Program-made: the position numbers and the translations under genes
Shown: piece by piece, positions 1-64,000 of the stretch
How the letters are laid out: the number at the start of each line of letters is the position of its first letter
How positions within the stretch are numbered: position 1 is the first letter of the stretch
Assembly: GCA_903872075.1 (NCBI GenBank)
Contig: CAIQJF010000034.1
Span: forward strand, 62,001 to 126,000
Direction: 5' to 3'
Length of the DNA: 64,000 nucleotides
From: an uncultured Caulobacteraceae bacterium
GTDB taxonomy: Bacteria; Pseudomonadota; Alphaproteobacteria; Caulobacterales; Caulobacteraceae
The notes under the pieces: model-generated
Seen by the model: the letters and a program-made list of their open reading frames with translations, nothing else
Database searches by the model: none
Told to the model about the DNA's origin: nothing

Positions 1-1
1 C

Positions 2-379
2 ATCGATGACGAGGGCTACGGCAACATCGTCGGGCGCATCAAAGACATGGTCATCCGCGGCGGCGAGAACCTGTTCCCCCGCGAGATCGAGGAATTCCTC
101 TACAGGCATCCCAAGATCGCCGATGTCCAGGTGGTGGGGGTTCCCGACAAGCGCTTCGGCGAGGAACTTTGCGCCTGGATTCGCACCCATCCGGGCGAGA
201 TCCTGGACGAAGCCGAGGTCCGGGCCTTCTGCGACGGCCAGATCGCCCATCACAAGATTCCCCGCTATGTGCGGGTTGTGGATGAATTCCCCATGACCGT
301 CACCGGCAAGGTGCAGAAGTTTCTGATACGCGAGACGATGATCACGGAGCTTGGTCTTACCATCGAGAAAACAGCGTGA
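2..379 (+). CDS. AMP-dependent acyl-CoA synthetase/ligase, C-terminal part (5' truncated by window)
   Basis: Frame open from window start; [23 protein letters not shown] and TVTGKVQKF are ANL-superfamily C-terminal motifs. Confidence 0.93.
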
Positions 380-416
380 GACAGCCCCCTGTCATTGGCG
401 AGGCGGCGACCTGACG

Positions 417-2795
417 ATGGACGCCACGGCCTACAACCGCTCCAGTCGTATCCAGGCGCGCTTCACCGGCTTCATGCTGGTGGTCGGTTGCGTGCTGCTG
501 GCGATGGTGTCGCTCAACTCGGATGGCGGGCAGACCCTGACGACGGTGAAAATGCTGTTCACCGTGGGCACCTTTCTGACGGGTGTAGGTTTGGCGGCGG
601 CGGTCTGGAGTCGTCAATGGCTGCTCTATCTTGTCAGCATCGGACTGATCGCCGTCGGCCTGGCGGCGATAGCTTTGCTCCTGATCTTCCCCGACCCCGC
701 CGCTGATCCATTCCTAATGCAGGCCGGGCTCTGGCAGGGCGGCCCGGTGCCGCTCTCGGCCGGCTGGGCGCGCCTGGCGATGGCCGGCGTGACCATCTTC
801 ACGGGCCTGGCGATGCCCTTCGCCTGCTCTCGCCGCAATATGGTCGCGCTTGCCTCGCTGACCTTTGTCCGTATCAGCCTTTGGGTCGGGACATTCTGGC
901 AACTGGCCTATGTGGTGCTCGGCGGTCGCTTCGATCGTCTGTTCGAGCACTCGGCCGGCGTAATCCAGCTGGTCCTGGTTCTGGTCTGGGCCGGCTCGTG
1001 GGCTTTCCTGCTGCGGGGGGAACGCCGTTGGCTGCGCACCCTCACCGAGGCCGACCGCAGCGTTTCCCTGGCACGCCTCATCATTCCCATGTCGCTGGTT
1101 CCGGTGGTCGGGGCCTATGTCACCGTGTTCGGGGCCGGCGTCGGGGGCTTCGCGCAAAGCGTCGGGCCTCTGCTGAACGTGGAGATAAGTTCCGTCGCCC
1201 TGCTGGTGGTCAGTTCCGCCGCCTTGCGGGAGTTGTGGCGGGAGCGCCGCCAGCGCGAGAGACTGGCCAATGCCTTGGAACGCTCGCCGGTCGTCGTCCA
1301 TTCGGAGGAGGGGCTGATCGAATATTGGCCGCAAGGCTGCGAGGCCCTGTACGAATACTCGGCGCAGGAGGCTGTGGGACGGCGTGGTCTTGAACTGCTG
1401 AAGACCGAGTACCCGATTCCGATTCCCGAAATCGAGTCGGCGCTGCGACGAACAGGCGAGTGGGCCGGCGATATCCGCCAGGTCACCAAGAGCGGTCGCC
1501 GGCTGTGGATCGCCACGCGCATCGTCGTCGAAGCGCCTGGCGGCGAGCAGGAGCTCAAGCTGGTCGAGACCCTCACTGACATCACCGACCTGAAGCTTGC
1601 CGACGCGGCTCTGCGCGAGACCACCGACAGCCTCTCCCAGGCCGTGGCGACGTATGAGCTGGGAATCGTCGATTATGACGGCGCCACCGGCCGGACCAGC
1701 TTCTCCAGCGAATTCGAACGAATCATCGGCGTGGCGCCCGGGGCGCTGGGGAGCGACCAAGAAGAGGCCTGGAAGCTCTTCCTCGCCGAAGAGGAATACG
1801 GGCGCATGATGGATTGGGTCCGGGAGGATATCGCCAGGCAGGCCACGCGCCGGACGCTGACGATGAAGGCGCGGCGCTCGGACGGACAGGTGCGGGACCT
1901 GCAGGGGATGCTGCGTTACCGGTTTTCCGACGACGGAAAGCTGCTGCGCATGGTGGGCATCTATATGGACGTCACCGACCAAATTCGGGACCGGGCCGAG
2001 GTCGCGGCCCGCGGCGCGCGCCTGATGGCTCTGCAGTCCGAACTCACCCACACCTCGCGCCTGTCGGCCATGGGCGAGATGGCCGCCGCCCTGGCGCACG
2101 AGCTCAATCAGCCGCTGACGGCCGTTGGCAATTCGGTCGGTGCGATCGAACTGATCCTCAAGGACGACGACAAGCCGGTGGACGATAAGGTTCGCCAGCG
2201 GGTGCTGCGGGCCGCCCGTCACGCCGCCGCCCAGGCGGTGCGAGCCGGGGAGATCGTGCGGCGCCTCCGCGAGTTCATCTCGCGCGGCGAAGCCGACACC
2301 CAGGCCGAGGACCTTTCCGAGCTCATCGAGGACGCGGTGGCCTTGGCCCTGCCCAATCCCGCCGCGGCGGGAGTTGAGATCAAGAAAGCGATCAGCCCTT
2401 ACGCCTCGCGGATTCTGGCCGACCGGATCCAGATTCAGCAGGTCCTGGTCAACCTCGTGCGCAACTCTGTCGAGGCGATGAGGGATCAGGAGACGCCTCG
2501 CAAATTGACAATCACAGCCACGCTGGTGGAGGGCATGGCTCAGGTCCGTGTGACCGACACCGGGCCCGGTGTGCCGCCAGCATCGATTCAGACGTTGTTT
2601 TCTCCATTTCTATCCACCAAGCGAGACGGAATGGGTGTTGGTCTATCCATCTGTCGGCGTATTATTGAAACCCATGGGGGAAAGATGTGGTTCGAGCCCG
2701 CCGCGACCGGCGGGGCCGGCTTCAACTTTACCCTACCGGTGATACCGAACGAGGTGTGGGATGTCGGAGTCCAGGCTGGTACATATCGTCGATGA
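417..2795 (+). CDS. Membrane-anchored PAS-domain sensor histidine kinase (FixL-like)
   Basis: N-terminal hydrophobic helices, two PAS-like regions, H-box AMGEMAAALAHELNQPL, N/G boxes (LVRNSVEAM, DTGPGVP, GMGVGLSICRRIIETHGG); start chosen at internal ATG after the upstream gene stop. Confidence 0.9.
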   Translation: MDATAYNRSSRIQARFTGFMLVVGCVLLAMVSLNSDGGQTLTTVKMLFTVGTFLTGVGLAAAVWSRQWLLYLVSIGLIAVGLAAIALLLIFPDPAADPFLMQAGLWQGGPVPLSAGWARLAMAGVTIFTGLAMPFACSRRNMVALASLTFVRISLWVGTFWQLAYVVLGGRFDRLFEHSAGVIQLVLVLVWAGSWAFLLRGERRWLRTLTEADRSVSLARLIIPMSLVPVVGAYVTVFGAGVGGFAQSVGPLLNVEISSVALLVVSSAALRELWRERRQRERLANALERSPVVVHSEEGLIEYWPQGCEALYEYSAQEAVGRRGLELLKTEYPIPIPEIESALRRTGEWAGDIRQVTKSGRRLWIATRIVVEAPGGEQELKLVETLTDITDLKLADAALRETTDSLSQAVATYELGIVDYDGATGRTSFSSEFERIIGVAPGALGSDQEEAWKLFLAEEEYGRMMDWVREDIARQATRRTLTMKARRSDGQVRDLQGMLRYRFSDDGKLLRMVGIYMDVTDQIRDRAEVAARGARLMALQSELTHTSRLSAMGEMAAALAHELNQPLTAVGNSVGAIELILKDDDKPVDDKVRQRVLRAARHAAAQAVRAGEIVRRLREFISRGEADTQAEDLSELIEDAVALALPNPAAAGVEIKKAISPYASRILADRIQIQQVLVNLVRNSVEAMRDQETPRKLTITATLVEGMAQVRVTDTGPGVPPASIQTLFSPFLSTKRDGMGVGLSICRRIIETHGGKMWFEPAATGGAGFNFTLPVIPNEVWDVGVQAGTYRR

Positions 2796-3393
2796 CGATG
2801 AAGCGGTGCGTGAGTCGGCGGCGACCCTTCTGGATAGCGCCGGCTATGAGGCGGAGACCCACGTCTCCGGTGTAGATTTTCTGGAGACCCTTGAGTCGGC
2901 CAAGCCAGGCTGCATTCTCCTCGATATTCACATGCCGGGCATCACGGGCCTCGAGGTTCAGGCTGAGCTTAAGGCCCGCAACGTCAACTGGCCGGTGATC
3001 GTTCTCACCGGGCAGGGCGATGTCGGCATCGCCGTTCAGGCCATGAAGAATGGCGCGTTTGAGTTCATCGAGAAGCCCTACCGCAACGACGCCCTGATGG
3101 AGACTCTCGACGACGCCTTCGAAAAACTCGAGGCCCATACGCAGGAATCCTCCCGTGTGGCGGCCGCCAGGATCCTGATCGACACGCTCACGCCGCGTGA
3201 ACTTCAGGTCATGCAGGCGCTGCTTGGAGGACTGCCGAACAAGCTCATCGCCTACGAACTCGATCTCAGCGTGCGGACAGTGGAGATTTATCGCGCCAAT
3301 GTCATGGCGAAGCTGAAGGCGCGGGGGTTGTCAACAGCCGTGCGAATCGCCTTGGCGGCCGGCGTCCAGCCGCTTCACGAACGCAGTAAGTAA
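2761..3393 (+). CDS. fixJ: FixJ-family two-component response regulator (receiver + LuxR HTH)
   Basis: HIVDDDEAVRES, LLDIHMPG, EKPY; LTPRELQVMQALLGGLPNKLIAYELDLSVRTVEIYRANVMAKL; overlaps kinase 3' end. Confidence 0.92.
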   Translation: MSESRLVHIVDDDEAVRESAATLLDSAGYEAETHVSGVDFLETLESAKPGCILLDIHMPGITGLEVQAELKARNVNWPVIVLTGQGDVGIAVQAMKNGAFEFIEKPYRNDALMETLDDAFEKLEAHTQESSRVAAARILIDTLTPRELQVMQALLGGLPNKLIAYELDLSVRTVEIYRANVMAKLKARGLSTAVRIALAAGVQPLHERSK

Positions 3394-3718
3394 ATTCCTG
3401 AGACGAAATCTGCCGCCATCTCCAAGTCGACGCGCATGGACCGCGCCTTCACGATCGTGAACGGCAGGTCCGAGGCCATGGCGCAAATGCGCCGCCAGGA
3501 TCTTAAACTCGCCGCCGGAGCCCATTGGCTCCGAACGCTCGGATCTGCGGCAATTCATCCCCGTCTCGCTCGAAAGTCTAAAACGCTCCTTGCTCGGTGA
3601 TGCGGGGAGCCGACACGAATCTGCTCCTCGAGTGAAAAGGCCGGAAAGTTCCGCCGGGATAAGTCGGCGCGGTCCAGCCCGCGCAAGCGCCTCGCCGGGT
3701 CTTGGACTTAGCCTGCGG

Positions 3719-4138
3719 TCAGGCCTGGGCCGGATGGCCGTCGCGGATCAAAGTGATCAGCTCATGGCTGCCGAACGGCTTCTCGATGATCTTCACACCC
3801 TGGGCGGGTTCGAAGATCAGGTCGGCCTTGGCCGCGTCTTCAGTCAGGACGATGGCGATGCCCCGCCACAGCTGTGCTCGAAGTTGGCTGACGAAGCCGC
3901 GTGGATCGCGAGGCAGAAGATCGCGGTCGATGATCAGCGTGGACCCCGGCTCAAGCGCAAGGGACGCGAGACCAGTCGCCGGGTCGTGGATGAGCACCCG
4001 CAGATCGAGGGTCTGAAGGGTCAGCTCCAGGGAGATGGCCAGGGCCTCCTCCGCGACTGACACCACCACAGGGGCCCGAGTTGTATTGTTTTTCGACGAG
4101 ACCAATGCACCAATCCGTTGCGCGACCCTAAACTCCAC
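3719..4138 (-). CDS. Stand-alone response-regulator receiver-like protein, divergent
   Basis: TLIIDRDLLP (beta3 Asp) and IIEKPF (Lys) resemble a receiver fold; no output domain; start uncertain. Confidence 0.6.
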   Translation of the reverse strand: MEFRVAQRIGALVSSKNNTTRAPVVVSVAEEALAISLELTLQTLDLRVLIHDPATGLASLALEPGSTLIIDRDLLPRDPRGFVSQLRAQLWRGIAIVLTEDAAKADLIFEPAQGVKIIEKPFGSHELITLIRDGHPAQA

Positions 4139-4241
4139 CCCAGCGAGGGAGGGAGCGTTGCACCCTACGGGATTGGCGCGGCAGACCTAGTTTGTGTTTA
4201 TACTTAGGTATCAGGTTGGCGACGATTTTGACCTCCTTTTC

Positions 4242-4277
<36 letters not shown>

Positions 4278-4385
4278 CGTTGTGGCCGGATTCTTTTGGT
4301 CGCCGATTTCAGCAGGAGGACACGACCGCATGAGCTATCAAATCCGCCGGCGCGGGCGTCCTGCTCCAGCCCGCCAAGCGTCACG

Positions 4386-5636
4386 ATGATGCTTCGATCA
4401 CTGGACGCGGAGCGCGTCCTGGTCGAATTCCGGCCCGGACTCAGGGTCTATCTCCAGGGCGCGATCGGTGAGCCACTGGTCCTGCGCGACATCCTGGCCG
4501 GCGCGCCCGATCGGCTGGCTGGGGTGCGGCTGACCGCCTGTCTCTTGCCGGGTATGAACGAATTTGACTACGGTGCCCTCGCCGGCGACCTGGAGGTGAC
4601 GACCTTTCTTCTCCCAACCGCGGCGCGAGGCTCGTTCGAGGCCGGCCGTACACGCGTGCGACCCTTGCCCTATTCCCAGATTGCCGCTGCGTTCGCCGCC
4701 GATCCGCCTTTCGACCTGGCGATTTTCCTTGTCACGCCACCCGACGCCGACGGCGACTGCTCCTTCGGTCCTCTGGCCGATTTTCCGAGGCTGATCTGGC
4801 CGCGGGCGAAGCGAGTCATGGCGTTTGTGAACCCGCGCCTGCCCAGGGCGCCCCGAGGCCCGAAGATCCCCTTCGCCGCGATCGACGTCGTGATCGACGC
4901 CGAGGGGCCTTTCATCACGGGTCCGGATGGCGAGGCAGGCGGTGACCTCGGCCGGATCGCCGACCTGATCGCGGGCTTGATCCCTGACGGCGCAGCCATC
5001 CAGACCGGAATCGGCGGCGCGCCGGCGGCGGCCGTTGCGCGCCTGACCGATCGCAGAGGGCTTGTCGTGCGATCGGGCATGGTCACCGAGGGGTATCGCA
5101 CGCTCATGGAGGCCGGCGCGCTGGATCCGGATGCCGACCACATCACAGGGCTGGCGCTCGGAACCGAGGACTTCATGCGTTGGGGCGCGGAACGGTTCAT
5201 TTTCGCCGACGCCACAGTGACCCATGGCGCGGCGGTGCTGGCGGCGACCCCCCGGCTCCACGCTCTCAATTCGGCCCTCGAGGTGGATCTGTTCGGTCAG
5301 GCAAATCTGGAATGGCGTTCGGACCGCTTGGCCAGCGGTCTGGGTGGGGCGCCCGATTTTGCCGCCGCCGCCCGCCGATCCAGCGGCGGAAGGGCGGTTC
5401 TTGCGCTGCCGTCATCCGCGAAAGGCGGCGCGCTATCCCGCATTGTCGCCCGCCTGGAGGCGCCGACGGTCTCCATTCCCCGCGACGACACCGACCTGGT
5501 GATTACGGAATACGGCGTGGCGGATCTGCGCGGGACGGGCCTGGATGAGCGGGCCGAGAAGCTGATCGCCATCGCCACGCCGGCTCACCGCGACGGGCTC
5601 GCCGCAGCCTGGGACGTCATGCGCCGGGCGATGTGA
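4386..5636 (+). CDS. Acetyl-CoA hydrolase/4-hydroxybutyrate CoA-transferase family protein
   Basis: IQTGIGGAPAAAVARL, GMVTEGYRTLMEAG, LVITEYGVADLRGTGLDERAEKLIAIATPAHRD typical of family; ATG at 4386 preferred over the track start inside the repeat. Confidence 0.88.
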   Translation: MMLRSLDAERVLVEFRPGLRVYLQGAIGEPLVLRDILAGAPDRLAGVRLTACLLPGMNEFDYGALAGDLEVTTFLLPTAARGSFEAGRTRVRPLPYSQIAAAFAADPPFDLAIFLVTPPDADGDCSFGPLADFPRLIWPRAKRVMAFVNPRLPRAPRGPKIPFAAIDVVIDAEGPFITGPDGEAGGDLGRIADLIAGLIPDGAAIQTGIGGAPAAAVARLTDRRGLVVRSGMVTEGYRTLMEAGALDPDADHITGLALGTEDFMRWGAERFIFADATVTHGAAVLAATPRLHALNSALEVDLFGQANLEWRSDRLASGLGGAPDFAAAARRSSGGRAVLALPSSAKGGALSRIVARLEAPTVSIPRDDTDLVITEYGVADLRGTGLDERAEKLIAIATPAHRDGLAAAWDVMRRAM

Positions 5637-5645
5637 TCTCGTTGA

Positions 5646-6125
5646 TCACCTGATCGAGAGAATCTCGACCTCCTGGCCGGCCAGCATCGCGGTCTCGCCC
5701 ACGGGTTTGCCCAGCAACGCCTGTGCCAGGGGTGAGATATGCGAGACGCTGCCGTTCGCCGGGTCGGCCTCGTCCTCGCCGACGATCCGGAAGGTCTGGC
5801 GGCGTCCGTCAGGGCGTTCGAACGTTACCGCCGCCCCGAACTGCACCACATCTCTGTCCGGGTTCGGCGTCAGCAGGCGGGCGCTCGCCCGCCGCGCGGC
5901 GTAGTATTTCAAATCGCGCGTCGCCCGGGCCATGGCGGTGCGATCGGCGTCGATGCCCTCCTGCGACCGCGCCGCGGTCCAGGCGGCCCGCGCCTGGGCG
6001 AGCGCGGCGTCAAGCGCGACCAAGCCCTCCGTCGTCACCAGATTAGGGTGTGGCGAAATGGGCCGGTCCGGCAGGTCTGCGGCCGCGGCTTCGGCGTCCT
6101 GCTCTTTGGTAAACGCGACGCTCAT
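5646..6125 (-). CDS. GreA/GreB-family transcription elongation factor
   Basis: LVTTEGLVALDAALAQA N-terminus and VSHISPLAQALLGKPVGE C-terminal motif. Confidence 0.85.
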   Translation of the reverse strand: MSVAFTKEQDAEAAAADLPDRPISPHPNLVTTEGLVALDAALAQARAAWTAARSQEGIDADRTAMARATRDLKYYAARRASARLLTPNPDRDVVQFGAAVTFERPDGRRQTFRIVGEDEADPANGSVSHISPLAQALLGKPVGETAMLAGQEVEILSIR

Positions 6126-6153
6126 GGCGCCGTCAGCTTCGGCTGGGTGCCGG

Positions 6154-6789
6154 TCAAGTCACCGGCCAGTTGGCGCGCGGCATTTCGAACATGGCCTCCG
6201 GCGTGATCTCGGCATAGTCGCCCAGGCGGCCAGCCCGCAGAATCGGATGGGCGGCGGCCGTGTCATAGAGCCCATCCTTCAGGTAGGCGCGGTCGATGTG
6301 GACCGTGACCACCTCGCCGAGAATCAGCCATGTGCCAACCTTTTCGCCGCCAAGGCGCTCGAGCTGGATGAGCTGGGTGAGTTTGCATTCGAAATTCACC
6401 GGGCTTTCAAGCACGCGTGGCGGCGCCACGCGCAGCGAGGCCGCGCGGGTCAGGCCCGCGACGTCGAACTCATCGATCTCGGCCGGGGCGGGCGCGCACG
6501 TCAGATTCATTTCCTGCGCAAGCGCCTTGGTCGCCAGGCTCCAACAGAACTCTCCCGTGTCGGCCACATTGGCCACGGTGTCCTTCCAGCCGATCGTCGA
6601 GAAGCCGATCACCGGCGGGTAGTAGTTGAAAGCATTGAAGAAGCTGTACGGCGCCAGATTCGCCAGGCCGGCCTTGTCGACAGTGGAAATCCATCCGATG
6701 GGACGCGGGCCGACGATGGCGTTGAACGGGTCATGCTTGAGGCCGTGACCATGCAAAGGTTCGTAGATGTGGGCGGTGGCGTCAGCCAT
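6154..6789 (-). CDS. Flavin reductase-like domain (FMN-binding) protein
   Basis: PRPIGWISTVDKAGLANLAPYSFFNAF...PPVIGFS motif. Confidence 0.9.
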   Translation of the reverse strand: MADATAHIYEPLHGHGLKHDPFNAIVGPRPIGWISTVDKAGLANLAPYSFFNAFNYYPPVIGFSTIGWKDTVANVADTGEFCWSLATKALAQEMNLTCAPAPAEIDEFDVAGLTRAASLRVAPPRVLESPVNFECKLTQLIQLERLGGEKVGTWLILGEVVTVHIDRAYLKDGLYDTAAAHPILRAGRLGDYAEITPEAMFEMPRANWPVT

Positions 6790-6962
6790 GAATCCTCTTA
6801 GACAGGTTCTGTGGGCGTTCGGGGGGTGAGCACTATGACAAAAATACGCGGCTGCGAAGGCGACATTGAAAAGTTCGCTGACGGAGCGCTTATTTCGCTA
6901 CAGGTCTTGTTTTCACGCCGAGTCTTTGCTTAACACTCCCGCTTCAAAAGCTGAGGATTCCC

Positions 6963-7421
6963 ATGGACGAAAACACTGTTCAAATGACTCTCGAAAAGAC
7001 CACCGAGATTGTCGCCGCGTTTGTCTCAAAGAACCAGACCTCCACCGCTGATCTGCCGGCGTTGATCCAGGCGGTGCATCGCGCGCTGACCGGGATTTCG
7101 ACCGCCGCGCCCGAACCCGAGCCCCGGAAGGAACCTGCCGTGCCCGTGCGCCGGTCGATCACGCCAGAGTTCCTGATCTGTCTCGAAGACGGCAAGACGT
7201 TCAAGTCGCTGAAGCGGCATCTCCGCACTAAATACGACCTGAGCCCCGAAGACTACCGGGCCAAGTGGGGCCTGCCCAAAGACTACCCGATGGTCGCGCC
7301 TAACTACGCCGCCGCCCGCTCCGCCCTGGCCAAGAACATGGGCCTCGGCAAGGGTGGACGTCAGGCCGCCGAAGTCGCGCCTGCGCCCAAGGCCCGCCGC
7401 GGCGCCAAGGCCGCCGGCTAA
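6963..7421 (+). CDS. MucR/Ros-family transcriptional regulator
   Basis: ITPEFLICLEDGKTFKSLKRHLRTKYDLSPEDYRAKWGLPKDYPMVAPNYAAARSALAKNMGLG. Confidence 0.95.
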   Translation: MDENTVQMTLEKTTEIVAAFVSKNQTSTADLPALIQAVHRALTGISTAAPEPEPRKEPAVPVRRSITPEFLICLEDGKTFKSLKRHLRTKYDLSPEDYRAKWGLPKDYPMVAPNYAAARSALAKNMGLGKGGRQAAEVAPAPKARRGAKAAG

Positions 7422-7537
7422 GCCTTCCGCTTCGGCAGCGCGTCACCCTCCATCGGGCGCGAATGCGGCCGGTTCAAGGGTGACGCTCGTTCCGGCCCGA
7501 AGGGCTGGATTCTGACGAACACAGGCGGTCGTGCGGA

Positions 7538-8107
7538 ATGACACCTGAGATATTGCATCGCGAGACGGCCTACGCGGGCTATTTGACCGTGGAGCGGCTG
7601 CGGCTGCGGCTGCCCGACGGTGGCGAAGCCATGCGCGAGATCGAGTCGCACGGCGACGCCGTGGCCGTGCTTCCCTATGACCCCGCTACCGGGGTTGCCC
7701 TGATCGTCCGGCTGCTGCGCGCGCCGGCCTTCTTGCGGGATGGGGAACTCGCGCTTGAAGAGGCCTGCGCCGGCATGATCGAGGCCGAGCCTGAGGCGGA
7801 CGCCGCGCGTCGTGAAGCCCTTGAGGAACTGGGACTGAAGCTCGGGCCGCTCGAACCGATCGGCCGGGTGTGGTCGAGTCCTGGCGTCTCCACCGAGCGG
7901 GTGTCGCTTTTCCTGGCGCCCTATGCCCATTCCGATCGCGTGTCGCCGGGCGGCGGGGCCGCCGGCGAACATGAAGGGATCACGGTCATCGAGCGGTCCC
8001 TGGCGACGCTCGCGGGGGACGCCGCTGCTGGCCGGCTGACTGACCTGAAACTGCTGACCTTGGTTCTCGCGCTGCAGGTCCGCCGGCCCGACCTCTTCGC
8101 CGGCTGA
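7538..8107 (+). CDS. NUDIX hydrolase (ADP-ribose pyrophosphatase-like)
   Basis: Nudix box ACAGMIEAEPEADAARREALEELGLKLG. Confidence 0.9.
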   Translation: MTPEILHRETAYAGYLTVERLRLRLPDGGEAMREIESHGDAVAVLPYDPATGVALIVRLLRAPAFLRDGELALEEACAGMIEAEPEADAARREALEELGLKLGPLEPIGRVWSSPGVSTERVSLFLAPYAHSDRVSPGGGAAGEHEGITVIERSLATLAGDAAAGRLTDLKLLTLVLALQVRRPDLFAG

Positions 8108-8133
8108 CGTCGCGAGTCGCGAGGCGAGCGTCG

Positions 8134-9789
8134 CTATTTGCCGATATTGCTGGTGCGCCGGATGAAGGCCGCGGTGTCGTCATGCAGGGCCTTCAGGGAA
8201 GCCTCATTGGCGTAGACCATGTGGCCCGACGGGTAGTAGCGGTAGTCGATATTCGCCTGCAGCTTCGCCGGGATCGGCAGGTGGTGCATCTCGTACCATC
8301 CTTCGTAGAAAGGTGTGGCCAGGTCGTAATATCCTCCGGTGACAAGCACCTTCAGCTGAGGATTGAACTTCAGGGCCACGGCCAGATCCGGCATGACGTT
8401 CAGAGGCCCAGGGAAGCCCTCCGGCGCGCCAGGTTGAACGTGCTGGAAGCTCCAGAACCGACCGACATTCGCGAACGGCTTGAACGCTTTGCCGGCGCCG
8501 TAGCCCAGTTGGGAGCGGGCGTAGTCGTTGAAGGCTGAGACATAGGCCGAGCTGAGCGCGGCCGATTGTGGATCGTAGTCGGCTTCCTTGCTCAAGGGGT
8601 CGATGTCGGGGCCGGCGAAGCGCGTGTCCAGGCGACCGGTGGTCAGTCCCTCGTCATCGCGCAGCATTTTCTCGAACATGCCCCCGGTGATCCGCAGGTC
8701 GGCCTTGAGCAAATAGGGAACCGGCAGACCGATGAAGTGACTCAGCTTCGCGGCGACGGCCTGGCGGCGGGCGGGGTCCAGTTCGGCGCCGGCCTGCAGG
8801 GCGCTGGCGTAGTCGCCGATGGCGAAAACCTCGGCGTCCTTCAGGAACGCCTCAAGGCTGTCGGGCCGCTCGCCGGACACCTTGTGATGGTACCAGGCGC
8901 TCGCGGCGTAGGTCGGCAGGGCGGTGATATAGGCCTGATCCGAGCCGGGATTGGCCTGGGGGCCGTCGACGCTGAGGCCGAAGTTGAGGATCTGGGAGAG
9001 AAGGATTACGCCGTTGAAGTCGACGCTGTGCTCGGTTTCCAGCGCGCTGACCACCACGGCCGAGCGGGGCGTGCCATAGCTTTCGCCGAACAGATACTTC
9101 GGGGAGTTCCAGCGGCCATACTGGCCCAGGAAGCTGAGGATGAACTGTTCGAAGGCGTGAGCGTCCTGATCGACACCCCAGAAGGCCTTTTCCTTGTCTT
9201 TGCCGGCGATGCGGCTGAAACCCGCGCCCGGCGCGTCGATGAACACCAGGTCACTGGCGTCGAGCAGGCTGTAGGCGTTGTCCACAACGCCGTACGGCGC
9301 CGCGGGCGTGTGATCGCCGTCCTTGGTCACGACCCGGCGGGGTCCGAAGGCGCCCATGTGCAGCCATACGGTCGAGGAACCGGGCCCGCCGTTGTAGATG
9401 AACGTGACCGGGCGTGAGGTCGCCGGAACGCCCTTCTTGAAATAGGCGACATAGAACATCGAGGCCTCGGGCCCGCCCCCCGCCTCGGGGCCCTTGTCGC
9501 CCTTTTCCTTGTCGTCCGTCTTGGCGGTGTCGCGAGCCGCGTCGTCCCAGGACCTGGGGTGCACGATGAGGGTTCCGGCCACGGCCTTGTAGTCGATGCG
9601 TGCGCCCTCCACCGTCACCGACCCCTCGCTGGCGACGCTTTCGGGCGTGAACAGGCCCGGCGTCTTGTCAGTCTGCGGCTTGGCGCCCTCCGGCGCGGGT
9701 TTCACCGCGGGTTCGGCTCCCGCGACGGCCGCAGCCGACAGCAGCGATAGCGACGCAGCGAAAAGCAGAGCCTTTTTCACGAATGTCAT
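8134..9789 (-). CDS. Serine carboxypeptidase-like peptidase (S10 family), secreted
   Basis: Signal peptide MTFVKKALLFAASLSLLSAAAVAGAEP; NGGPGSSTVWLHMGAFGPRRV; FGESYGTPRS; GYYDLATPF; SGHMVY. Confidence 0.9.
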   Translation of the reverse strand: MTFVKKALLFAASLSLLSAAAVAGAEPAVKPAPEGAKPQTDKTPGLFTPESVASEGSVTVEGARIDYKAVAGTLIVHPRSWDDAARDTAKTDDKEKGDKGPEAGGGPEASMFYVAYFKKGVPATSRPVTFIYNGGPGSSTVWLHMGAFGPRRVVTKDGDHTPAAPYGVVDNAYSLLDASDLVFIDAPGAGFSRIAGKDKEKAFWGVDQDAHAFEQFILSFLGQYGRWNSPKYLFGESYGTPRSAVVVSALETEHSVDFNGVILLSQILNFGLSVDGPQANPGSDQAYITALPTYAASAWYHHKVSGERPDSLEAFLKDAEVFAIGDYASALQAGAELDPARRQAVAAKLSHFIGLPVPYLLKADLRITGGMFEKMLRDDEGLTTGRLDTRFAGPDIDPLSKEADYDPQSAALSSAYVSAFNDYARSQLGYGAGKAFKPFANVGRFWSFQHVQPGAPEGFPGPLNVMPDLAVALKFNPQLKVLVTGGYYDLATPFYEGWYEMHHLPIPAKLQANIDYRYYPSGHMVYANEASLKALHDDTAAFIRRTSNIGK

Positions 9790-9942
9790 CCCCCGTCCGT
9801 GTTTGACGCCTCGCAATGTAGAGCCTCGGCGACCGACCACAAGAACCCTTTATCTGGACGGCGATCCCTCCTATGCGACGCCGGACGGTCGTCGCCGCGG
9901 CCGGCCGGAGGGCCCATCATCTCGATCATCTCGATCATCACG

Positions 9943-11559
9943 ATGCGCCGCGCCGACGGACGGATAGCTGTCGCCCTGGTGGTCGCTCTAAGCCTCCTCA
10001 CCCTGGCCGGCCCGCTTCTCGTCGCCGATATCCCCCCCCTTACCGACTATCCGAATCATCTGGCGCGCTACTGGTTGATCGCCGGGGGAGTGGCCGACCC
10101 GCGTCTGGCCGGGTTCTACCGGATCGACTGGAGCGCGGCGGCCAGCAACATCGGGGTCGACCGCCTTGTGTTGTTGCTTTCTCCCTGGGCGTCCGGACTT
10201 GCCTTGGGGCACGCGGCGCTGGTCGCGGCGGCCGTCCTGCCGCCGGCCGGGGCGCTGGCCCTGAACGCGGCGATCTTCGGGCGGCCGACGCCCTGGCAGG
10301 CGCTGTTTCCGATCGCCGCCTGGTCGACCACCTTCCTGATGGGCTTCCTGAATTTCCAGACCGGTCTTGGTCTCGCCCTGCTGTTCGCGGCCATCGACCC
10401 CCTTGCCCATCCCCGGCTGCCGCGCGGCGCGGCGCTGGCGCGTCTGCCGTTCGGCCTGATCCTCGGAGCGGACCATCTGTTCGCCCTGTTGTTCTACGCC
10501 ATTCTGCTGGCGGGCCTGGCGCTGGGTCCGGCGCCCTTGCGTCCGCTAGACGCCCGCGTGACGTCGATGCGTCTGGCCCGGGCCGCAGGCGCGGCGGCCT
10601 GGTGCGTAGTCCCGCTGGCGGTCTTGGGACTGTCGGGGCGGGGTCTGCCTGGCGCGGAGCAGAGCGGCGTTGGCGTCACCCACGGGAGTATCTCTCTCCT
10701 CATTCCCGGCAAGCTGGCGACGCTGCTGTCGGCCCTTGCCAGCTACAACCTGTTTCAGGAACTGATCCTGGCGGCGATTCTGGTCGGACTGGTGGTGGGG
10801 TTGATGCGCGCGCGTGCGCTGGACGGGCACCGGGGGCTGCTGCTCGCAGCAGCGGGCCTCCTGGTTCTGGCCATTCTCGCGCCAAGCCACGCGGCCGGGG
10901 CGAGTTGGGTCGACAAGCGCTTTCCGATCATGGCGCTGTTGTGCGGAATGGCGGCCGTGACGACCCGACGTGGATTGCCTGGGCGGACCGTGGCCTGGCT
11001 ATCGGCGGCGGCTCTGGCGCTCTCGGCAGGTCAGGCGGCCTGGGTTGGCTGGAATTGGCGGGCCATGGCGGCGCCGACCGCCGCCGTACTCCGGGCCCTG
11101 CAGGCGGTTCCGCCCGGGGCGCGGCTGCTCCCGCTGCAGCACGAGCAGGACACGTGGGCCCGGCTGACCGCGCCACCGGGGCGCTACATGTTCAGCGTGG
11201 GCGACGCGACATACCGGCATTTCGACTCACTCGCCGTGCCACTCCGGCACGCCTTCACGCCGAAACTCTTCGCAGCCCGCGGCTTGCAGCCTTTGGGCGT
11301 GCGCGGCGATTGGGAGGCGCGGGTCGAGCACAATGGGGGTGACCTGGCCTCCGTGAACGCCCTGACCCGCGCGCCGCGATCGGGCGAACCTTCCTATCTG
11401 CCAGGCTGGTCTGAACACTTCGACTATGTGCTGGTGCTGAACGCCGACATGGCCGACCGGGACGGACCGTTCCATGCGCCGTCGAACCTGACCCTGGTGC
11501 GAGACGAGGGTTTTGCCCAGCTCTGGCGGGTCACCCCACCGCCGCGCCCCGTGGGCTAG
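9943..11559 (+). CDS. Polytopic membrane protein of unknown function
   Basis: Long ORF with many hydrophobic segments; DIPPLTDYPNHLARYWLI; ATG at 9943. Confidence 0.75.
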   Translation: MRRADGRIAVALVVALSLLTLAGPLLVADIPPLTDYPNHLARYWLIAGGVADPRLAGFYRIDWSAAASNIGVDRLVLLLSPWASGLALGHAALVAAAVLPPAGALALNAAIFGRPTPWQALFPIAAWSTTFLMGFLNFQTGLGLALLFAAIDPLAHPRLPRGAALARLPFGLILGADHLFALLFYAILLAGLALGPAPLRPLDARVTSMRLARAAGAAAWCVVPLAVLGLSGRGLPGAEQSGVGVTHGSISLLIPGKLATLLSALASYNLFQELILAAILVGLVVGLMRARALDGHRGLLLAAAGLLVLAILAPSHAAGASWVDKRFPIMALLCGMAAVTTRRGLPGRTVAWLSAAALALSAGQAAWVGWNWRAMAAPTAAVLRALQAVPPGARLLPLQHEQDTWARLTAPPGRYMFSVGDATYRHFDSLAVPLRHAFTPKLFAARGLQPLGVRGDWEARVEHNGGDLASVNALTRAPRSGEPSYLPGWSEHFDYVLVLNADMADRDGPFHAPSNLTLVRDEGFAQLWRVTPPPRPVG

Positions 11560-13505
11560 ACCGCAACCTGCACGCCCATTTCCACCACGCGCCCGGGCGG
11601 GATGGCGAACACCTCGCTGGGGTCGGCGGAATTGCGGTTGAGGGCGATGAACAGCAGGTCCTGCAGGCGGCGCAGGCCATGGTCATGAGTCGGCAGGATC
11701 GTCCGGCGTCCCAGGAAATAGGAGGTGTCGGCGGGATCGAAGGTCACGCCGGCAACCTTCAGCCGGGCCATGGCGGCCGGCACATCGGGTGTCTCCATGA
11801 AGCCGAACGCCAGGGTGATCGCCAGGAACGACTCGTTGAGGATGGTCACGGTGGCCCGCGCGTCGGGCGAGACACGGGGCTCATCGGTGGTTTGCACGGC
11901 TACGATCACGTTCATGTGGTGCAGCACGCCGTTGTGCTTGAGGTTGTGCATCAGGGCGCTGGGAGTCAGCTCCGGATGGGAGCTCAAATAGACCGCCGTT
12001 CCGGGAACGCGATGCCGCGGGCGGCGGGCCAGTGAGGTCAGAAAGTCGGCGATCGGGATACGGTCGCGGCGCGATTTTTCAGCGATGATGGCGCTGCCCC
12101 GCATCCAGGTTGCGATCACCGCCACCATGCCGGCGCCGATGGCCAGCGGCACCCAGCCGCCGGACAGCAGCTTCAGCGAATTGGCGCCGAAAAAGGCCAG
12201 ATCGACGGCCACGAGCGGAATCACCACGAGACTGGTGCGCAGCAGACTCCACTTCCACTGGCGGCGCACCACTACGGCGGCCAGCAGCGTCGTCACACTC
12301 ATGGTGCCGGTGACGGCGAGGCCGTAGGCGTTGGACAAGGCGTCGGAGTTCTTGAAGATACCCACGAGCAGAATCACGCCGAGCATCAGGGCCAGGTTGA
12401 TCGTCGGCAGATAAATCTGTCCGGCGTGCTCGCCTGATGTGCGCTTCACCTCCAGCCGGGGCAGAAGGCCCATCTGCATGGCCGCGCTCGACAGGGAATA
12501 GGCGCCGCTGATCACCGCCTGGCTGGCGATGACCGTGGCGGCGTTGGCCAGGATCACCATGGGAATGCGCAGGGCGGCTGGGACCATCAGGAAGAACCAG
12601 TTCTGGTCGGAGATGTCTCCTGCGTGAGGGCCCGCGGTGGCGAGGAAATGCAGGGCGAAGGCGCCTTGTCCCAGGTAGTTCAGCGCCAGGGCCGGGAACA
12701 CCAGGGTCGTCCAGGCCGCCTGGATCGGCCCGCGGCCAAAATGACCCATGTCGGCATATAACGCCTCGGCTCCGGTGATCGTCAGCGACACCGACCCCAT
12801 GACGAGCACGCCGACGATGCCATGGCTGGTGAGGAATTTCAGACCCAGCAACGGGTTGATAGCCCAGAGGATCCGCGGGGCGTCGGGCAGGTGGCTCAGG
12901 CCCAGCGCGCCGATGACCAGGAACCACACCAGACAGATGGGTCCGAACCACGCCGCCACCTTCGCCGTTCCCCGCGACTGGACCATGAACAGGCCGATGA
13001 GGATGACCAGGGCGATGGCGATTTCCACCGAGGGCGTAATCACGCTGTCGAGGCCCGGCGCCGTCTTGAGCCCTTCGATGGCGGACAGCACAGAGATGGC
13101 CGGGGTGATGATCGCGTCGCCGTAGAACATGGCCGCGCCAACAACGCCAAGCACCAGAATGGATCTGGTGCGGTGTCCCATGGCGATCTGGGCCAGCGCC
13201 ATGAGTGAGAGGATTCCGCCCTCGCCCTTGTTGTCGGCGCGCATCATGAAAAGCACATATTTGATCGTCACGACCACGATCAGCGCCCAGAGCATCAGGG
13301 ACACCACGCCCATGATCTCGGCCTGGCCAACCGTCCCGTTGGCCGCCTGAGCGATTGCGGTCTTGAAGGTGTAGATCGGGCTGGTGCCGATGTCCCCGAA
13401 CACCACGCCCATCGAGCCGAGCATCAGCCCGCCGAAACGCCGTCGGGCGGCCTGCGGGCTTAAGGGGATTGCGGACGCGGAAGGGGCGTTCATCGGCGGC
13501 GGCAT
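11556..13505 (-). CDS. kup: KUP-family potassium uptake permease
   Basis: GVVFGDIGTSPIYTFKTAI, VTIKYVLFMMRADNKGEGGILSLMALA, DAIITPAISVLSAIEGL. Confidence 0.96.
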   Translation of the reverse strand: MPPPMNAPSASAIPLSPQAARRRFGGLMLGSMGVVFGDIGTSPIYTFKTAIAQAANGTVGQAEIMGVVSLMLWALIVVVTIKYVLFMMRADNKGEGGILSLMALAQIAMGHRTRSILVLGVVGAAMFYGDAIITPAISVLSAIEGLKTAPGLDSVITPSVEIAIALVILIGLFMVQSRGTAKVAAWFGPICLVWFLVIGALGLSHLPDAPRILWAINPLLGLKFLTSHGIVGVLVMGSVSLTITGAEALYADMGHFGRGPIQAAWTTLVFPALALNYLGQGAFALHFLATAGPHAGDISDQNWFFLMVPAALRIPMVILANAATVIASQAVISGAYSLSSAAMQMGLLPRLEVKRTSGEHAGQIYLPTINLALMLGVILLVGIFKNSDALSNAYGLAVTGTMSVTTLLAAVVVRRQWKWSLLRTSLVVIPLVAVDLAFFGANSLKLLSGGWVPLAIGAGMVAVIATWMRGSAIIAEKSRRDRIPIADFLTSLARRPRHRVPGTAVYLSSHPELTPSALMHNLKHNGVLHHMNVIVAVQTTDEPRVSPDARATVTILNESFLAITLAFGFMETPDVPAAMARLKVAGVTFDPADTSYFLGRRTILPTHDHGLRRLQDLLFIALNRNSADPSEVFAIPPGRVVEMGVQVAV

Positions 13506-13587
13506 AGTCCCGTCGGCGCCGGAAGGAAATGGTCTTCGGAGCTGGAAAGAGAGCGGCTGGTGTTTTCGTTCGCACCTGTGGCGCCGA

Positions 13588-14463
13588 TCAGGTTCCCAGC
13601 CGGGCGCTTACCCAATCGCTCAACAGGGCGTTGACCCGTTCCGGAGCCTCCTGCTGCACCCAGTGCGACACCCCTGGCAGGCGGCGCAGGGTGAAGTCGC
13701 TCACAAGCGGGCCGTATCCCTCGGTGTTCTCGATGCCCAGCGCCGAGTCCTCCTCTCCCCAGATCATCAGGGTCGGGACCTCGATCACCGGCGATGTCGC
13801 GCCCCAGCGGTTCAGCATGCCGGTATTGGCCCGGTAGTAATTGATCATGGCGGTCATGGCGCCGGGAATCAGGGCGTTCTTCCGATAGACGTCGGTGACC
13901 TCTGGCGGAAACCGGGATTTGTCCACCGCCATGCCGGTGAAGGCCTGGCCGATCGCCCGCGCGCCGCCTGCGGTCATCATCGCTTCCGGCAAGCCTGGAA
14001 TCTGGAAGAATCCCATGTACCAGGACCGGAGTGGCTGTCGCCACGAGGCGCGCATGACCCGGCCGAGCACGGCCGGGTGCGGCACGTTCATGATCACCAG
14101 GCCGTCAAGGGGGAGGCGTTTGTCGAGGGCGAAGGCCCAGGCGATCGCCGCGCCCCAGTCGTGACCGATCAGCAATCGCCGGCGCGCGCCGGCCGCCTCG
14201 AACAGTCCGGCCACATCGTCCACAAGATGAGGAACCCCATAGTCCGACTTGCGACCCGGTCGACTGCTTTCGCCGTAGCCTCTCAGATCGGGCGCAATCA
14301 CCCGCCAGCCCAGATCCGCCAGCAGGGGGATCTGGTAGCGCCAGGAAAACCGGCTCTCGGGAAACCCGTGCAGCAGCACGGCGACATCCTGGCCCTCTCC
14401 GGCTTCGTCGACCATGAAGCTCAAGCCGTTGGCCTGCATCCGCCGAGATGTCACAGCCGCCAT
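13588..14463 (-). CDS. Alpha/beta-fold hydrolase (epoxide hydrolase-like)
   Basis: VAVLLHGFPESRFSWRYQIP, GHDWGAAIAWAFAL, SHWVQQEAPERVN. Confidence 0.9.
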   Translation of the reverse strand: MAAVTSRRMQANGLSFMVDEAGEGQDVAVLLHGFPESRFSWRYQIPLLADLGWRVIAPDLRGYGESSRPGRKSDYGVPHLVDDVAGLFEAAGARRRLLIGHDWGAAIAWAFALDKRLPLDGLVIMNVPHPAVLGRVMRASWRQPLRSWYMGFFQIPGLPEAMMTAGGARAIGQAFTGMAVDKSRFPPEVTDVYRKNALIPGAMTAMINYYRANTGMLNRWGATSPVIEVPTLMIWGEEDSALGIENTEGYGPLVSDFTLRRLPGVSHWVQQEAPERVNALLSDWVSARLGT

Positions 14464-14534
14464 GAGCGCTCCTTGCCTTCCGTAGGGAAGTTGTGTGTTT
14501 CACTTCAGCCTAGCTGAACCGCCGGGAGCGCGCG

Positions 14535-16043
14535 ATGGCAGAGACCCATTCTGAAACCGTTGCGGTGCTGGGCGCCGGGATCGCCGGCCTGAGCGTGGCG
14601 CTCGCCCTGGCGCCGACCGGCCGCAAGATCACCCTGCTTGAGCGGGACGCGGCTCCTCCTGACGGGGGGGCGGAAGCGGTGTTCGACCACTGGCAGCGCC
14701 GGGGCGCCAGCCAGTTGCGCCACAGCCATGCGTTTCTGGCGCGCCTGCGCACGCTCATCGCCATGGAGCACCCGGCGCTGCTGGCGGCCTTGCGCGAGGC
14801 TGGGGCGCGGGAGCTGCGTTTCGCCGACGGTCTGCCCGACGCCATCAAGGCGCGCTACACGCCGGCCCCGCAGGACGAGGAGATGGCGATTATCGTCAGT
14901 CGCCGGACCACCCTGGAGATGGTGATCCGCCGCTATGTCGAGCAGTCGCCGAATGTGAGCGTGCGGTCGGAGGTCTTCGTCTCGGGCCTTATCACTGACC
15001 GCGACGCGTCGGGATCGCTGGTGGCCCGCGGCTTCCGGCTTCAGGACGGCGAGGAGATTCGCGCCGACCTGGTCATAGACGCCGGCGGCCGGGCCTCGCC
15101 GATGACCGACTGGCTCGTCGAAGCGGGCGCGACCGTTACCGAGGCGGCCGAGAACTGCGAGATCCTCTATTACACTCGTTTCTATGAGTTCGCCCCGGGC
15201 CAAAGCGATCCGCCGCGTGGCCGCCACGCCCCCAACGGCGACCTCGGCTATCTGAAGTTCGGCGTGTTCCCCGCCGACAACGGCACCTTCTCCATCACCA
15301 TGGCGGTGCCCGAAGTCGAGGAGACCCTCCGCGCGGCGGTGGTGCGCCCGGAGATCTTCGAAGCGATCTGCGCGCGCCTGCCGGGCGTCGCCGCCTGGAC
15401 CGATCCGGAGCGGGCCAAACCGGTCAGCAAGGTCTACGCCATGGGCGATCTGAAGAGCCGCTGGCGCGAGATGGCCCCTGACGGCAGGCCGGCGGCGCTC
15501 AACGCCTTCTTCGTCGGCGACAGCCTGGTCCGCACCAACCCGCTCTATGGCCGGGGCTGTTCCTTTGCCGCTATCGAGGCCCACGCGCTACGCGACGTGC
15601 TGGCCGAGACCCGCGATCCGCTCGCGCGGGGCACGCTTTACAGTCGCCGCACCCGGGAGTTGCTCGAGCCCTTCTACGACGACATGCGCAGCCAGGACCG
15701 CGGCGCAGCCCGGCGGGCGGAACATGGCGTGGATCCTGGCTATCGGCCGCCGCTCAAGGCCCGCCTGCTGCGACGCTTTATTGAGGATGGCGTCGGGGTG
15801 GCCATCCGCCAGGACGCCGAACTGTTCCGCGCGGCCATGCGCGCCTTCCACATGCTCGAGCCCCCCAGGGCTTGGCTGGAGAAGCCTTCCACCCTGCTCA
15901 AGGTGGTCGGGGTCATGGCGCGAGGCCGCAAGGCCAATGCCCACCTCTATCCCGAGAAGCCCGGCCCGGACCGATGGGAAATGTTCAAGCTCCTCGATCT
16001 GCCGGCAGGCGCGGACCTCGAACGCCTGCGCGCGGCGGCCTGA
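14535..16043 (+). CDS. FAD-dependent oxidoreductase/monooxygenase
   Basis: VAVLGAGIAGLSVALALAPTGRKITLLERD Rossmann GxGxxG; DLVIDAGGRAS; FVGDSLVRTNPLYGRG. Confidence 0.85.
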   Translation: MAETHSETVAVLGAGIAGLSVALALAPTGRKITLLERDAAPPDGGAEAVFDHWQRRGASQLRHSHAFLARLRTLIAMEHPALLAALREAGARELRFADGLPDAIKARYTPAPQDEEMAIIVSRRTTLEMVIRRYVEQSPNVSVRSEVFVSGLITDRDASGSLVARGFRLQDGEEIRADLVIDAGGRASPMTDWLVEAGATVTEAAENCEILYYTRFYEFAPGQSDPPRGRHAPNGDLGYLKFGVFPADNGTFSITMAVPEVEETLRAAVVRPEIFEAICARLPGVAAWTDPERAKPVSKVYAMGDLKSRWREMAPDGRPAALNAFFVGDSLVRTNPLYGRGCSFAAIEAHALRDVLAETRDPLARGTLYSRRTRELLEPFYDDMRSQDRGAARRAEHGVDPGYRPPLKARLLRRFIEDGVGVAIRQDAELFRAAMRAFHMLEPPRAWLEKPSTLLKVVGVMARGRKANAHLYPEKPGPDRWEMFKLLDLPAGADLERLRAAA

Positions 16044-16050
16044 CCGGGCC

Positions 16051-17181
16051 TCAGGCGTAGACCGCCCGCTCCACCGACTCGAACGTGGCCAGCACGCCCG
16101 GATCGCCGAAAGGCAGCAGCTGCGCCATCACCACGCCCGCCGCGCCCGTGACGGGATCAGCCCAGTAGTAACAGTTGGCGAGGCCCGCCCAGGCCAGGCT
16201 GCCGGCCGAGCGGGTTCCGGTTCCGGCGTCCATGTTCACAAGTCCGGCGAGGCCGTGGCGGCGAATCCGGTTGGGGATCGGGATGAAGTCCCGGCTGAGC
16301 ATGGGCTGCGCCGACTTCAGGGAGCCGGCGTCGAAATCGCCCACATGGTTGCGCATCATCAGGCCGAACGTCTCGGCTCCGAGGAGCGGCGCGCCGCCGC
16401 CGGCGATCGCCTTGAGGAATTTCAGATAGTCCGGCGCGGTGGAATACAGTCCGCCGCCACCCATGCCGAAATGTCTCACCGGCGGCATGCCGAACGGAAT
16501 GGCGACAAAGGTTCCGTCGTCCAGCCGCTGGTGAACGCTCGCCTTGCGCGCCGAAAGCGCGGCGTCGGGGAAGAAGCTGGTGTCGGCCATCCCGAGAGGC
16601 CCCAGAACGTTCTCAGCGAGATAGGCGTCCAGGGTCTGGCCGCTGATCGCCTCGATCAGGCGCCCGGCCCAGTCGATGCCGATGCCATAGAGCCAGCGTT
16701 CGCCGGGTTCGAACATCAAGGGGATGTCCGGTTCGCCGGCGCCCATCAGCGTCCCGCCCGTGGCCGTCATGTAGCGGGCGAGTTCTTCGCTGACGAAATC
16801 GTACGCCAGGCCGCTGGTGTGGGTGAGAAGCCGGCGCAGGGTTATGGGCTTCGTGGCCGGTTGGGTGATCGGCTTACCGTCGGTGTCGAAGCCGGCGAGG
16901 ACGCGCGGCGCGGCCAGGGTTGGCAGGGCGGATCCCACCGGCTCGTCCAGATCCAGCAGGCCGCGTTCCACCAGTTGCAACGCCCCCACGCTGGTGATCG
17001 CCTTGGTGCAGGACGCGATCCAGCAAACCGTATCCGATGTCATGGCGGCCGGGTTGTCGACCCCTCGGACGCCGGCCGCCCCAGACTGGACCCTGCCGTC
17101 CCGGTCGATGATGGCGGCCGAGAGGCCTGGCGCATGGCCGGCCGCCACGCCGGCCGCGAGAAGGGATTGCAGGTCGATCAT
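16051..17181 (-). CDS. Serine hydrolase, class C beta-lactamase fold
   Basis: SCTKAITSVGALQLVERGLLDLDEPV (SxxK), LRRLLTHTSGLAYDF; 4-bp overlap with upstream P450 gene. Confidence 0.88.
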   Translation of the reverse strand: MIDLQSLLAAGVAAGHAPGLSAAIIDRDGRVQSGAAGVRGVDNPAAMTSDTVCWIASCTKAITSVGALQLVERGLLDLDEPVGSALPTLAAPRVLAGFDTDGKPITQPATKPITLRRLLTHTSGLAYDFVSEELARYMTATGGTLMGAGEPDIPLMFEPGERWLYGIGIDWAGRLIEAISGQTLDAYLAENVLGPLGMADTSFFPDAALSARKASVHQRLDDGTFVAIPFGMPPVRHFGMGGGGLYSTAPDYLKFLKAIAGGGAPLLGAETFGLMMRNHVGDFDAGSLKSAQPMLSRDFIPIPNRIRRHGLAGLVNMDAGTGTRSAGSLAWAGLANCYYWADPVTGAAGVVMAQLLPFGDPGVLATFESVERAVYA

Positions 17182-18599
17182 GTGTGTTTCTCCGCTGACT
17201 CCTGACGGCGGGCCAAGGTCATTTTCAGTCCGTGTTTCAGGCCGAGGGTAACGTTCGCCACGGGAACGATCTCGGCGTCCGGGGCGAGCCGCGGCGCGTA
17301 GGTCTGCGCCAGAGTCGCAAGAATGAGGATTGTCTCGTTCAGCGCCAGGACCTGGCCGATGCAGACGCGCGGTCCCGCGCCGAACGGAAGATAGGCGAAC
17401 CGGGCCCGGCGGCTGGCCGCGTCGGGCGCAAAGCGGTCCGGATCGAACCTCTCGGGATCGTCCCACAGCCTGCGGTGCCGATGCAGGACCCAGGGCATGA
17501 CCGTTACGGACGCGCCCTTCGGAATGGTCCTGCCACAGACTTCGTCGGTCTCAAGGGCGCGTCGCGTGGAAAGCCCCGGCGCGGCCGGGTAGAGCCGCAT
17601 GGCTTCCTCGACAACCTGGCGGGTGTAGGTCAACCGGGGAAGGTCGGCCTGCTCCGGCGCGCGGCCGCCGAGAATCACGTCGAGTTCGGCCCGCAGACGC
17701 GCCGCCGCCGCCGGCCGCTGCGAAAGCAGGTACCATATCCAGGACAGCGAGCCGGCTGTGGTCTCGTGGCCGGCCATGAAGATGGTGATGATCTCGTCAC
17801 GGATTTCCTTGGCGCTGAGCCCGCCATTTCCGCCCTTGCCGCCTTCAATGTCCTTGGCCTGAACGAGGCGGGTGAGCAGGTCGTTCGGCGCGGTGGCCAG
17901 CGCCGCTTCCCGGGCGGCCACCAGCCGGGCGACGGCCGCGTCCAGACCGGCGGACGATGCCGCCAGCCGGCGTTCCCGCGCCCGCATGCGCCATTCGCCG
18001 ACCAACGGCAGCAGATCGAGGATATTGGCGTCAGCGGCTGCCTCGAGGCCGCGCGACAGGGCGCCGCCGATCAGATCGATCACTTCGGCGCTGTCCGTGG
18101 AGAACACGGTACGCGCGATCACCTGCAGGGTCAGGGCCTTCATGTCCTGGGCCATGTCGACGGGGGCGCCGTCCGGCAAGCCGTCCCATTTGGCGAGATG
18201 GTCACGGACCGCGGCGGTGATCGCAGGCCCATAGGCCGCCACGCTGCGCGGATCGAAGGCCGGAGCCATGATCCGCCGGTGCCGCCGCCAGGTCTCCCCA
18301 TCCGAGCCGAGCAGGCCGCCGCCGAACAGGGCGGTGAAGAACCGCAAATCCATCGCGGTCTTGGGATAGTTGGCTGCGTTCTCCACCAGCACCCGGCGCA
18401 CCCCGGCCGGGTCGTTGATCAGGGCGTAAGGGCCGAACACGCTCCGGCCGACGATGATCGGTTCCTCGAAGGCGGCGTTGGTCAGGCCGGGGAAGAGTTG
18501 CAGCCGCCGGTTGCGGCGCCGTTGAGCGCGGGTGCGCGCGGCCGGCGGCAAGGCTCCGGCCAGAGCGGGCGGGGCATCGGGGGTGTCGAGCGCAGTCAT
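17178..18599 (-). CDS. Cytochrome P450
   Basis: I-helix FMAGHETTAGSL, ExxR EEAMRLYPAAP, heme loop FGAGPRVCIGQ. Confidence 0.96.
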   Translation of the reverse strand: MTALDTPDAPPALAGALPPAARTRAQRRRNRRLQLFPGLTNAAFEEPIIVGRSVFGPYALINDPAGVRRVLVENAANYPKTAMDLRFFTALFGGGLLGSDGETWRRHRRIMAPAFDPRSVAAYGPAITAAVRDHLAKWDGLPDGAPVDMAQDMKALTLQVIARTVFSTDSAEVIDLIGGALSRGLEAAADANILDLLPLVGEWRMRARERRLAASSAGLDAAVARLVAAREAALATAPNDLLTRLVQAKDIEGGKGGNGGLSAKEIRDEIITIFMAGHETTAGSLSWIWYLLSQRPAAAARLRAELDVILGGRAPEQADLPRLTYTRQVVEEAMRLYPAAPGLSTRRALETDEVCGRTIPKGASVTVMPWVLHRHRRLWDDPERFDPDRFAPDAASRRARFAYLPFGAGPRVCIGQVLALNETILILATLAQTYAPRLAPDAEIVPVANVTLGLKHGLKMTLARRQESAEKHT

Positions 18600-20089
18600 G
18601 ACAGCGCCTCCGCCGCCCGTAGTCTGGCGTCCCGCTCGTCGAGCGCCCCCCGGATCTCCCCGTGACGCGTGGCGTCGAGGCGCCAGCCGATGACGCAGGC
18701 CCCGCCCAGCATCACGAACAGGATGGGCCCGCCGATGAAGGCGATGGTCAGGTTGTTGAGCGCGGCGGCCGAATTCACCGCCCCCTCGGCCGGATTGAAG
18801 CCCAGTTTCTCAAGCAGGGGGAACGTCAACAGGATCGAGAAGGCCGCGGCAATCTTTGAGGCCAGCGCGTTGAGCGCGTAGAGCAGGCTGGTGCGCTCCT
18901 TGCCCTGGGTCAGGCGCACCTCGTCGCCCACGTCGGCCAGCATGGCCTGGACCATCAGGCCGAAACCGCTGGCCATGGAGCCGGACCACAGCATCACCGG
19001 CAGGGCGGCCAGGAGGTTGCGGTCGTTGGGGATCGCCAGGATCGCGAACAGGCCGAGGGAGAAGGCCGTGGTGGTGACCATCAAAGTTCGGTGCTTGCCG
19101 ATTCGCCGCGCCAGCGCCGCCGTGCCGAGGGCCCCGGGAAGGCCGGCCAGGATGTAGACCGCCAGCAGGATCGAGGCCTGTTGGACCGAAAACCCCCGGG
19201 CCGAGGTGAAGAAGAAGAGATAGATCGCGCTCATCCAGCCGGGCCCGAGCGTCAGGGCCATCTGCGCGAGGAACAGGCGGATCAAGTCCGGCTTGACCAG
19301 CAGGGCCAGGTAGTCGGCCAGGGCGGCGCCCTTTCTCTCCACGTCAGGATTGACCCGCTCGGGCGTCCGTAGCGCCGCGAGGCCCACGGTCAGGGGGACG
19401 AGGGCGATGATGAACCAGCCCATCGCCTGAACGCTCTGGGCGTTGGTGCGGTGGAAGGTTTGGCCGAGGATCGGGATCAGCAGCACCGCCAGCGCCCCGA
19501 CGACGCCCAGCGCGGTGATCGCGCCGAACAGCCGCGAGCGTTCATGATACAGCGTCGCTAGCGTGGCCCCCCAGGCCGACATCGACAGATAGACGATGCA
19601 ATTGCCCAGATACATCACCAGCAGCCAGCCGATCAGATAGGCGGCCCCGAACCCGTGGGGGGCCATGAACAACTTATAGAGCGCCAGCATGAGGATCGGC
19701 GCCCCGGCGACCATCCAGGGCCGGTAGCGGCCCAACCCCGTGCGTGTCCTGTCCATCATCAGCGCCAGGCCGACATCGACGGGAATGTCGATCATGCGGA
19801 CGAAGCCCCACGCCGCGCCGACCAGGCCCATGCCGACGCCGAGATGGCCGGCGAAGTAGGGAGGCAGATAAACGAAGACGGCGATGCTCAGCGCCGCCAG
19901 CGGGAGATTGGCCATCGAGAACGTAAGAAGGCGTCCCAAGGGAAGGCTGTCTGCGGCAGTGGCGGGCGGCGTTCGCGGCACGATATCGAAGCTCCATTTG
20001 GGCCGCACGGAAACGCCCGGCGGCGACTGTCGCGAACCTGCGTGACCCTGGCAAGCGGGCGGAACAGGTCGGGATGGGGTGGGCGCCAT
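18596..20089 (-). CDS. MFS transporter, GPH (Na+/sugar symporter-like) family
   Basis: ALMMDRTRTGLGRYRPWMVAGAPI motif; about 12 hydrophobic segments; ORF runs to 20254 but start uncertain. Confidence 0.85.
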   Translation of the reverse strand: MAPTPSRPVPPACQGHAGSRQSPPGVSVRPKWSFDIVPRTPPATAADSLPLGRLLTFSMANLPLAALSIAVFVYLPPYFAGHLGVGMGLVGAAWGFVRMIDIPVDVGLALMMDRTRTGLGRYRPWMVAGAPILMLALYKLFMAPHGFGAAYLIGWLLVMYLGNCIVYLSMSAWGATLATLYHERSRLFGAITALGVVGALAVLLIPILGQTFHRTNAQSVQAMGWFIIALVPLTVGLAALRTPERVNPDVERKGAALADYLALLVKPDLIRLFLAQMALTLGPGWMSAIYLFFFTSARGFSVQQASILLAVYILAGLPGALGTAALARRIGKHRTLMVTTTAFSLGLFAILAIPNDRNLLAALPVMLWSGSMASGFGLMVQAMLADVGDEVRLTQGKERTSLLYALNALASKIAAAFSILLTFPLLEKLGFNPAEGAVNSAAALNNLTIAFIGGPILFVMLGGACVIGWRLDATRHGEIRGALDERDARLRAAEALS

Positions 20090-20262
20090 ATTTGCCCGTC
20101 CTAGACCTCTCCCGGAAGCGATGTCCGCGTGACCCGATCCTGCGAAAATGCATAGCTGTGGCCTTGTTCGGATAGACCCTGTCGAAACCCCCTGGTCCCT
20201 GAGCGGGTTTTCTGTGACTAACGGCGCCGAACCGGGGGAACGGGGACGCCCCACGGAGCCGG

Positions 20263-21180
20263 ATGCGCATGGCCGAATTCTCTATGCAGGACGCGGCGTT
20301 CACGGGCTTTCGCGTGGTGCGGGAGCACCCGAGGGCCTTGGCGATCTGGTCGCTCTACGCCCTCACCCTTTCGCTGGCCTTCGGCGCCGTGTTCGTGACC
20401 TTCATGGGCGCCGACTTCGCCCGCCTGATGGCCATGAGCGCCCACCCGACTCAGGATCCCGAGGCCGTTGTGGCGCTGTTCGGCCGGCTCGCGCCCGGTT
20501 ACGCCATCTTCGCGGCCATCGGAATCCTGTCCAACGCCATCTTTGGCGCGGCCATGATCCGCGCGGTGATGCGGCCGTCGGAGGGTCGCTTCGGTTATCT
20601 TCGGGTGGGGCGCGATGAACTGCGGCAATTGCTGCTCGGCCTGCTGACACTGGCGGTGTTCCTAGGGGCCTATCTCGGGTTGGTCATCGTCATGGGCATC
20701 GTCGGCGGCGTGCTTGCGCTCGTCGCAAAGACCGGGCAGGCCGCGCTCGTGGCTGTGACGCTTATTGTCCTGGCTGGCGGCATGATCGCCCTGGCTGTGC
20801 GGCTCTCGCTGGCCCCTGCGGCGACGTTCGACACCGGGCGCATCGACCTGGCCGGCGCCTGGGCCCTGACGCGCGGTCGGTTCTGGCCATTGTTTGCGAC
20901 CTACCTGCTGACGGTCGCCCTTGTGGCGGTCGTCTACCTGCTCAGCCTGTTGGTGATCTTCGCCCTGACGACCGTGCTGCATGGCGGGAACGCCGCCTCG
21001 GCTCTGACGTCGTCGGACGCCGTCACGCTCAAGGCCTATTTCGCCCCGGCGCGCCTTGTGGAGTCGGTCCTGATGGCCGGCGTTTCGGCCCTGGTCTGGC
21101 CGGTGATGTTCACGCCGCCTGCGGCGGTCTATCGGTCGCTGGTGATGTCCGGGACCGCCGCCGCCCGGCCCTTCGCCTGA
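20263..21180 (+). CDS. Integral membrane protein of unknown function
   Basis: Multiple hydrophobic segments; start 20263 or 20269. Confidence 0.75.
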   Translation: MRMAEFSMQDAAFTGFRVVREHPRALAIWSLYALTLSLAFGAVFVTFMGADFARLMAMSAHPTQDPEAVVALFGRLAPGYAIFAAIGILSNAIFGAAMIRAVMRPSEGRFGYLRVGRDELRQLLLGLLTLAVFLGAYLGLVIVMGIVGGVLALVAKTGQAALVAVTLIVLAGGMIALAVRLSLAPAATFDTGRIDLAGAWALTRGRFWPLFATYLLTVALVAVVYLLSLLVIFALTTVLHGGNAASALTSSDAVTLKAYFAPARLVESVLMAGVSALVWPVMFTPPAAVYRSLVMSGTAAARPFA

Positions 21181-21203
21181 CCGGCGCGATTGGAGACCGC
21201 CCC

Positions 21204-22520
21204 TTGAGCGATATCGCCCTGCCTCTGGAGATCACCGAGGCCGACACCTTTCCGCCGATCACGGCGCGTCAGGTGACGGCGGCGGTGGCCGGCAACGCCT
21301 TGGAATTCTACGACTTCACCGTCTACGCGACCTTCGCGTCCCAGATCGCCCACACCTTTTTTCCGGGCAAGACGCCGTTCCTAAGCCTCATCCTGACCCT
21401 GGCGACGTTCGGGGTCGGGTTCCTGCTGCGTCCGATCGGCGCCGTGGTGATCGGCCGTTGGGCCGACCGGCACGGCCGGCGGCCGGCCATGATGTTCAGT
21501 TTCGCGCTCATGGGCGCCTCGATCCTCGGCCTCGCTCTGACGCCATCCTACGCGGCGATCGGTCCAGCTGCGCCCTTGCTGGTGCTCTTCTGGCGCCTCT
21601 GTCAGGGTTTTGCGCTCGGCGGAGAAGTTGGCCCGACGACGGCATTTCTAGTGGAAGCCGCGCCGCCGGCCAAGCGTGGCCTCTACGGCGCCTGGCAGGG
21701 CGGTAGCCAGAACCTGGCCAACATCACCGGCGGATTGGTAGGGGTGATCCTGGCCGCGACCGCCGGCGCGGCGAGCCTGGACCTGTGGGGGTGGCGAGTC
21801 GCCTTCCTGCTTGGCACCGTGGTTCTGCCGTTCGGCCTGATTCTGCGCCGCAGTCTGCCCGAGACCCTGCATCGGCCGGAAGCGCGCAGCCACGTGCACC
21901 CGGACTCCGCGACCCTGCTGGCCAGCGCCCCGGTGCTTCTCCGCGGCATGGCCCTCGTGGCCGCCTCCACGGTCTCGACCTATGTTTTCGCCTACATGAC
22001 CACCTTCGCCTTCAAGACCCTGCACATGGCTGCGGGGGTCTCGCTTGCGGCGACGGTCGTGAGCGGATGCTGCGGTCTGGTCGGCGGCCTCATTGGCGGC
22101 GTGCTGTCCGATCGCCTCGGACGTCGGGCCCTGATGATCTGGCCGCGCCTGGTGTTCCTGCTGGTGACCTGGCCCGCCTTCGTTCTGCTCGTGCGCAATC
22201 ATGACGGCCCCACCCTGCTCGGCGCCACCGCGGTCATCACCTTCACCAGCGCCCTGAGCACGGCCGCGGTCTTCGTCTCGATCAGCGAATCGCTGCGCAA
22301 GGAGGTGCGGGTTCTGGGCATGGGCGCGGTCTACGCCACGGCGGTGGCGGTGTTCGGCGGGAGCACCCAGCCTGTGATCGCCGCCCTGATCGAGTTCACC
22401 CATGATCCCATGTCGCCAGCCTGGTACATGATGGGATTCACGGCCATCGGCCTGGTGGCCTCGGTGCTGACCCGCGAAACCGCTCACAACCGCGTTCCGG
22501 CCCCTTCGGCCGCGGCCTGA
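21204..22520 (+). CDS. MFS transporter, MHS (metabolite:H+ symporter) family
   Basis: LEFYDFTVYATFASQIAHTFFPG, GAVVIGRWADRHGRRPAMMFSFALMG, RLCQGFALGGEVGPTTAFLVE. Confidence 0.92.
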   Translation: MSDIALPLEITEADTFPPITARQVTAAVAGNALEFYDFTVYATFASQIAHTFFPGKTPFLSLILTLATFGVGFLLRPIGAVVIGRWADRHGRRPAMMFSFALMGASILGLALTPSYAAIGPAAPLLVLFWRLCQGFALGGEVGPTTAFLVEAAPPAKRGLYGAWQGGSQNLANITGGLVGVILAATAGAASLDLWGWRVAFLLGTVVLPFGLILRRSLPETLHRPEARSHVHPDSATLLASAPVLLRGMALVAASTVSTYVFAYMTTFAFKTLHMAAGVSLAATVVSGCCGLVGGLIGGVLSDRLGRRALMIWPRLVFLLVTWPAFVLLVRNHDGPTLLGATAVITFTSALSTAAVFVSISESLRKEVRVLGMGAVYATAVAVFGGSTQPVIAALIEFTHDPMSPAWYMMGFTAIGLVASVLTRETAHNRVPAPSAAA

Positions 22521-22567
22521 AGCCGGCGCCACGCCGCCAACTGCGCTCTTTCATCGGAGTTGAAACC

Positions 22568-23650
22568 ATGAATTCCGCCGAAAGCTTCAGCATCGACTAC
22601 GCCGCCGCGCGAAGCCGGTTCCGCGCCGTCGCGGCTGAAGCCGGCGCCGTGCTGGACTCCGTGTCTCACCCGGAGCGTGGGCGCCAGGGCGAGGCGCTGG
22701 CGACCGATGTCGCCTGGATTGGTCCCCGTGACGCCGAGAATATCATGGTCACCATTTCGGGCACGCATGGCGTCGAAGGCTTCTGCGGGTCCGGCGCCCA
22801 GGTCGACTGGTTCCGGCGCGGCGAGACCTCGCGCCTCCCCCCCGGTCTTGGCGTGCTGATGATCCACGCCATCAACCCCTACGGCTTTTCCTGGCTGCGC
22901 CGGGTGACGCACGAGAACGTGGACCTCAATCGCAACTGGATCGACTTCGCTGGGCCCTTGCCGGAGAACCCGGGTTACGACGCGCTCAGCGCCGCGGCGG
23001 TGCCCGCGGACTGGTCGGCCGAGAGCCAGGCGCGTACGGCCGCGACTCTGGGAGCCTTCGCCGCCGAGCAGGGCTTTCCCGCCTTGCAGCAGGCCCTCAG
23101 CGGCGGTCAGTACCGGCATCCTGGCGGAATCTTCTTCGGCGGCGCCGGGCCAACCTGGTCACGCCTGACCCAGACGGCGATCTTCTCAGAATATCTTGAT
23201 CGGGCCGGACGGGTCGGGATCGTCGACTATCACACGGGCCTTGGACCCTGGGGCTATGGGGAGCAGATCGTCACTGACATTCCCGGCAGCGCCGGCTTTG
23301 CCCGGGCGCGCGCCTGGTATGGCGCCGCCGTCACCTCGCCCTCCGCCGGCACATCGGCCTCCGCGGCCATCACGGGCGATGGTCTGGAGGCGGCCCCGCG
23401 TCTGCTGCCTCACGCAGAGGTCACCGGCATGGCGATCGAAGTCGGAACCCTGACGGTCATGGAGGTTCTCGGCGCGCTGCGCGCCGACGCCTGCCTGCAC
23501 GCCCATGGCGATCCGCTGTCGCCTGAGGCCGCGCCGATCAAACGCCAGATTCGCGACGCCTTCTACGGCGACGCCGACGACTGGAAGGGCATGGTGGCGG
23601 GCCAGTCGCTTCTGGCCCTGCGACAGACTGTGGCGGGCCTCACCGCCTGA
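22568..23650 (+). CDS. DUF2817/M14-like carboxypeptidase family protein
   Basis: ISGTHGVEGFCGSGAQVDWF, IHAINPYGFSWLRRVTHENVDLNRNW. Confidence 0.85.
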   Translation: MNSAESFSIDYAAARSRFRAVAAEAGAVLDSVSHPERGRQGEALATDVAWIGPRDAENIMVTISGTHGVEGFCGSGAQVDWFRRGETSRLPPGLGVLMIHAINPYGFSWLRRVTHENVDLNRNWIDFAGPLPENPGYDALSAAAVPADWSAESQARTAATLGAFAAEQGFPALQQALSGGQYRHPGGIFFGGAGPTWSRLTQTAIFSEYLDRAGRVGIVDYHTGLGPWGYGEQIVTDIPGSAGFARARAWYGAAVTSPSAGTSASAAITGDGLEAAPRLLPHAEVTGMAIEVGTLTVMEVLGALRADACLHAHGDPLSPEAAPIKRQIRDAFYGDADDWKGMVAGQSLLALRQTVAGLTA

Positions 23651-23656
23651 GGGCGC

Positions 23657-24181
23657 CTATTTCTCGTTGAGCAGGGCTTCCACGTGGGCCTGATAGGCGG
23701 CTTCCTGCTCGGGGAAGAAGCCCTTCTGGATGTAGCGGATTCGCCCGTCGCGGCCGATCAGGAAGGTGGTCGGCATTTCCGACACCCCGTAGCTCTTGGC
23801 GATGGCGCCGTCGGAATCATAGACGATCGGGAGTCGCGACGCGATCTTGGTCAGCCAGGCCACGCCCTTTTCGCGACCGTGGTCCACATCCACAGCGATG
23901 ACCATGAACTTGCCCGGCGGATAGCTGGCCGCCAGCTTGTCCATGAACGGGAACTCCAGCTTGCAGGGCGCGCACCACGACGCCCAGAAGTCGAGGTAGA
24001 TCACCTTGCCCTTGAAGCGCGTCAGATCGAGCGGCCCGGTTGGCGTCATGACGCCGATAGACGGGGGCGGAGACGCGCTGGTCGCGCGACTGGGCGACGT
24101 TCCGCTCATCATCCCTAGGAGGGCGAGGGTCGCAACGGTGAGCGTCCCGCGCCTGCGGGCCCCTTGAGTCATGAGCTTCAT
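23657..24181 (-). CDS. TlpA-family thiol:disulfide redoxin
   Basis: VIYLDFWASWCAPCKLEFPFMDKLA (CxxC), GVSEMPTTFLIGRDGRI; start at internal ATG before signal-like segment. Confidence 0.88.
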   Translation of the reverse strand: MKLMTQGARRRGTLTVATLALLGMMSGTSPSRATSASPPPSIGVMTPTGPLDLTRFKGKVIYLDFWASWCAPCKLEFPFMDKLAASYPPGKFMVIAVDVDHGREKGVAWLTKIASRLPIVYDSDGAIAKSYGVSEMPTTFLIGRDGRIRYIQKGFFPEQEAAYQAHVEALLNEK

Positions 24182-24284
24182 CCACTGGCCCTCCGGCCGG
24201 CCTGCTCGGTCGCCGACCATGGCGGAATTGTCCTGGAGGTTCAACGCAATCTTTAACGAAGCTTTGCAATTGCCAGACCTGAGA

Positions 24285-25112
24285 TCAATCCGCCGTGACG
24301 ATCGCGGCGATCTCAAGGGCGCGAGCGGGATCGCCGCCGCCCTGAAGGGTCCAGGCGGCCGAAAGTCCCACACAGGCCAGGACCCATTGGCGAAGCCTGG
24401 CGGCGTCGAGGGATGTCGTGGTGGCTACCTGTGTCAGTCGCCGCGCGAGGCGGCCGGGCTGCGCGGCTTCCGGCCAGGGATTGCAGAACAGATTGGCGAA
24501 ATCGTAGCCGCGTTCGCCCACGAGTCCCTTCGGGTCGATGGCCAGCCAACCCTTCGGCCCGAAGTCCAGCACGTTGTCGTGGTGAAGGTCGCCGTGCAGC
24601 ACCGCCACCTCCCGCGGATCCGAGAGCAGTCGCCTCGCCGCGGCGGCGGCGTGGTCGAGCAGGCCGCCATGCGTCCGCGCGGCAGGTTCAAGGGCCCGGA
24701 ACCAGATCTCCAGAGGCCTCACCGTGTCCGGCGGCGGCGAGGGTCGGGGCGCGTGCAGGGCGGCGGCGGTCTGGCAGATGATATCCGTCGCCCGCTCATC
24801 CGATTCGGCGCGGACCAGGTCGGCCAGCGTGCCCGGCTGGGTCGCGCGCTCAAGCAGCAGGGCGTCACGCTCGCGGCGCAGTACCCGCGCCGCGCCGCCG
24901 CCGGCCCACCACGCCATGACCGCCGCGCCGTCGCGCTCCTCCGGGCCGCCGGCGATCTTCAGCATGGCCGGCTCGCCCTCGAACAGCACCGGCGCGAGCC
25001 GGCTTCCGAAGGGCGTGGTGAAGGCGGCTCCGTCGGGCGTGAGATTCCACCGCGCCAGCCAAGGCGCAACATCGATGCGGCTGGTGGTTGGCGGTCGCTC
25101 TGGAACAGTCAT
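24285..25112 (-). CDS. APH(6)/streptomycin phosphotransferase-like kinase
   Basis: VLHGDLHHDNVLDFGPKGWLAIDPKGLVGERGYDFANLFCNP kinase-fold motifs. Confidence 0.85.
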   Translation of the reverse strand: MTVPERPPTTSRIDVAPWLARWNLTPDGAAFTTPFGSRLAPVLFEGEPAMLKIAGGPEERDGAAVMAWWAGGGAARVLRRERDALLLERATQPGTLADLVRAESDERATDIICQTAAALHAPRPSPPPDTVRPLEIWFRALEPAARTHGGLLDHAAAAARRLLSDPREVAVLHGDLHHDNVLDFGPKGWLAIDPKGLVGERGYDFANLFCNPWPEAAQPGRLARRLTQVATTTSLDAARLRQWVLACVGLSAAWTLQGGGDPARALEIAAIVTAD

Positions 25113-25158
25113 GCTTCGGGCGGCCCCATCGGAGGACAGCTGACGGCTGCGTCAACCA

Positions 25159-26523
25159 TCAATGAGACATATAGGTCCGCAGCACGTCCTCGATAATGCG
25201 TTCCAGTTGGCTCAAGGTGTTGCAGGTCTTCGCCACGGTGCAGAAGCGGCTGTAGGCGTCCATCTTCGAGTCGCCCTGGCCCCAGTAGGTCTCTGGCTCG
25301 GGGTTCAGCCAGATCACCGATCGGGCCCGTTCGCTGATGGCCCGCATCAGATCGAGACGTGGGTCCGCGAAATTCGAACGGCCATCGCCCAGGATGATCA
25401 CCGTGGTCCGGCGGTCGAGCTTCGCGCCCTGAGCGTCCATGAAGTCGGCGAGCGAACGACCATAGTCCGTCGGCCTAAATCCAACACGCGCCAGAACCAA
25501 GGTGATCGCCTCATCGACCTTCTCCGCGTCCAGGACGTCGTTGACGCTCACCAGTCGGTCGGAGAAAGCGAAGGCATCCAGGCGTTCGACGACTTCGTTG
25601 AGGCTATAGAGGAACAGCAGCAGGAACTGAGCCGCGGCCGCCACGGAGCGGGAGACATCGCACATGACCGCGATCTTCGGCTTGTGCAGGGTCTCGGTCT
25701 TCCACACGATGTCGAAGGGGATGCCGCCATGGCCCATGCTGCGTCGGATCGTCTTGCGAACGTCAAGCTTGCCCTCGTGCGCCTTGTGCCGTTTGCGGGC
25801 GTATCGCGTGGCCAGTCGCTTGGCCATGCGCCGGACCAGGGACTCCATGGCCTTGAAGTCCTCGGGCTCGACGGCGGTCAGGCGCTGCTGGGCGAGGATG
25901 GCGTCGCGCATGCGACGGCCGGTCTCACTGGCGTAGAGCTGGGACTGGCGCTCCATGAAGGCCGCGCCCTGAGCGAACAGGGCTGTCCGCCGCTCGCTCA
26001 GGGCCTCGGCAAGAGCCCCGTCACGCGGCCCGCCAGCGGCCCGCAAGGCCTGAATCATGGATTCGAGGTCGCGCAGGCCCATCTCGTCCAGCATGCGGCG
26101 GGTGAGCAGATTACGCTGGGTCGTGAGGCGGATATCGCCAGCCCCCACCCGGGCGGCGGCGGCCTCCATGGCCTCGGTGAGCGCCGCCTGATCGCCCGCG
26201 AGAAGTTGTTCCGCCAGGCGCGGTGCGCCGTCCGGAGCCTCGAGCCGGTCTTCTGGCGGCGGCGGGGGTTTGCCTGCCGTGGCCGGTCTGGCGAAGAAGG
26301 TGTCGAAGCAGACGTCGAAGCGGTCGACCTCCTCGGCGCTCTTGGCCAGGGTCACGCACAAGGCGTCCTTCAGCAGTTCACGATTGGAGAATCCGACCTC
26401 GGCCGCGGCGCGGTGGGCGTCGATGGCCTCGGCGGGCGACACACGCACGTCATTGGCGCGGAGCGCGCGCAGGAAATCGCCCAGGGCGCGCTGCATCGGC
26501 TCCATGGGCGCCGCCTGGGTCAC
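25159..26523 (-). CDS. VWA domain protein (CoxE-like)
   Basis: KIAVMCDVSRSVAAAAQFLLLFLYSLNEVVERLDAFAFSDRLV MIDAS-like; paired with MoxR ATPase. Confidence 0.88.
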   Translation of the reverse strand: MTQAAPMEPMQRALGDFLRALRANDVRVSPAEAIDAHRAAAEVGFSNRELLKDALCVTLAKSAEEVDRFDVCFDTFFARPATAGKPPPPPEDRLEAPDGAPRLAEQLLAGDQAALTEAMEAAAARVGAGDIRLTTQRNLLTRRMLDEMGLRDLESMIQALRAAGGPRDGALAEALSERRTALFAQGAAFMERQSQLYASETGRRMRDAILAQQRLTAVEPEDFKAMESLVRRMAKRLATRYARKRHKAHEGKLDVRKTIRRSMGHGGIPFDIVWKTETLHKPKIAVMCDVSRSVAAAAQFLLLFLYSLNEVVERLDAFAFSDRLVSVNDVLDAEKVDEAITLVLARVGFRPTDYGRSLADFMDAQGAKLDRRTTVIILGDGRSNFADPRLDLMRAISERARSVIWLNPEPETYWGQGDSKMDAYSRFCTVAKTCNTLSQLERIIEDVLRTYMSH

Positions 26524-27497
26524 GCGCCGTGACTGAGCAGTTCGCCGATCCTGGGCTCCACGGCGACAATGTCAGCCTCGAACTTGAGGAGCACATTGAG
26601 CGTCTCGCGCACCAGATCGCCGTCCAGGGCGGAGGCGTGCAAAAGGATCAGCGCCCGCGCCCAATCGACGGTTTCGGAGATCGACGGCAGCTTTCGCAGG
26701 TCCAGCGTTCGCAGCGCCTGAACGAAGCGGACCAACTCGGACCTGAGACTTGCCTCGATTCCAGGGACCCGCGAGGCGACGATCCGCTCCTCCAGGCTCT
26801 GGTCGGGCAGGGGAATGTGAAGGTGAAGGCATCGGCGTTTCAGGGCGTCGCCCAGGTCGCGGACGTTGTTGGAGGTCAGAAAGACCACCGGCGGGGTGGT
26901 GGCCTTGATCACTCCGATTTCCGGGATCGAGACCTGGAAGGCCGACAGCATCTCCAGCAGGAAGGCCTCGAACGCTTCATCGCTCTTGTCGATCTCGTCG
27001 ATCAGCAGCACCGCGCCGCCGGGTTCGCGCAGGGCGTTGAGCAGGGGGCGGGGTTCAAGGAACGGCTCCGAGAAGAACAGATCGCCTGTTCCGTGCAGGC
27101 GCTCCATGGCGGTGTCCATGTCGGGCGCGCCGGTCAGCTGGGCGCCCATGTGGTCCTTCAGAATCTGCGTGTAGAGCAGTTGCTTGCCATACTTCCACTC
27201 GTAGAGCGCCTTGGACTCGTCCAGGCCCTCGTAGCATTGCAGGCGGATCAGCGGCAGGCCGAGCAGGGCCGCCGCGCAGAGGGCCAGTTCCGTCTTGCCG
27301 ACGCCCGCCACGCCCTCGACCAACACTGGTTTCTGCAGGTGCGTGGCCATGAACAGGGCGGTGGCGATGCGCCGCGAGGCGATATAGCCGACCCCGGCCA
27401 GGCCGGCGATGATCGCGTCCACGGAGGCAAGAGCGGGATGGCTGGCGGCAGGGCTTGCAGCGGGCAGGGTCAAGGGGCGGTGCGCCTTCAGCGACAA
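26520..27497 (-). CDS. MoxR-family AAA+ ATPase
   Basis: Walker A GVAGVGKTELA, Walker B AVLLIDEIDKSD; 4-bp overlap with VWA gene. Confidence 0.92.
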   Translation of the reverse strand: MSLKAHRPLTLPAASPAASHPALASVDAIIAGLAGVGYIASRRIATALFMATHLQKPVLVEGVAGVGKTELALCAAALLGLPLIRLQCYEGLDESKALYEWKYGKQLLYTQILKDHMGAQLTGAPDMDTAMERLHGTGDLFFSEPFLEPRPLLNALREPGGAVLLIDEIDKSDEAFEAFLLEMLSAFQVSIPEIGVIKATTPPVVFLTSNNVRDLGDALKRRCLHLHIPLPDQSLEERIVASRVPGIEASLRSELVRFVQALRTLDLRKLPSISETVDWARALILLHASALDGDLVRETLNVLLKFEADIVAVEPRIGELLSHGA

Positions 27498-27517
27498 CAG
27501 AGGAACGAGGAGGCGGC

Positions 27518-28729
27518 TTACATCGCCAGGGTGGATTCGGGGGTTTCGCCGCCGAACGCGCCGGCGATATCCGTCTTGGCGCCGTCCTCGCCCGGCAGGG
27601 GGGCGATCTGTTTGCCGTAGATCCGGTAGGTCTTGTAGATGCGCGCGCTCAGGCCCTCAAGGATATGCCGCATGGGCCGGTTGTCCTCGAGGATCCAGGA
27701 ATACTCCGCCGACTTCAGGCCCATGGGCACGGATTCCGATCGGATGGCGTCGATGAGGAAGAACGGCGCGAGAAGCCCGCGGCGGTCGCGCTGGAATGCC
27801 TTTCGCACACCCATCAGGGGCACCCGCGCGCTGCGGATCGGCTGCATCTTCAGACGCCACAGCATCTTGGCCCAGCCGAACGGAAACAGCTTGCCCTTCA
27901 GGTCGCGGATCGCTTCGTTGAGGTTGGGCAGGAGAACGATGAACGCCGCCGCCTGACCGTCGATTTCCGCGAACCAGATCCAGTCGGGTTTGAGGATCAG
28001 CTTCAGAGAGTTGGCCAGGTGCTTGGTTTCGGCCTGGGTCACCGGCGCCGCGCCCCAGTTCTCCGACCAGGCGTCGTTCATGATCTCGACCATGGTTTCG
28101 ACTTCCCGGTCGAACGCCTTCATCCGCACCTTCCGCAGCACGAACCCGGGCGGGAGCGGGCGGTTCAGCTTGGTCTCGATGCGGCTGTTGAAGGCGAATT
28201 CCTCGGAGATGTAGGCGTAGACGTCCTTGATCTTCTCATAGCCCTGGGCCTCGACCTGCCGGCCGGTGAACGCTGGATCGTGGCCCATCATGAGCATGGG
28301 GGGACTGTCGAAACCGTCCACCAGAAGGCCGACCTCTTCGTTGATCGAAAGATTGAAGGGACCCTGGGCGTAGATGCGTCCGCGTGCGCGCAACCAGTCC
28401 TCGGCGGTCTTGAACAGAGCGGTGAAGACTTCGGCGTCGTCTTCGGCGGCGATCATGCCGAAATAGCCGGCCGGGGCGGCGGGGTCGGTCCTGGCCAGAT
28501 GGTCGATCTGGGCGCTGATCCGGCCTACGTCGCGGCCGTTCTTGCGCGCCAGCCAGAACTGAGCCTCGGCGTGCTGGAAGAACGGGTTGATCTTCTTCGA
28601 AAGGGCTTCCTTGCGCTCGAACATCAGCGGCGCGACGTACGTCGGGTCCTTGGCCAGGAGTCGCATCGGCACACGGATGAAACGCTCGAGTTGCGCGTTG
28701 GTCTCGACGGGGATGATCTCAACAGCCAC
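27518..28729 (-). CDS. bcerS: GNAT-like N-acyltransferase, candidate bacterial ceramide synthase
   Basis: MAVEIIPVETNAQLERFIRVPMRLLAKDPTYVAPLMFERKEALSKKINPFF; operon context with spt and ACP; symbol assigned by context. Confidence 0.75.
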   Translation of the reverse strand: MAVEIIPVETNAQLERFIRVPMRLLAKDPTYVAPLMFERKEALSKKINPFFQHAEAQFWLARKNGRDVGRISAQIDHLARTDPAAPAGYFGMIAAEDDAEVFTALFKTAEDWLRARGRIYAQGPFNLSINEEVGLLVDGFDSPPMLMMGHDPAFTGRQVEAQGYEKIKDVYAYISEEFAFNSRIETKLNRPLPPGFVLRKVRMKAFDREVETMVEIMNDAWSENWGAAPVTQAETKHLANSLKLILKPDWIWFAEIDGQAAAFIVLLPNLNEAIRDLKGKLFPFGWAKMLWRLKMQPIRSARVPLMGVRKAFQRDRRGLLAPFFLIDAIRSESVPMGLKSAEYSWILEDNRPMRHILEGLSARIYKTYRIYGKQIAPLPGEDGAKTDIAGAFGGETPESTLAM

Positions 28730-28731
28730 GG

Positions 28732-31026
28732 CTATCCTTCCGCATAAAGCAGCACGCTGATCGCTCCCGCCGCGAAGGCGACCGGCGCCCCCCAGGCGGC
28801 CATCAAGGGCGGCAGGATACCCGTCGAGCCCATGGCGGTCAGCAAGCCATCAGTGACGAGATAGAGCAGGCCACATCCGAGACCGAACACGATCGGCCCG
28901 GTGCGATTGCTCCGGGAATGACCGAGCGCCGTGGGCAGGGCGAGCAGCAGCATGATGATCGGCGCCAGCCCCTCGGCGATGGTGCGGAACAGGCGTGTCT
29001 TGAACTGGCTTGGACTGCGGTCGACGGCCCCCTTGCCGAACAGCGATTTCAGGGCCGTGCCCGAGGTGATCTCATAGGCTGCCGCGAAAACACGCGCGGT
29101 GTCTGACGGCCGTAGGCTGGTGCGCCAATCGCTCTCGGCGACGGTCATCATGGTGGCCCGCGACGCCCCCAGGTCGGTGATCTGGGCATCGTGGAGGCGC
29201 CACGCGCCGTGGGACCAGGTGGCGCCCGACGCCTGGACCCTGCGGACAAGCGCCTTCTTGGCGTCCCGCTCATAGATCGAGACGGCCTTGAGTTCCTCGC
29301 CATCCGGGCTCGCAGACCGGGCCATGACCACATTGCCGTCGATTCGGAACCAGCGTGGCGCACCCGGGGTCTTGGCGGCGCCAGGCGCCGTGGCGTTCCA
29401 CCATGTGGCCAGCGCCTGCTGCGCGCGCGGCGTCACCTGGTCGGTGACGGCGAGGTCGATCACAGCGACGGCAAGCGCCACCGGCAGCGTGCGTTGAAAG
29501 ATCTGAAACAGCGACAGCCCCGAGATGCGCATCACCACCAGTTCGCTGTTCCTCGACAGTTGGCTGAAGGTGAAGATCGCGCCGCCCAGCACCGCGAACG
29601 GCGCCACCTCATGGAAGAGCCACGGCATTCGCAGGATCATGTAACGGCCGATGTCCAGCACCCCGCCCCTGGCGAGGATGCCGCTTGTGCGCTCAAGCAG
29701 GTCGATGAGTTGCAGAAGGCCGATCAGGGCGAGCGCGGCGGCCAGGGTACGCACCGCCATGATCCGGGTCAGATAGGTCGAGAGGCTGATGATACCCTTG
29801 GCCTTCATCGCGGTGGGCGCGACCTTGGTGCGCCGCTCAAAGAGCGTTTCCAGCCGCAGGAAGAAGCGCGAGATGGGTGTCTCGCCGGGCCGCCGGCGGC
29901 TCGAGAGGAAGAGCCAGAAGGCTGTCGCGGCCAGCAGGCTGAACAGCCCGCCCATGGCCGCCAGCGGATCGAGCAGTCCCTGCGCGGCGAAGCCCTTCGC
30001 CAGGGTGATGCCGTGGTGGAACGTCACCAGAATGACCGCGCCGACGATCATGCCGGGTGCTCGCCGTCCCCGTTTGGCGGCCAGCGCCAGGGGCAGCGCC
30101 AGGAGTGGCAGCAGCGGCACGGCCAGGGATCGGGTGAGGCGCGCGTAGAGTTCGGCTTGCAGCATCCGTCTGGGGATGAGCGCGTCCGGCCGTTGGGCCT
30201 CACTGAGCAGTTCGGGAAGGGTGAGTTCCTGCTCGTCGCCGCCTCGCGGGCGCAGGGTCTCGTTGCCCGCGATGGTCTCGTGGTCGCTGAAATCGCCGAA
30301 TCTCAGCAGCCGCGCCGACCCTGGCCCGGCGTCGGCCAGGATCATGCCGCCGTCGAGGCGAAGATCGGTCGTCTTCTGATCCCGTTGCAGGCTCAACAGC
30401 CCGTCCGTGGCGGTGACGACCGTTTCGCCGGTGAGGGTCTTCCGGCGAATGAACACGCCCTTGAGCGTGCGGCCCGTGGCGTCGGCTTCGTCAGCGGAAA
30501 TGGTGAAGTCGGGGCCGGCGTTGATGAACACCTGCGGGTCCAGCCGGGCGGTCCAGCCGGCGTCGGTGGCGGCGTTCAAGAGGGCCCGGTAGCCGAACCG
30601 GCTGTAGGGCTGAAGATAGCCGACGAGCAGCAGGCTGATCACGCCCAAGACCATGCCGGCGAAGACCAAGGGCGCGACAATCCGTTCAAACGACACCCCG
30701 CCTGACAGGATGGCGTCGATTTCGCTTTCCTCATCCAGCCGGGCGATGACGATGAACATCGAGACGAAGAAGGCGGCCGGCATGGCCAGTCCCAGTTCGT
30801 AGGGAATGAGGTTCGTCACAAGCCCGAACAGATAGCCAAGCCGAGCGCCGTTGGAGGCCAGCTGGTCGATCAGGTGCAGGGTCTGGTCAAGCAGGAACGC
30901 CACGAGGGTGACGCCCAGCACAGCTCCGGCGGGGGCCGCGAGCATGCGCAGCATATAGCCGTCGAGGATCGACGGCCGCCAAAAGGATTTGTACGCGCCC
31001 GGCGCGCCGAGCGCCATGGATGTCAC
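28732..31026 (-). CDS. LptF-LptG permease fusion protein (764 aa)
   Basis: Two successive YjgP/YjgQ-like halves: ILDGYMLRMLAAPAGAVLGVTLVAFLLDQTLHLIDQL...ARLDEESEIDAILSGGVSFERI and ISLSTYLTRIMAVRTLAAALALIGLLQLIDLLERT...SRNSELVVMRISGLSLFQI. Confidence 0.9.
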   Translation of the reverse strand: MTSMALGAPGAYKSFWRPSILDGYMLRMLAAPAGAVLGVTLVAFLLDQTLHLIDQLASNGARLGYLFGLVTNLIPYELGLAMPAAFFVSMFIVIARLDEESEIDAILSGGVSFERIVAPLVFAGMVLGVISLLLVGYLQPYSRFGYRALLNAATDAGWTARLDPQVFINAGPDFTISADEADATGRTLKGVFIRRKTLTGETVVTATDGLLSLQRDQKTTDLRLDGGMILADAGPGSARLLRFGDFSDHETIAGNETLRPRGGDEQELTLPELLSEAQRPDALIPRRMLQAELYARLTRSLAVPLLPLLALPLALAAKRGRRAPGMIVGAVILVTFHHGITLAKGFAAQGLLDPLAAMGGLFSLLAATAFWLFLSSRRRPGETPISRFFLRLETLFERRTKVAPTAMKAKGIISLSTYLTRIMAVRTLAAALALIGLLQLIDLLERTSGILARGGVLDIGRYMILRMPWLFHEVAPFAVLGGAIFTFSQLSRNSELVVMRISGLSLFQIFQRTLPVALAVAVIDLAVTDQVTPRAQQALATWWNATAPGAAKTPGAPRWFRIDGNVVMARSASPDGEELKAVSIYERDAKKALVRRVQASGATWSHGAWRLHDAQITDLGASRATMMTVAESDWRTSLRPSDTARVFAAAYEITSGTALKSLFGKGAVDRSPSQFKTRLFRTIAEGLAPIIMLLLALPTALGHSRSNRTGPIVFGLGCGLLYLVTDGLLTAMGSTGILPPLMAAWGAPVAFAAGAISVLLYAEG

Positions 31027-31029
31027 CGT

Positions 31030-32253
31030 CTAGACGGCTCCGGCCGCGCGACGGCGATCGGACGACAGGAAGCCGAGCTTGCGCCCGACGTCCGCGAAGA
31101 TTTCCAGGGCCCGGTCGATCTGTTGAACGGAGTGCGCCGCCGAAACGCTCAGGCGCAGAAGCGAGGCGTTGGTGGGGGTCGCCGGCGGAATGGCCAGATT
31201 GATGTACAGGCCCGACTCCAGCAGCATCTTCCAGAACACTGCCGCCATTTCCTGGTTGGGCATGGTCACCGCGACAATCGGATTGGCTTCCGGGCCGGTC
31301 TGGAAGCCCATGGCGCCAAGACCGTCGTAGAGTCGGGTCGCATTGCGCATCAGGTCGTGCCGCAGTCTCGGTTCGGCCCGAAGTGTCCGCAGCGCCTGGA
31401 TCGTCGAGGCGATGACGCCCGGCGGCAGGGAGGCGGTGAACATGTACGGTCGGCAGACGATCTTCAGCAGATCGAAGTCCGGGTTGTCGGAGACGCAGAA
31501 ACCGCCGACGCTGCCGAGGCTCTTGGAGAAGGTGCCGACGATGAAATCGACATCCTCCTCCACCCCTGCCTGTTCGGCGAGGCCCCGGCCGGTCTCGCCG
31601 AGCACGCCCAGCGAATGGGCCTCGTCGACGAGCAGATAGGCTCCGGTTTCGCGCTTCACGTGCGCGAACTCCTTGAGCGGCGCGGTGTCGCCGAGCATCG
31701 AATAGATGCCTTCCACGACGATCAGACGGTCGCCGGGCATGCCTTCGAGGCGGCGAAGGCGCTTGTAGAGATCGTCGGGATTGTTGTGGCGGAAGCGAAT
31801 CACCTCGGCCATGCCCAGGCGTGAGCCGTCGTAGATGCTGGCGTGACTGTCGGCGTCGAGCATCAGATGATCGCCGCGGCCGACGAGGCTCGAGAGCACG
31901 CCGAGATTGGCCTGATAGCCTGTGCTGAACACCATCGCCTGTTTGCGGCCATAGAAGTCGGCGATTTCCGCTTCCAGCTGCGCGTGGCCGCCGTAGGTTC
32001 CGTTGGCCACGCGCGACCCGGTGGTCCCCGTGCCCTGGCTACGCGTCGCCTCAACCGCCTTCTCGATGCAGTCGTGATCGAAGGTCAGGCCCAGATAGTT
32101 GTTGGTGCCGAGCAGAATCGTCGTCTGACCGTTCAGGACGCCCTCGGTGGGCGACAGCACCGCGTCGAACTTCACATTGAGCGGATCGACGCCATGAGCC
32201 AGCAGGGCGTCATAGGCGTGCCGATAGGCGGCGTGCTTGGCGAGAATGGTCAT
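31030..32253 (-). CDS. spt: Serine palmitoyltransferase (alpha-oxoamine synthase)
   Basis: GTNNYLGLTFDHDCIEKAVEATRSQGTGTTGSRVANGTYGGHAQLE; LLVDEAHSLGVLGETGRG; GTFSKSLGSVGGF (PLP Lys). Confidence 0.9.
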   Translation of the reverse strand: MTILAKHAAYRHAYDALLAHGVDPLNVKFDAVLSPTEGVLNGQTTILLGTNNYLGLTFDHDCIEKAVEATRSQGTGTTGSRVANGTYGGHAQLEAEIADFYGRKQAMVFSTGYQANLGVLSSLVGRGDHLMLDADSHASIYDGSRLGMAEVIRFRHNNPDDLYKRLRRLEGMPGDRLIVVEGIYSMLGDTAPLKEFAHVKRETGAYLLVDEAHSLGVLGETGRGLAEQAGVEEDVDFIVGTFSKSLGSVGGFCVSDNPDFDLLKIVCRPYMFTASLPPGVIASTIQALRTLRAEPRLRHDLMRNATRLYDGLGAMGFQTGPEANPIVAVTMPNQEMAAVFWKMLLESGLYINLAIPPATPTNASLLRLSVSAAHSVQQIDRALEIFADVGRKLGFLSSDRRRAAGAV

Positions 32254-32546
32254 ACGGCTTTTCCGCTCTTCAGGTCTTCAACCGCGCGCATCAGGTCGGC
32301 CACGGTCTGTATCTGAGCGACCCGATCCAGAGGGATGGAGAGGTCATAGAAGTCTTCGATACCCATGACGAAATTCATCACACCCAGGGAGTCCATGCCA
32401 AGATCCTCAACGATGTTGGTATCGTCGCTGAGCGACACCGGCCGCCCGAGGACCTGCTCGAAAATCGCGGCAATCTCGTCCCGCATCGCGGACGACGCGC
32501 CGCCGCCGTTCGTCTCAACCAGCGCCAATTGGTGGTTTTGTCGCAT
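32250..32546 (-). CDS. Acyl carrier protein, pathway-dedicated
   Basis: NIVEDLGMDSLGVMNFVMGIEDFYDLSIP; phosphopantetheine Ser in DSLG; overlaps spt by 4 bp. Confidence 0.9.
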   Translation of the reverse strand: MRQNHQLALVETNGGGASSAMRDEIAAIFEQVLGRPVSLSDDTNIVEDLGMDSLGVMNFVMGIEDFYDLSIPLDRVAQIQTVADLMRAVEDLKSGKAV

Positions 32547-32745
32547 TCGGCCTTTTCGCCTCAAGGCTACGGAGTCGAATACGAACTCCCAGGTTAGGGT
32601 AACAGGTTTGAGACCCCGGCTTCAACCGCGCCCTAAAACCGCACCCCCGGCGGCAGGCTCATAGCGGAGGCGGGCGGACTTGTCCTCACGCGGAATGGTT
32701 TTTTTGCGTGAAAACGCCCCCCGCCGGGAAATGAGGCGCCCCGCC

Positions 32746-33681
32746 TCAGAGCCATCCGGCCTCCCGGTACCAGGCCACGGTCCGTGCGAAACCGGTAGCG
32801 AGGTCCACGCAGCCGTCGGCGCCTTCCGGCGGCAATTCCGCCGGGCTCACCGACCAGTCGGAATGCCGAAGCTCGCGCGCCTTGCCCCGATTGAAGATGG
32901 CTGGCGACCGCCGCAGTTGGGCGGCTGTCTCCGAAACCGCCGCCGCCGCGGAAATGATCCAGAGCGGGAGGGGGACGAGGCGGGGCGATCGGCCCATGGC
33001 CGTGGCGGCCGTGGCGAAGATCTCCCGCCAGCCGTAGCCCTCAGGCCGCGCGCCGCCGATCGCAAACGTCTCCGGCCGCCACTCGCCGTTCAGCCGGCCG
33101 ATCAACTGGGTGACCACATCGTCGACATGCGCGAGCGCCAGACGCGCGGCGGGGTCGTCCGGCGCAGGTAGAAACGGCGCGGCGGCGGCCAGTTTGAACA
33201 GACCCAGAGTCTCCCGGTCGCCCGGTCCGTAGATCGCGGGCGGCCGCACAACCGTCAGCCGTTCGCCCAGGATGTCGCGCGCGACGGTTTCTCCGGCCCG
33301 CTTGCTGGCGGCATAGTTGGATAGCTCGGGTGACCGCGCCGCGAGACTTGAGACCATCAGCATGCGGCCGGGGCCCATGCTCTCGGCCAAGCGTCGCGCG
33401 CCAGCCTGATTCACTGCGAAAAAGGCGGCGCGGTCCAAGGCCTTGATGGCCCCGGCGACATGGACCACGACATCGCAGCCTTCGGTGAGAGCAGCCAGGG
33501 CGGCCGTATCGTCGAGGTCGCCGCGGACGATCTCAGGCGCGGCGCCGTCGAAGCTCGCGGCCGCCGGGTCCCGCGCCAGGATCCGCACGCGCCAGCCGCG
33601 CGCGGTAAGGGCCGGAACGAGCCGTCGGCCCAGAAAGCCGGTGGCGCCGGTGACCGCTGCGAGGCGCGGGGCGCCCGCCAC
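32746..33681 (-). CDS. cerR: NAD(P)-dependent epimerase/reductase, candidate ceramide reductase
   Basis: LAAVTGATGFLGRRLVPALTARGWRVRILARD; YAASKRAGE; GTG start at 33681 just downstream of ligase stop; symbol by context. Confidence 0.8.
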   Translation of the reverse strand: MAGAPRLAAVTGATGFLGRRLVPALTARGWRVRILARDPAAASFDGAAPEIVRGDLDDTAALAALTEGCDVVVHVAGAIKALDRAAFFAVNQAGARRLAESMGPGRMLMVSSLAARSPELSNYAASKRAGETVARDILGERLTVVRPPAIYGPGDRETLGLFKLAAAAPFLPAPDDPAARLALAHVDDVVTQLIGRLNGEWRPETFAIGGARPEGYGWREIFATAATAMGRSPRLVPLPLWIISAAAAVSETAAQLRRSPAIFNRGKARELRHSDWSVSPAELPPEGADGCVDLATGFARTVAWYREAGWL

Positions 33682-33689
33682 AGGCCCGC

Positions 33690-35420
33690 CTAGACCGTCA
33701 GAGGCGCGGCGGCCGGCTTGAAAGCCCCGGAGACATAGAGCGCCTTGGCCTTCGAACGACTGAGCTTGCCCGACGATGTCTGGGGCAGGCTGTGCGGCGG
33801 GGTGGGAGCCACCTTCACCTCCAGGCCATGCCGGGCCCGGAGCAGGTTGCTGACCTCGGCGGCGAGGGCGGCGCGGGCGTCGACGTCCGAGGTCCGGCAT
33901 TGCACCAGGGCCACGACCTTCTCCTCACCTGCGTCGTCGTTCACCGAAAATACCGCCACATCGCCTGCCCGCAGCCCGGCAACTTCCTGCTCGGCCGTCC
34001 ACTCCAGGTCCTGCGGCCACACGTTGCGGCCGTTGACGATGATCAGGTCCTTGGCCCGGCCGGTGATCACGATCTGACCGTCGAGGGTGTAGCCGAGGTC
34101 GCCCGTGTCCAGCCACCCGTCGGGCGACAGCGCCTTGGCGGTCTCGTCCGGTTCGCCGAAGTAGTTCTTCATCAGGCTCGGGCCCGACGCGAAGATCCGG
34201 CCGACACGGCGGTCGCCCAGCACCCCGCCCTCCGGATTACGAACCTCGAGCCTGTGGCCTTTGAGGACTTCGCCGCACAGCGCGAACTCCCGAGTCCGGG
34301 CTTCGGGCCGTGTCGGCGCCGCGGCGCGTCCGAGCCGCTCGAGGTCGTCCACATCGACGATGTCGGTGCGAAGGCCCTGCCCGACCGGCGTGAGGGTCAA
34401 GGCGAGGGTGGCCTCAGCCATGCCGTAGCTGGCGGTGTAGGCGGCCGGGTCGAAGCCGGCGGATTCGTACGCCGCGGCAAAAGCGCGCAGAGGTTCGGCG
34501 CGAATCATATCGCCGCCCAGGCCCGCCACGCGCCAGGTCGAGAGGTCGAGATCTGCCAGCGAGGCCGCGCCGGCGCGGCGGGCGGCCAGATCATAGCCGA
34601 AGGTGGGCGCATAGGTGATGCTGCCGCCGCGCTTGGAAATCAGGTCGAGCCACAGGCCAGGACGCCGCACGAAGGCGCCGGTGGGCAGCAGGTCGATGGA
34701 ACACTGGAAACCGAGGCTGGTGAGCAGCATCCCGACCAGACCCATGTCGTGGTAGAGCGGTAGCCAGGTCACGGTCCGGTCCGCGGCGCAGACGCCCAGG
34801 CCATGTTCGCCGATTGCGACGATATTGGCCATCAGCGCCGACTGGGTCACTGCTACGCCCATGGGGAAGCGGGTGCTGCCGGAGGAAAACTGCAGATAGC
34901 AGAGCCCTTCCGGGTCGCGATCTGGCAGGATGTCGATAAGGTCCTCCGGCACGTCGGCCACGCTGCCGCTGAACAGCAGGTCCAGACCTTCCGCCGCTTC
35001 GGCGAACCAGCCGGCCAGGGCGGTCGGCGCGAAAGCCGCGCGGGCCTGGGAGGAGAGGATCATCCGCCGGACGTGGGCGATATAGGTGTCCTTGCCGCCG
35101 AACGGCGCGGGCAGGGGCACGGGGGCGGGGACAAGGCCGGCAAACTGGCAGGCAAAGAAAACGCGCAGGAAATCGCCGTCGCTCTCGGCGGCGATCGCCA
35201 CACGGTCGCCCGGCTGCAGGCCCAGACCGAGCAGCCGGCCGGCCAGGTCGCGCGCCGGAGGCGCGAGGACGGCGTAGGGCAGCACTTCGACCAGTTCGCC
35301 GCGGAGGGAGTGTATGTTGACGCCCGTGGCCTGGGTCGCCGCGAAGGCCAGCGCGTCGGCGATGGTCGGGAAATCCCCTTTCCGGACAATCCGGTCGGGG
35401 GCGGTGGGGGTTGGGGTCAA
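33690..35420 (-). CDS. Fatty acyl-AMP ligase / acyl-ACP synthetase
   Basis: LCYLQFSSGSTRFPMGVAVTQSAL, YHDMGLVGMLLTSL, DGWLDTGDLGYTLDGQIVITGRAKDLIIVNGRNVWPQDLEW (FadD32/FAAL-like). Confidence 0.9.
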   Translation of the reverse strand: MTPTPTAPDRIVRKGDFPTIADALAFAATQATGVNIHSLRGELVEVLPYAVLAPPARDLAGRLLGLGLQPGDRVAIAAESDGDFLRVFFACQFAGLVPAPVPLPAPFGGKDTYIAHVRRMILSSQARAAFAPTALAGWFAEAAEGLDLLFSGSVADVPEDLIDILPDRDPEGLCYLQFSSGSTRFPMGVAVTQSALMANIVAIGEHGLGVCAADRTVTWLPLYHDMGLVGMLLTSLGFQCSIDLLPTGAFVRRPGLWLDLISKRGGSITYAPTFGYDLAARRAGAASLADLDLSTWRVAGLGGDMIRAEPLRAFAAAYESAGFDPAAYTASYGMAEATLALTLTPVGQGLRTDIVDVDDLERLGRAAAPTRPEARTREFALCGEVLKGHRLEVRNPEGGVLGDRRVGRIFASGPSLMKNYFGEPDETAKALSPDGWLDTGDLGYTLDGQIVITGRAKDLIIVNGRNVWPQDLEWTAEQEVAGLRAGDVAVFSVNDDAGEEKVVALVQCRTSDVDARAALAAEVSNLLRARHGLEVKVAPTPPHSLPQTSSGKLSRSKAKALYVSGAFKPAAAPLTV

Positions 35421-35641
35421 GATGGGCGGTCCACTGAAGGGCTTTTAGGAAGCGTCGGGTTTAGGCATTATAGGGAATGTCCCGGCGGCGCGTCACGGTC
35501 GACAAAGCCAGAGGACCTGATAGTCGATACAGGCGCCTCGCGTCGACCCTGTGGCCAATATGGTTTCCGTGGAGCCGGCGGCGCGCATCAGGCGATTACC
35601 AGCACGGCGGGGCCCAATAGGGTCTGCCGGATAGGATGTAA

Positions 35642-37495
35642 ATGAACGAAGCGGGCTCCAGCGACACGTCGAGGGCCGGCCGGCCCGGTCTGGGCGCCCT
35701 CATGAAGGACCAACTCCTGCACGAGGCCTGGAGCCGCGACAAGGGCCGGGCCCTCTCGCCGCTCCTGCGCCTGATGCCGTTCGTCCGTGCCCACCCGATC
35801 GACGCCGTCCTCGGCCTGGCGTTTATGCTGATCTCCTCCGGCGCCATCCTGGGGCTGAGCGCCGCGGCGCGCTGGGTGATCGACGGCGGCTTTGCCGTGC
35901 GCGACGCTCATGCCCTGCTGCGCGTCTTCCTGATGGCCGCCAGCGTGGCCGTGATCCTGGCCACGGCGACGGGCCTTCGCCTCTACTTCCTGTTCAAACT
36001 TGGCGAACGCGTGGTCGCCGACATGCGCAAGATGGTTTTCCGGCACGTGCTCGGTCTCGATCTGACCCACTTTCTGAAGCTGCGCACCGGCGAGGTGCTT
36101 TCGCGCCTGACCACCGACATGTCGATCGTCGAGGCCATCGTCGCCAATGTGCTTCCGGTGGCCCTGCGCAATTCGGTCACGCTGATCGGGGCCTTGGTCT
36201 GGATGGCGGTGGTCAGTCCGAGCCTGACCTTCCTGGTGCTGCTGATGATTCCCGTGATCCTGACGCCAATGCTGGTGATGAGCCGGCGGCTCCAGTCGCT
36301 CTCGGCCCGGGCCCAGGATCGTTTCGCCGACGCCGTGGGCTACGCCGGCGAGGGCCTGGGGGCGATCGATACGGTCCAGGCCTTCGGTCAGGAGGACATG
36401 GTCGCCGGGCGCTTCAACGGCGCCATCGAGAGCGCCTTCGAGGCGTCGCGCGCCCAGATCCGCGCCCGAGGCCTGCTCTCCTTCCTGATGATCGCCCTGA
36501 TCTTCGGCGGCATGCTGGCCCTTCTCTATCGGTCGGCCCTGGCCGTGATCGTCGAGCACACCCTGACCCCCGGTTCGCTCTTCCAGCTTCTTGGCCTCGC
36601 CTTCCTGGCCGCCAACGCGGTGAAGGACCTCTCAGAGGTCTGGGGCCAGATTCAGAAAGCCTCCGGCGCGGCCGAGCGCATCGTCGCCATGATGGACACC
36701 ACCCCGGCCATCCGCGCGCCGGAGAAGGTCGAACCCATGCCGCTCCCGGCCCGCGGCGAGGTCAGTTTCGAGAATGTGGTGTTTGGCTATCCCGGCCGGC
36801 CGGGGCCGCCCGCCCTCAACGGTTTCTCGCTCAAGGCTCGGCCTGGTGAGCGTGTGGCCCTGGTGGGTCCCTCCGGCGCCGGCAAGAGCACCGTGCTGCG
36901 CCTGCTGTTGAGATTCTACGACCCCGATGTCGGTGTCGTCCGCATCGACGGTGTGGACCTGACCCATGCCGATCCGGCCGAGGTCCGTGCGCGAATGGCT
37001 CTGGTGGCCCAGGAGGCGCCGCTGTTCTCCGGGTCCGCCGCCGACAATATCCGTTTCGGCCGGCCCGGCGCCACAGAAATGGATGTTCAGGCCGCGGCCC
37101 TTGCCGCCCAGGCCGAAGGCTTCCTCACGGCTCTTCCGCAGGGTTTCGACACCACGGTAGGCGAGCACGCCAAGACGCTGTCGGGCGGCCAGCGCCAGCG
37201 CCTGGCCATCGCCCGCGCCCTGATCCGCCGCTCGCCGATCCTGTTGCTCGACGAGGCGACGAGCGCCCTGGACGCCGAAAACGAGCGTCTGGTTCAGCAG
37301 GCCCTGCACGAGGCCATGCATGGCCGAACGACGCTGGTCATCGCTCACCGTCTGGCCACGGTGCTCGAGGCCGACCGTATCGTGGTGATGGAGGCCGGGC
37401 GCGTTGTGGAGGAGGGCAAGCACGCCGACCTTCTGGCCCGCGGCGGCCTCTACGCCCGGCTTGCCAAGTTGCAGTTCACCGCCCAGGCCGCCTGA
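35642..37495 (+). CDS. ABC transporter, fused permease/ATPase (MsbA/lipid exporter-like)
   Basis: Walker A GPSGAGKST, signature LSGGQRQRLAIARAL, Walker B ILLLDEATSALD. Confidence 0.95.
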   Translation: MNEAGSSDTSRAGRPGLGALMKDQLLHEAWSRDKGRALSPLLRLMPFVRAHPIDAVLGLAFMLISSGAILGLSAAARWVIDGGFAVRDAHALLRVFLMAASVAVILATATGLRLYFLFKLGERVVADMRKMVFRHVLGLDLTHFLKLRTGEVLSRLTTDMSIVEAIVANVLPVALRNSVTLIGALVWMAVVSPSLTFLVLLMIPVILTPMLVMSRRLQSLSARAQDRFADAVGYAGEGLGAIDTVQAFGQEDMVAGRFNGAIESAFEASRAQIRARGLLSFLMIALIFGGMLALLYRSALAVIVEHTLTPGSLFQLLGLAFLAANAVKDLSEVWGQIQKASGAAERIVAMMDTTPAIRAPEKVEPMPLPARGEVSFENVVFGYPGRPGPPALNGFSLKARPGERVALVGPSGAGKSTVLRLLLRFYDPDVGVVRIDGVDLTHADPAEVRARMALVAQEAPLFSGSAADNIRFGRPGATEMDVQAAALAAQAEGFLTALPQGFDTTVGEHAKTLSGGQRQRLAIARALIRRSPILLLDEATSALDAENERLVQQALHEAMHGRTTLVIAHRLATVLEADRIVVMEAGRVVEEGKHADLLARGGLYARLAKLQFTAQAA

Positions 37496-37604
37496 CGCCG
37501 TCGCCGTAGATTCCGCACTGCACAATGCTATTCCAAGTGTGTATGAGAACTATGCTGCGATGCACCATTGCGCGCACGAGGTCCTCAAGACGCGGTGACG
37601 TAAA

Positions 37605-38936
37605 ATGCACAAATCCACCGGTGGCGGTGAGCCCCATCACATCGTCGTAGCCGGCGGCGGCGCCGCCGGGCTGGAACTGGTGACCCGGCTTGGCGACACT
37701 CTCGGCCGGAGCGGCCAGGCGCGCATCACCCTGGTGGACCGCTCGCGCACCCATCTCTGGAAGCCGCTGCTGCACTCGGTGGCGGCCGGCAGCCTGCGCC
37801 GCTCGCAGCATGAGCTGAATTATCTGGCCCAGGCGCAGTGGCACAATTTCGACTACACCTTCGCCGATGTCGTCGGGCTCGATCGTTCCGCGCGGCAGCT
37901 GTTGCTGGGCGCCACCTATGATGAGGACGGTCGGGAGATAACCCCCGCCCGTTCCGTCGGCTACGACACGCTGGTCATGGCCATCGGTAGCGTCACCAAC
38001 GATTTCGGCACGCCCGGCGCCGCGCGCTACGCCATTCCTCTGGAAACACCTGAACAGGCCAGCCGTTTCAATCGCCGCCTGGTCAATGCCTGCCTGCGCG
38101 CCAACAGCCAGGCCGAGCCGGTCCGCCCGGGGCAGTTGCACGTCGCGGTGATCGGGGCCGGCGCCACCGGCACGGAGCTGGCGGCGGAACTGCATCGCAC
38201 CGTGCGCGCGGTCGTCGCCTACGGCATGGACCGGATTGATCCGGCCCGCGACATCCACATCGTCCTCATCGAGGCCGCCGATCGCATCCTGCCGGCCCTT
38301 CCCGAGCGTATCTCCAACGCCACCCGCGATCTGCTCACTAAGCTCGGCGTCGAGGTCCGCACCCGCGCCCGCGTGGCCGAGGTGCGCGCGGACGGCGTCG
38401 TGCTGTCGGATGGCGAGGTCATCCCGTCCGAACTGGTGGTCTGGTCAGCGGGGGTCAAGGCGCCCGACATCCTTAAGGACTTCGGCGGGCTTGAGACCAA
38501 TCGCATCAACCAGCTGGTGGTGAACGACACCCTTCAGGCCACCCTGGATCCGGACGTCTTCGCCATCGGCGACTGCGCCTCCTGTCCCAGGCCGGACGGG
38601 GCCGGACCCGTGCCGCCGCGCGCCCAGGCGGCTCACCAGATGGCCGATCACATGGTGGAACAGATCAATGCCCGCCTCGCCGGCAATCCCGTGAAACCCT
38701 ATCGCTATCGCGATTTCGGCTCCCTGGTGTCCCTGGGGCGCTATTCCACCGTGGGCAGCCTGATGGGCTTCGTGGCCGGGCGCGGCATGTTCATCGAAGG
38801 TCTGTTCGCCCGCTTCGTCTATCGCTCGCTCTACAAGATGCACGAGGCCGCCCTGCACGGCGGCCGGGCGGTGTTCTGGCGCACGCTTGGGAGCGCCCTG
38901 TCCCGCGGACCGACCCCGAGCGTGAAGCTGCACTAA
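37605..38936 (+). CDS. ndh: Type II NADH:quinone oxidoreductase (NDH-2-like)
   Basis: HIVVAGGGAAGLELVTRLGD, HVAVIGAGATGTELAAELHRT, DVFAIGDCASC, C-terminal amphipathic tail. Confidence 0.92.
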   Translation: MHKSTGGGEPHHIVVAGGGAAGLELVTRLGDTLGRSGQARITLVDRSRTHLWKPLLHSVAAGSLRRSQHELNYLAQAQWHNFDYTFADVVGLDRSARQLLLGATYDEDGREITPARSVGYDTLVMAIGSVTNDFGTPGAARYAIPLETPEQASRFNRRLVNACLRANSQAEPVRPGQLHVAVIGAGATGTELAAELHRTVRAVVAYGMDRIDPARDIHIVLIEAADRILPALPERISNATRDLLTKLGVEVRTRARVAEVRADGVVLSDGEVIPSELVVWSAGVKAPDILKDFGGLETNRINQLVVNDTLQATLDPDVFAIGDCASCPRPDGAGPVPPRAQAAHQMADHMVEQINARLAGNPVKPYRYRDFGSLVSLGRYSTVGSLMGFVAGRGMFIEGLFARFVYRSLYKMHEAALHGGRAVFWRTLGSALSRGPTPSVKLH

Positions 38937-39415
38937 CCGCCAGGCGCGGCCCGACGTGCGGCGATCGCCGCGTTGAGCCGCCGGCTCACGGCCGGGTCTC
39001 GCCACAACAGGATCATGCCCGTGATCAGGCCGGCGTGCAGCAGCAGGGCGCCCAGCTTCAGATGGCTCATGTCCCAGATCAGGCCGGGACCGGCCGCCAT
39101 GGCCGCGCTGGCGGCGACATAGGCGGCCAGCCAGGGCGCGCTCGCCGGGGTCTTCAGACGCCAGAGCACGCCGGCCGCCACGGCCAGACCCATCCCGGCT
39201 TTGATGATCGCCATGGCCCGCAGCAGCCGTGTGAGGTCAGCCCCGGCGTTGGCGATGGCGTGCGCGGCGGTGTCCCCGTCCGTCGCCAGCAGCCCGCCCG
39301 CCGCTCCGGCCGCGAGCGCCAGAGCGACGGCGCCTTGGGCCAGGGGCGGCGACAGGGTGAAACGGGCGCGCACCGGCGACGCGGCGCTCGAGGATTGAAA
39401 CGCGGCCAGGGTCAT
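38933..39415 (-). CDS. Small integral membrane protein, unknown function
   Basis: 160-aa ORF with 4 hydrophobic segments; convergent overlap with ndh. Confidence 0.65.
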   Translation of the reverse strand: MTLAAFQSSSAASPVRARFTLSPPLAQGAVALALAAGAAGGLLATDGDTAAHAIANAGADLTRLLRAMAIIKAGMGLAVAAGVLWRLKTPASAPWLAAYVAASAAMAAGPGLIWDMSHLKLGALLLHAGLITGMILLWRDPAVSRRLNAAIAARRAAPGG

Positions 39416-39485
39416 GGGCTGACGGCTCCGGTCGGGATGTCCGAGACCCGAACGATCTCAGACTTTTGATCCTCTGACCAGAGGA

Positions 39486-40352
39486 TCAGGCGGCCCGGCT
39501 CAGCACCTGGGCCTCGACATCGGCCTCGTTGAGGAACCGGGTGATCAGTGGGATGGTCGCGCCGGGGTGCGAGACCAGGAACAGGTGCCCGCCGGGCACT
39601 GTCTCCAGCCTGGCGTTGGGCAGCAGGCTCTTGAGGATCTTGCCATTGACCAGGGGGACGATGCGGTCGTCCTCGCCCATGACGATCAGGGTCTTCTGCT
39701 TCACGAAGGGCAGGAACGGGGCGCTGGTCCAGCCGACCACGGCGGCCAGCTGATAGGCGTAGCCGGCCCGCGACGGGGGCTTCAGGCGCGAGACGTGATC
39801 GTCCTTGCCCATGCCCGCGCCATAGAGGGTCTCGAAGTGCTCCATCATATATTCGGTGTCGATGTAGCGACGCGGATTGGCCATCTTCGACAGCACCTTT
39901 GGATCGCCAGGCACCATCAGGATTCCGGCCGCCGTGGCCGCAAGCACCAGCTTGCCCACCCGCGGCGCGTGCTGGAAGGCGAACTGCTGGGCCATGCCCC
40001 CGCCCCAGGAGACACCCATCACGTCCACCTTGCCGTCATAGCCCAAGAGGTCGAGCAGATGGGCCGCGCGCAGGGCCATGGACCACGGGCGGTAGGGGAA
40101 GGTGGGGCTGGGCGAGCCGCCGATGCCCGGCATGTCGAAGGTGATGATGTCCCGGTCGGGGATCCACTCCGCCAGGGGGGCCATCAGCTCTATATTGGCC
40201 CCGATGCCGTTGAAGAACAGCACCGGCCGGCCGGCAACGCGGCCCGGCGGCGGCGCGGCCTTCCACACCGCCACCCGCAATTCGCGCCCGCCCACCTTGA
40301 TCTGGCTGAACGTCGGCGCCCGGGCGGCGGTCTCATTGGCGGGGTCGGTCAC
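39486..40352 (-). CDS. phaZ: Intracellular PHA depolymerase (alpha/beta hydrolase)
   Basis: PVLFFNGIGANIELMAPLAEWIPDRDIITFDMPGIGGSPSPTFPYRPWSMALRAAHLLD; GVSWGGGMAQQFAFQ. Confidence 0.9.
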   Translation of the reverse strand: MTDPANETAARAPTFSQIKVGGRELRVAVWKAAPPPGRVAGRPVLFFNGIGANIELMAPLAEWIPDRDIITFDMPGIGGSPSPTFPYRPWSMALRAAHLLDLLGYDGKVDVMGVSWGGGMAQQFAFQHAPRVGKLVLAATAAGILMVPGDPKVLSKMANPRRYIDTEYMMEHFETLYGAGMGKDDHVSRLKPPSRAGYAYQLAAVVGWTSAPFLPFVKQKTLIVMGEDDRIVPLVNGKILKSLLPNARLETVPGGHLFLVSHPGATIPLITRFLNEADVEAQVLSRAA

Positions 40353-40371
40353 GGGGAGGTTCCTTCGTTAC

Positions 40372-42060
40372 TCAGTCGAAGACATAGATACCCGGCGCGG
40401 GATCGCCAGGGGGGTGGGCCTTGGAGCCCAGGGTCTTGCGGGCCGCCTTCAGGGCGCCGGAGCGGGCCTGCAGCCACTCAAGCCAATAGGGCCACCAGGA
40501 GCCGGCGTGCTCGCGGGCATCCTGGCCGAGCCAGGCGTCGATATCCGCCGGCGGTCGTTTGTCGCTGCGGAAATACTTGGCCTTGGGATTGCCCGGCGGG
40601 TTCAGCAGCGACTGGATATGGCCGGCCTGGCTCAGGACGAACTCCACATTGGGCGAGCCGACCAGCTGACTGATCCGGTAGCAGGCCTTCCAGGGCGTGA
40701 TGTGGTCGGTGACCCCGGCAACGATGAACACATCCTGTGTGACCTTGGTCAGGTCGACCACGTGTCCCGCCACGGTGGCCGTGCCCGGCCGGGCGAAAGG
40801 TTGAGTCTGGTAGAAATCCAGGTAGTCGGCGTGCAGGGCGGCGGTCAGGTTGGTGGAATCGTTGTTCCAGTAGAGCACGTCGAAGGCCGGCGGCGGCTCG
40901 CCGTGCAGGTAGTTGTTGACCACATAGTTCCACACCAGATCGTTGGGCCGCAGCCAGGCGAAGGTCCGCGACAGCGAGGCGCCGTCGAGAATGCCCTTCT
41001 TGGCGCTGCGCTGCTTGGCCAGTTCGATGCCGTGTTCGGAGACCAGGGCGCCGGTCTCGCTGTCGGTGGCCTGGGGATCGAGCACGCAGACCATGAGTGT
41101 GACGCTGCCGACCCGTTCGTCGCCCCGGCTGGCCAGTTTGGAGAGCAGCGTCGCCGCGGTGATCCCGCCCGAGCAGGCGCCGGAGATGTTCACCCTCTTC
41201 GACTTGGTGACCTCGCAGATCACGTCGATGGCCGCGATCAGCTCATCCACATAGTCGCCCAGGCCCCAGGCGCGGTGTTCCGGCCCCGGATTTCGCCAGC
41301 TGACCATGAACGGCTGGATGCCGCCGCCGGTCAGGAAGCGCACAATGCTCTTCTCCGGCGACAGGTCGTTCACATAGGCCTTGTTGATCTGCGGCGGGAC
41401 GATCAGGAACGGGACGGCATGGACCTTCTCGGTCGCCGGCGCGTACTGGATCAGCTCCATCATCTCTGTCTTGTGGATCACCGCCCCGGGGGCGGTGGCG
41501 AGGTTACCGCCCACCTTGAAGGGCCGCTTGTCCACCTGGCTGACGATGCCGTCGTTCTGGGTGATGTCCTCATAGGCGTTTTTCAGCCCGCGGACCAAGG
41601 AGCCGCCGCCCGTCTCGAGGGCCTTCTTGATCGCCGAGGGATTGCCGATCAGGGCGTTGGTCGGCGCCACGGCGTCGAGGATCATGGCCGTGACGAAACT
41701 GGCCTGGGCCCGCTCGCGGGTGTCCAGATCCACGTCCTCGACCCACTCTTCCACGCCTTTTCGCGCGGCGAGATAGTACTGCATCGAGGCCTTGTAGAGC
41801 GGGTTGGTCTTCCAGGTCGGATCGGTGAAGCGCCGGTCCTTCGGATCGGGCGCGATGTCCGAACGGCCGGTGACGATTTTGCCCACCTCGCCGCTGAACT
41901 TCTTCATGTGTTTGAGCGTCTTGACCGGCCGACCGGCGGTCTCCCGCAGCATCATGGTTACCGCGCCGAACAGATCCTCCCGGGCAAGGCCCAGCAGGGG
42001 GTTCATGGCGGAGGTGGCCTCGGCCGGTCCGCCCTCGATTTCAATCCCGGACTTGGGCAT
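40372..42060 (-). CDS. phaC: Poly(3-hydroxyalkanoate) synthase, class II-like
   Basis: Lipase-like box NISGACSGGITAATLLS; NPLLGLAREDLFGAV N-terminus; next to PhaZ, TetR and phasin. Confidence 0.92.
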   Translation of the reverse strand: MPKSGIEIEGGPAEATSAMNPLLGLAREDLFGAVTMMLRETAGRPVKTLKHMKKFSGEVGKIVTGRSDIAPDPKDRRFTDPTWKTNPLYKASMQYYLAARKGVEEWVEDVDLDTRERAQASFVTAMILDAVAPTNALIGNPSAIKKALETGGGSLVRGLKNAYEDITQNDGIVSQVDKRPFKVGGNLATAPGAVIHKTEMMELIQYAPATEKVHAVPFLIVPPQINKAYVNDLSPEKSIVRFLTGGGIQPFMVSWRNPGPEHRAWGLGDYVDELIAAIDVICEVTKSKRVNISGACSGGITAATLLSKLASRGDERVGSVTLMVCVLDPQATDSETGALVSEHGIELAKQRSAKKGILDGASLSRTFAWLRPNDLVWNYVVNNYLHGEPPPAFDVLYWNNDSTNLTAALHADYLDFYQTQPFARPGTATVAGHVVDLTKVTQDVFIVAGVTDHITPWKACYRISQLVGSPNVEFVLSQAGHIQSLLNPPGNPKAKYFRSDKRPPADIDAWLGQDAREHAGSWWPYWLEWLQARSGALKAARKTLGSKAHPPGDPAPGIYVFD

Positions 42061-42184
42061 CGTGTCGTCTCCTCCCCGAAAGACCGGCCGTGAAATGGCG
42101 CAAATCCAATTGCGCCTCGCACCGGCCGGCGGTTGATCCTATCCTCTGGCCTTCCGTGGCGGTGTCAACGGCCGGAGCCTCATC

Positions 42185-42802
42185 AACATCACCCAGTCGA
42201 AACCCTCCGCGGCCAAGGTCCGCATTCTGGAAACCGCCCTGGCCCTGTTCAACGCCGAAGGGGTCGGCGCGCTGTCGGCCATGGATATCGCCACCGCGCT
42301 CGGCATCAGCCCGGGCCACCTCTACTACCACTTCAAGGGCAAGCCCGACCTGCTCTCGGCCCTGACGGAGGCCTATGAGCACGAGGTCGCCCTGATCCTC
42401 GACGGCGCTGCCGACGCCTGCCGGGGCGACGGCGCGACGCTCGAGACCCTCTGGGTGCGCGTCCACATCCTGGCCGAGGAGGCCTGGGACGCCCGATTCC
42501 TCTATCGCGAGGCCGGCGCCCTGGCCCTGAAATATCCAGAGATCGCCCACCGCATCCGCCGCCTGGCCGCCGCCGAGCGCGAGGCCCTCCGCGGCATGCT
42601 GCGGGTTCTGGCGGAGGAAGGGGTCTTGAACGCCTCTGGCGAGGTGATCGACGGTCTGGCCCGTATCATCACCACCGCCATCGGCTTTCACGCCATCCAG
42701 CTCGAACTGGAGGGCGACCCTGGCCCGCCGCGCGACCGTGTTGCCCGCGCGGCGGCCCAGATCATGCTGATGGTCGCGGGCTTCGCCCGCGGCTCTGCCT
42801 AG
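42185..42802 (+). CDS. phaD: TetR-family regulator, PhaD-like; start codon non-canonical or disrupted
   Basis: Frame encodes NITQSKPSAAKVRILETALALFNAEGVGALSAMDIATALGISPGHLYYHFKGKPDLL; HTH begins upstream of first ATG (42281), and no ATG/GTG/TTG lies in frame between TGA 42134-42136 and 42281. Confidence 0.8.
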   Translation, partial: NITQSKPSAAKVRILETALALFNAEGVGALSAMDIATALGISPGHLYYHFKGKPDLLSALTEAYEHEVALILDGAADACRGDGATLETLWVRVHILAEEAWDARFLYREAGALALKYPEIAHRIRRLAAAEREALRGMLRVLAEEGVLNASGEVIDGLARIITTAIGFHAIQLELEGDPGPPRDRVARAAAQIMLMVAGFARGSA

Positions 42803-42806
42803 GCTC

Positions 42807-43307
42807 TCAGGCCTCGGTGGTTTCCTTCGCCGCCTTGGCTTTGGGAGCCTTCTCGGTCTTCAGAGCCGCGACTTCGGCCGTCAGGGCCTCGACCTGGGCG
42901 GTGAGCTTTTCCAGCGCCTGACCCACGGCCGGCAAGTTCCAGGGGGCCAGGGTCTCGGTCACGGTCTCGCGCACCTTCTCCAGGCGGGCTTCCAGGGCGG
43001 TGCGCTGTTCGGCGCTGAACGTCTGGGCCTTGGCCGTCGCGCTTTCCACGGCGTGGGTGACCTTTTCCATCTGCGGCGACTTGGCCAGGGTCTTGCGGAC
43101 CTTGTCTTCCATCTCCTCGCCCTTGGCGACCAGGTCGTCGAAGGTCTCGTTGGCCGAGGCGGCCAGCTTTTCAACCGCGCCCTGAGTCTCGGTATAGATG
43201 CGGCCATAGGCGCCGACGCCGGCCAGCCAGATCCTGCGGGCGATGTCGATGTCCGGGACGGTCTTGGCGGCTTCGGGCTTTTCAGTGGTGATGGTTTCGG
43301 CGGTCAT
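42807..43307 (-). CDS. Phasin (PhaF/PhaI-type granule-associated protein)
   Basis: RRIWLAGVGAYGRIYTETQGAVEKLAASANETFDDLVAKGEEMEDKVR; Ala/Lys-rich tail KTEKAPKAKAAKETTEA. Confidence 0.93.
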   Translation of the reverse strand: MTAETITTEKPEAAKTVPDIDIARRIWLAGVGAYGRIYTETQGAVEKLAASANETFDDLVAKGEEMEDKVRKTLAKSPQMEKVTHAVESATAKAQTFSAEQRTALEARLEKVRETVTETLAPWNLPAVGQALEKLTAQVEALTAEVAALKTEKAPKAKAAKETTEA

Positions 43308-43389
43308 GTGACGGCTCCTTCGAATGGCGTGATGTCCGGTCGCCCGGACCAATGGCGCTCTCCTAGGCCGCTCTTTTAGAAAGAGCATT

Positions 43390-43755
43390 CTAACCGGGCC
43401 GGGGCGTTCTCACCGGCGACTGCCCCGGCCCCGGCGCCGTATCCGGCACGGCCACCGCGATCCGGCCGTCCATCACGCGGGTGGCGAACACCTTCAGCGG
43501 GCCATAGCCCGCCGCCCCGGCGCAGACGCCGGTCTCCAGATTGAAGATCGCCCCATGGTCCGGGCAGATCACCGATCCCCGGCGGATTCGCCCGCCCGAC
43601 AACTGGGAATCGGCGTGGGTGCAACGGTTGATCACCGCTCGCGCGGCTCCGTTCGTCCGGCACAGCAAAACCGGCCAGCCGTTCAGGATCAGGGCCCGGG
43701 CCTGCCCCTCGGCCAGGTCGGCGTCGGCCAGGGCGTCATGAAATGTCGCGTCCAT
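43390..43755 (-). CDS. Rieske [2Fe-2S] ferredoxin-like protein
   Basis: RCTHADSQLSGGRIRRGSVICPDHGAIFNLETG (CxH...CxxH). Confidence 0.9.
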   Translation of the reverse strand: MDATFHDALADADLAEGQARALILNGWPVLLCRTNGAARAVINRCTHADSQLSGGRIRRGSVICPDHGAIFNLETGVCAGAAGYGPLKVFATRVMDGRIAVAVPDTAPGPGQSPVRTPRPG

Positions 43756-43841
43756 GGCTTCACCTTAGCCGTCGCTGGCGACTATGGTCGAGGCCAAGAC
43801 GGCCGTATCGAAGCCGCTCGCCAATCTTCAGGAGACGCCCG

Positions 43842-44312
43842 ATGATCCGTGGAATCCACCACGCCGCCCTGTGCACCGACGATCTCGACCGCCTGCTCGG
43901 CTTCTACCGCGACGTGGTCGGCTTCGAGGAGGTCGCCCGCTCGGAGTGGGAGGCCACGCCCCGCATCGACGAGATCATCGGCGTGCCGGGCTCTTCCGCC
44001 CGCCAGGTCATGCTCAAGGCCGGCGGCGCCTATCTGGAGCTCTTTCAGTACCGCGCCCCCGAGGGCGGGCGCCCTACCGGATCCATGCGGCCCTTCGACC
44101 GCGGCTACACCCACATCTGTCTCGATGTGGTGGACATCAAGGCCGAGCACGCCCGCCTCACGGCTGCCGGCGCCAGCTTCAACTGCGTCCCCGGCGATTT
44201 CGGGGCCATCAAGGCCGTCTACGGCCGCGATCCCGACGGCAACATCATCGAAATCCAGGAAACCGCGCCGGACCACGCCTTCGCCTATGAAAAGGTGAAT
44301 CCCAGGGCCTGA
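43842..44312 (+). CDS. Glyoxalase/VOC family protein
   Basis: IRGIHHAALCTDDLDRLLGFYRDVVGFEEV; DPDGNIIEIQE. Confidence 0.93.
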   Translation: MIRGIHHAALCTDDLDRLLGFYRDVVGFEEVARSEWEATPRIDEIIGVPGSSARQVMLKAGGAYLELFQYRAPEGGRPTGSMRPFDRGYTHICLDVVDIKAEHARLTAAGASFNCVPGDFGAIKAVYGRDPDGNIIEIQETAPDHAFAYEKVNPRA

Positions 44313-44338
44313 GTGTGTGAGGACTTAGCGTCCCCTCA

Positions 44339-44443
44339 GTCGGTTACGCCGACAGCTCCCCCCGTTCTACAGGGGAGCAGACAAAGTCTCTCCTCCCCCG
44401 CGTGGCGGGGGAGGTCCCCCGAAGGGGGGAGGGGGCGCTAGCC
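44339..44443. repeat. GC-rich intergenic palindromic repeat, copy 1
   Basis: Two CCCC/GGGG hairpins flanking a ctctgctcccctg-like core; similar to 47457..47570 in opposite orientation. Confidence 0.75.
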
Positions 44444-44450
44444 GCACGCC

Positions 44451-44933
44451 TTAAGGATACTTCAGCCTGATCTGCGTCGTCGTCTCGCCCTCGCCGGCGA
44501 CGACCTTGGCGGCGTTCAGCGACGGCGGGCCCAGGAACAGGCGCGGATTGCGCGAGAACCCGTAATCCTGCGTCGGCATGCCGAAGGGGCCTTGGGTGAA
44601 GCGGTGGGCCAGCTTGGCGTCGTGATAGACGGCCATCGCATAGGTCCCGGGGCCGGGCAGCCAGACGCACATGTCCGTCACCGGCGACCGCGCCGGAACC
44701 CGCCACACTTTCAGCTCACCGTCGCGCTTGAGGAACTTTTTCGGATCGTCGCCATAGAGCGTGGCGGTCATGATGCCGGCGTCGGAGCGCACGCTCTCGA
44801 TCACCACCTTCAGCTTCACGCCCGAAGGCTCTCCGACGCAGGTCGCCTGGCCGCGGGCGGCGGCGGGCGTCAGGGCCAAGCCGGCCAGCAGGCCGGCCAG
44901 AGCGGCGGCCCGTTTCGTCGCGGCGAAGGTCAT
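44451..44933 (-). CDS. DUF2141-family secreted protein
   Basis: Signal peptide; GIMTATLYGDDPKKFLKRDGELKVWRVPA; YAMAVYHDAKLAHRFTQGPFGMPTQDYGFSRNPRLFLGPPSLNAAKVV. Confidence 0.88.
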   Translation of the reverse strand: MTFAATKRAAALAGLLAGLALTPAAARGQATCVGEPSGVKLKVVIESVRSDAGIMTATLYGDDPKKFLKRDGELKVWRVPARSPVTDMCVWLPGPGTYAMAVYHDAKLAHRFTQGPFGMPTQDYGFSRNPRLFLGPPSLNAAKVVAGEGETTTQIRLKYP

Positions 44934-45064
44934 GGGGGAGTGGGCTTCCGGTTGGCTACGGTGACGCGGCGCGCCTTCAACCATCTAAATATGGCCAGCA
45001 AACGGCCATGCATGTGTCCGGCCCGACACCCGCGCGCCGTCCGGCGCTTCGCGCGCCACACCTC

Positions 45065-46066
45065 CTAGGCCGCCAGGGCCACCGCCCGGTTCGCCGCCGC
45101 CACGATCTCATAGGACCGCAGCCGCGCCTGATGATCGAAGATCGACGAGGTGATCATCAACTCATCCGCCCCCGTCCGCGCGATCATCGCCTTCAGGCCA
45201 GTCTCCACCGTCGCAGGCGAGCCGATCACCGCGCAGGCCAGGGCCTGGCTGAGCATATATTTCGCCTGGGGATCGAGGCGGCTGTCCATGTCGTCTACCG
45301 GCGGGGGCAGGGGCCCCGGCATGCCGGTGCGCAGGGCCACGAACGACTGCTGCAGCGAGCTGAACAGCCGCCTGGCCTCCGCGTCGGTGTCGGCCGCCAC
45401 GGCCGTGACCCCGGCCATGACATAGGGCCGCTGCAGCCGCTCCGACGGCTGGAACCGCTCGCGATAGATGGCCAGGGCGCGGTCGAGTTCGGCAGGCGCG
45501 AAGTGCGAAGCGAAGGCGTAAGGCAGGCCCAGCATGGCCGCCAGCTGCGCCCCGAAGGTGGACGATCCCAAAATCCACACGTCCACCTGGGCCCCGGCGC
45601 CGGGCACCGCCCGCACCGCCTGGCCGGGCTTGGCGTCCTGGAAATAGTGCAGCAACTCGACCACGTCCTGCGGGAAACTGTCGGCCCCGCCGCTCAGGTG
45701 CCGGCGCAGGGCCTGGGCGGTCATCTGATCGGTGCCGGGCGCCCGGCCGAGTCCCAGATCGATCCGTCCCGGGAACAGCGCCGCCAGGGTTCCGAACTGC
45801 TCGGCCACCATCAGCGGCGCGTGGTTGGGCAGCATGATCCCGCCCGCGCCGATCCGTATGGTCGAGGTGCCGCCGCCGATGTGGGCCAGGGCCACAGCCG
45901 TGGCGGCGCTGGCGATGCCGGGCATATTGTGATGTTCGGCCATCCAATAGCGCCGATAGCCCAGCGCCTCGGCCCGCCGGGCCAGATCCAGGCTGCACTG
46001 GAACGAGAGCGACGCATCGCCCCCCTGAACGATCGGCGACAGGTCGAGAACGGAAAGCTGGGTCAT
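45065..46066 (-). CDS. LLM-class flavin-dependent (luciferase-like) oxidoreductase
   Basis: [50 protein letters not shown]. Confidence 0.94.
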
Positions 46067-46237
46067 GGGGGGAATATAGGGGCGTGGGCCGCGGATGTGC
46101 AAAGCCCGCCGTGACTCTGGGTCTCGCGGCTTGCCCGTAAGGCTGGTGAAAATAAAATCGCGCGACGTGTCAATTATCACGCCCCACTCACCGAAAATTG
46201 GCTATGAGATTTGCCTAATTAGTGGGGGAACACCAAA

Positions 46238-46708
46238 ATGAAGAACGTTGCGATCGCTGCCATTATCTGCGGTATTTTGGCTGGCTGCGCGGATGCGCCC
46301 AACAAAATACAGCCGAACTATGTCTCGCCCATGCAGTATTCGAATCTCGATTGTGAACAAGTGCGGTCTGAAATGATGCGCGTGTCGAGCCAGGTGCGCG
46401 TCCTGGTCGGCCAGCAGCAGAAGAAGCACAAGAACGATCAGGTCGCCATGGGCGTGGGACTCATCGTTGCCTGGCCGGCCCTCTTCTTCCTGATCGGCGG
46501 CGACAAGAAGGAACAGCTGGCCGAGATGAAGGGCGAGTATGAGGCCCTGGAGACGGTCGGAACACAGAAGAAGTGCGCGGTGATCGAGGAGGCCAAGGTC
46601 GGCGCAGCAGCGCAGACGGCGGCTGCGCCCATGTCGCCTGGCGCTCCGACCGCGGCGCCCGCCCCCACGCCTCCCGCCTCAGGGGCGCCGGGTTCGTCCA
46701 GGCCCTAG
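46238..46708 (+). CDS. Small lipoprotein, unknown function
   Basis: MKNVAIAAIICGILAGCADAPN lipobox; low-complexity Pro/Ala tail. Confidence 0.8.
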   Translation: MKNVAIAAIICGILAGCADAPNKIQPNYVSPMQYSNLDCEQVRSEMMRVSSQVRVLVGQQQKKHKNDQVAMGVGLIVAWPALFFLIGGDKKEQLAEMKGEYEALETVGTQKKCAVIEEAKVGAAAQTAAAPMSPGAPTAAPAPTPPASGAPGSSRP

Positions 46709-46792
46709 CCCCAGAGCCTGCGGCGCGCGCCTTCAAGTGCGCGCCGCTGTACGGGGGCTGGCCGCCTCCGCGATTCCCTGTATCACCGCCCG

Positions 46793-47446
46793 GTGCCCCA
46801 GCCGCCCGCGCCACAGATTTGGGATATCAGCCAGGTCCTGCGCCCGGGCCTGCCGGTGTGGCCGGGCGACACCGCCTTTGCCTCGGCGCCGCGCTGGACC
46901 ATCGTCCCCGGCGGCTCGCCGGTGAATGTGGCCCGGTTTGAGACCTCCACCCACGCCGGAACCCACGCCGACGCCCCCCTGCACTATGATGCCGCCGGCG
47001 CCGCCGTCGCCGATCTCAACCTCGAACCCTATCTTGGGCCCTGCCGGGTGATCGACGCGCGCGGCGCGGGGCGGGCGATCACCGCCGACTTTCTGGCGCC
47101 CAGGCTGGGGCAGGGGCCGCCGCCGCGCGTCCTGCTGCGCACGTTCGATGTGTTTCCGCACGACGCCTGGGTGTCGGACTTCACCGCCGTGGCGGCCGAG
47201 GCGATCGACCTGCTCGCGGCGCGTGGCGTGGTGCTGATCGGCGTCGATTCGCCCTCTCTCGATCCCGAGACCTCCCAGACCATGGACGCCCACCATGCCG
47301 TCCGCGCCCAGGGCCTTCGCATCCTCGAGGGTCTGGTTCTCGATGACGTGCCGCCGGGCGATTACGACCTTATCGCTTTGCCCCTGAAACTCGCGGGTCT
47401 CGACGCCTCCCCGGTCCGCGCCATCCTGCGCGGGCTCGCCCCGTGA
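46793..47446 (+). CDS. kynB: Cyclase family protein / kynurenine formamidase
   Basis: IWDISQVLRPGLPVWPGDTAFASAPRW; TSTHAGTHADAPLHYDAAG; GVVLIGVDSPSLDPETSQTMDAHH. Confidence 0.9.
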   Translation: MPQPPAPQIWDISQVLRPGLPVWPGDTAFASAPRWTIVPGGSPVNVARFETSTHAGTHADAPLHYDAAGAAVADLNLEPYLGPCRVIDARGAGRAITADFLAPRLGQGPPPRVLLRTFDVFPHDAWVSDFTAVAAEAIDLLAARGVVLIGVDSPSLDPETSQTMDAHHAVRAQGLRILEGLVLDDVPPGDYDLIALPLKLAGLDASPVRAILRGLAP

Positions 47447-47456
47447 CCGCGCCAGC

Positions 47457-47570
47457 GCCCCCTCCGTCGGCTTCGCCGACACCTCCCCCGCTTCGCAGGG
47501 GAGGAGGAAAGCTCTGCTCCCCTGTTCGCGGGGGAGGAGGACCGCGAAGCGATGGAGGGGGCGGCGGCCC
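47457..47570. repeat. GC-rich intergenic palindromic repeat, copy 2
   Basis: ccccctccgtcggcttcgccgacacctcccccgcttcgcaggggaggaggaaagctctgctcccctgttcgcgggggagg. Confidence 0.78.
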
Positions 47571-47582
47571 CATCCCCCAAAG

Positions 47583-48980
47583 ATGACCACCTACTTCCTC
47601 GGCATCGCCGGCGCCGGCATGAGCGCCCTGGCCTCGATCCTGGTCTCTGAAGGTTGCGCCGTCGCCGGATCCGACGACGGAGTCTTCCCGCCGGTCTCGA
47701 CCTATCTGGACGCCCTGGGCGTCCCCTATCACGTGGGCTTCGACCCGGCTCTGATCCCGCCGGATGTGGAGACCGCCGTCATCGGCTCCAGCGCGAAGCT
47801 GAGCCTGGCCGACAACCTGGAACTGGCCGAACTGGCCCGCCGGGGCGTGCCGCTGCTGTCGTTTCCGGAATTCCTCGGCCGCCACACCGCCGGGCGCGAC
47901 ACGGTCTGCGTGGCCGGCTCGTTCGGCAAATCCTCGGTCACGGCCCTGCTGGCCGTGATCCTCAGCGAGGCCGGCGGCGATCCCGGCTATTTCATCGGCG
48001 CGGTGCCGCTGGACCTGCCTCTCACCGGCCGCGGCGGAACCGATTCCGTGTTCGTCATGGAGGGCGACGAATACATTGTCGGCGGTGAGGACCACCGCTC
48101 GAAGTTCCTGCTCTATGATCCGGGGAGCCTGCTGATCACCTCCCTGATCCACGACCATGTGAACGTCTTCCCGACGATGGCCGACTATGAGGCCCCGTTC
48201 GCCGAGCTGATCGCCGGTCTGGATCCCGGCGCCCTGCTGGTCTGCGCGCACCCCTTCGAGGCCCTGCATCGCCTCACCGCCGGCCGCCGTGTGGTCTGGT
48301 ATGGGCGCGAGGCCTGCCCCGGCTATTTCGCGCGAAACGTCGTCATCGGCGAGATCACCCGCTTCGATCTCGTCACACCCGCCGGCACGCGCATTCCCCT
48401 GGAAACCGAGCTCCTGGGCCTGCACAATATCGAAAACATCGTCGGCGCGGCCGCCCTGCTGCTGGAGCGCGGCGATGTGACGATCGAAGGTCTACAGCGC
48501 GGCGTTCGCCGCTTCCGGGGCGTCGCCCGGCGCCTGGACAAGAAGACCACGGCCGCCACGGTCCCGGCCTATGAGGGCTTCGGCTCTTCGTATGAGAAGG
48601 CCCGCTCGGCCATCGAGGCCATCCTCCTGCACTTCTCCCACCGTCCCTGCGTCGTTGTGTTCGAGCCACACACCTTCTCCTGGCGCGATCCGGCGGCGCT
48701 TCCCTGGTACGATACGGTTTTCGAAGGCGTGGCCCGCGTCCTCCTCCTGCCACCCCCCACCCACGGCGCCGGCCAGACCCAGTCCACCCAAGACCAGATC
48801 GCCGCCCGCATCGCCGCGGCGGGCGTGTCCGTCACCACGGTGGCGGGCGCCCCCGCGGTCCTCGAAAACCTCGCCGCCACCCTGACGGGCGAAGAGGTCG
48901 TGCTCCTGCTCAGCTCCGGCCCCCTGGACGGCCTCCCCGTTTCCCTGCCTCCCCTACTGGAAACCAGCTTCGCGCCTTAG
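47583..48980 (+). CDS. mpl: Mur-ligase family protein (Mpl/MurC-like)
   Basis: YFLGIAGAGMSALASILVSEGCAVAGSD; P-loop VAGSFGKSSVTALLA; GLHNIENIVGAAALLL; RRFRGVARRLDKK. Confidence 0.8.
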   Translation: MTTYFLGIAGAGMSALASILVSEGCAVAGSDDGVFPPVSTYLDALGVPYHVGFDPALIPPDVETAVIGSSAKLSLADNLELAELARRGVPLLSFPEFLGRHTAGRDTVCVAGSFGKSSVTALLAVILSEAGGDPGYFIGAVPLDLPLTGRGGTDSVFVMEGDEYIVGGEDHRSKFLLYDPGSLLITSLIHDHVNVFPTMADYEAPFAELIAGLDPGALLVCAHPFEALHRLTAGRRVVWYGREACPGYFARNVVIGEITRFDLVTPAGTRIPLETELLGLHNIENIVGAAALLLERGDVTIEGLQRGVRRFRGVARRLDKKTTAATVPAYEGFGSSYEKARSAIEAILLHFSHRPCVVVFEPHTFSWRDPAALPWYDTVFEGVARVLLLPPPTHGAGQTQSTQDQIAARIAAAGVSVTTVAGAPAVLENLAATLTGEEVVLLLSSGPLDGLPVSLPPLLETSFAP

Positions 48981-49059
48981 GTGGTGAAAACGGTCTCGCC
49001 GTGGTTACCTGCCCCACGGCTTCGCAACGGCGCGGCCTGCAATCGGGGGATTCGCAGAC

Positions 49060-49863
49060 ATGTCGACTGTGGCCGCAAAGCTGAAAACCGCCGCCGAAAA
49101 GCGCTACGCGTTGATGATGACCATCGCTGGGGCCGTGCTCTGGCCGATCTTCGTCCTCGCCATCGTCGCCGTGGTCACCAACCCCGATCCCAAGGTCTCC
49201 GCCATGGGCTGGCTGTATGTCTGGTACGGCGTCGGCATCGCCGGGTTCCTGTGGATTTCCAGCGGCCTCTACCGGGCCAACGCCTTCGGCAACATGGTGC
49301 TGCTGGGTCCCAACCAGTTCCCGCAGCTGCACGCCATGGTGGTCGCGGCCGCCAAGGATCTGGGCATGGACGTCCCGCCCAAGGCCTTCCTCTACAACTC
49401 CAACGGCCTGTTAAACGCCTTCGCCCGCCGCCTTCTGGGGGGACAGTTCGTGTTCCTCACCTCGGCCCTGGTGGAGGCCAGCACCGACGATCAGATTCGC
49501 TTCGTCATCGGCCATGAGCTCGGCCACCACGCCGCCGGCCATCTCAATCCTTGGATGAACGCCCTGAAGCTGCCCGGCCACGCCGTGCCCTTCCTGCATC
49601 CCGCCTATTCCCGTGCGCGGGAATACACCTGCGACGCCATCGGCGCGCACCTCTCCGACAACCTGCCGGTCTCGCGAAGCGCCTTGATGATGCTGGGCTG
49701 TGGCTGCGGCCGGCTCAACGGCGCGATGAGCTGCGAGGCCTTCATGGCCCAGGAGGCCCAGATGCCGGCGGTGTTCGGCTTCCTGCGCGAGATCGGCCTC
49801 AGCCACCCCCGCCTCACCCGGCGGCTCGCCGCCCTCCGCGACCGCGGCGTCGCCTTCACCTGA
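49060..49863 (+). CDS. M48-family membrane metalloprotease
   Basis: FVIGHELGHHAAGH zinc motif; YSRAREYTCDAIGA. Confidence 0.92.
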   Translation: MSTVAAKLKTAAEKRYALMMTIAGAVLWPIFVLAIVAVVTNPDPKVSAMGWLYVWYGVGIAGFLWISSGLYRANAFGNMVLLGPNQFPQLHAMVVAAAKDLGMDVPPKAFLYNSNGLLNAFARRLLGGQFVFLTSALVEASTDDQIRFVIGHELGHHAAGHLNPWMNALKLPGHAVPFLHPAYSRAREYTCDAIGAHLSDNLPVSRSALMMLGCGCGRLNGAMSCEAFMAQEAQMPAVFGFLREIGLSHPRLTRRLAALRDRGVAFT

Positions 49864-49886
49864 CGACGAGAATAAGGGCCACCCCC

Positions 49887-50994
49887 ATGACCGGCTTCAA
49901 CGGCCTCGGCCTCAACCTCGGCAACCTCTCCCGCCTCTCCCACGCCAGAAGCCGCTCCATCAGCCCGGAGAATTTCACCGGCGAGAAGGGCGCCGGGGGC
50001 ATGTCGACCGACGGCCCCGCCGCCCACATGGCCCGAGGCCTGGGCCAGGGCTGGAAGGTCTCCCCCTTCATCGTCATCGCTGCCGGCGAGGAGCGGACGA
50101 TCGCCGACATCGAAGGGCCCGGCGCCATCCAGCAGATCTGGATGACCCTGGCCCGCGGGCGCTGGCGGCACACGATCCTGCGGGTCTGGTGGGACGACCA
50201 GGAACATCCCTCGATCGAATGCCCGGTGGGCGATTTCTTCGCCTGCGGCTGGGAGAAGTTCGCCCAGGTCTCGTCCCTGGCGGTATGTGTGAACCCGGGC
50301 CGGGGCTTCAACTGCTACTGGGAGATGCCGTTCCGAAAGCGCGCCCGCTTCAGCCTGACCAACCTCTCCGACGAGACGGTCTATTGCTACTACCAGATCA
50401 ACTACGCCCTCACCGAGGTGCGGGACGACGCGGCCTATTTCCACGCCCAGTTCCGCCGCACCAACCCGCTTCCGTACAAGGACGTCTATACGATCCTCGA
50501 CGGCGTGACGGGCCAGGGCCACTACGTGGGGACCTACATGGCCTGGGGCGTCAACAACGCCGGCTGGTGGGGCGAGGGCGAGATCAAGTTCTACATGGAC
50601 GGGGACAAGGATTTCCCCACCATCTGCGGCACCGGCACGGAGGACTATTTCTGCGGGGCCTATGACTTCGATCCTGGGGTCGTCGAGCGCGACCGCAAGA
50701 GCGCCTACGTGGAGTTCACCACCCCCTATGCGGGCCTGCCCCAGGTCATCCGCCCCGACGGGGTCTACCAATCCCAGCAGCGCTTCGGCATGTACCGCTG
50801 GCACCTTACCGACCCGGTGCGCTTCGAAACCGACCTGAGGATCACCATCCAGGCCCTCGGCTGGCGCACCGACAAAGACCGCCGCTAACCTGCCCCTGCA
50901 GGATGACATCGCCTCCGTCGCCTTCTGGTACCAGACCCTCCCCACCGCGCCTTTTCCCGCCCTGCCGGACCGGGACTATCTGGAGGTGGTCTGA
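49887..50994 (+). pseudogene. DUF2961 family protein interrupted by an apparent 1-nt insertion near the 3' end
   Basis: ORF stops at TAA 50886-50888, but another frame continues with a plausible C-terminus LPLQDDIASVAFWYQTLPTAPFPALPDRDYLEVV*; removing one A restores RYLPLQDD. Confidence 0.75.
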
Positions 50995-51076
50995 GTCCGT
51001 AGCCGGCCACGGACCGCCACACCCTTGCCCCAAGCGCCCGTCACCCTAGAGTCGTCGGCAGACCGGAGGCGCCCGC

Positions 51077-52054
51077 ATGACATCCCCCTTCGACGGCTAT
51101 GAAGTCGACCGCCGGCTGCGGCCCACCGAACAGGGCCTGGCCTTCGATCTCGATCGCGCCCTGGCCTCGGTCCTGGTGCTGCACGCCCGCGTGCCGGAAG
51201 ACGCCTCCACGGCCCAGGCCCTGGGCGTCGAGCGCCTGGGCAACGGCATCGTCATCGGCCAGAACGGCCTGATCCTCACCATCGGCTATCTGGTCACCGA
51301 GGCCGAAGAGGTCACCCTCCTCGCCGGCGACGGCCGCAAGATCGAGGGGCACGTCCTGGGTGTCGACGGCGTGACGGGCTTCGGCCTGGTCCAGGCGCTC
51401 GATCCGCTGGAGCTACCGGCCATGCCGCTGGGCGATTCACGCAAACTGGCCGAGGGCGATCCCATCATCCTGGCCGGCGGCGGTGGACGCGCCCACGCCG
51501 TGGCCGGCAAGCTCATGGCCCGCGCGCCCTTCGCCGGCTACTGGGAATATCTGCTCGACGAGGCGCTGTTCACCGCCCCCGGCCATCCGCACTGGAGCGG
51601 TGCGGCCCTGATCGGCCCCACCGGCGCCCTGATGGGTGTCGCGTCGTTGCAGATGACCCAGCAGGCGCCCGGTGGGAAGGCCACCCTCATCAACATGAGC
51701 GTGCCTATCGAGTTGCTGCCGCCCATCCTGCACGATCTCTCGCGCGGACGTCAGGTCCAGCCGCCGCGCCCCTGGCTCGGCGTCTACGCCCATGACGAGG
51801 ACGGCAAGGTCACTGTGTTGGACGTGGCGCCTGGCGGTCCGGCCGCCCGCGCCGAGATGCGTTCGGGCGATGTGATCCTGGCCGTGGCCGGCGAGGAGGT
51901 CCGCAGCCTGGCGGACTTCTATCAGCGCCTCTGGGCCATCGGCGACGCCGGCGCGACCGCCCCCCTTCGCCTGCGCCGCGAACGCGATGTCTTCGACATC
52001 GAGGTCCGCACCATCGACCGCATCGCCCGCCTGAAGAAACCGCGGTTCAACTGA
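51077..52054 (+). CDS. HtrA/trypsin-like + PDZ protein, apparent pseudoprotease
   Basis: IVIGQNGLILTIGYLVTEAEEV, GVDGVTGFGLVQ, HPHWSGAAL aligned by eye to HtrA His/Asp/Ser blocks; C-terminal PDZ VAPGGPAARAEMRSGDVILAV. Confidence 0.82.
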   Translation: MTSPFDGYEVDRRLRPTEQGLAFDLDRALASVLVLHARVPEDASTAQALGVERLGNGIVIGQNGLILTIGYLVTEAEEVTLLAGDGRKIEGHVLGVDGVTGFGLVQALDPLELPAMPLGDSRKLAEGDPIILAGGGGRAHAVAGKLMARAPFAGYWEYLLDEALFTAPGHPHWSGAALIGPTGALMGVASLQMTQQAPGGKATLINMSVPIELLPPILHDLSRGRQVQPPRPWLGVYAHDEDGKVTVLDVAPGGPAARAEMRSGDVILAVAGEEVRSLADFYQRLWAIGDAGATAPLRLRRERDVFDIEVRTIDRIARLKKPRFN

Positions 52055-52127
52055 TCCTGCGGGCCGCAACGAAAGACGCCGCCGACCTCAGGGGGCCGGC
52101 GGCGCCATCGCAGGTTCGTCGAGAAAC

Positions 52128-52775
52128 TCAGGCGGTGGCGGTCTTCGCTCTGGCGCGGGCGCGCAGCGCGCCGCCAGCCAGGCCGAGGCCCACCAGCATC
52201 ATCGCCCAGGTCGCCGGTTCGGGCGCGGCGCTGCTGACCAGATCGTAGAAGAAGTAGCCGCCATCCAGGGTCGCCGGGGTGACCAGATCGTTGATGTGCA
52301 CCGCGTTGGTGAATGAGTCGAAGGTGAAGGCGCCGTTACCGGGCGGGAAGTTCGCCGCGTAGCTGGCCAGCGAGCCTGACGTCGTGCTGAAATAGTTGAA
52401 CGAGGCGACCGCCGAGCCGCCGTTATAGAAGGTGAAGGTCCCGTCGACGCCGGTGTTCTCGCTGGGGAAGGTGCTGCCGGTGAAGATCTGCAGGACGTTG
52501 GTGTAGAGCTGCGAGGTCGGGATCGTGTAGAGCCCGTCCAGTCTCACCGTGGCGTCGATGGTGTCGCCCTGCGACACGGTGAAGGCGTTTGACGAATCCA
52601 GACCGCTCAGCGGCAGGAGGAAGCGGTCATAGTGGTTGCCGCCGAACGTGAACTGCGAGGCCTGGAAGTCCGCCACCGCGCCGGTCTGGGTGGTGGTGTA
52701 GGCGGTGGCGTGGGCGGCGCCCGCGCCGATCGTCAGAACCGCGACGGCGGCCAGGGTTTTCATCGAACACATCAT
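52128..52775 (-). CDS. PEP-CTERM sorting-domain secreted protein
   Basis: N-terminal signal MKTLAAVAVLTIGAGAAHA; C-terminal APEPATWAMMLVGLGLAGGALRARARAK; start at MMCSMK rather than the 492-aa track ORF. Confidence 0.92.
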   Translation of the reverse strand: MMCSMKTLAAVAVLTIGAGAAHATAYTTTQTGAVADFQASQFTFGGNHYDRFLLPLSGLDSSNAFTVSQGDTIDATVRLDGLYTIPTSQLYTNVLQIFTGSTFPSENTGVDGTFTFYNGGSAVASFNYFSTTSGSLASYAANFPPGNGAFTFDSFTNAVHINDLVTPATLDGGYFFYDLVSSAAPEPATWAMMLVGLGLAGGALRARARAKTATA

Positions 52776-52900
52776 CGGCTTGTTTCTCCTAGCGGGCTTC
52801 CGCCGTGGTGATAGGGAACGCACGAAGATAAAATTGTACACGAAAGCCATATACGCGCCATATTGCGGCCGAAGGCAAGGCGAATGTCCGGAGGCGGGCG

Positions 52901-53338
52901 CTAGCCTCGGTGGGCCAACTCCAGCGCGGCGATATCGATCTTCCGCATTCCCATCAGCGCCGTCCGCACTCGCCCGGCGCGGTCTTGATCGGGATCGCTC
53001 ATGAGCCGGCCCAAGGCCGACGGAACCACTTGCCACGAGAGGCCGAAGCGGTCCTTCAGCCAGCCACAGCGCCCCTCCAATCCCCCGTCCGCGGTGAGCC
53101 GCGTCCAGTAGTGGTCGACCTCGTCCTGGGTCTCGCAGGCGATGAAGAACGAAATGGCCTCGTTGAACTTGTAGAGCGGTCCGCCCTTGAGGGCGTGAAA
53201 GCGCTGACCGGCGATCTCGAAGGTCGCCATCTGCGGCGAGAGCAGCTCCACGCGGCCGTCCGGAAATGTCTCGGTGTAGAACGCCACCGCATCGGCCAGA
53301 TCGCCGTCGAGCCATAGGAACGGGGTGATCGTGACCAT
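52901..53338 (-). CDS. PhnB-like VOC family protein
   Basis: TPFLWLDGDLADAVAFYTETFPDGRVE; CGWLKDRFGLSWQVVP. Confidence 0.92.
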   Translation of the reverse strand: MVTITPFLWLDGDLADAVAFYTETFPDGRVELLSPQMATFEIAGQRFHALKGGPLYKFNEAISFFIACETQDEVDHYWTRLTADGGLEGRCGWLKDRFGLSWQVVPSALGRLMSDPDQDRAGRVRTALMGMRKIDIAALELAHRG

Positions 53339-53412
53339 GGAGAGCCTGCCTTATTCGTCCGAAGGTTGGGCATTCTAGGCCCGATACGTCCCGGCGTCCC
53401 CTTCGTCGGCAG

Positions 53413-53625
53413 TCAGGCCTCGAAGACCTCCATCCGAATCCAGTCATTGAGCTCGAAATTCCAGGCGAGCAGCTCCACCCGTCCGAACGGCCCCTGCCGA
53501 ACCATGTTCGCCGCCCGCGCCCGCAGCCCCGCCTCATCATCCGACGCGATCTCCTCCGGTGCGGCCTCCGCATCGGCCGGCCAGCACCGCAGGCCAAAGC
53601 GGCCATCGTAGCCTTGTAGCGTCAT
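53413..53625 (-). CDS. Small conserved-looking hypothetical protein (70 aa)
   Basis: Compact ORF MTLQGYDGRFGLRCWPADAEAAPEEIASDDEAGLRARAANMVRQGPFGRVELLAWNFELNDWIRMEVFEA. Confidence 0.6.
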   Translation of the reverse strand: MTLQGYDGRFGLRCWPADAEAAPEEIASDDEAGLRARAANMVRQGPFGRVELLAWNFELNDWIRMEVFEA

Positions 53626-53639
53626 CCCGCCCCCCGGCC

Positions 53640-54242
53640 TCAGGCCGCCTGTTCCAGGAGCGCCTCTTCCACGAACCCCAGCCGATCCTGGCCCCAGAAC
53701 ATCTCGCCGGCCACGAAGAAGGTCGGGGCGCCGAAGGCGCCGCGGTCGGCGGCTTCCTGGGTGGAGGCTTTCAGTGCGTCCTTGACGTCGGCCCGTTCGA
53801 TGCCTTGCGCATAGGCCGCCGGATCGAGGCCCGCCTCGCCAAGCAGCCTCGCGAAACTGTCCGGCGCGCCGATGTTCACGTCCTCGATGAACATGCCGCG
53901 GAACATGGCGGCCATATAGGCGTCGGTCTCGCCGCGCTCATTGGCGACGAACGCGCCGCGCAGGGGTGGGATAATCTTCAGGGTCTCGATATGTGAGTTG
54001 GCCCCCAGGGTGACGCCATAGCGCCGCGCCCATCGTTGCAGGTCGCCGCCCATCCAGCGGGCCTTGTTCGGCACCTCGCGCGGGGAGCGGTTGCCGGTCA
54101 GCTGATGCAGGCCGATGGTGAACATCGGCCGGTAAATCACCTTTGCCCCGGTCCGAGCGATCAGGCCCGGCAATTGGGTGTAGGCCAGATAGGTCGGCGG
54201 GCTCATGAAATCGAAGAAGAACTCCAGCTCGCGGGCCATCAC
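53640..54242 (-). CDS. 2-hydroxychromene-2-carboxylate isomerase (DsbA-like)
   Basis: LEFFFDFMSPPTYLAYTQLPGLIARTGAKVIYRPMFTIGLHQLTG; AFGAPTFFVAGEMFWGQDRL. Confidence 0.93.
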   Translation of the reverse strand: MMARELEFFFDFMSPPTYLAYTQLPGLIARTGAKVIYRPMFTIGLHQLTGNRSPREVPNKARWMGGDLQRWARRYGVTLGANSHIETLKIIPPLRGAFVANERGETDAYMAAMFRGMFIEDVNIGAPDSFARLLGEAGLDPAAYAQGIERADVKDALKASTQEAADRGAFGAPTFFVAGEMFWGQDRLGFVEEALLEQAA

Positions 54243-54964
54243 CAGGGCTCCTTCCAGGGCCGAAGTTCGGTTTCCTGAGTCCAGGCGCTGCGGCGCTGGC
54301 AGTGCAGGCCCCAGTAGGCCTCGGCGATATCGTCCGGATCGAGAACCCCGTCGGCCGGCCGCTCCTCGAAGACCTGCGGCATCATCCGTCGTATCAGCGG
54401 CGTGTCGATCGGTCCGTCGATGACCACATGGGCCACGTGGATGTTCTTGGGGAACAGTTCGCGCGCCATGGACTGGGCCAGGGCCTTGAGGGCGTGTTTC
54501 GAAGCGGCGAAGGCGGCGAGGTGGGAGCGGCCCCGCAGGGCCGCCGTGGCGCCGGTGAACAGGATCGTGCCCTTCTCGCGCGGCTCCATCCGCCTGGCCA
54601 CCTCGCGGCCCATGAGGAAGGCGCCGAAGGCGTTAACCCGCCAGACCCGCTCGAAATCGGCGGCCGGATGCTCGGCGATGGGGAAGCGCGCGCCGATGGC
54701 GGCGTTGTAGACCGCCACTTCGATGGGGCCGACGTCGCGCTCGATGGCCTCGACCACGGCGACCATCTGGTCCTCCTGGGTAGAGTCCAGTTCATAGGCC
54801 ACCGCCTTGCCGCCCTCGGCCTCGATCTGACCCACCAGGGCGGTCAGCTTCTCGACGTTGCGGCGGGCGACGCAGGCCGTGTAGCCCTCGCGGGCGAAGC
54901 GCCGCGCCACCGCCGCGCCGGTCGCCACTCCGGCGCCGACCACGAACACAACCTTGTTCGCCAT
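54239..54964 (-). CDS. Short-chain dehydrogenase/reductase
   Basis: VVFVVGAGVATGAAVARRFAREGYTAC; YNAAIGARF; 4-bp overlap with the downstream gene. Confidence 0.9.
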   Translation of the reverse strand: MANKVVFVVGAGVATGAAVARRFAREGYTACVARRNVEKLTALVGQIEAEGGKAVAYELDSTQEDQMVAVVEAIERDVGPIEVAVYNAAIGARFPIAEHPAADFERVWRVNAFGAFLMGREVARRMEPREKGTILFTGATAALRGRSHLAAFAASKHALKALAQSMARELFPKNIHVAHVVIDGPIDTPLIRRMMPQVFEERPADGVLDPDDIAEAYWGLHCQRRSAWTQETELRPWKEPW

Positions 54965-55893
54965 CACGCGGCTTTCGCCGTCAGGGCGTTGCGCCAGGGG
55001 CTGAGGTCCCAGCCCGGATAGCGGGTCTGGGCCCGGCGCAGGGTCTCCTCGGTCCAGAACGGATGGCCGGGCGGCTGTACCCCGAAGCACTCCAGTTGTT
55101 CCGGCGTGGCGTGGTCGAAGATCACCGACCAGGGCTGAGTGTGGTGGAAGGCCCAGGCGTGGAAGCCGACCGCCTCGTTCCCGGCTGTCTTGAAACAGGT
55201 CATCAACGCATAGCGGTGGCCTTTGGGCGCGGTCAGGTTGGTGCCCCGGTGCCAGACGTCGATGGCGTAGGGAAAGACGCTGCCGGCCGGGGCGGCGGTG
55301 GAGCGCTCATAGTCCAGCAGGCCCTGTTGGATCGCGGTGAAGGTCTCCGGATCGCGGGTCAGGGTGCCGTCGGGCGTCGTCACCTTCAGGCTGTCGGGGC
55401 GGGTCACAAAGTGGGCTGGGCCGTGGGCTTCGGTGACGTCGCTGAAATAGCAGAGGATGGTGATGGAATTGGCCGCCGCGTCCTCCGACGGGGTGGTCAG
55501 GGTGTGGTTCACGTAGTCGCAATGGAAGGGTTGATCGTAGTCGCTCTCGCCGGTGAACTTGGCCCAGGCCTGGCACTGATAGACGTGCACCTTGTCGGTG
55601 TTCAGAGCCTGTTTGGCGAAGGCGATCAGGGCGGGATGGACGCCGATCAGGTTCAGCGCCGGCGAGCAGGCGATCGGCACCGGCGCGACGCCCTTGAACT
55701 GGGTGGGATGGAAGCGCCCGACCATGCCTGCGTGCTTCTTGTCGAGACCCTCGTCGGCGCCCTCCTTGCCGAATACCGCCGCGAAGTCAGCCTGCACGGC
55801 CGTCACCTCCTCAGGCGTAAAGAAATTGTGGATCGACACCCCGCCATCGCGGCGCCAGGCATCCAGGTGTTCCGGCTCGAAGCGGTCGGTCAT
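54964..55893 (-). CDS. Phytanoyl-CoA dioxygenase family protein
   Basis: MTDRFEPEHLDAWRRDGGVSIHNFFTPEEV; FHCDYVNHTL (HxD); DVWHRGTNLTAPKGHRY. Confidence 0.88.
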   Translation of the reverse strand: MTDRFEPEHLDAWRRDGGVSIHNFFTPEEVTAVQADFAAVFGKEGADEGLDKKHAGMVGRFHPTQFKGVAPVPIACSPALNLIGVHPALIAFAKQALNTDKVHVYQCQAWAKFTGESDYDQPFHCDYVNHTLTTPSEDAAANSITILCYFSDVTEAHGPAHFVTRPDSLKVTTPDGTLTRDPETFTAIQQGLLDYERSTAAPAGSVFPYAIDVWHRGTNLTAPKGHRYALMTCFKTAGNEAVGFHAWAFHHTQPWSVIFDHATPEQLECFGVQPPGHPFWTEETLRRAQTRYPGWDLSPWRNALTAKAA

Positions 55894-56335
55894 GCGGCGT
55901 TCCTCCCGAAGTTTGGCTAAGTTTAGACGCCCGCCCGGCGAGGGTCCACGGGCCCGCCGTGCAACGCTTCGCAACCTCGCGCCGTTTGTTGCAACCTCAC
56001 GCATGCCGGCGCGACTGCGCGCACCGTCTCCGCGCGTCTACACAGCGTCCGTCTCCCGGGAACAGCCAGGCGGATGGAGTGAATGGCGTCAGTTGAATTT
56101 GGTCGCATCGCGCTGAGCAGCCTGGCCGACAGCGTGGCTTGGGCGGTGCTGCTGCTGGGCTTCGCGAGCCTTGGGACCTGGGTTCGGGCGCGGCGGCCGG
56201 CGGTTCTCCTCGCCGTGGCGATACGGGTCGGAAAGAGGCTCTGAATATCTACGCGCCCGCGGCGCGGGCGCGGTGTCACCCCAGGTGACGGAGGGAGCGC
56301 GGGCGGTGTAGTTGCCCCTCGGCGCCGGCGCTCCC

Positions 56336-56716
56336 TCAGATGCCCGCCAGCGCCGCGGCGTGGGCAGAGTCCAGGTATTCATCCAGCCGGGTGACCCTGC
56401 CGCCCTTCATCCTCACGACGACACAGGCGGGCATCGCCCAGGCTTGGCCGCTGGGCAGAGTCGCCTCCAGAACATGCTGCTGCACGAAGCCGTCCTTCAG
56501 CGCCTCGCGGCTCAGGACCCTGTAGTTGCGGTTGGGCAATTTGCGCGCGAACCACGCCAGGACCTTCAGGTTCTGATCGACGGTCTGCTCCAGGCCGTCG
56601 TTGTTGTGCCAGATCTTCGCGTCGGGCGCGTAGCAGGCCCGCACCGCCTCGGCGTCACCGGCCTGAATGGCGGCCATGAATCTCTCGGCAAGCTCCAGGA
56701 TGTCCTGTTCGGTCAC
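56336..56716 (-). CDS. SnoaL/NTF2-like protein
   Basis: LAERFMAAIQAGDAEAVRACYAPDAKIWHNNDGLEQT; VVRMKGGRVTRLDEYLDSA. Confidence 0.9.
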   Translation of the reverse strand: MTEQDILELAERFMAAIQAGDAEAVRACYAPDAKIWHNNDGLEQTVDQNLKVLAWFARKLPNRNYRVLSREALKDGFVQQHVLEATLPSGQAWAMPACVVVRMKGGRVTRLDEYLDSAHAAALAGI

Positions 56717-56740
56717 GTCTTCGTCCTCAAGATGGTCTGT

Positions 56741-59029
56741 CTATCCACGGAAAATCAGCCGCGCTTCGGCCAGCTTGCGCACGCGCTCGATCGGGAAGCC
56801 GTAGTCTCGCAGGACCTCTACGGTGTGTTCGCCCAGGCCCGGGTCGAGCCGCTCGAAACCTGACCCGCCGCGACTGAACTCGGCGAACGTCCGGCTGGCG
56901 ACCATATCGCCCCATAAAGGGTGACGTCGCAGCTCGAAGAAGCCGCTCTCCCACAGCCATTCCTCGCCGCGGGCCTCGTCGCCATCGAGCACCGGCGCGG
57001 CCGGGATTCCGGCCTCGGCCAGGACCGCGAGCAGGGCGTCGCGCGGCCGCTCGCAGATCAGTTCGGTGATCTCATAGGCTAGGTCGCCGCGCCGGGGCTG
57101 GTTCAACACGTCGGGATAGCGGTCGGCCCACTCTTCCGCGCCCAGGACGCGTTCAAGCGCCTCTGCGTGCGTCGTCGTGCTCGCCGCCAGGGTGATCCAG
57201 CCATCCGCACAGGGGTAGTAGCGCTCCAGCGCCGTCAGGCCGATGCAGTCCCGCTCGCCTTCCGGCGGCGGCGGGGCGCCGGGCCAGGTGGTCAGGGCGC
57301 CGGATTGAAAGAGGGCGCTTTGGGCGGCGAGACAGGTTTCAACGTTCTGCCCCAGACCGGTCCGCTCCCGGGCGTTCAGGGCCGCGATCACCCCGAAGGC
57401 CGTCACCGCGGCCGTGGCCACGTCATTGATCGCGACGGAATGGAACACAGGCTCCTCGCCCGGCCCACCTTGGGCGGCCATCATGCCGCTGCGGGCCTGC
57501 AGCAGGGGATCGAACCCGGGCAGATGCGCCTCCGCGCCGGTGGATCCATAGGCGTTGATCGAGGCCGAGATGATGCGCGGATTGACCGCCCTCAGGGTCG
57601 CATAGTCGATGCCCAGCCGCGAGCGCACCCCCAGCCGATAGTTGTCCACCACGACGTCCGCGGTGCGGGCCATGTCGAGGAACGCCGCGCGACCCTCCGG
57701 GTCCTTGAGGTTGAGCCCCAGGCCGCGCTTGCCGCGATTGTGGTTGGTGAAGCCGGGCCCGAACGGCCTGAAGGGATCGCCCTCGGCGGACTCCACCTTC
57801 ACCACGTCCGCCCCGAAACAGGCCAGGATCGCGCTGGCGTAGGCCCCGGCGATGACTGTGCCCAGGTCAAGCACCTTCACCCCGGCCAGCGGCTGGCGGG
57901 CGTCGCCGCCGGGCGAGGGCGTCGCCGGACGCGGGGTCGCGAAGACCTTGAGATCTTCCGGACCTGCCTCGCGCATGAGTCCGCGCACGGCGCCGGGCGT
58001 TTCGGCCAGTTTGATCGGGACACCCGGCATCTCCACCGTCCCCAGGTCGGGGTGGTCGAAGGTCAGGCGCATCCCGTTGTCAGTCATGGGGCCGCTCCTG
58101 AGCCAGTCCGCGCGCCTGGAGACCGGCGCGGCGGGGACGTCGTGGTCGGCGAGGAGTTTCAGCCAGTGTGCGCGGGGCCGTTCGGCGAATACCCGCTCGA
58201 TCAGCCGTCCCGGATCGACCGTCGGCCCGGCCGTCATCATCCGCTCGCGCAGACGCAGGGCGTCCACCGCCCGCTCGAAGAAGTGGGGAAACAGGGTGGC
58301 CAGGAACAGCCACTCGCCGTCGGCGCACTGATAGAGGCGGTAGCTTGCGGACCCGCCCAGGGGGTGACCCTGCATCATGCCGGGCGCGTCGAGCAGTCCG
58401 ACCGGCCCGGCGACCTCGGCGTTGCCATGGGCGCCGCTCACCCTGACCGCCTGGCCCAGCCCGGTGCGATGGCGGTCTTTCAGCGCCGCGCCCACCGCGG
58501 CCGCGGCCATCACCGCCTGGCCATGGTGCAGCATGGGCATGATGTGCCAGATCGGCTGGTGCGCGTAGCTCCCCTGACGAAACGCCGTACCGGTCAGGCC
58601 CGCCAGCATGGCGTGATGCTCCGGCAGATGGCTCCAGGGGCCGCTGACGCCATAGGGTGGGACCCAGAGGTGGATAAGCCGGGGGTTTCGCGCGGTGAGG
58701 GTCGCGGCGTCCAGCCCGAGGCTCTCCAGATGGCCGGGCGCGTGATCAAACACGGCGACGTCCGCCGCGGCGACTAGGTCAGCTACAGACGCGAGATCGG
58801 CATCGCTCGACAGGTCCAGGACCGTTCTCGACTTGCCGCGATTCCATGTCAGATAGCCCGGCCGCGCCGCGATCCGGTCGCCGCCCGGCGGCTCGACCTT
58901 GATCACCTCGGCCCCGAAATCGGCCAGCATCATGGTCGCCATAGGCCCGGCCAGGCCCTGCGACACATCCACCACGCGCACGCCCGCGAACGCCGTCAAA
59001 CCCGCTTCTCCCCGCTGTCTCCGAACCAT
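56741..59029 (-). CDS. Tandem-fused CaiB/BaiF (family III) CoA-transferase
   Basis: Two consecutive family repeats: FAGVRVVDVSQGLAGPMATMMLADFGAEVIKVEPPGGD and LAGVKVLDLGTVIAGAYASAILACFGADVVKVESAEGD; start approximate. Confidence 0.9.
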   Translation of the reverse strand: MVRRQRGEAGLTAFAGVRVVDVSQGLAGPMATMMLADFGAEVIKVEPPGGDRIAARPGYLTWNRGKSRTVLDLSSDADLASVADLVAAADVAVFDHAPGHLESLGLDAATLTARNPRLIHLWVPPYGVSGPWSHLPEHHAMLAGLTGTAFRQGSYAHQPIWHIMPMLHHGQAVMAAAAVGAALKDRHRTGLGQAVRVSGAHGNAEVAGPVGLLDAPGMMQGHPLGGSASYRLYQCADGEWLFLATLFPHFFERAVDALRLRERMMTAGPTVDPGRLIERVFAERPRAHWLKLLADHDVPAAPVSRRADWLRSGPMTDNGMRLTFDHPDLGTVEMPGVPIKLAETPGAVRGLMREAGPEDLKVFATPRPATPSPGGDARQPLAGVKVLDLGTVIAGAYASAILACFGADVVKVESAEGDPFRPFGPGFTNHNRGKRGLGLNLKDPEGRAAFLDMARTADVVVDNYRLGVRSRLGIDYATLRAVNPRIISASINAYGSTGAEAHLPGFDPLLQARSGMMAAQGGPGEEPVFHSVAINDVATAAVTAFGVIAALNARERTGLGQNVETCLAAQSALFQSGALTTWPGAPPPPEGERDCIGLTALERYYPCADGWITLAASTTTHAEALERVLGAEEWADRYPDVLNQPRRGDLAYEITELICERPRDALLAVLAEAGIPAAPVLDGDEARGEEWLWESGFFELRRHPLWGDMVASRTFAEFSRGGSGFERLDPGLGEHTVEVLRDYGFPIERVRKLAEARLIFRG

Positions 59030-59183
59030 GCGGGCGACGCGCCGCAGGGGCAAGCTTTGATGGAGACGCCCGCTCGCGCCGTCAGTTGAGGAGACGTCCT
59101 CACCCTGGCTCTTCGGGCGACCCGTGGTCGATCCCGATGTGTGTGTCTTGCCGACCGTCGAGGCGTCTCATCGGAGATGGATC

Positions 59184-59795
59184 ATGCGTACCCCAACATC
59201 ATCGACCCTCGCGGTCGCCGTTCTCGCCGCCGCGAGCCTCAGCCTCGGCGCCTGCGCCACCAAATCCTTCGTGCGCGAGCAGATGGGCGTGGTCGACGCC
59301 AAGGTGCAGACGACCCAGGGACAGGTCAGCGCCCAGCAAGGGCGCCTCGACGGCCACGAGACCAAACTCGCCGACCTCGACAAGACCTCCCGCGAAGCGC
59401 TCGAGCGCGCCCAGGCCGCCGGCAAGCTCGCCGAGGGCAAGTTCCTCTATTCCATGGTGCTGTCGGACGACTCGGTGAAGTTCCCGGTCGACGGCGCGGA
59501 TCTCTCGCCGGAGGCTAAGACCCGGCTGCTGGATTTCGTTCAGAAGCTCAAAGGCGACAACAAGAACGTATATCTCGAAATCCAGGGTCATACGGACGCC
59601 ACCGGCCCCAAGACGCTCAACAAGCGCCTGGGCGAGGAGCGGGCCGACGCCGTGCGGCTGTTCATGAATCAGCAGGGCGTGGCGCTGAACCGGATGTCGA
59701 TCATCTCCTATGGACCGGATGCGCCGGTCGCCCCCAACACCACCCGCGCCGGCCGCGCCCAGAACCGCCGCGTTGTGGTTATCGTCCTGGCCTGA
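59184..59795 (+). CDS. OmpA-family lipoprotein
   Basis: Lipobox LSLGACATKS; C-terminal NVYLEIQGHTDATGPKTLNKRLGEERADAVRLFMNQQGV. Confidence 0.93.
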   Translation: MRTPTSSTLAVAVLAAASLSLGACATKSFVREQMGVVDAKVQTTQGQVSAQQGRLDGHETKLADLDKTSREALERAQAAGKLAEGKFLYSMVLSDDSVKFPVDGADLSPEAKTRLLDFVQKLKGDNKNVYLEIQGHTDATGPKTLNKRLGEERADAVRLFMNQQGVALNRMSIISYGPDAPVAPNTTRAGRAQNRRVVVIVLA

Positions 59796-60547
59796 CGCCG
59801 GCCGGCGTCAGCAGGTCGGTCCAACGCCAGGCAGATGATCCCAGCGCCAACCGTGTTGGTCCCCGCGCTCCGGTCACGGTGAGCAGGATCAGGCCGCGCA
59901 CGGGCTGGGTGCGGCAGGCCGGCGGCGCGAAGCCGACCTCCCACAGGATGGCCTCGCGGACGGCGGCCAGTCCCTTGCCGTCCTCGGCGGCGCTCCGCAC
60001 CCAATCGCCGTCCCATGACCAGCGTCGCCGATCCGGCGGCGCTGGTCATGGCGGCGCGGACCAGAGGGTCGCGGCGCAGGGCGTTCTGAACGCGGGCGGC
60101 CATGTCGCAGCGACGGCCGCCGCCCTCGCCGCCGGACCCCGAGCCGCCGCCATCCTCGCCGGCGACCGCGGCGCCCGCCAGTTGCGCGGCGGTGAGCACT
60201 GGGCTGGGCTCGGCCGCGGGGATGGGTTCCACGGTCGTGGGTCGCGGAGACGGCGTGCGACGGATAAGGCTTTTCCGCGGGCTGGCGTTCGCCGGCGGCT
60301 TCCGAGGTCGTTTGGCCGGAGTCGCCGCCTTGGCCTTCGGCGCCGGCGCGGGCTTGGGCGCGACAGCGTCGAGCTGAAGAAGCGCGACGATCATGGCCTG
60401 CGGCTCCACCGGCGCCGGGGTTTCCAACCAGCTGGCCAGCAAGGCCCAAACGATCAGACCATGAACCGCCAGGCTCGCGGCGAGGGCGCTTCGCTGTCGA
60501 CGCGCCGCGACGGTCCGACCACGCTTTCCTTGAGGCTGTTCATCCAT
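59779..60547 (-). pseudogene. TonB-like membrane protein with apparent frameshift near 60010-60016
   Basis: N-terminal TM + Pro/Ala/Lys linker in one frame (to LVMGRRLG); plausible C-terminal continuation WDGDWVRSAAEDGKGLAAVREAILWEVGFAPPACRTQPVRGLILLTV...LGSSAWRWTDLL in another. Confidence 0.65.
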
Positions 60548-60619
60548 GCCGGCTCCAGACTGTCCCGAAGCCTAGACGCCGCCGCGCCGGACCCGCCGCA
60601 GCCTGAGGCGATCGGGAAG

Positions 60620-61192
60620 TCAGTCGGTGTCGAGGTGGGCGATGTCGTTGAGGCTGAGCAGATTGCGCTCACCCGTGCCGGCGCAGAGATAGCGATGGAC
60701 GCTGGTGTAGCGCGGCTCGAAGAACAGCCGGGGCTCCATGCGCAGCACATGGGCGGTCCAGACGTTGATCACGCCGCCGTGGCAGAACACCGCCACCCGC
60801 TTGCCCTTGTTGGCGGCGATGACCTCCTCCAGCGCGGTGACGACCGTCGACTGAAAGTCGGCGATATCCCGTGTCTGGCCTCTGGCCACGAAGCGCTTCC
60901 AGGCGTCGTAGTTGTCGCGCTTCAGCTCCTCCATGGGCGTGTAGGAGCCGGCGTCGCGGTCGAACTCCACGATGCCGTCATGGGTCTGGATCTCATGGCC
61001 CGCCAGGGCCGCGAACGGTTCGGCCGTCTGCACTGCCCGGCGCATGGTCGAGGACATCACCACATCAAACCGCTCCCGCGCCAGCCGCGTCGCCACCCGC
61101 CGCGCCTGGTCATGCCCTTCGTCGGCCAGGGGCGGGTCGCTGCTCTCCTGGCTGCGCACCGGTAGGCCATGGCGGATGAGGATCAGGTCCAT
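60620..61192 (-). CDS. Histidine phosphatase (phosphoglycerate mutase-like) family protein
   Basis: MDLILIRHGLP; AVFCHGGVINVW. Confidence 0.93.
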   Translation of the reverse strand: MDLILIRHGLPVRSQESSDPPLADEGHDQARRVATRLARERFDVVMSSTMRRAVQTAEPFAALAGHEIQTHDGIVEFDRDAGSYTPMEELKRDNYDAWKRFVARGQTRDIADFQSTVVTALEEVIAANKGKRVAVFCHGGVINVWTAHVLRMEPRLFFEPRYTSVHRYLCAGTGERNLLSLNDIAHLDTD

Positions 61193-61221
61193 CGTGTCTC
61201 GCTCGATCGAAAGGGGTGGGA

Positions 61222-61656
61222 TCAGGCAGGGATGACATGCAGGGCGGCTAGGCCGCCGTTTACGGCTGATGTCAGGAGGCGACGATCCAGTGTGGCCAGC
61301 CGGCCGCCCTTCGAACGCGCCAGGCCAAGCAGATAGGTGTCGGTGATCTGGCCGTGACCAAGCAGCCGATAGGGATCGACGCCTTCGGCGGCCACCAGGC
61401 TGATGTCATCGGACCAGAAGACGTGACCGTCCAACGATCGCAGTTGGATGAGCAGAGGCGCGACGGCCGCGGGCGATCCAGGCGAGTTGCCGTAGCCGGG
61501 GTGCCCGATGATCCGCAGCAAGCCGTTTTCCGTTATCGGGCAGGTCGCCCAGGATGTGCGGCCTTCCTGCTCGAACCATAGGTTTACTGGGGAATGGTGG
61601 ACGTGTGCGGGGTCGACCAGGGCAATCAGTACGTTCACGTCCAGCAGGAAGGTCAT
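61222..61656 (-). CDS. PIN-domain toxin (VapC-like)
   Basis: MTFLLDVNVLIALVDPAHVHHSPVNLWFE; TDTYLLGLARSKGGRLATLDRRL. Confidence 0.9.
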   Translation of the reverse strand: MTFLLDVNVLIALVDPAHVHHSPVNLWFEQEGRTSWATCPITENGLLRIIGHPGYGNSPGSPAAVAPLLIQLRSLDGHVFWSDDISLVAAEGVDPYRLLGHGQITDTYLLGLARSKGGRLATLDRRLLTSAVNGGLAALHVIPA

Positions 61657-61886
61657 TCCGGCGTGTCGTCCCGCAGCCGGTTGACCATCTCCAATGTCAC
61701 CGGCCGGGCGTCAGGACGCAGAGGGAGTCGCGGCACGCCGGTCGTGCTCACCGATGGTTCAGCTGTCCGCCTTAGCGCCTGACGGCTGAGCGACGAGATC
61801 ACCTCGCCTATGGTCCTCTTCTCGCGTTGCGCGAGATCGCGGGCCGCCTCAAGCACATCATCATCGATAGCGAGCGTCGTCCTCAT
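61653..61886 (-). CDS. Antitoxin (VapB/CopG-like)
   Basis: MRTTLAIDDDVLEAARDLAQREKRTIGEVISSLSRQAL; 4-bp overlap with toxin. Confidence 0.88.
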   Translation of the reverse strand: MRTTLAIDDDVLEAARDLAQREKRTIGEVISSLSRQALRRTAEPSVSTTGVPRLPLRPDARPVTLEMVNRLRDDTPE

Positions 61887-61930
61887 CGTGCATCAAACAT
61901 CAGATGTTTGCGCATCGGCGTCAAGGTTGC

Positions 61931-62557
61931 CTAGGCGGACGCGCGATGCTGTTCCAAAGTCCTGATCACGGCCGGGCGTTCGGACATGCGGCGGAAATGG
62001 TCGGCCAGGGCGGGCCAGCGGGCGATGTCGATCTCGTGGCTGGGCAGCCAGCCGGCGATCGTGAAGAGGTAGGGATCGGCGATCGAATAGGCCTCGCCCA
62101 TCACCCACGGCCCGGCGAACATGTCCTTCGCGATCAGCTCGAAGCAGTCGGCCAGCACAAACGGGGCCTTGCGCTTCATCTCCTCGATCGCCGCCGGATC
62201 GTCGGCCCATCGCGAGCCGCGCACCTTGTGGGAATGGGCCGGATGGACCGTCGAGCACAGATAGCTCGTGAACGCCTGCAGCTGGCCGAAGGCGAAAACA
62301 TCGTCCACAGGAGCCAGTTTCGCCTCCGGATGCGTCTGGGCGACATAGGCCAGAATCGCCGGGTTCTCGGTGATCACGCCGCGGTCAGTGACCAGGGCCG
62401 GCACGCGGCCCTTGGGGTTGATGGCCAGATACTCGGGGGTCCGCTGCGCGTTGGCGCGCAGGTCCACCCGCACGGCCCGGTAGTCGGCGCCCGCCTCTTC
62501 CAGGGCAATGTGCGAGGCCAGGGCGCAGCTGCCCGGCGAAAAATAGTAGGTCCACAT
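61931..62557 (-). CDS. Glutathione S-transferase
   Basis: YYFSPGSCALASHIALEEAGADYRAVRVDL; KGRVPALVTDRGVITENPAILAYVA. Confidence 0.94.
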   Translation of the reverse strand: MWTYYFSPGSCALASHIALEEAGADYRAVRVDLRANAQRTPEYLAINPKGRVPALVTDRGVITENPAILAYVAQTHPEAKLAPVDDVFAFGQLQAFTSYLCSTVHPAHSHKVRGSRWADDPAAIEEMKRKAPFVLADCFELIAKDMFAGPWVMGEAYSIADPYLFTIAGWLPSHEIDIARWPALADHFRRMSERPAVIRTLEQHRASA

Positions 62558-62561
62558 CGCC

Positions 62562-63401
62562 TCAGTCCTCCGCCACGCGGCCGCTCAGTTCGGCCACCTT
62601 GAGTTCGCCTTCGCGCGTCTGGCCGCCGATCTCAAGGAAGCGGGCCATGGCGCGCTGGGCGTCCGGGGTCCTGGTGAGCTGCTGGAAAAGGAAGCTCTCA
62701 TCGGCCAGGCCCTCATGCAGGGGCTTGTCGGCGCTGGTCACCGCCCGCTTGGCCAGCCGCACGGCGTCCGGCGGGAACGACGCGATCCGCCGGGCCAGGG
62801 CGTCCACGAACGGGCCGATCTCGTCGGCGGCGAGGGCGCGGTTCAGATAGCCCCAGCGCTCGGCGGTCTCGGCGTCGAGGTCGATGCCGCCCAGGATGAC
62901 TTCCAGGGTGCGCGCCCGGCCGATCAGGCGAGGCATACGCTGGGTGCCCGTGCCGCCGGGCAGGATGCCGATGGGCACCTCCATCTGATTGATGATCGTC
63001 TTGCCCTTCACCCCGAAGCGCATATCGAAGCTCATGGAGATCTCGCTGCCGCCGCCCCCGACCCGGCCCTCGATCTGGGCGATGGTGACGGTGTCCATGG
63101 TGCGGAACCGCTCGCACATGACGTGATAGGCGTTGCGGTCCCAAGGCTCGCGCTGCGGCGTGCCGTCTGTGGGGAACGTCAGGATCGCGCCCACGTCGAA
63201 GTGGGTGAGGAAGAAGTCCGGATCGGCGCTCTTCAGAACGAAGACCAGGGCCTCATCGTCGGCCTCCAGCTCCTGCGCCAGCCGCGCCAGCTCCGCGTAG
63301 AGCTCCAGGGTGATGATGTTGATCGGCGGCGCGTCTGCCACCGCCGTCACGATCCGCCCCTCCCGGGCGATGCGGATCAGGTTGTAGCCGTCATAGGCCA
63401 T
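62562..63401 (-). CDS. Enoyl-CoA hydratase/isomerase family protein
   Basis: APPINIITLELYAELARL; IAQIEGRVGGGGSEISMSFDMRF; GILPGGTGTQRMPRLIGRARTLEVILGG. Confidence 0.92.
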   Translation of the reverse strand: MAYDGYNLIRIAREGRIVTAVADAPPINIITLELYAELARLAQELEADDEALVFVLKSADPDFFLTHFDVGAILTFPTDGTPQREPWDRNAYHVMCERFRTMDTVTIAQIEGRVGGGGSEISMSFDMRFGVKGKTIINQMEVPIGILPGGTGTQRMPRLIGRARTLEVILGGIDLDAETAERWGYLNRALAADEIGPFVDALARRIASFPPDAVRLAKRAVTSADKPLHEGLADESFLFQQLTRTPDAQRAMARFLEIGGQTREGELKVAELSGRVAED

Positions 63402-63467
63402 GGCGTGTCCCTCCCTTTATCCCCGCCGCTGCGGCGGTGGGGTCATTCATCGTCCGTGGAAGCCGCG

Positions 63468-64000
63468 TCAGCCCTGCAGATGGGCGTCGAAGAAGGCGGC
63501 GATGTCGCGGAAGGCCGTGGCCGATTCCGGGCTGTCGAAGGCATAGATATATTCGGCGTGGCTCATGGCCTCATGAACTTCGAGCCGGGCGGTGACGCCG
63601 GCGTCGCGCATCTTGCGATAGACCCGCACCGAGTCGCTGAGCAGGATGTCGCGCGTGCCGGTGGTGACGATCGCCGGGGGGAAGCCCGCGTAGTCGCCGA
63701 AGATCGGCGAGATCAGGGGATCGGTAACGCCGGCCGGCCCCGCATAGACCGCCGCCATGGCCTGGCCCATGGTGTCGAAGCTGGTGAAGATGCCATCCAC
63801 CTCGGCGTTCACCGCATAGGAGTCGCTGGCGCCGGTGAGGTCCGCCCAGGGCGTGCCGAGGGCCAGGGCGCCGGGCAGGGCGAGGCCCAGCTGTTTCAGC
63901 TTGAGAACCAGGGCGAGGCTCAGGCCGCCGCCGGCCGAGGTGCCGAACACGCCGACCGAGCCCGGGGCCTGGGTCGCCGTGACCGCCTTCCACACCGCCA
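63468..64000 (-). CDS. Alpha/beta hydrolase (acetyl esterase-like), 5' truncated by window end
   Basis: GSVGVFGTSAGGGLSLALVLKLKQLG (GTSAGG); IVTTGTRDILLSDSVRVYRKM. Confidence 0.88.
   Translation of the reverse strand, partial: AVWKAVTATQAPGSVGVFGTSAGGGLSLALVLKLKQLGLALPGALALGTPWADLTGASDSYAVNAEVDGIFTSFDTMGQAMAAVYAGPAGVTDPLISPIFGDYAGFPPAIVTTGTRDILLSDSVRVYRKMRDAGVTARLEVHEAMSHAEYIYAFDSPESATAFRDIAAFFDAHLQG

Follow-up and report, generated by a model that had tools for sequence, protein, structure and literature searches.

The window, by which we mean the whole stretch of 64,000 nucleotides analysed here from an uncultured Caulobacteraceae bacterium, carries on one strand the genes aasR, cerR, acpR, spt, lptFG2 and cerS, in this order (Table 1). 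The locus holds all five genes defined for ceramide synthesis in Caulobacter crescentus, which are aasR, cerR, acpR, spt and cerS (PMC11324152). The stop codon of spt and the start codon of lptFG2 are 3 nt apart, and the gap between lptFG2 and cerS is 2 nt; the ORF called for cerR is too long at its 5' end. The scores of the ABC exporter that adjoins aasR lie below the cut-offs of both TIGR02204 (735.8 bits; cut-off 780.4) and TIGR02203 (461 bits; cut-off 602), and the exporter gene is found beside aasR in all nine further loci of the genus that are of sufficient length. Downstream of cerS, on the minus strand, lies a pair of genes for a MoxR-type AAA ATPase (26520-27497) and a CoxE-type VWA protein (25159-26523) that is kept in most loci of the genus. 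Near the ceramide operon there are also genes for a PHA synthase (PhaC; 40372-42060, minus strand) and an alpha/beta hydrolase (39486-40352, minus strand).

Table 1. Features of the lptFG2 locus, with positions counted from the first nucleotide of the window.
Feature	Position	Strand	Remarks
cerS, bacterial ceramide synthase	27518..28729	-	~56% identity to cerS of the Caulobacter-type cluster of g31; no Pfam family
lptFG2, single-chain LptF2-LptG2 fusion permease	28732..31026	-	764 aa
C-terminal LptG2-type half, residues 415-760	28747..29784	-	coupling-helix Glu495
Linker, residues 376-414	29785..29901	-	net positive charge; pLDDT < 50 at 400-412
N-terminal LptF2-type half, residues 20-375	29902..30969	-	6 TM helices and periplasmic beta domain; coupling-helix Glu102
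spt, serine palmitoyltransferase	31030..32253	-	NF047599, 671 bits (cut-off 500)
acpR, acyl carrier protein	32250..32564	-	PF00550
cerR, NAD-dependent reductase of the ceramide pathway	32746..33900	-	PF01370; match to cerR of the g31 cluster
aasR, fatty acyl-AMP ligase / acyl-ACP synthetase	33690..35420	-	NF006624, 799 bits (cut-off 600)
MsbA-related ABC exporter, candidate flippase	35642..37495	+	divergent, adjoining aasR

LptF and LptG are normally two separate proteins. The preliminary description had claimed that one unbroken ORF here contains two complete YjgP/YjgQ-type units, and this is borne out by Pfam, by NCBIfam and by the relatives. The ORF starts with GTG, has an in-frame ATG three codons further in and contains no internal stop. 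Pfam finds two LptF_LptG domains (PF03739, E=3e-124), and NCBIfam assigns residues 20-374 to LptF (255.5 bits, cut-off 230) and residues 415-760 to LptG (281.9 bits, cut-off 240); the LptF-type domain thus comes first and the LptG-type domain second, both full-length and above the equivalog cut-offs. Each half has six transmembrane (TM) helices with the periplasmic beta domain between TM 3 and TM 4. An AlphaFold model computed from 46 sequences (mean pLDDT 82, pTM 0.71) predicts the LptF/G fold for each half, with a pLDDT below 50 only at residues 1-14, at residues 400-412 in the linker and at residues 704-706, and with this model Foldseek matched solved LptG and LptF chains with target-normalised TM-scores of up to 0.85 and 0.87, respectively. 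Fourteen named Caulobacteraceae/Proteobacteria MAG contigs likewise carry an uninterrupted fused ORF of 761-780 aa (61-87% identity), and lptFG2 is therefore not a frameshift or assembly artefact. In all 14 of these relatives the fusion is flanked directly upstream by spt and directly downstream by cerS. The dN/dS of about 0.1-0.25 in both halves indicates purifying selection.

The same genome contains separate lptF and lptG genes followed by lptD and surA (contig C22), and lptC, lptA and lptB together at another locus (contig C100; LptB: TIGR04406, 360 bits), so that lptFG2 is an extra copy, as expected if it is a paralogue. When 102 domains were placed in a maximum-likelihood tree (LG+C20+F+G4 by PMSF), the LptF and LptG types separated; all N-terminal halves of the fusions fall into an LptF2 clade (support 100/97) and all C-terminal halves into an LptG2 clade (support 98/92). 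Neither clade includes canonical sequences; both also contain unfused permeases from sphingolipid clusters. Within each half of the tree the fusions of the window genus form one group. By phylogeny as well as by position, lptFG2 is thus set apart from the housekeeping LptF/LptG of LPS export.

In an order-wide survey of 299 genomes (threshold for LptF2/G2-type matches E <= 1e-26; presence lists for LptF2/G2 and ceramide synthase taken manually from two match tables) LptF2/G2 was found in 91 genomes and ceramide synthase in 97. Both were present in 88 genomes, LptF2/G2 alone in 3, ceramide synthase alone in 9 and neither in 199 (Fisher p ~6e-61, with shared ancestry ignored). Across the order, LptF2/G2 and ceramide synthase, the ceramide gene surveyed here, nearly always occur together. 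CpgA, the phosphoglycerate head-group protein, whose identity was assigned from its place and family in the cluster of g31, the gene order of which agrees with that published for Caulobacter, was found in 42 of the 91 LptF2/G2 genomes. LptF2/G2 therefore goes with ceramide synthesis and not with the phosphoglycerate head group. A full-length match to CpgA or CpgB was not found in any of the 11 genomes of the genus examined, nor in two genomes of family f3 with fusions of their own (G171 and G286; see below). Lack of CpgA/CpgB was considered as a hallmark of the fusion and rejected, as 49 of the 91 LptF2/G2 genomes have no CpgA and are mostly unfused.

From these findings it appears quite likely that lptFG2 is a fused permease uniting the two transmembrane subunits of an additional Lpt-type ABC extractor that is dedicated to sphingolipids. 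The proposal of the preliminary description that the fusion is a specialised paralogue for a lipid other than LPS is thus supported by paralogy, phylogeny and co-occurrence with ceramide genes. Of the two results that this description had named as fatal to the proposal, a genome devoid of separate lptF/lptG and a tree with both halves inside the housekeeping clades, neither was obtained. The idea as such is not new (PMC11324152), and sphingolipid is the putative cargo. Alternatively, lptFG2 could be another exporter of LPS, either redundant or used under certain conditions, that came to lie in a ceramide operon by chance. Both halves pass the NCBIfam equivalog cut-offs for LptF and LptG, the coupling-helix residues are retained, and the fold is that of LPS-bound LptB2FG. 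We nevertheless consider this unlikely: the halves lie outside the housekeeping clade, LptF2/G2 follows cerS across the order, spt/cerS clusters also house the unfused relatives, and it is the housekeeping LptF/G that adjoins lptD. The LPS-selectivity residue Lys34 of E. coli LptG was tried as a marker of the cargo and discarded, since the lysine is missing from the canonical LptG proteins of these bacteria as well (Asp, Gln, Glu or Ser instead).

As a subunit pair of a sphingolipid extractor, the lptFG2 chain would fold as a built-in LptF:LptG heterodimer, the two coupling helices of which would dock on an LptB dimer. In E. coli the coupling-helix glutamates E84 of LptF and E88 of LptG are needed for the coupling to LptB (PMC5082905). 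Both glutamates are kept in lptFG2, and the conserved Glu and Gly of the coupling-helix consensus (PMC5082905) are present in both halves. The equivalent of LptF E84 is Gln in three fused homologues (L063, L064 and L065), and the "strictly conserved" coupling-helix Glu is Ala in the unfused LptG2 of L035 (11641-12699), L132 (12586-13773) and L134 (9216-10274). Each of the 11 genomes of the genus examined has one LptC gene, as have g7, G664, G171 and G286; g31 genomes have two, and in G146 one of them is located within the sphingolipid cluster. LptC2 does not define the LptF2/LptG2 family, because it is absent also from g7 and G664, which are unfused. A dedicated copy of LptC or LptA was not found in the window genus. 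Given the single LptC, the simplest assumption is that LptC, LptA and LptB probably serve both lptFG2 and the LPS machine. The fusion would fix a 1:1 stoichiometry and block mixed dimers with housekeeping LptF/LptG. A flipping of the lipid before lptFG2 acts may be due to the divergent MsbA-related exporter. The scheme in full, with a sphingolipid-specific single-chain extractor that uses the shared LptB, LptC and LptA, exports a ceramide lipid devoid of the phosphoglycerate head group, is insulated by fusion from mixing with LptF/LptG and evolved at least twice, is possible and is put forward tentatively.

It is also conceivable that lptFG2 is linked to ceramide without any transport to the outer membrane, for example as a membrane anchor for the ceramide enzymes or as a protein that moves lipid between the leaflets of the inner membrane. 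The tight coupling to spt and cerS and the failure to find a dedicated bridge protein in the genus would agree with this. We give it a slightly smaller chance than a second LPS exporter, since each half retains a full periplasmic beta domain as well as the helix for coupling to LptB, and the published clusters contain lptC2 (PMC11324152).

The linker of lptFG2 is the counterpart of the C-terminal tail of LptF2 in the unfused relatives, read on into LptG2. The C-terminus of LptF and the N-terminus of LptG are both cytoplasmic, and the net charge of +7 of residues 374-416 indicates that the linker, too, is probably cytoplasmic. The head-to-tail chain would have arisen when adjacent lptF2 and lptG2 genes lost the intervening stop and start. 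A methionine near the old lptG2 start (Met407) is present in about half of the homologues and may be a relic of the start codon. That translation starts a second time near Met407, the fused frame yielding two proteins and thus an ordinary LptF2/LptG2 pair, is suggested by this methionine and is nevertheless very improbable, since Met407 is absent from L054, L061, L063-L065 and L067, no consistent ribosome-binding motif precedes it (judged by eye) and all species with the gene keep the fused frame.

Among 16 genomes of the genus, 14 have the fused ORF, namely the window genome and 13 of the remaining 15, the two without it being G007 (93% complete; canonical pair only) and G008 (71% complete). 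The fusion is fixed in the genus. One genome (G010) has, apart from the ceramide genes, a second, strongly diverged fused copy (L045, 8408-10978, minus strand; ~37% identity). Single-chain LptF2-LptG2 proteins of 776 and 792 aa are also encoded in G286 and G171, respectively, of family f3 of the same order. They share with lptFG2 the single-chain form and, in G171, the adjoining acpR, spt and cerS, yet have only ~25% identity to it and occupy a distant branch of the tree among unfused pairs, far from the window genus. The fusion therefore arose at least twice. Other candidates were rejected: a fused copy in G023 (genus g9) nests in the clade of the window genus and stems from a MAG that is 6% contaminated and has several Lpt sets; the long open frames in L048, L049 and L046 are interrupted in the DNA by stops between the genes; and those in G579, G596, G516, G621 and G276 are each two ORFs.

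In 2024 the route of bacterial sphingolipids to the outer membrane was given as unknown in a study of Caulobacter, in which the unfused lptC2, lptF2 and lptG2 were named as candidate sphingolipid transporters (PMC11324152). Since this proposal had been published, only the fusion is new and not the paralogue idea. A search of the open-access literature yielded no paper describing an LptF-LptG fusion; as far as could be found, what is new comprises the permease as a single chain, the two origins of this form and its fixation in one genus, together with the lack there of a second LptC and the MsbA-related exporter beside aasR. A fused permease encoded by one gene is a clean target for deletion and biochemistry, with the stoichiometry fixed and no exchange of partners with the LPS permease, and with lptFG2 it could be tested if one periplasmic bridge can serve two Lpt extractors. 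It is also a warning for annotation, as both halves exceed the cut-offs for "LPS export permease" despite a phylogeny and a context linked to sphingolipids.

The closest known counterparts are LptF2 and LptG2 of C. crescentus, which are encoded by separate genes of the phosphosphingolipid cluster (CC_1156 and CC_1155) (PMC11324152). The domain order is alike, the ceramide cluster adjoins via cerS in both, and in the tree the halves of the fusion neighbour LptF2 and LptG2 of genomes with a Caulobacter-type cluster. The Caulobacter cluster differs in having Cpg head-group genes and lptC2, whereas CpgA, CpgB and a second LptC were not found in the window genus. It also contains CC_1166, a potential flippase (PMC11324152). 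In the g31 genome a protein without Pfam match, taken as CC_1166 from its place, is located beside aasR, where the window genus has the MsbA-related exporter. At two loci, L133 (7985-9178, plus strand) and L139 (8479-9852, minus strand), a single-domain LptF2-type permease is encoded with no LptG to partner it, in each case adjoining two GT4 glycosyltransferase-like genes (checked with Pfam in L133 only) and a protein of ~310 aa (no Pfam match in L133), a setting with a putative likeness to that of the Caulobacter glycosphingolipid glycosyltransferases Sgt1/Sgt2. With housekeeping LptF and LptG of the LptB2FGC complex (PDB 6mit, 6mjp, 8frl and 6mhu) lptFG2 has in common the fold, the 6 + 6 TM helices, the beta domains and the coupling-helix Glu; the housekeeping proteins differ from it in being two chains, in having LPS as cargo and in forming a separate clade.
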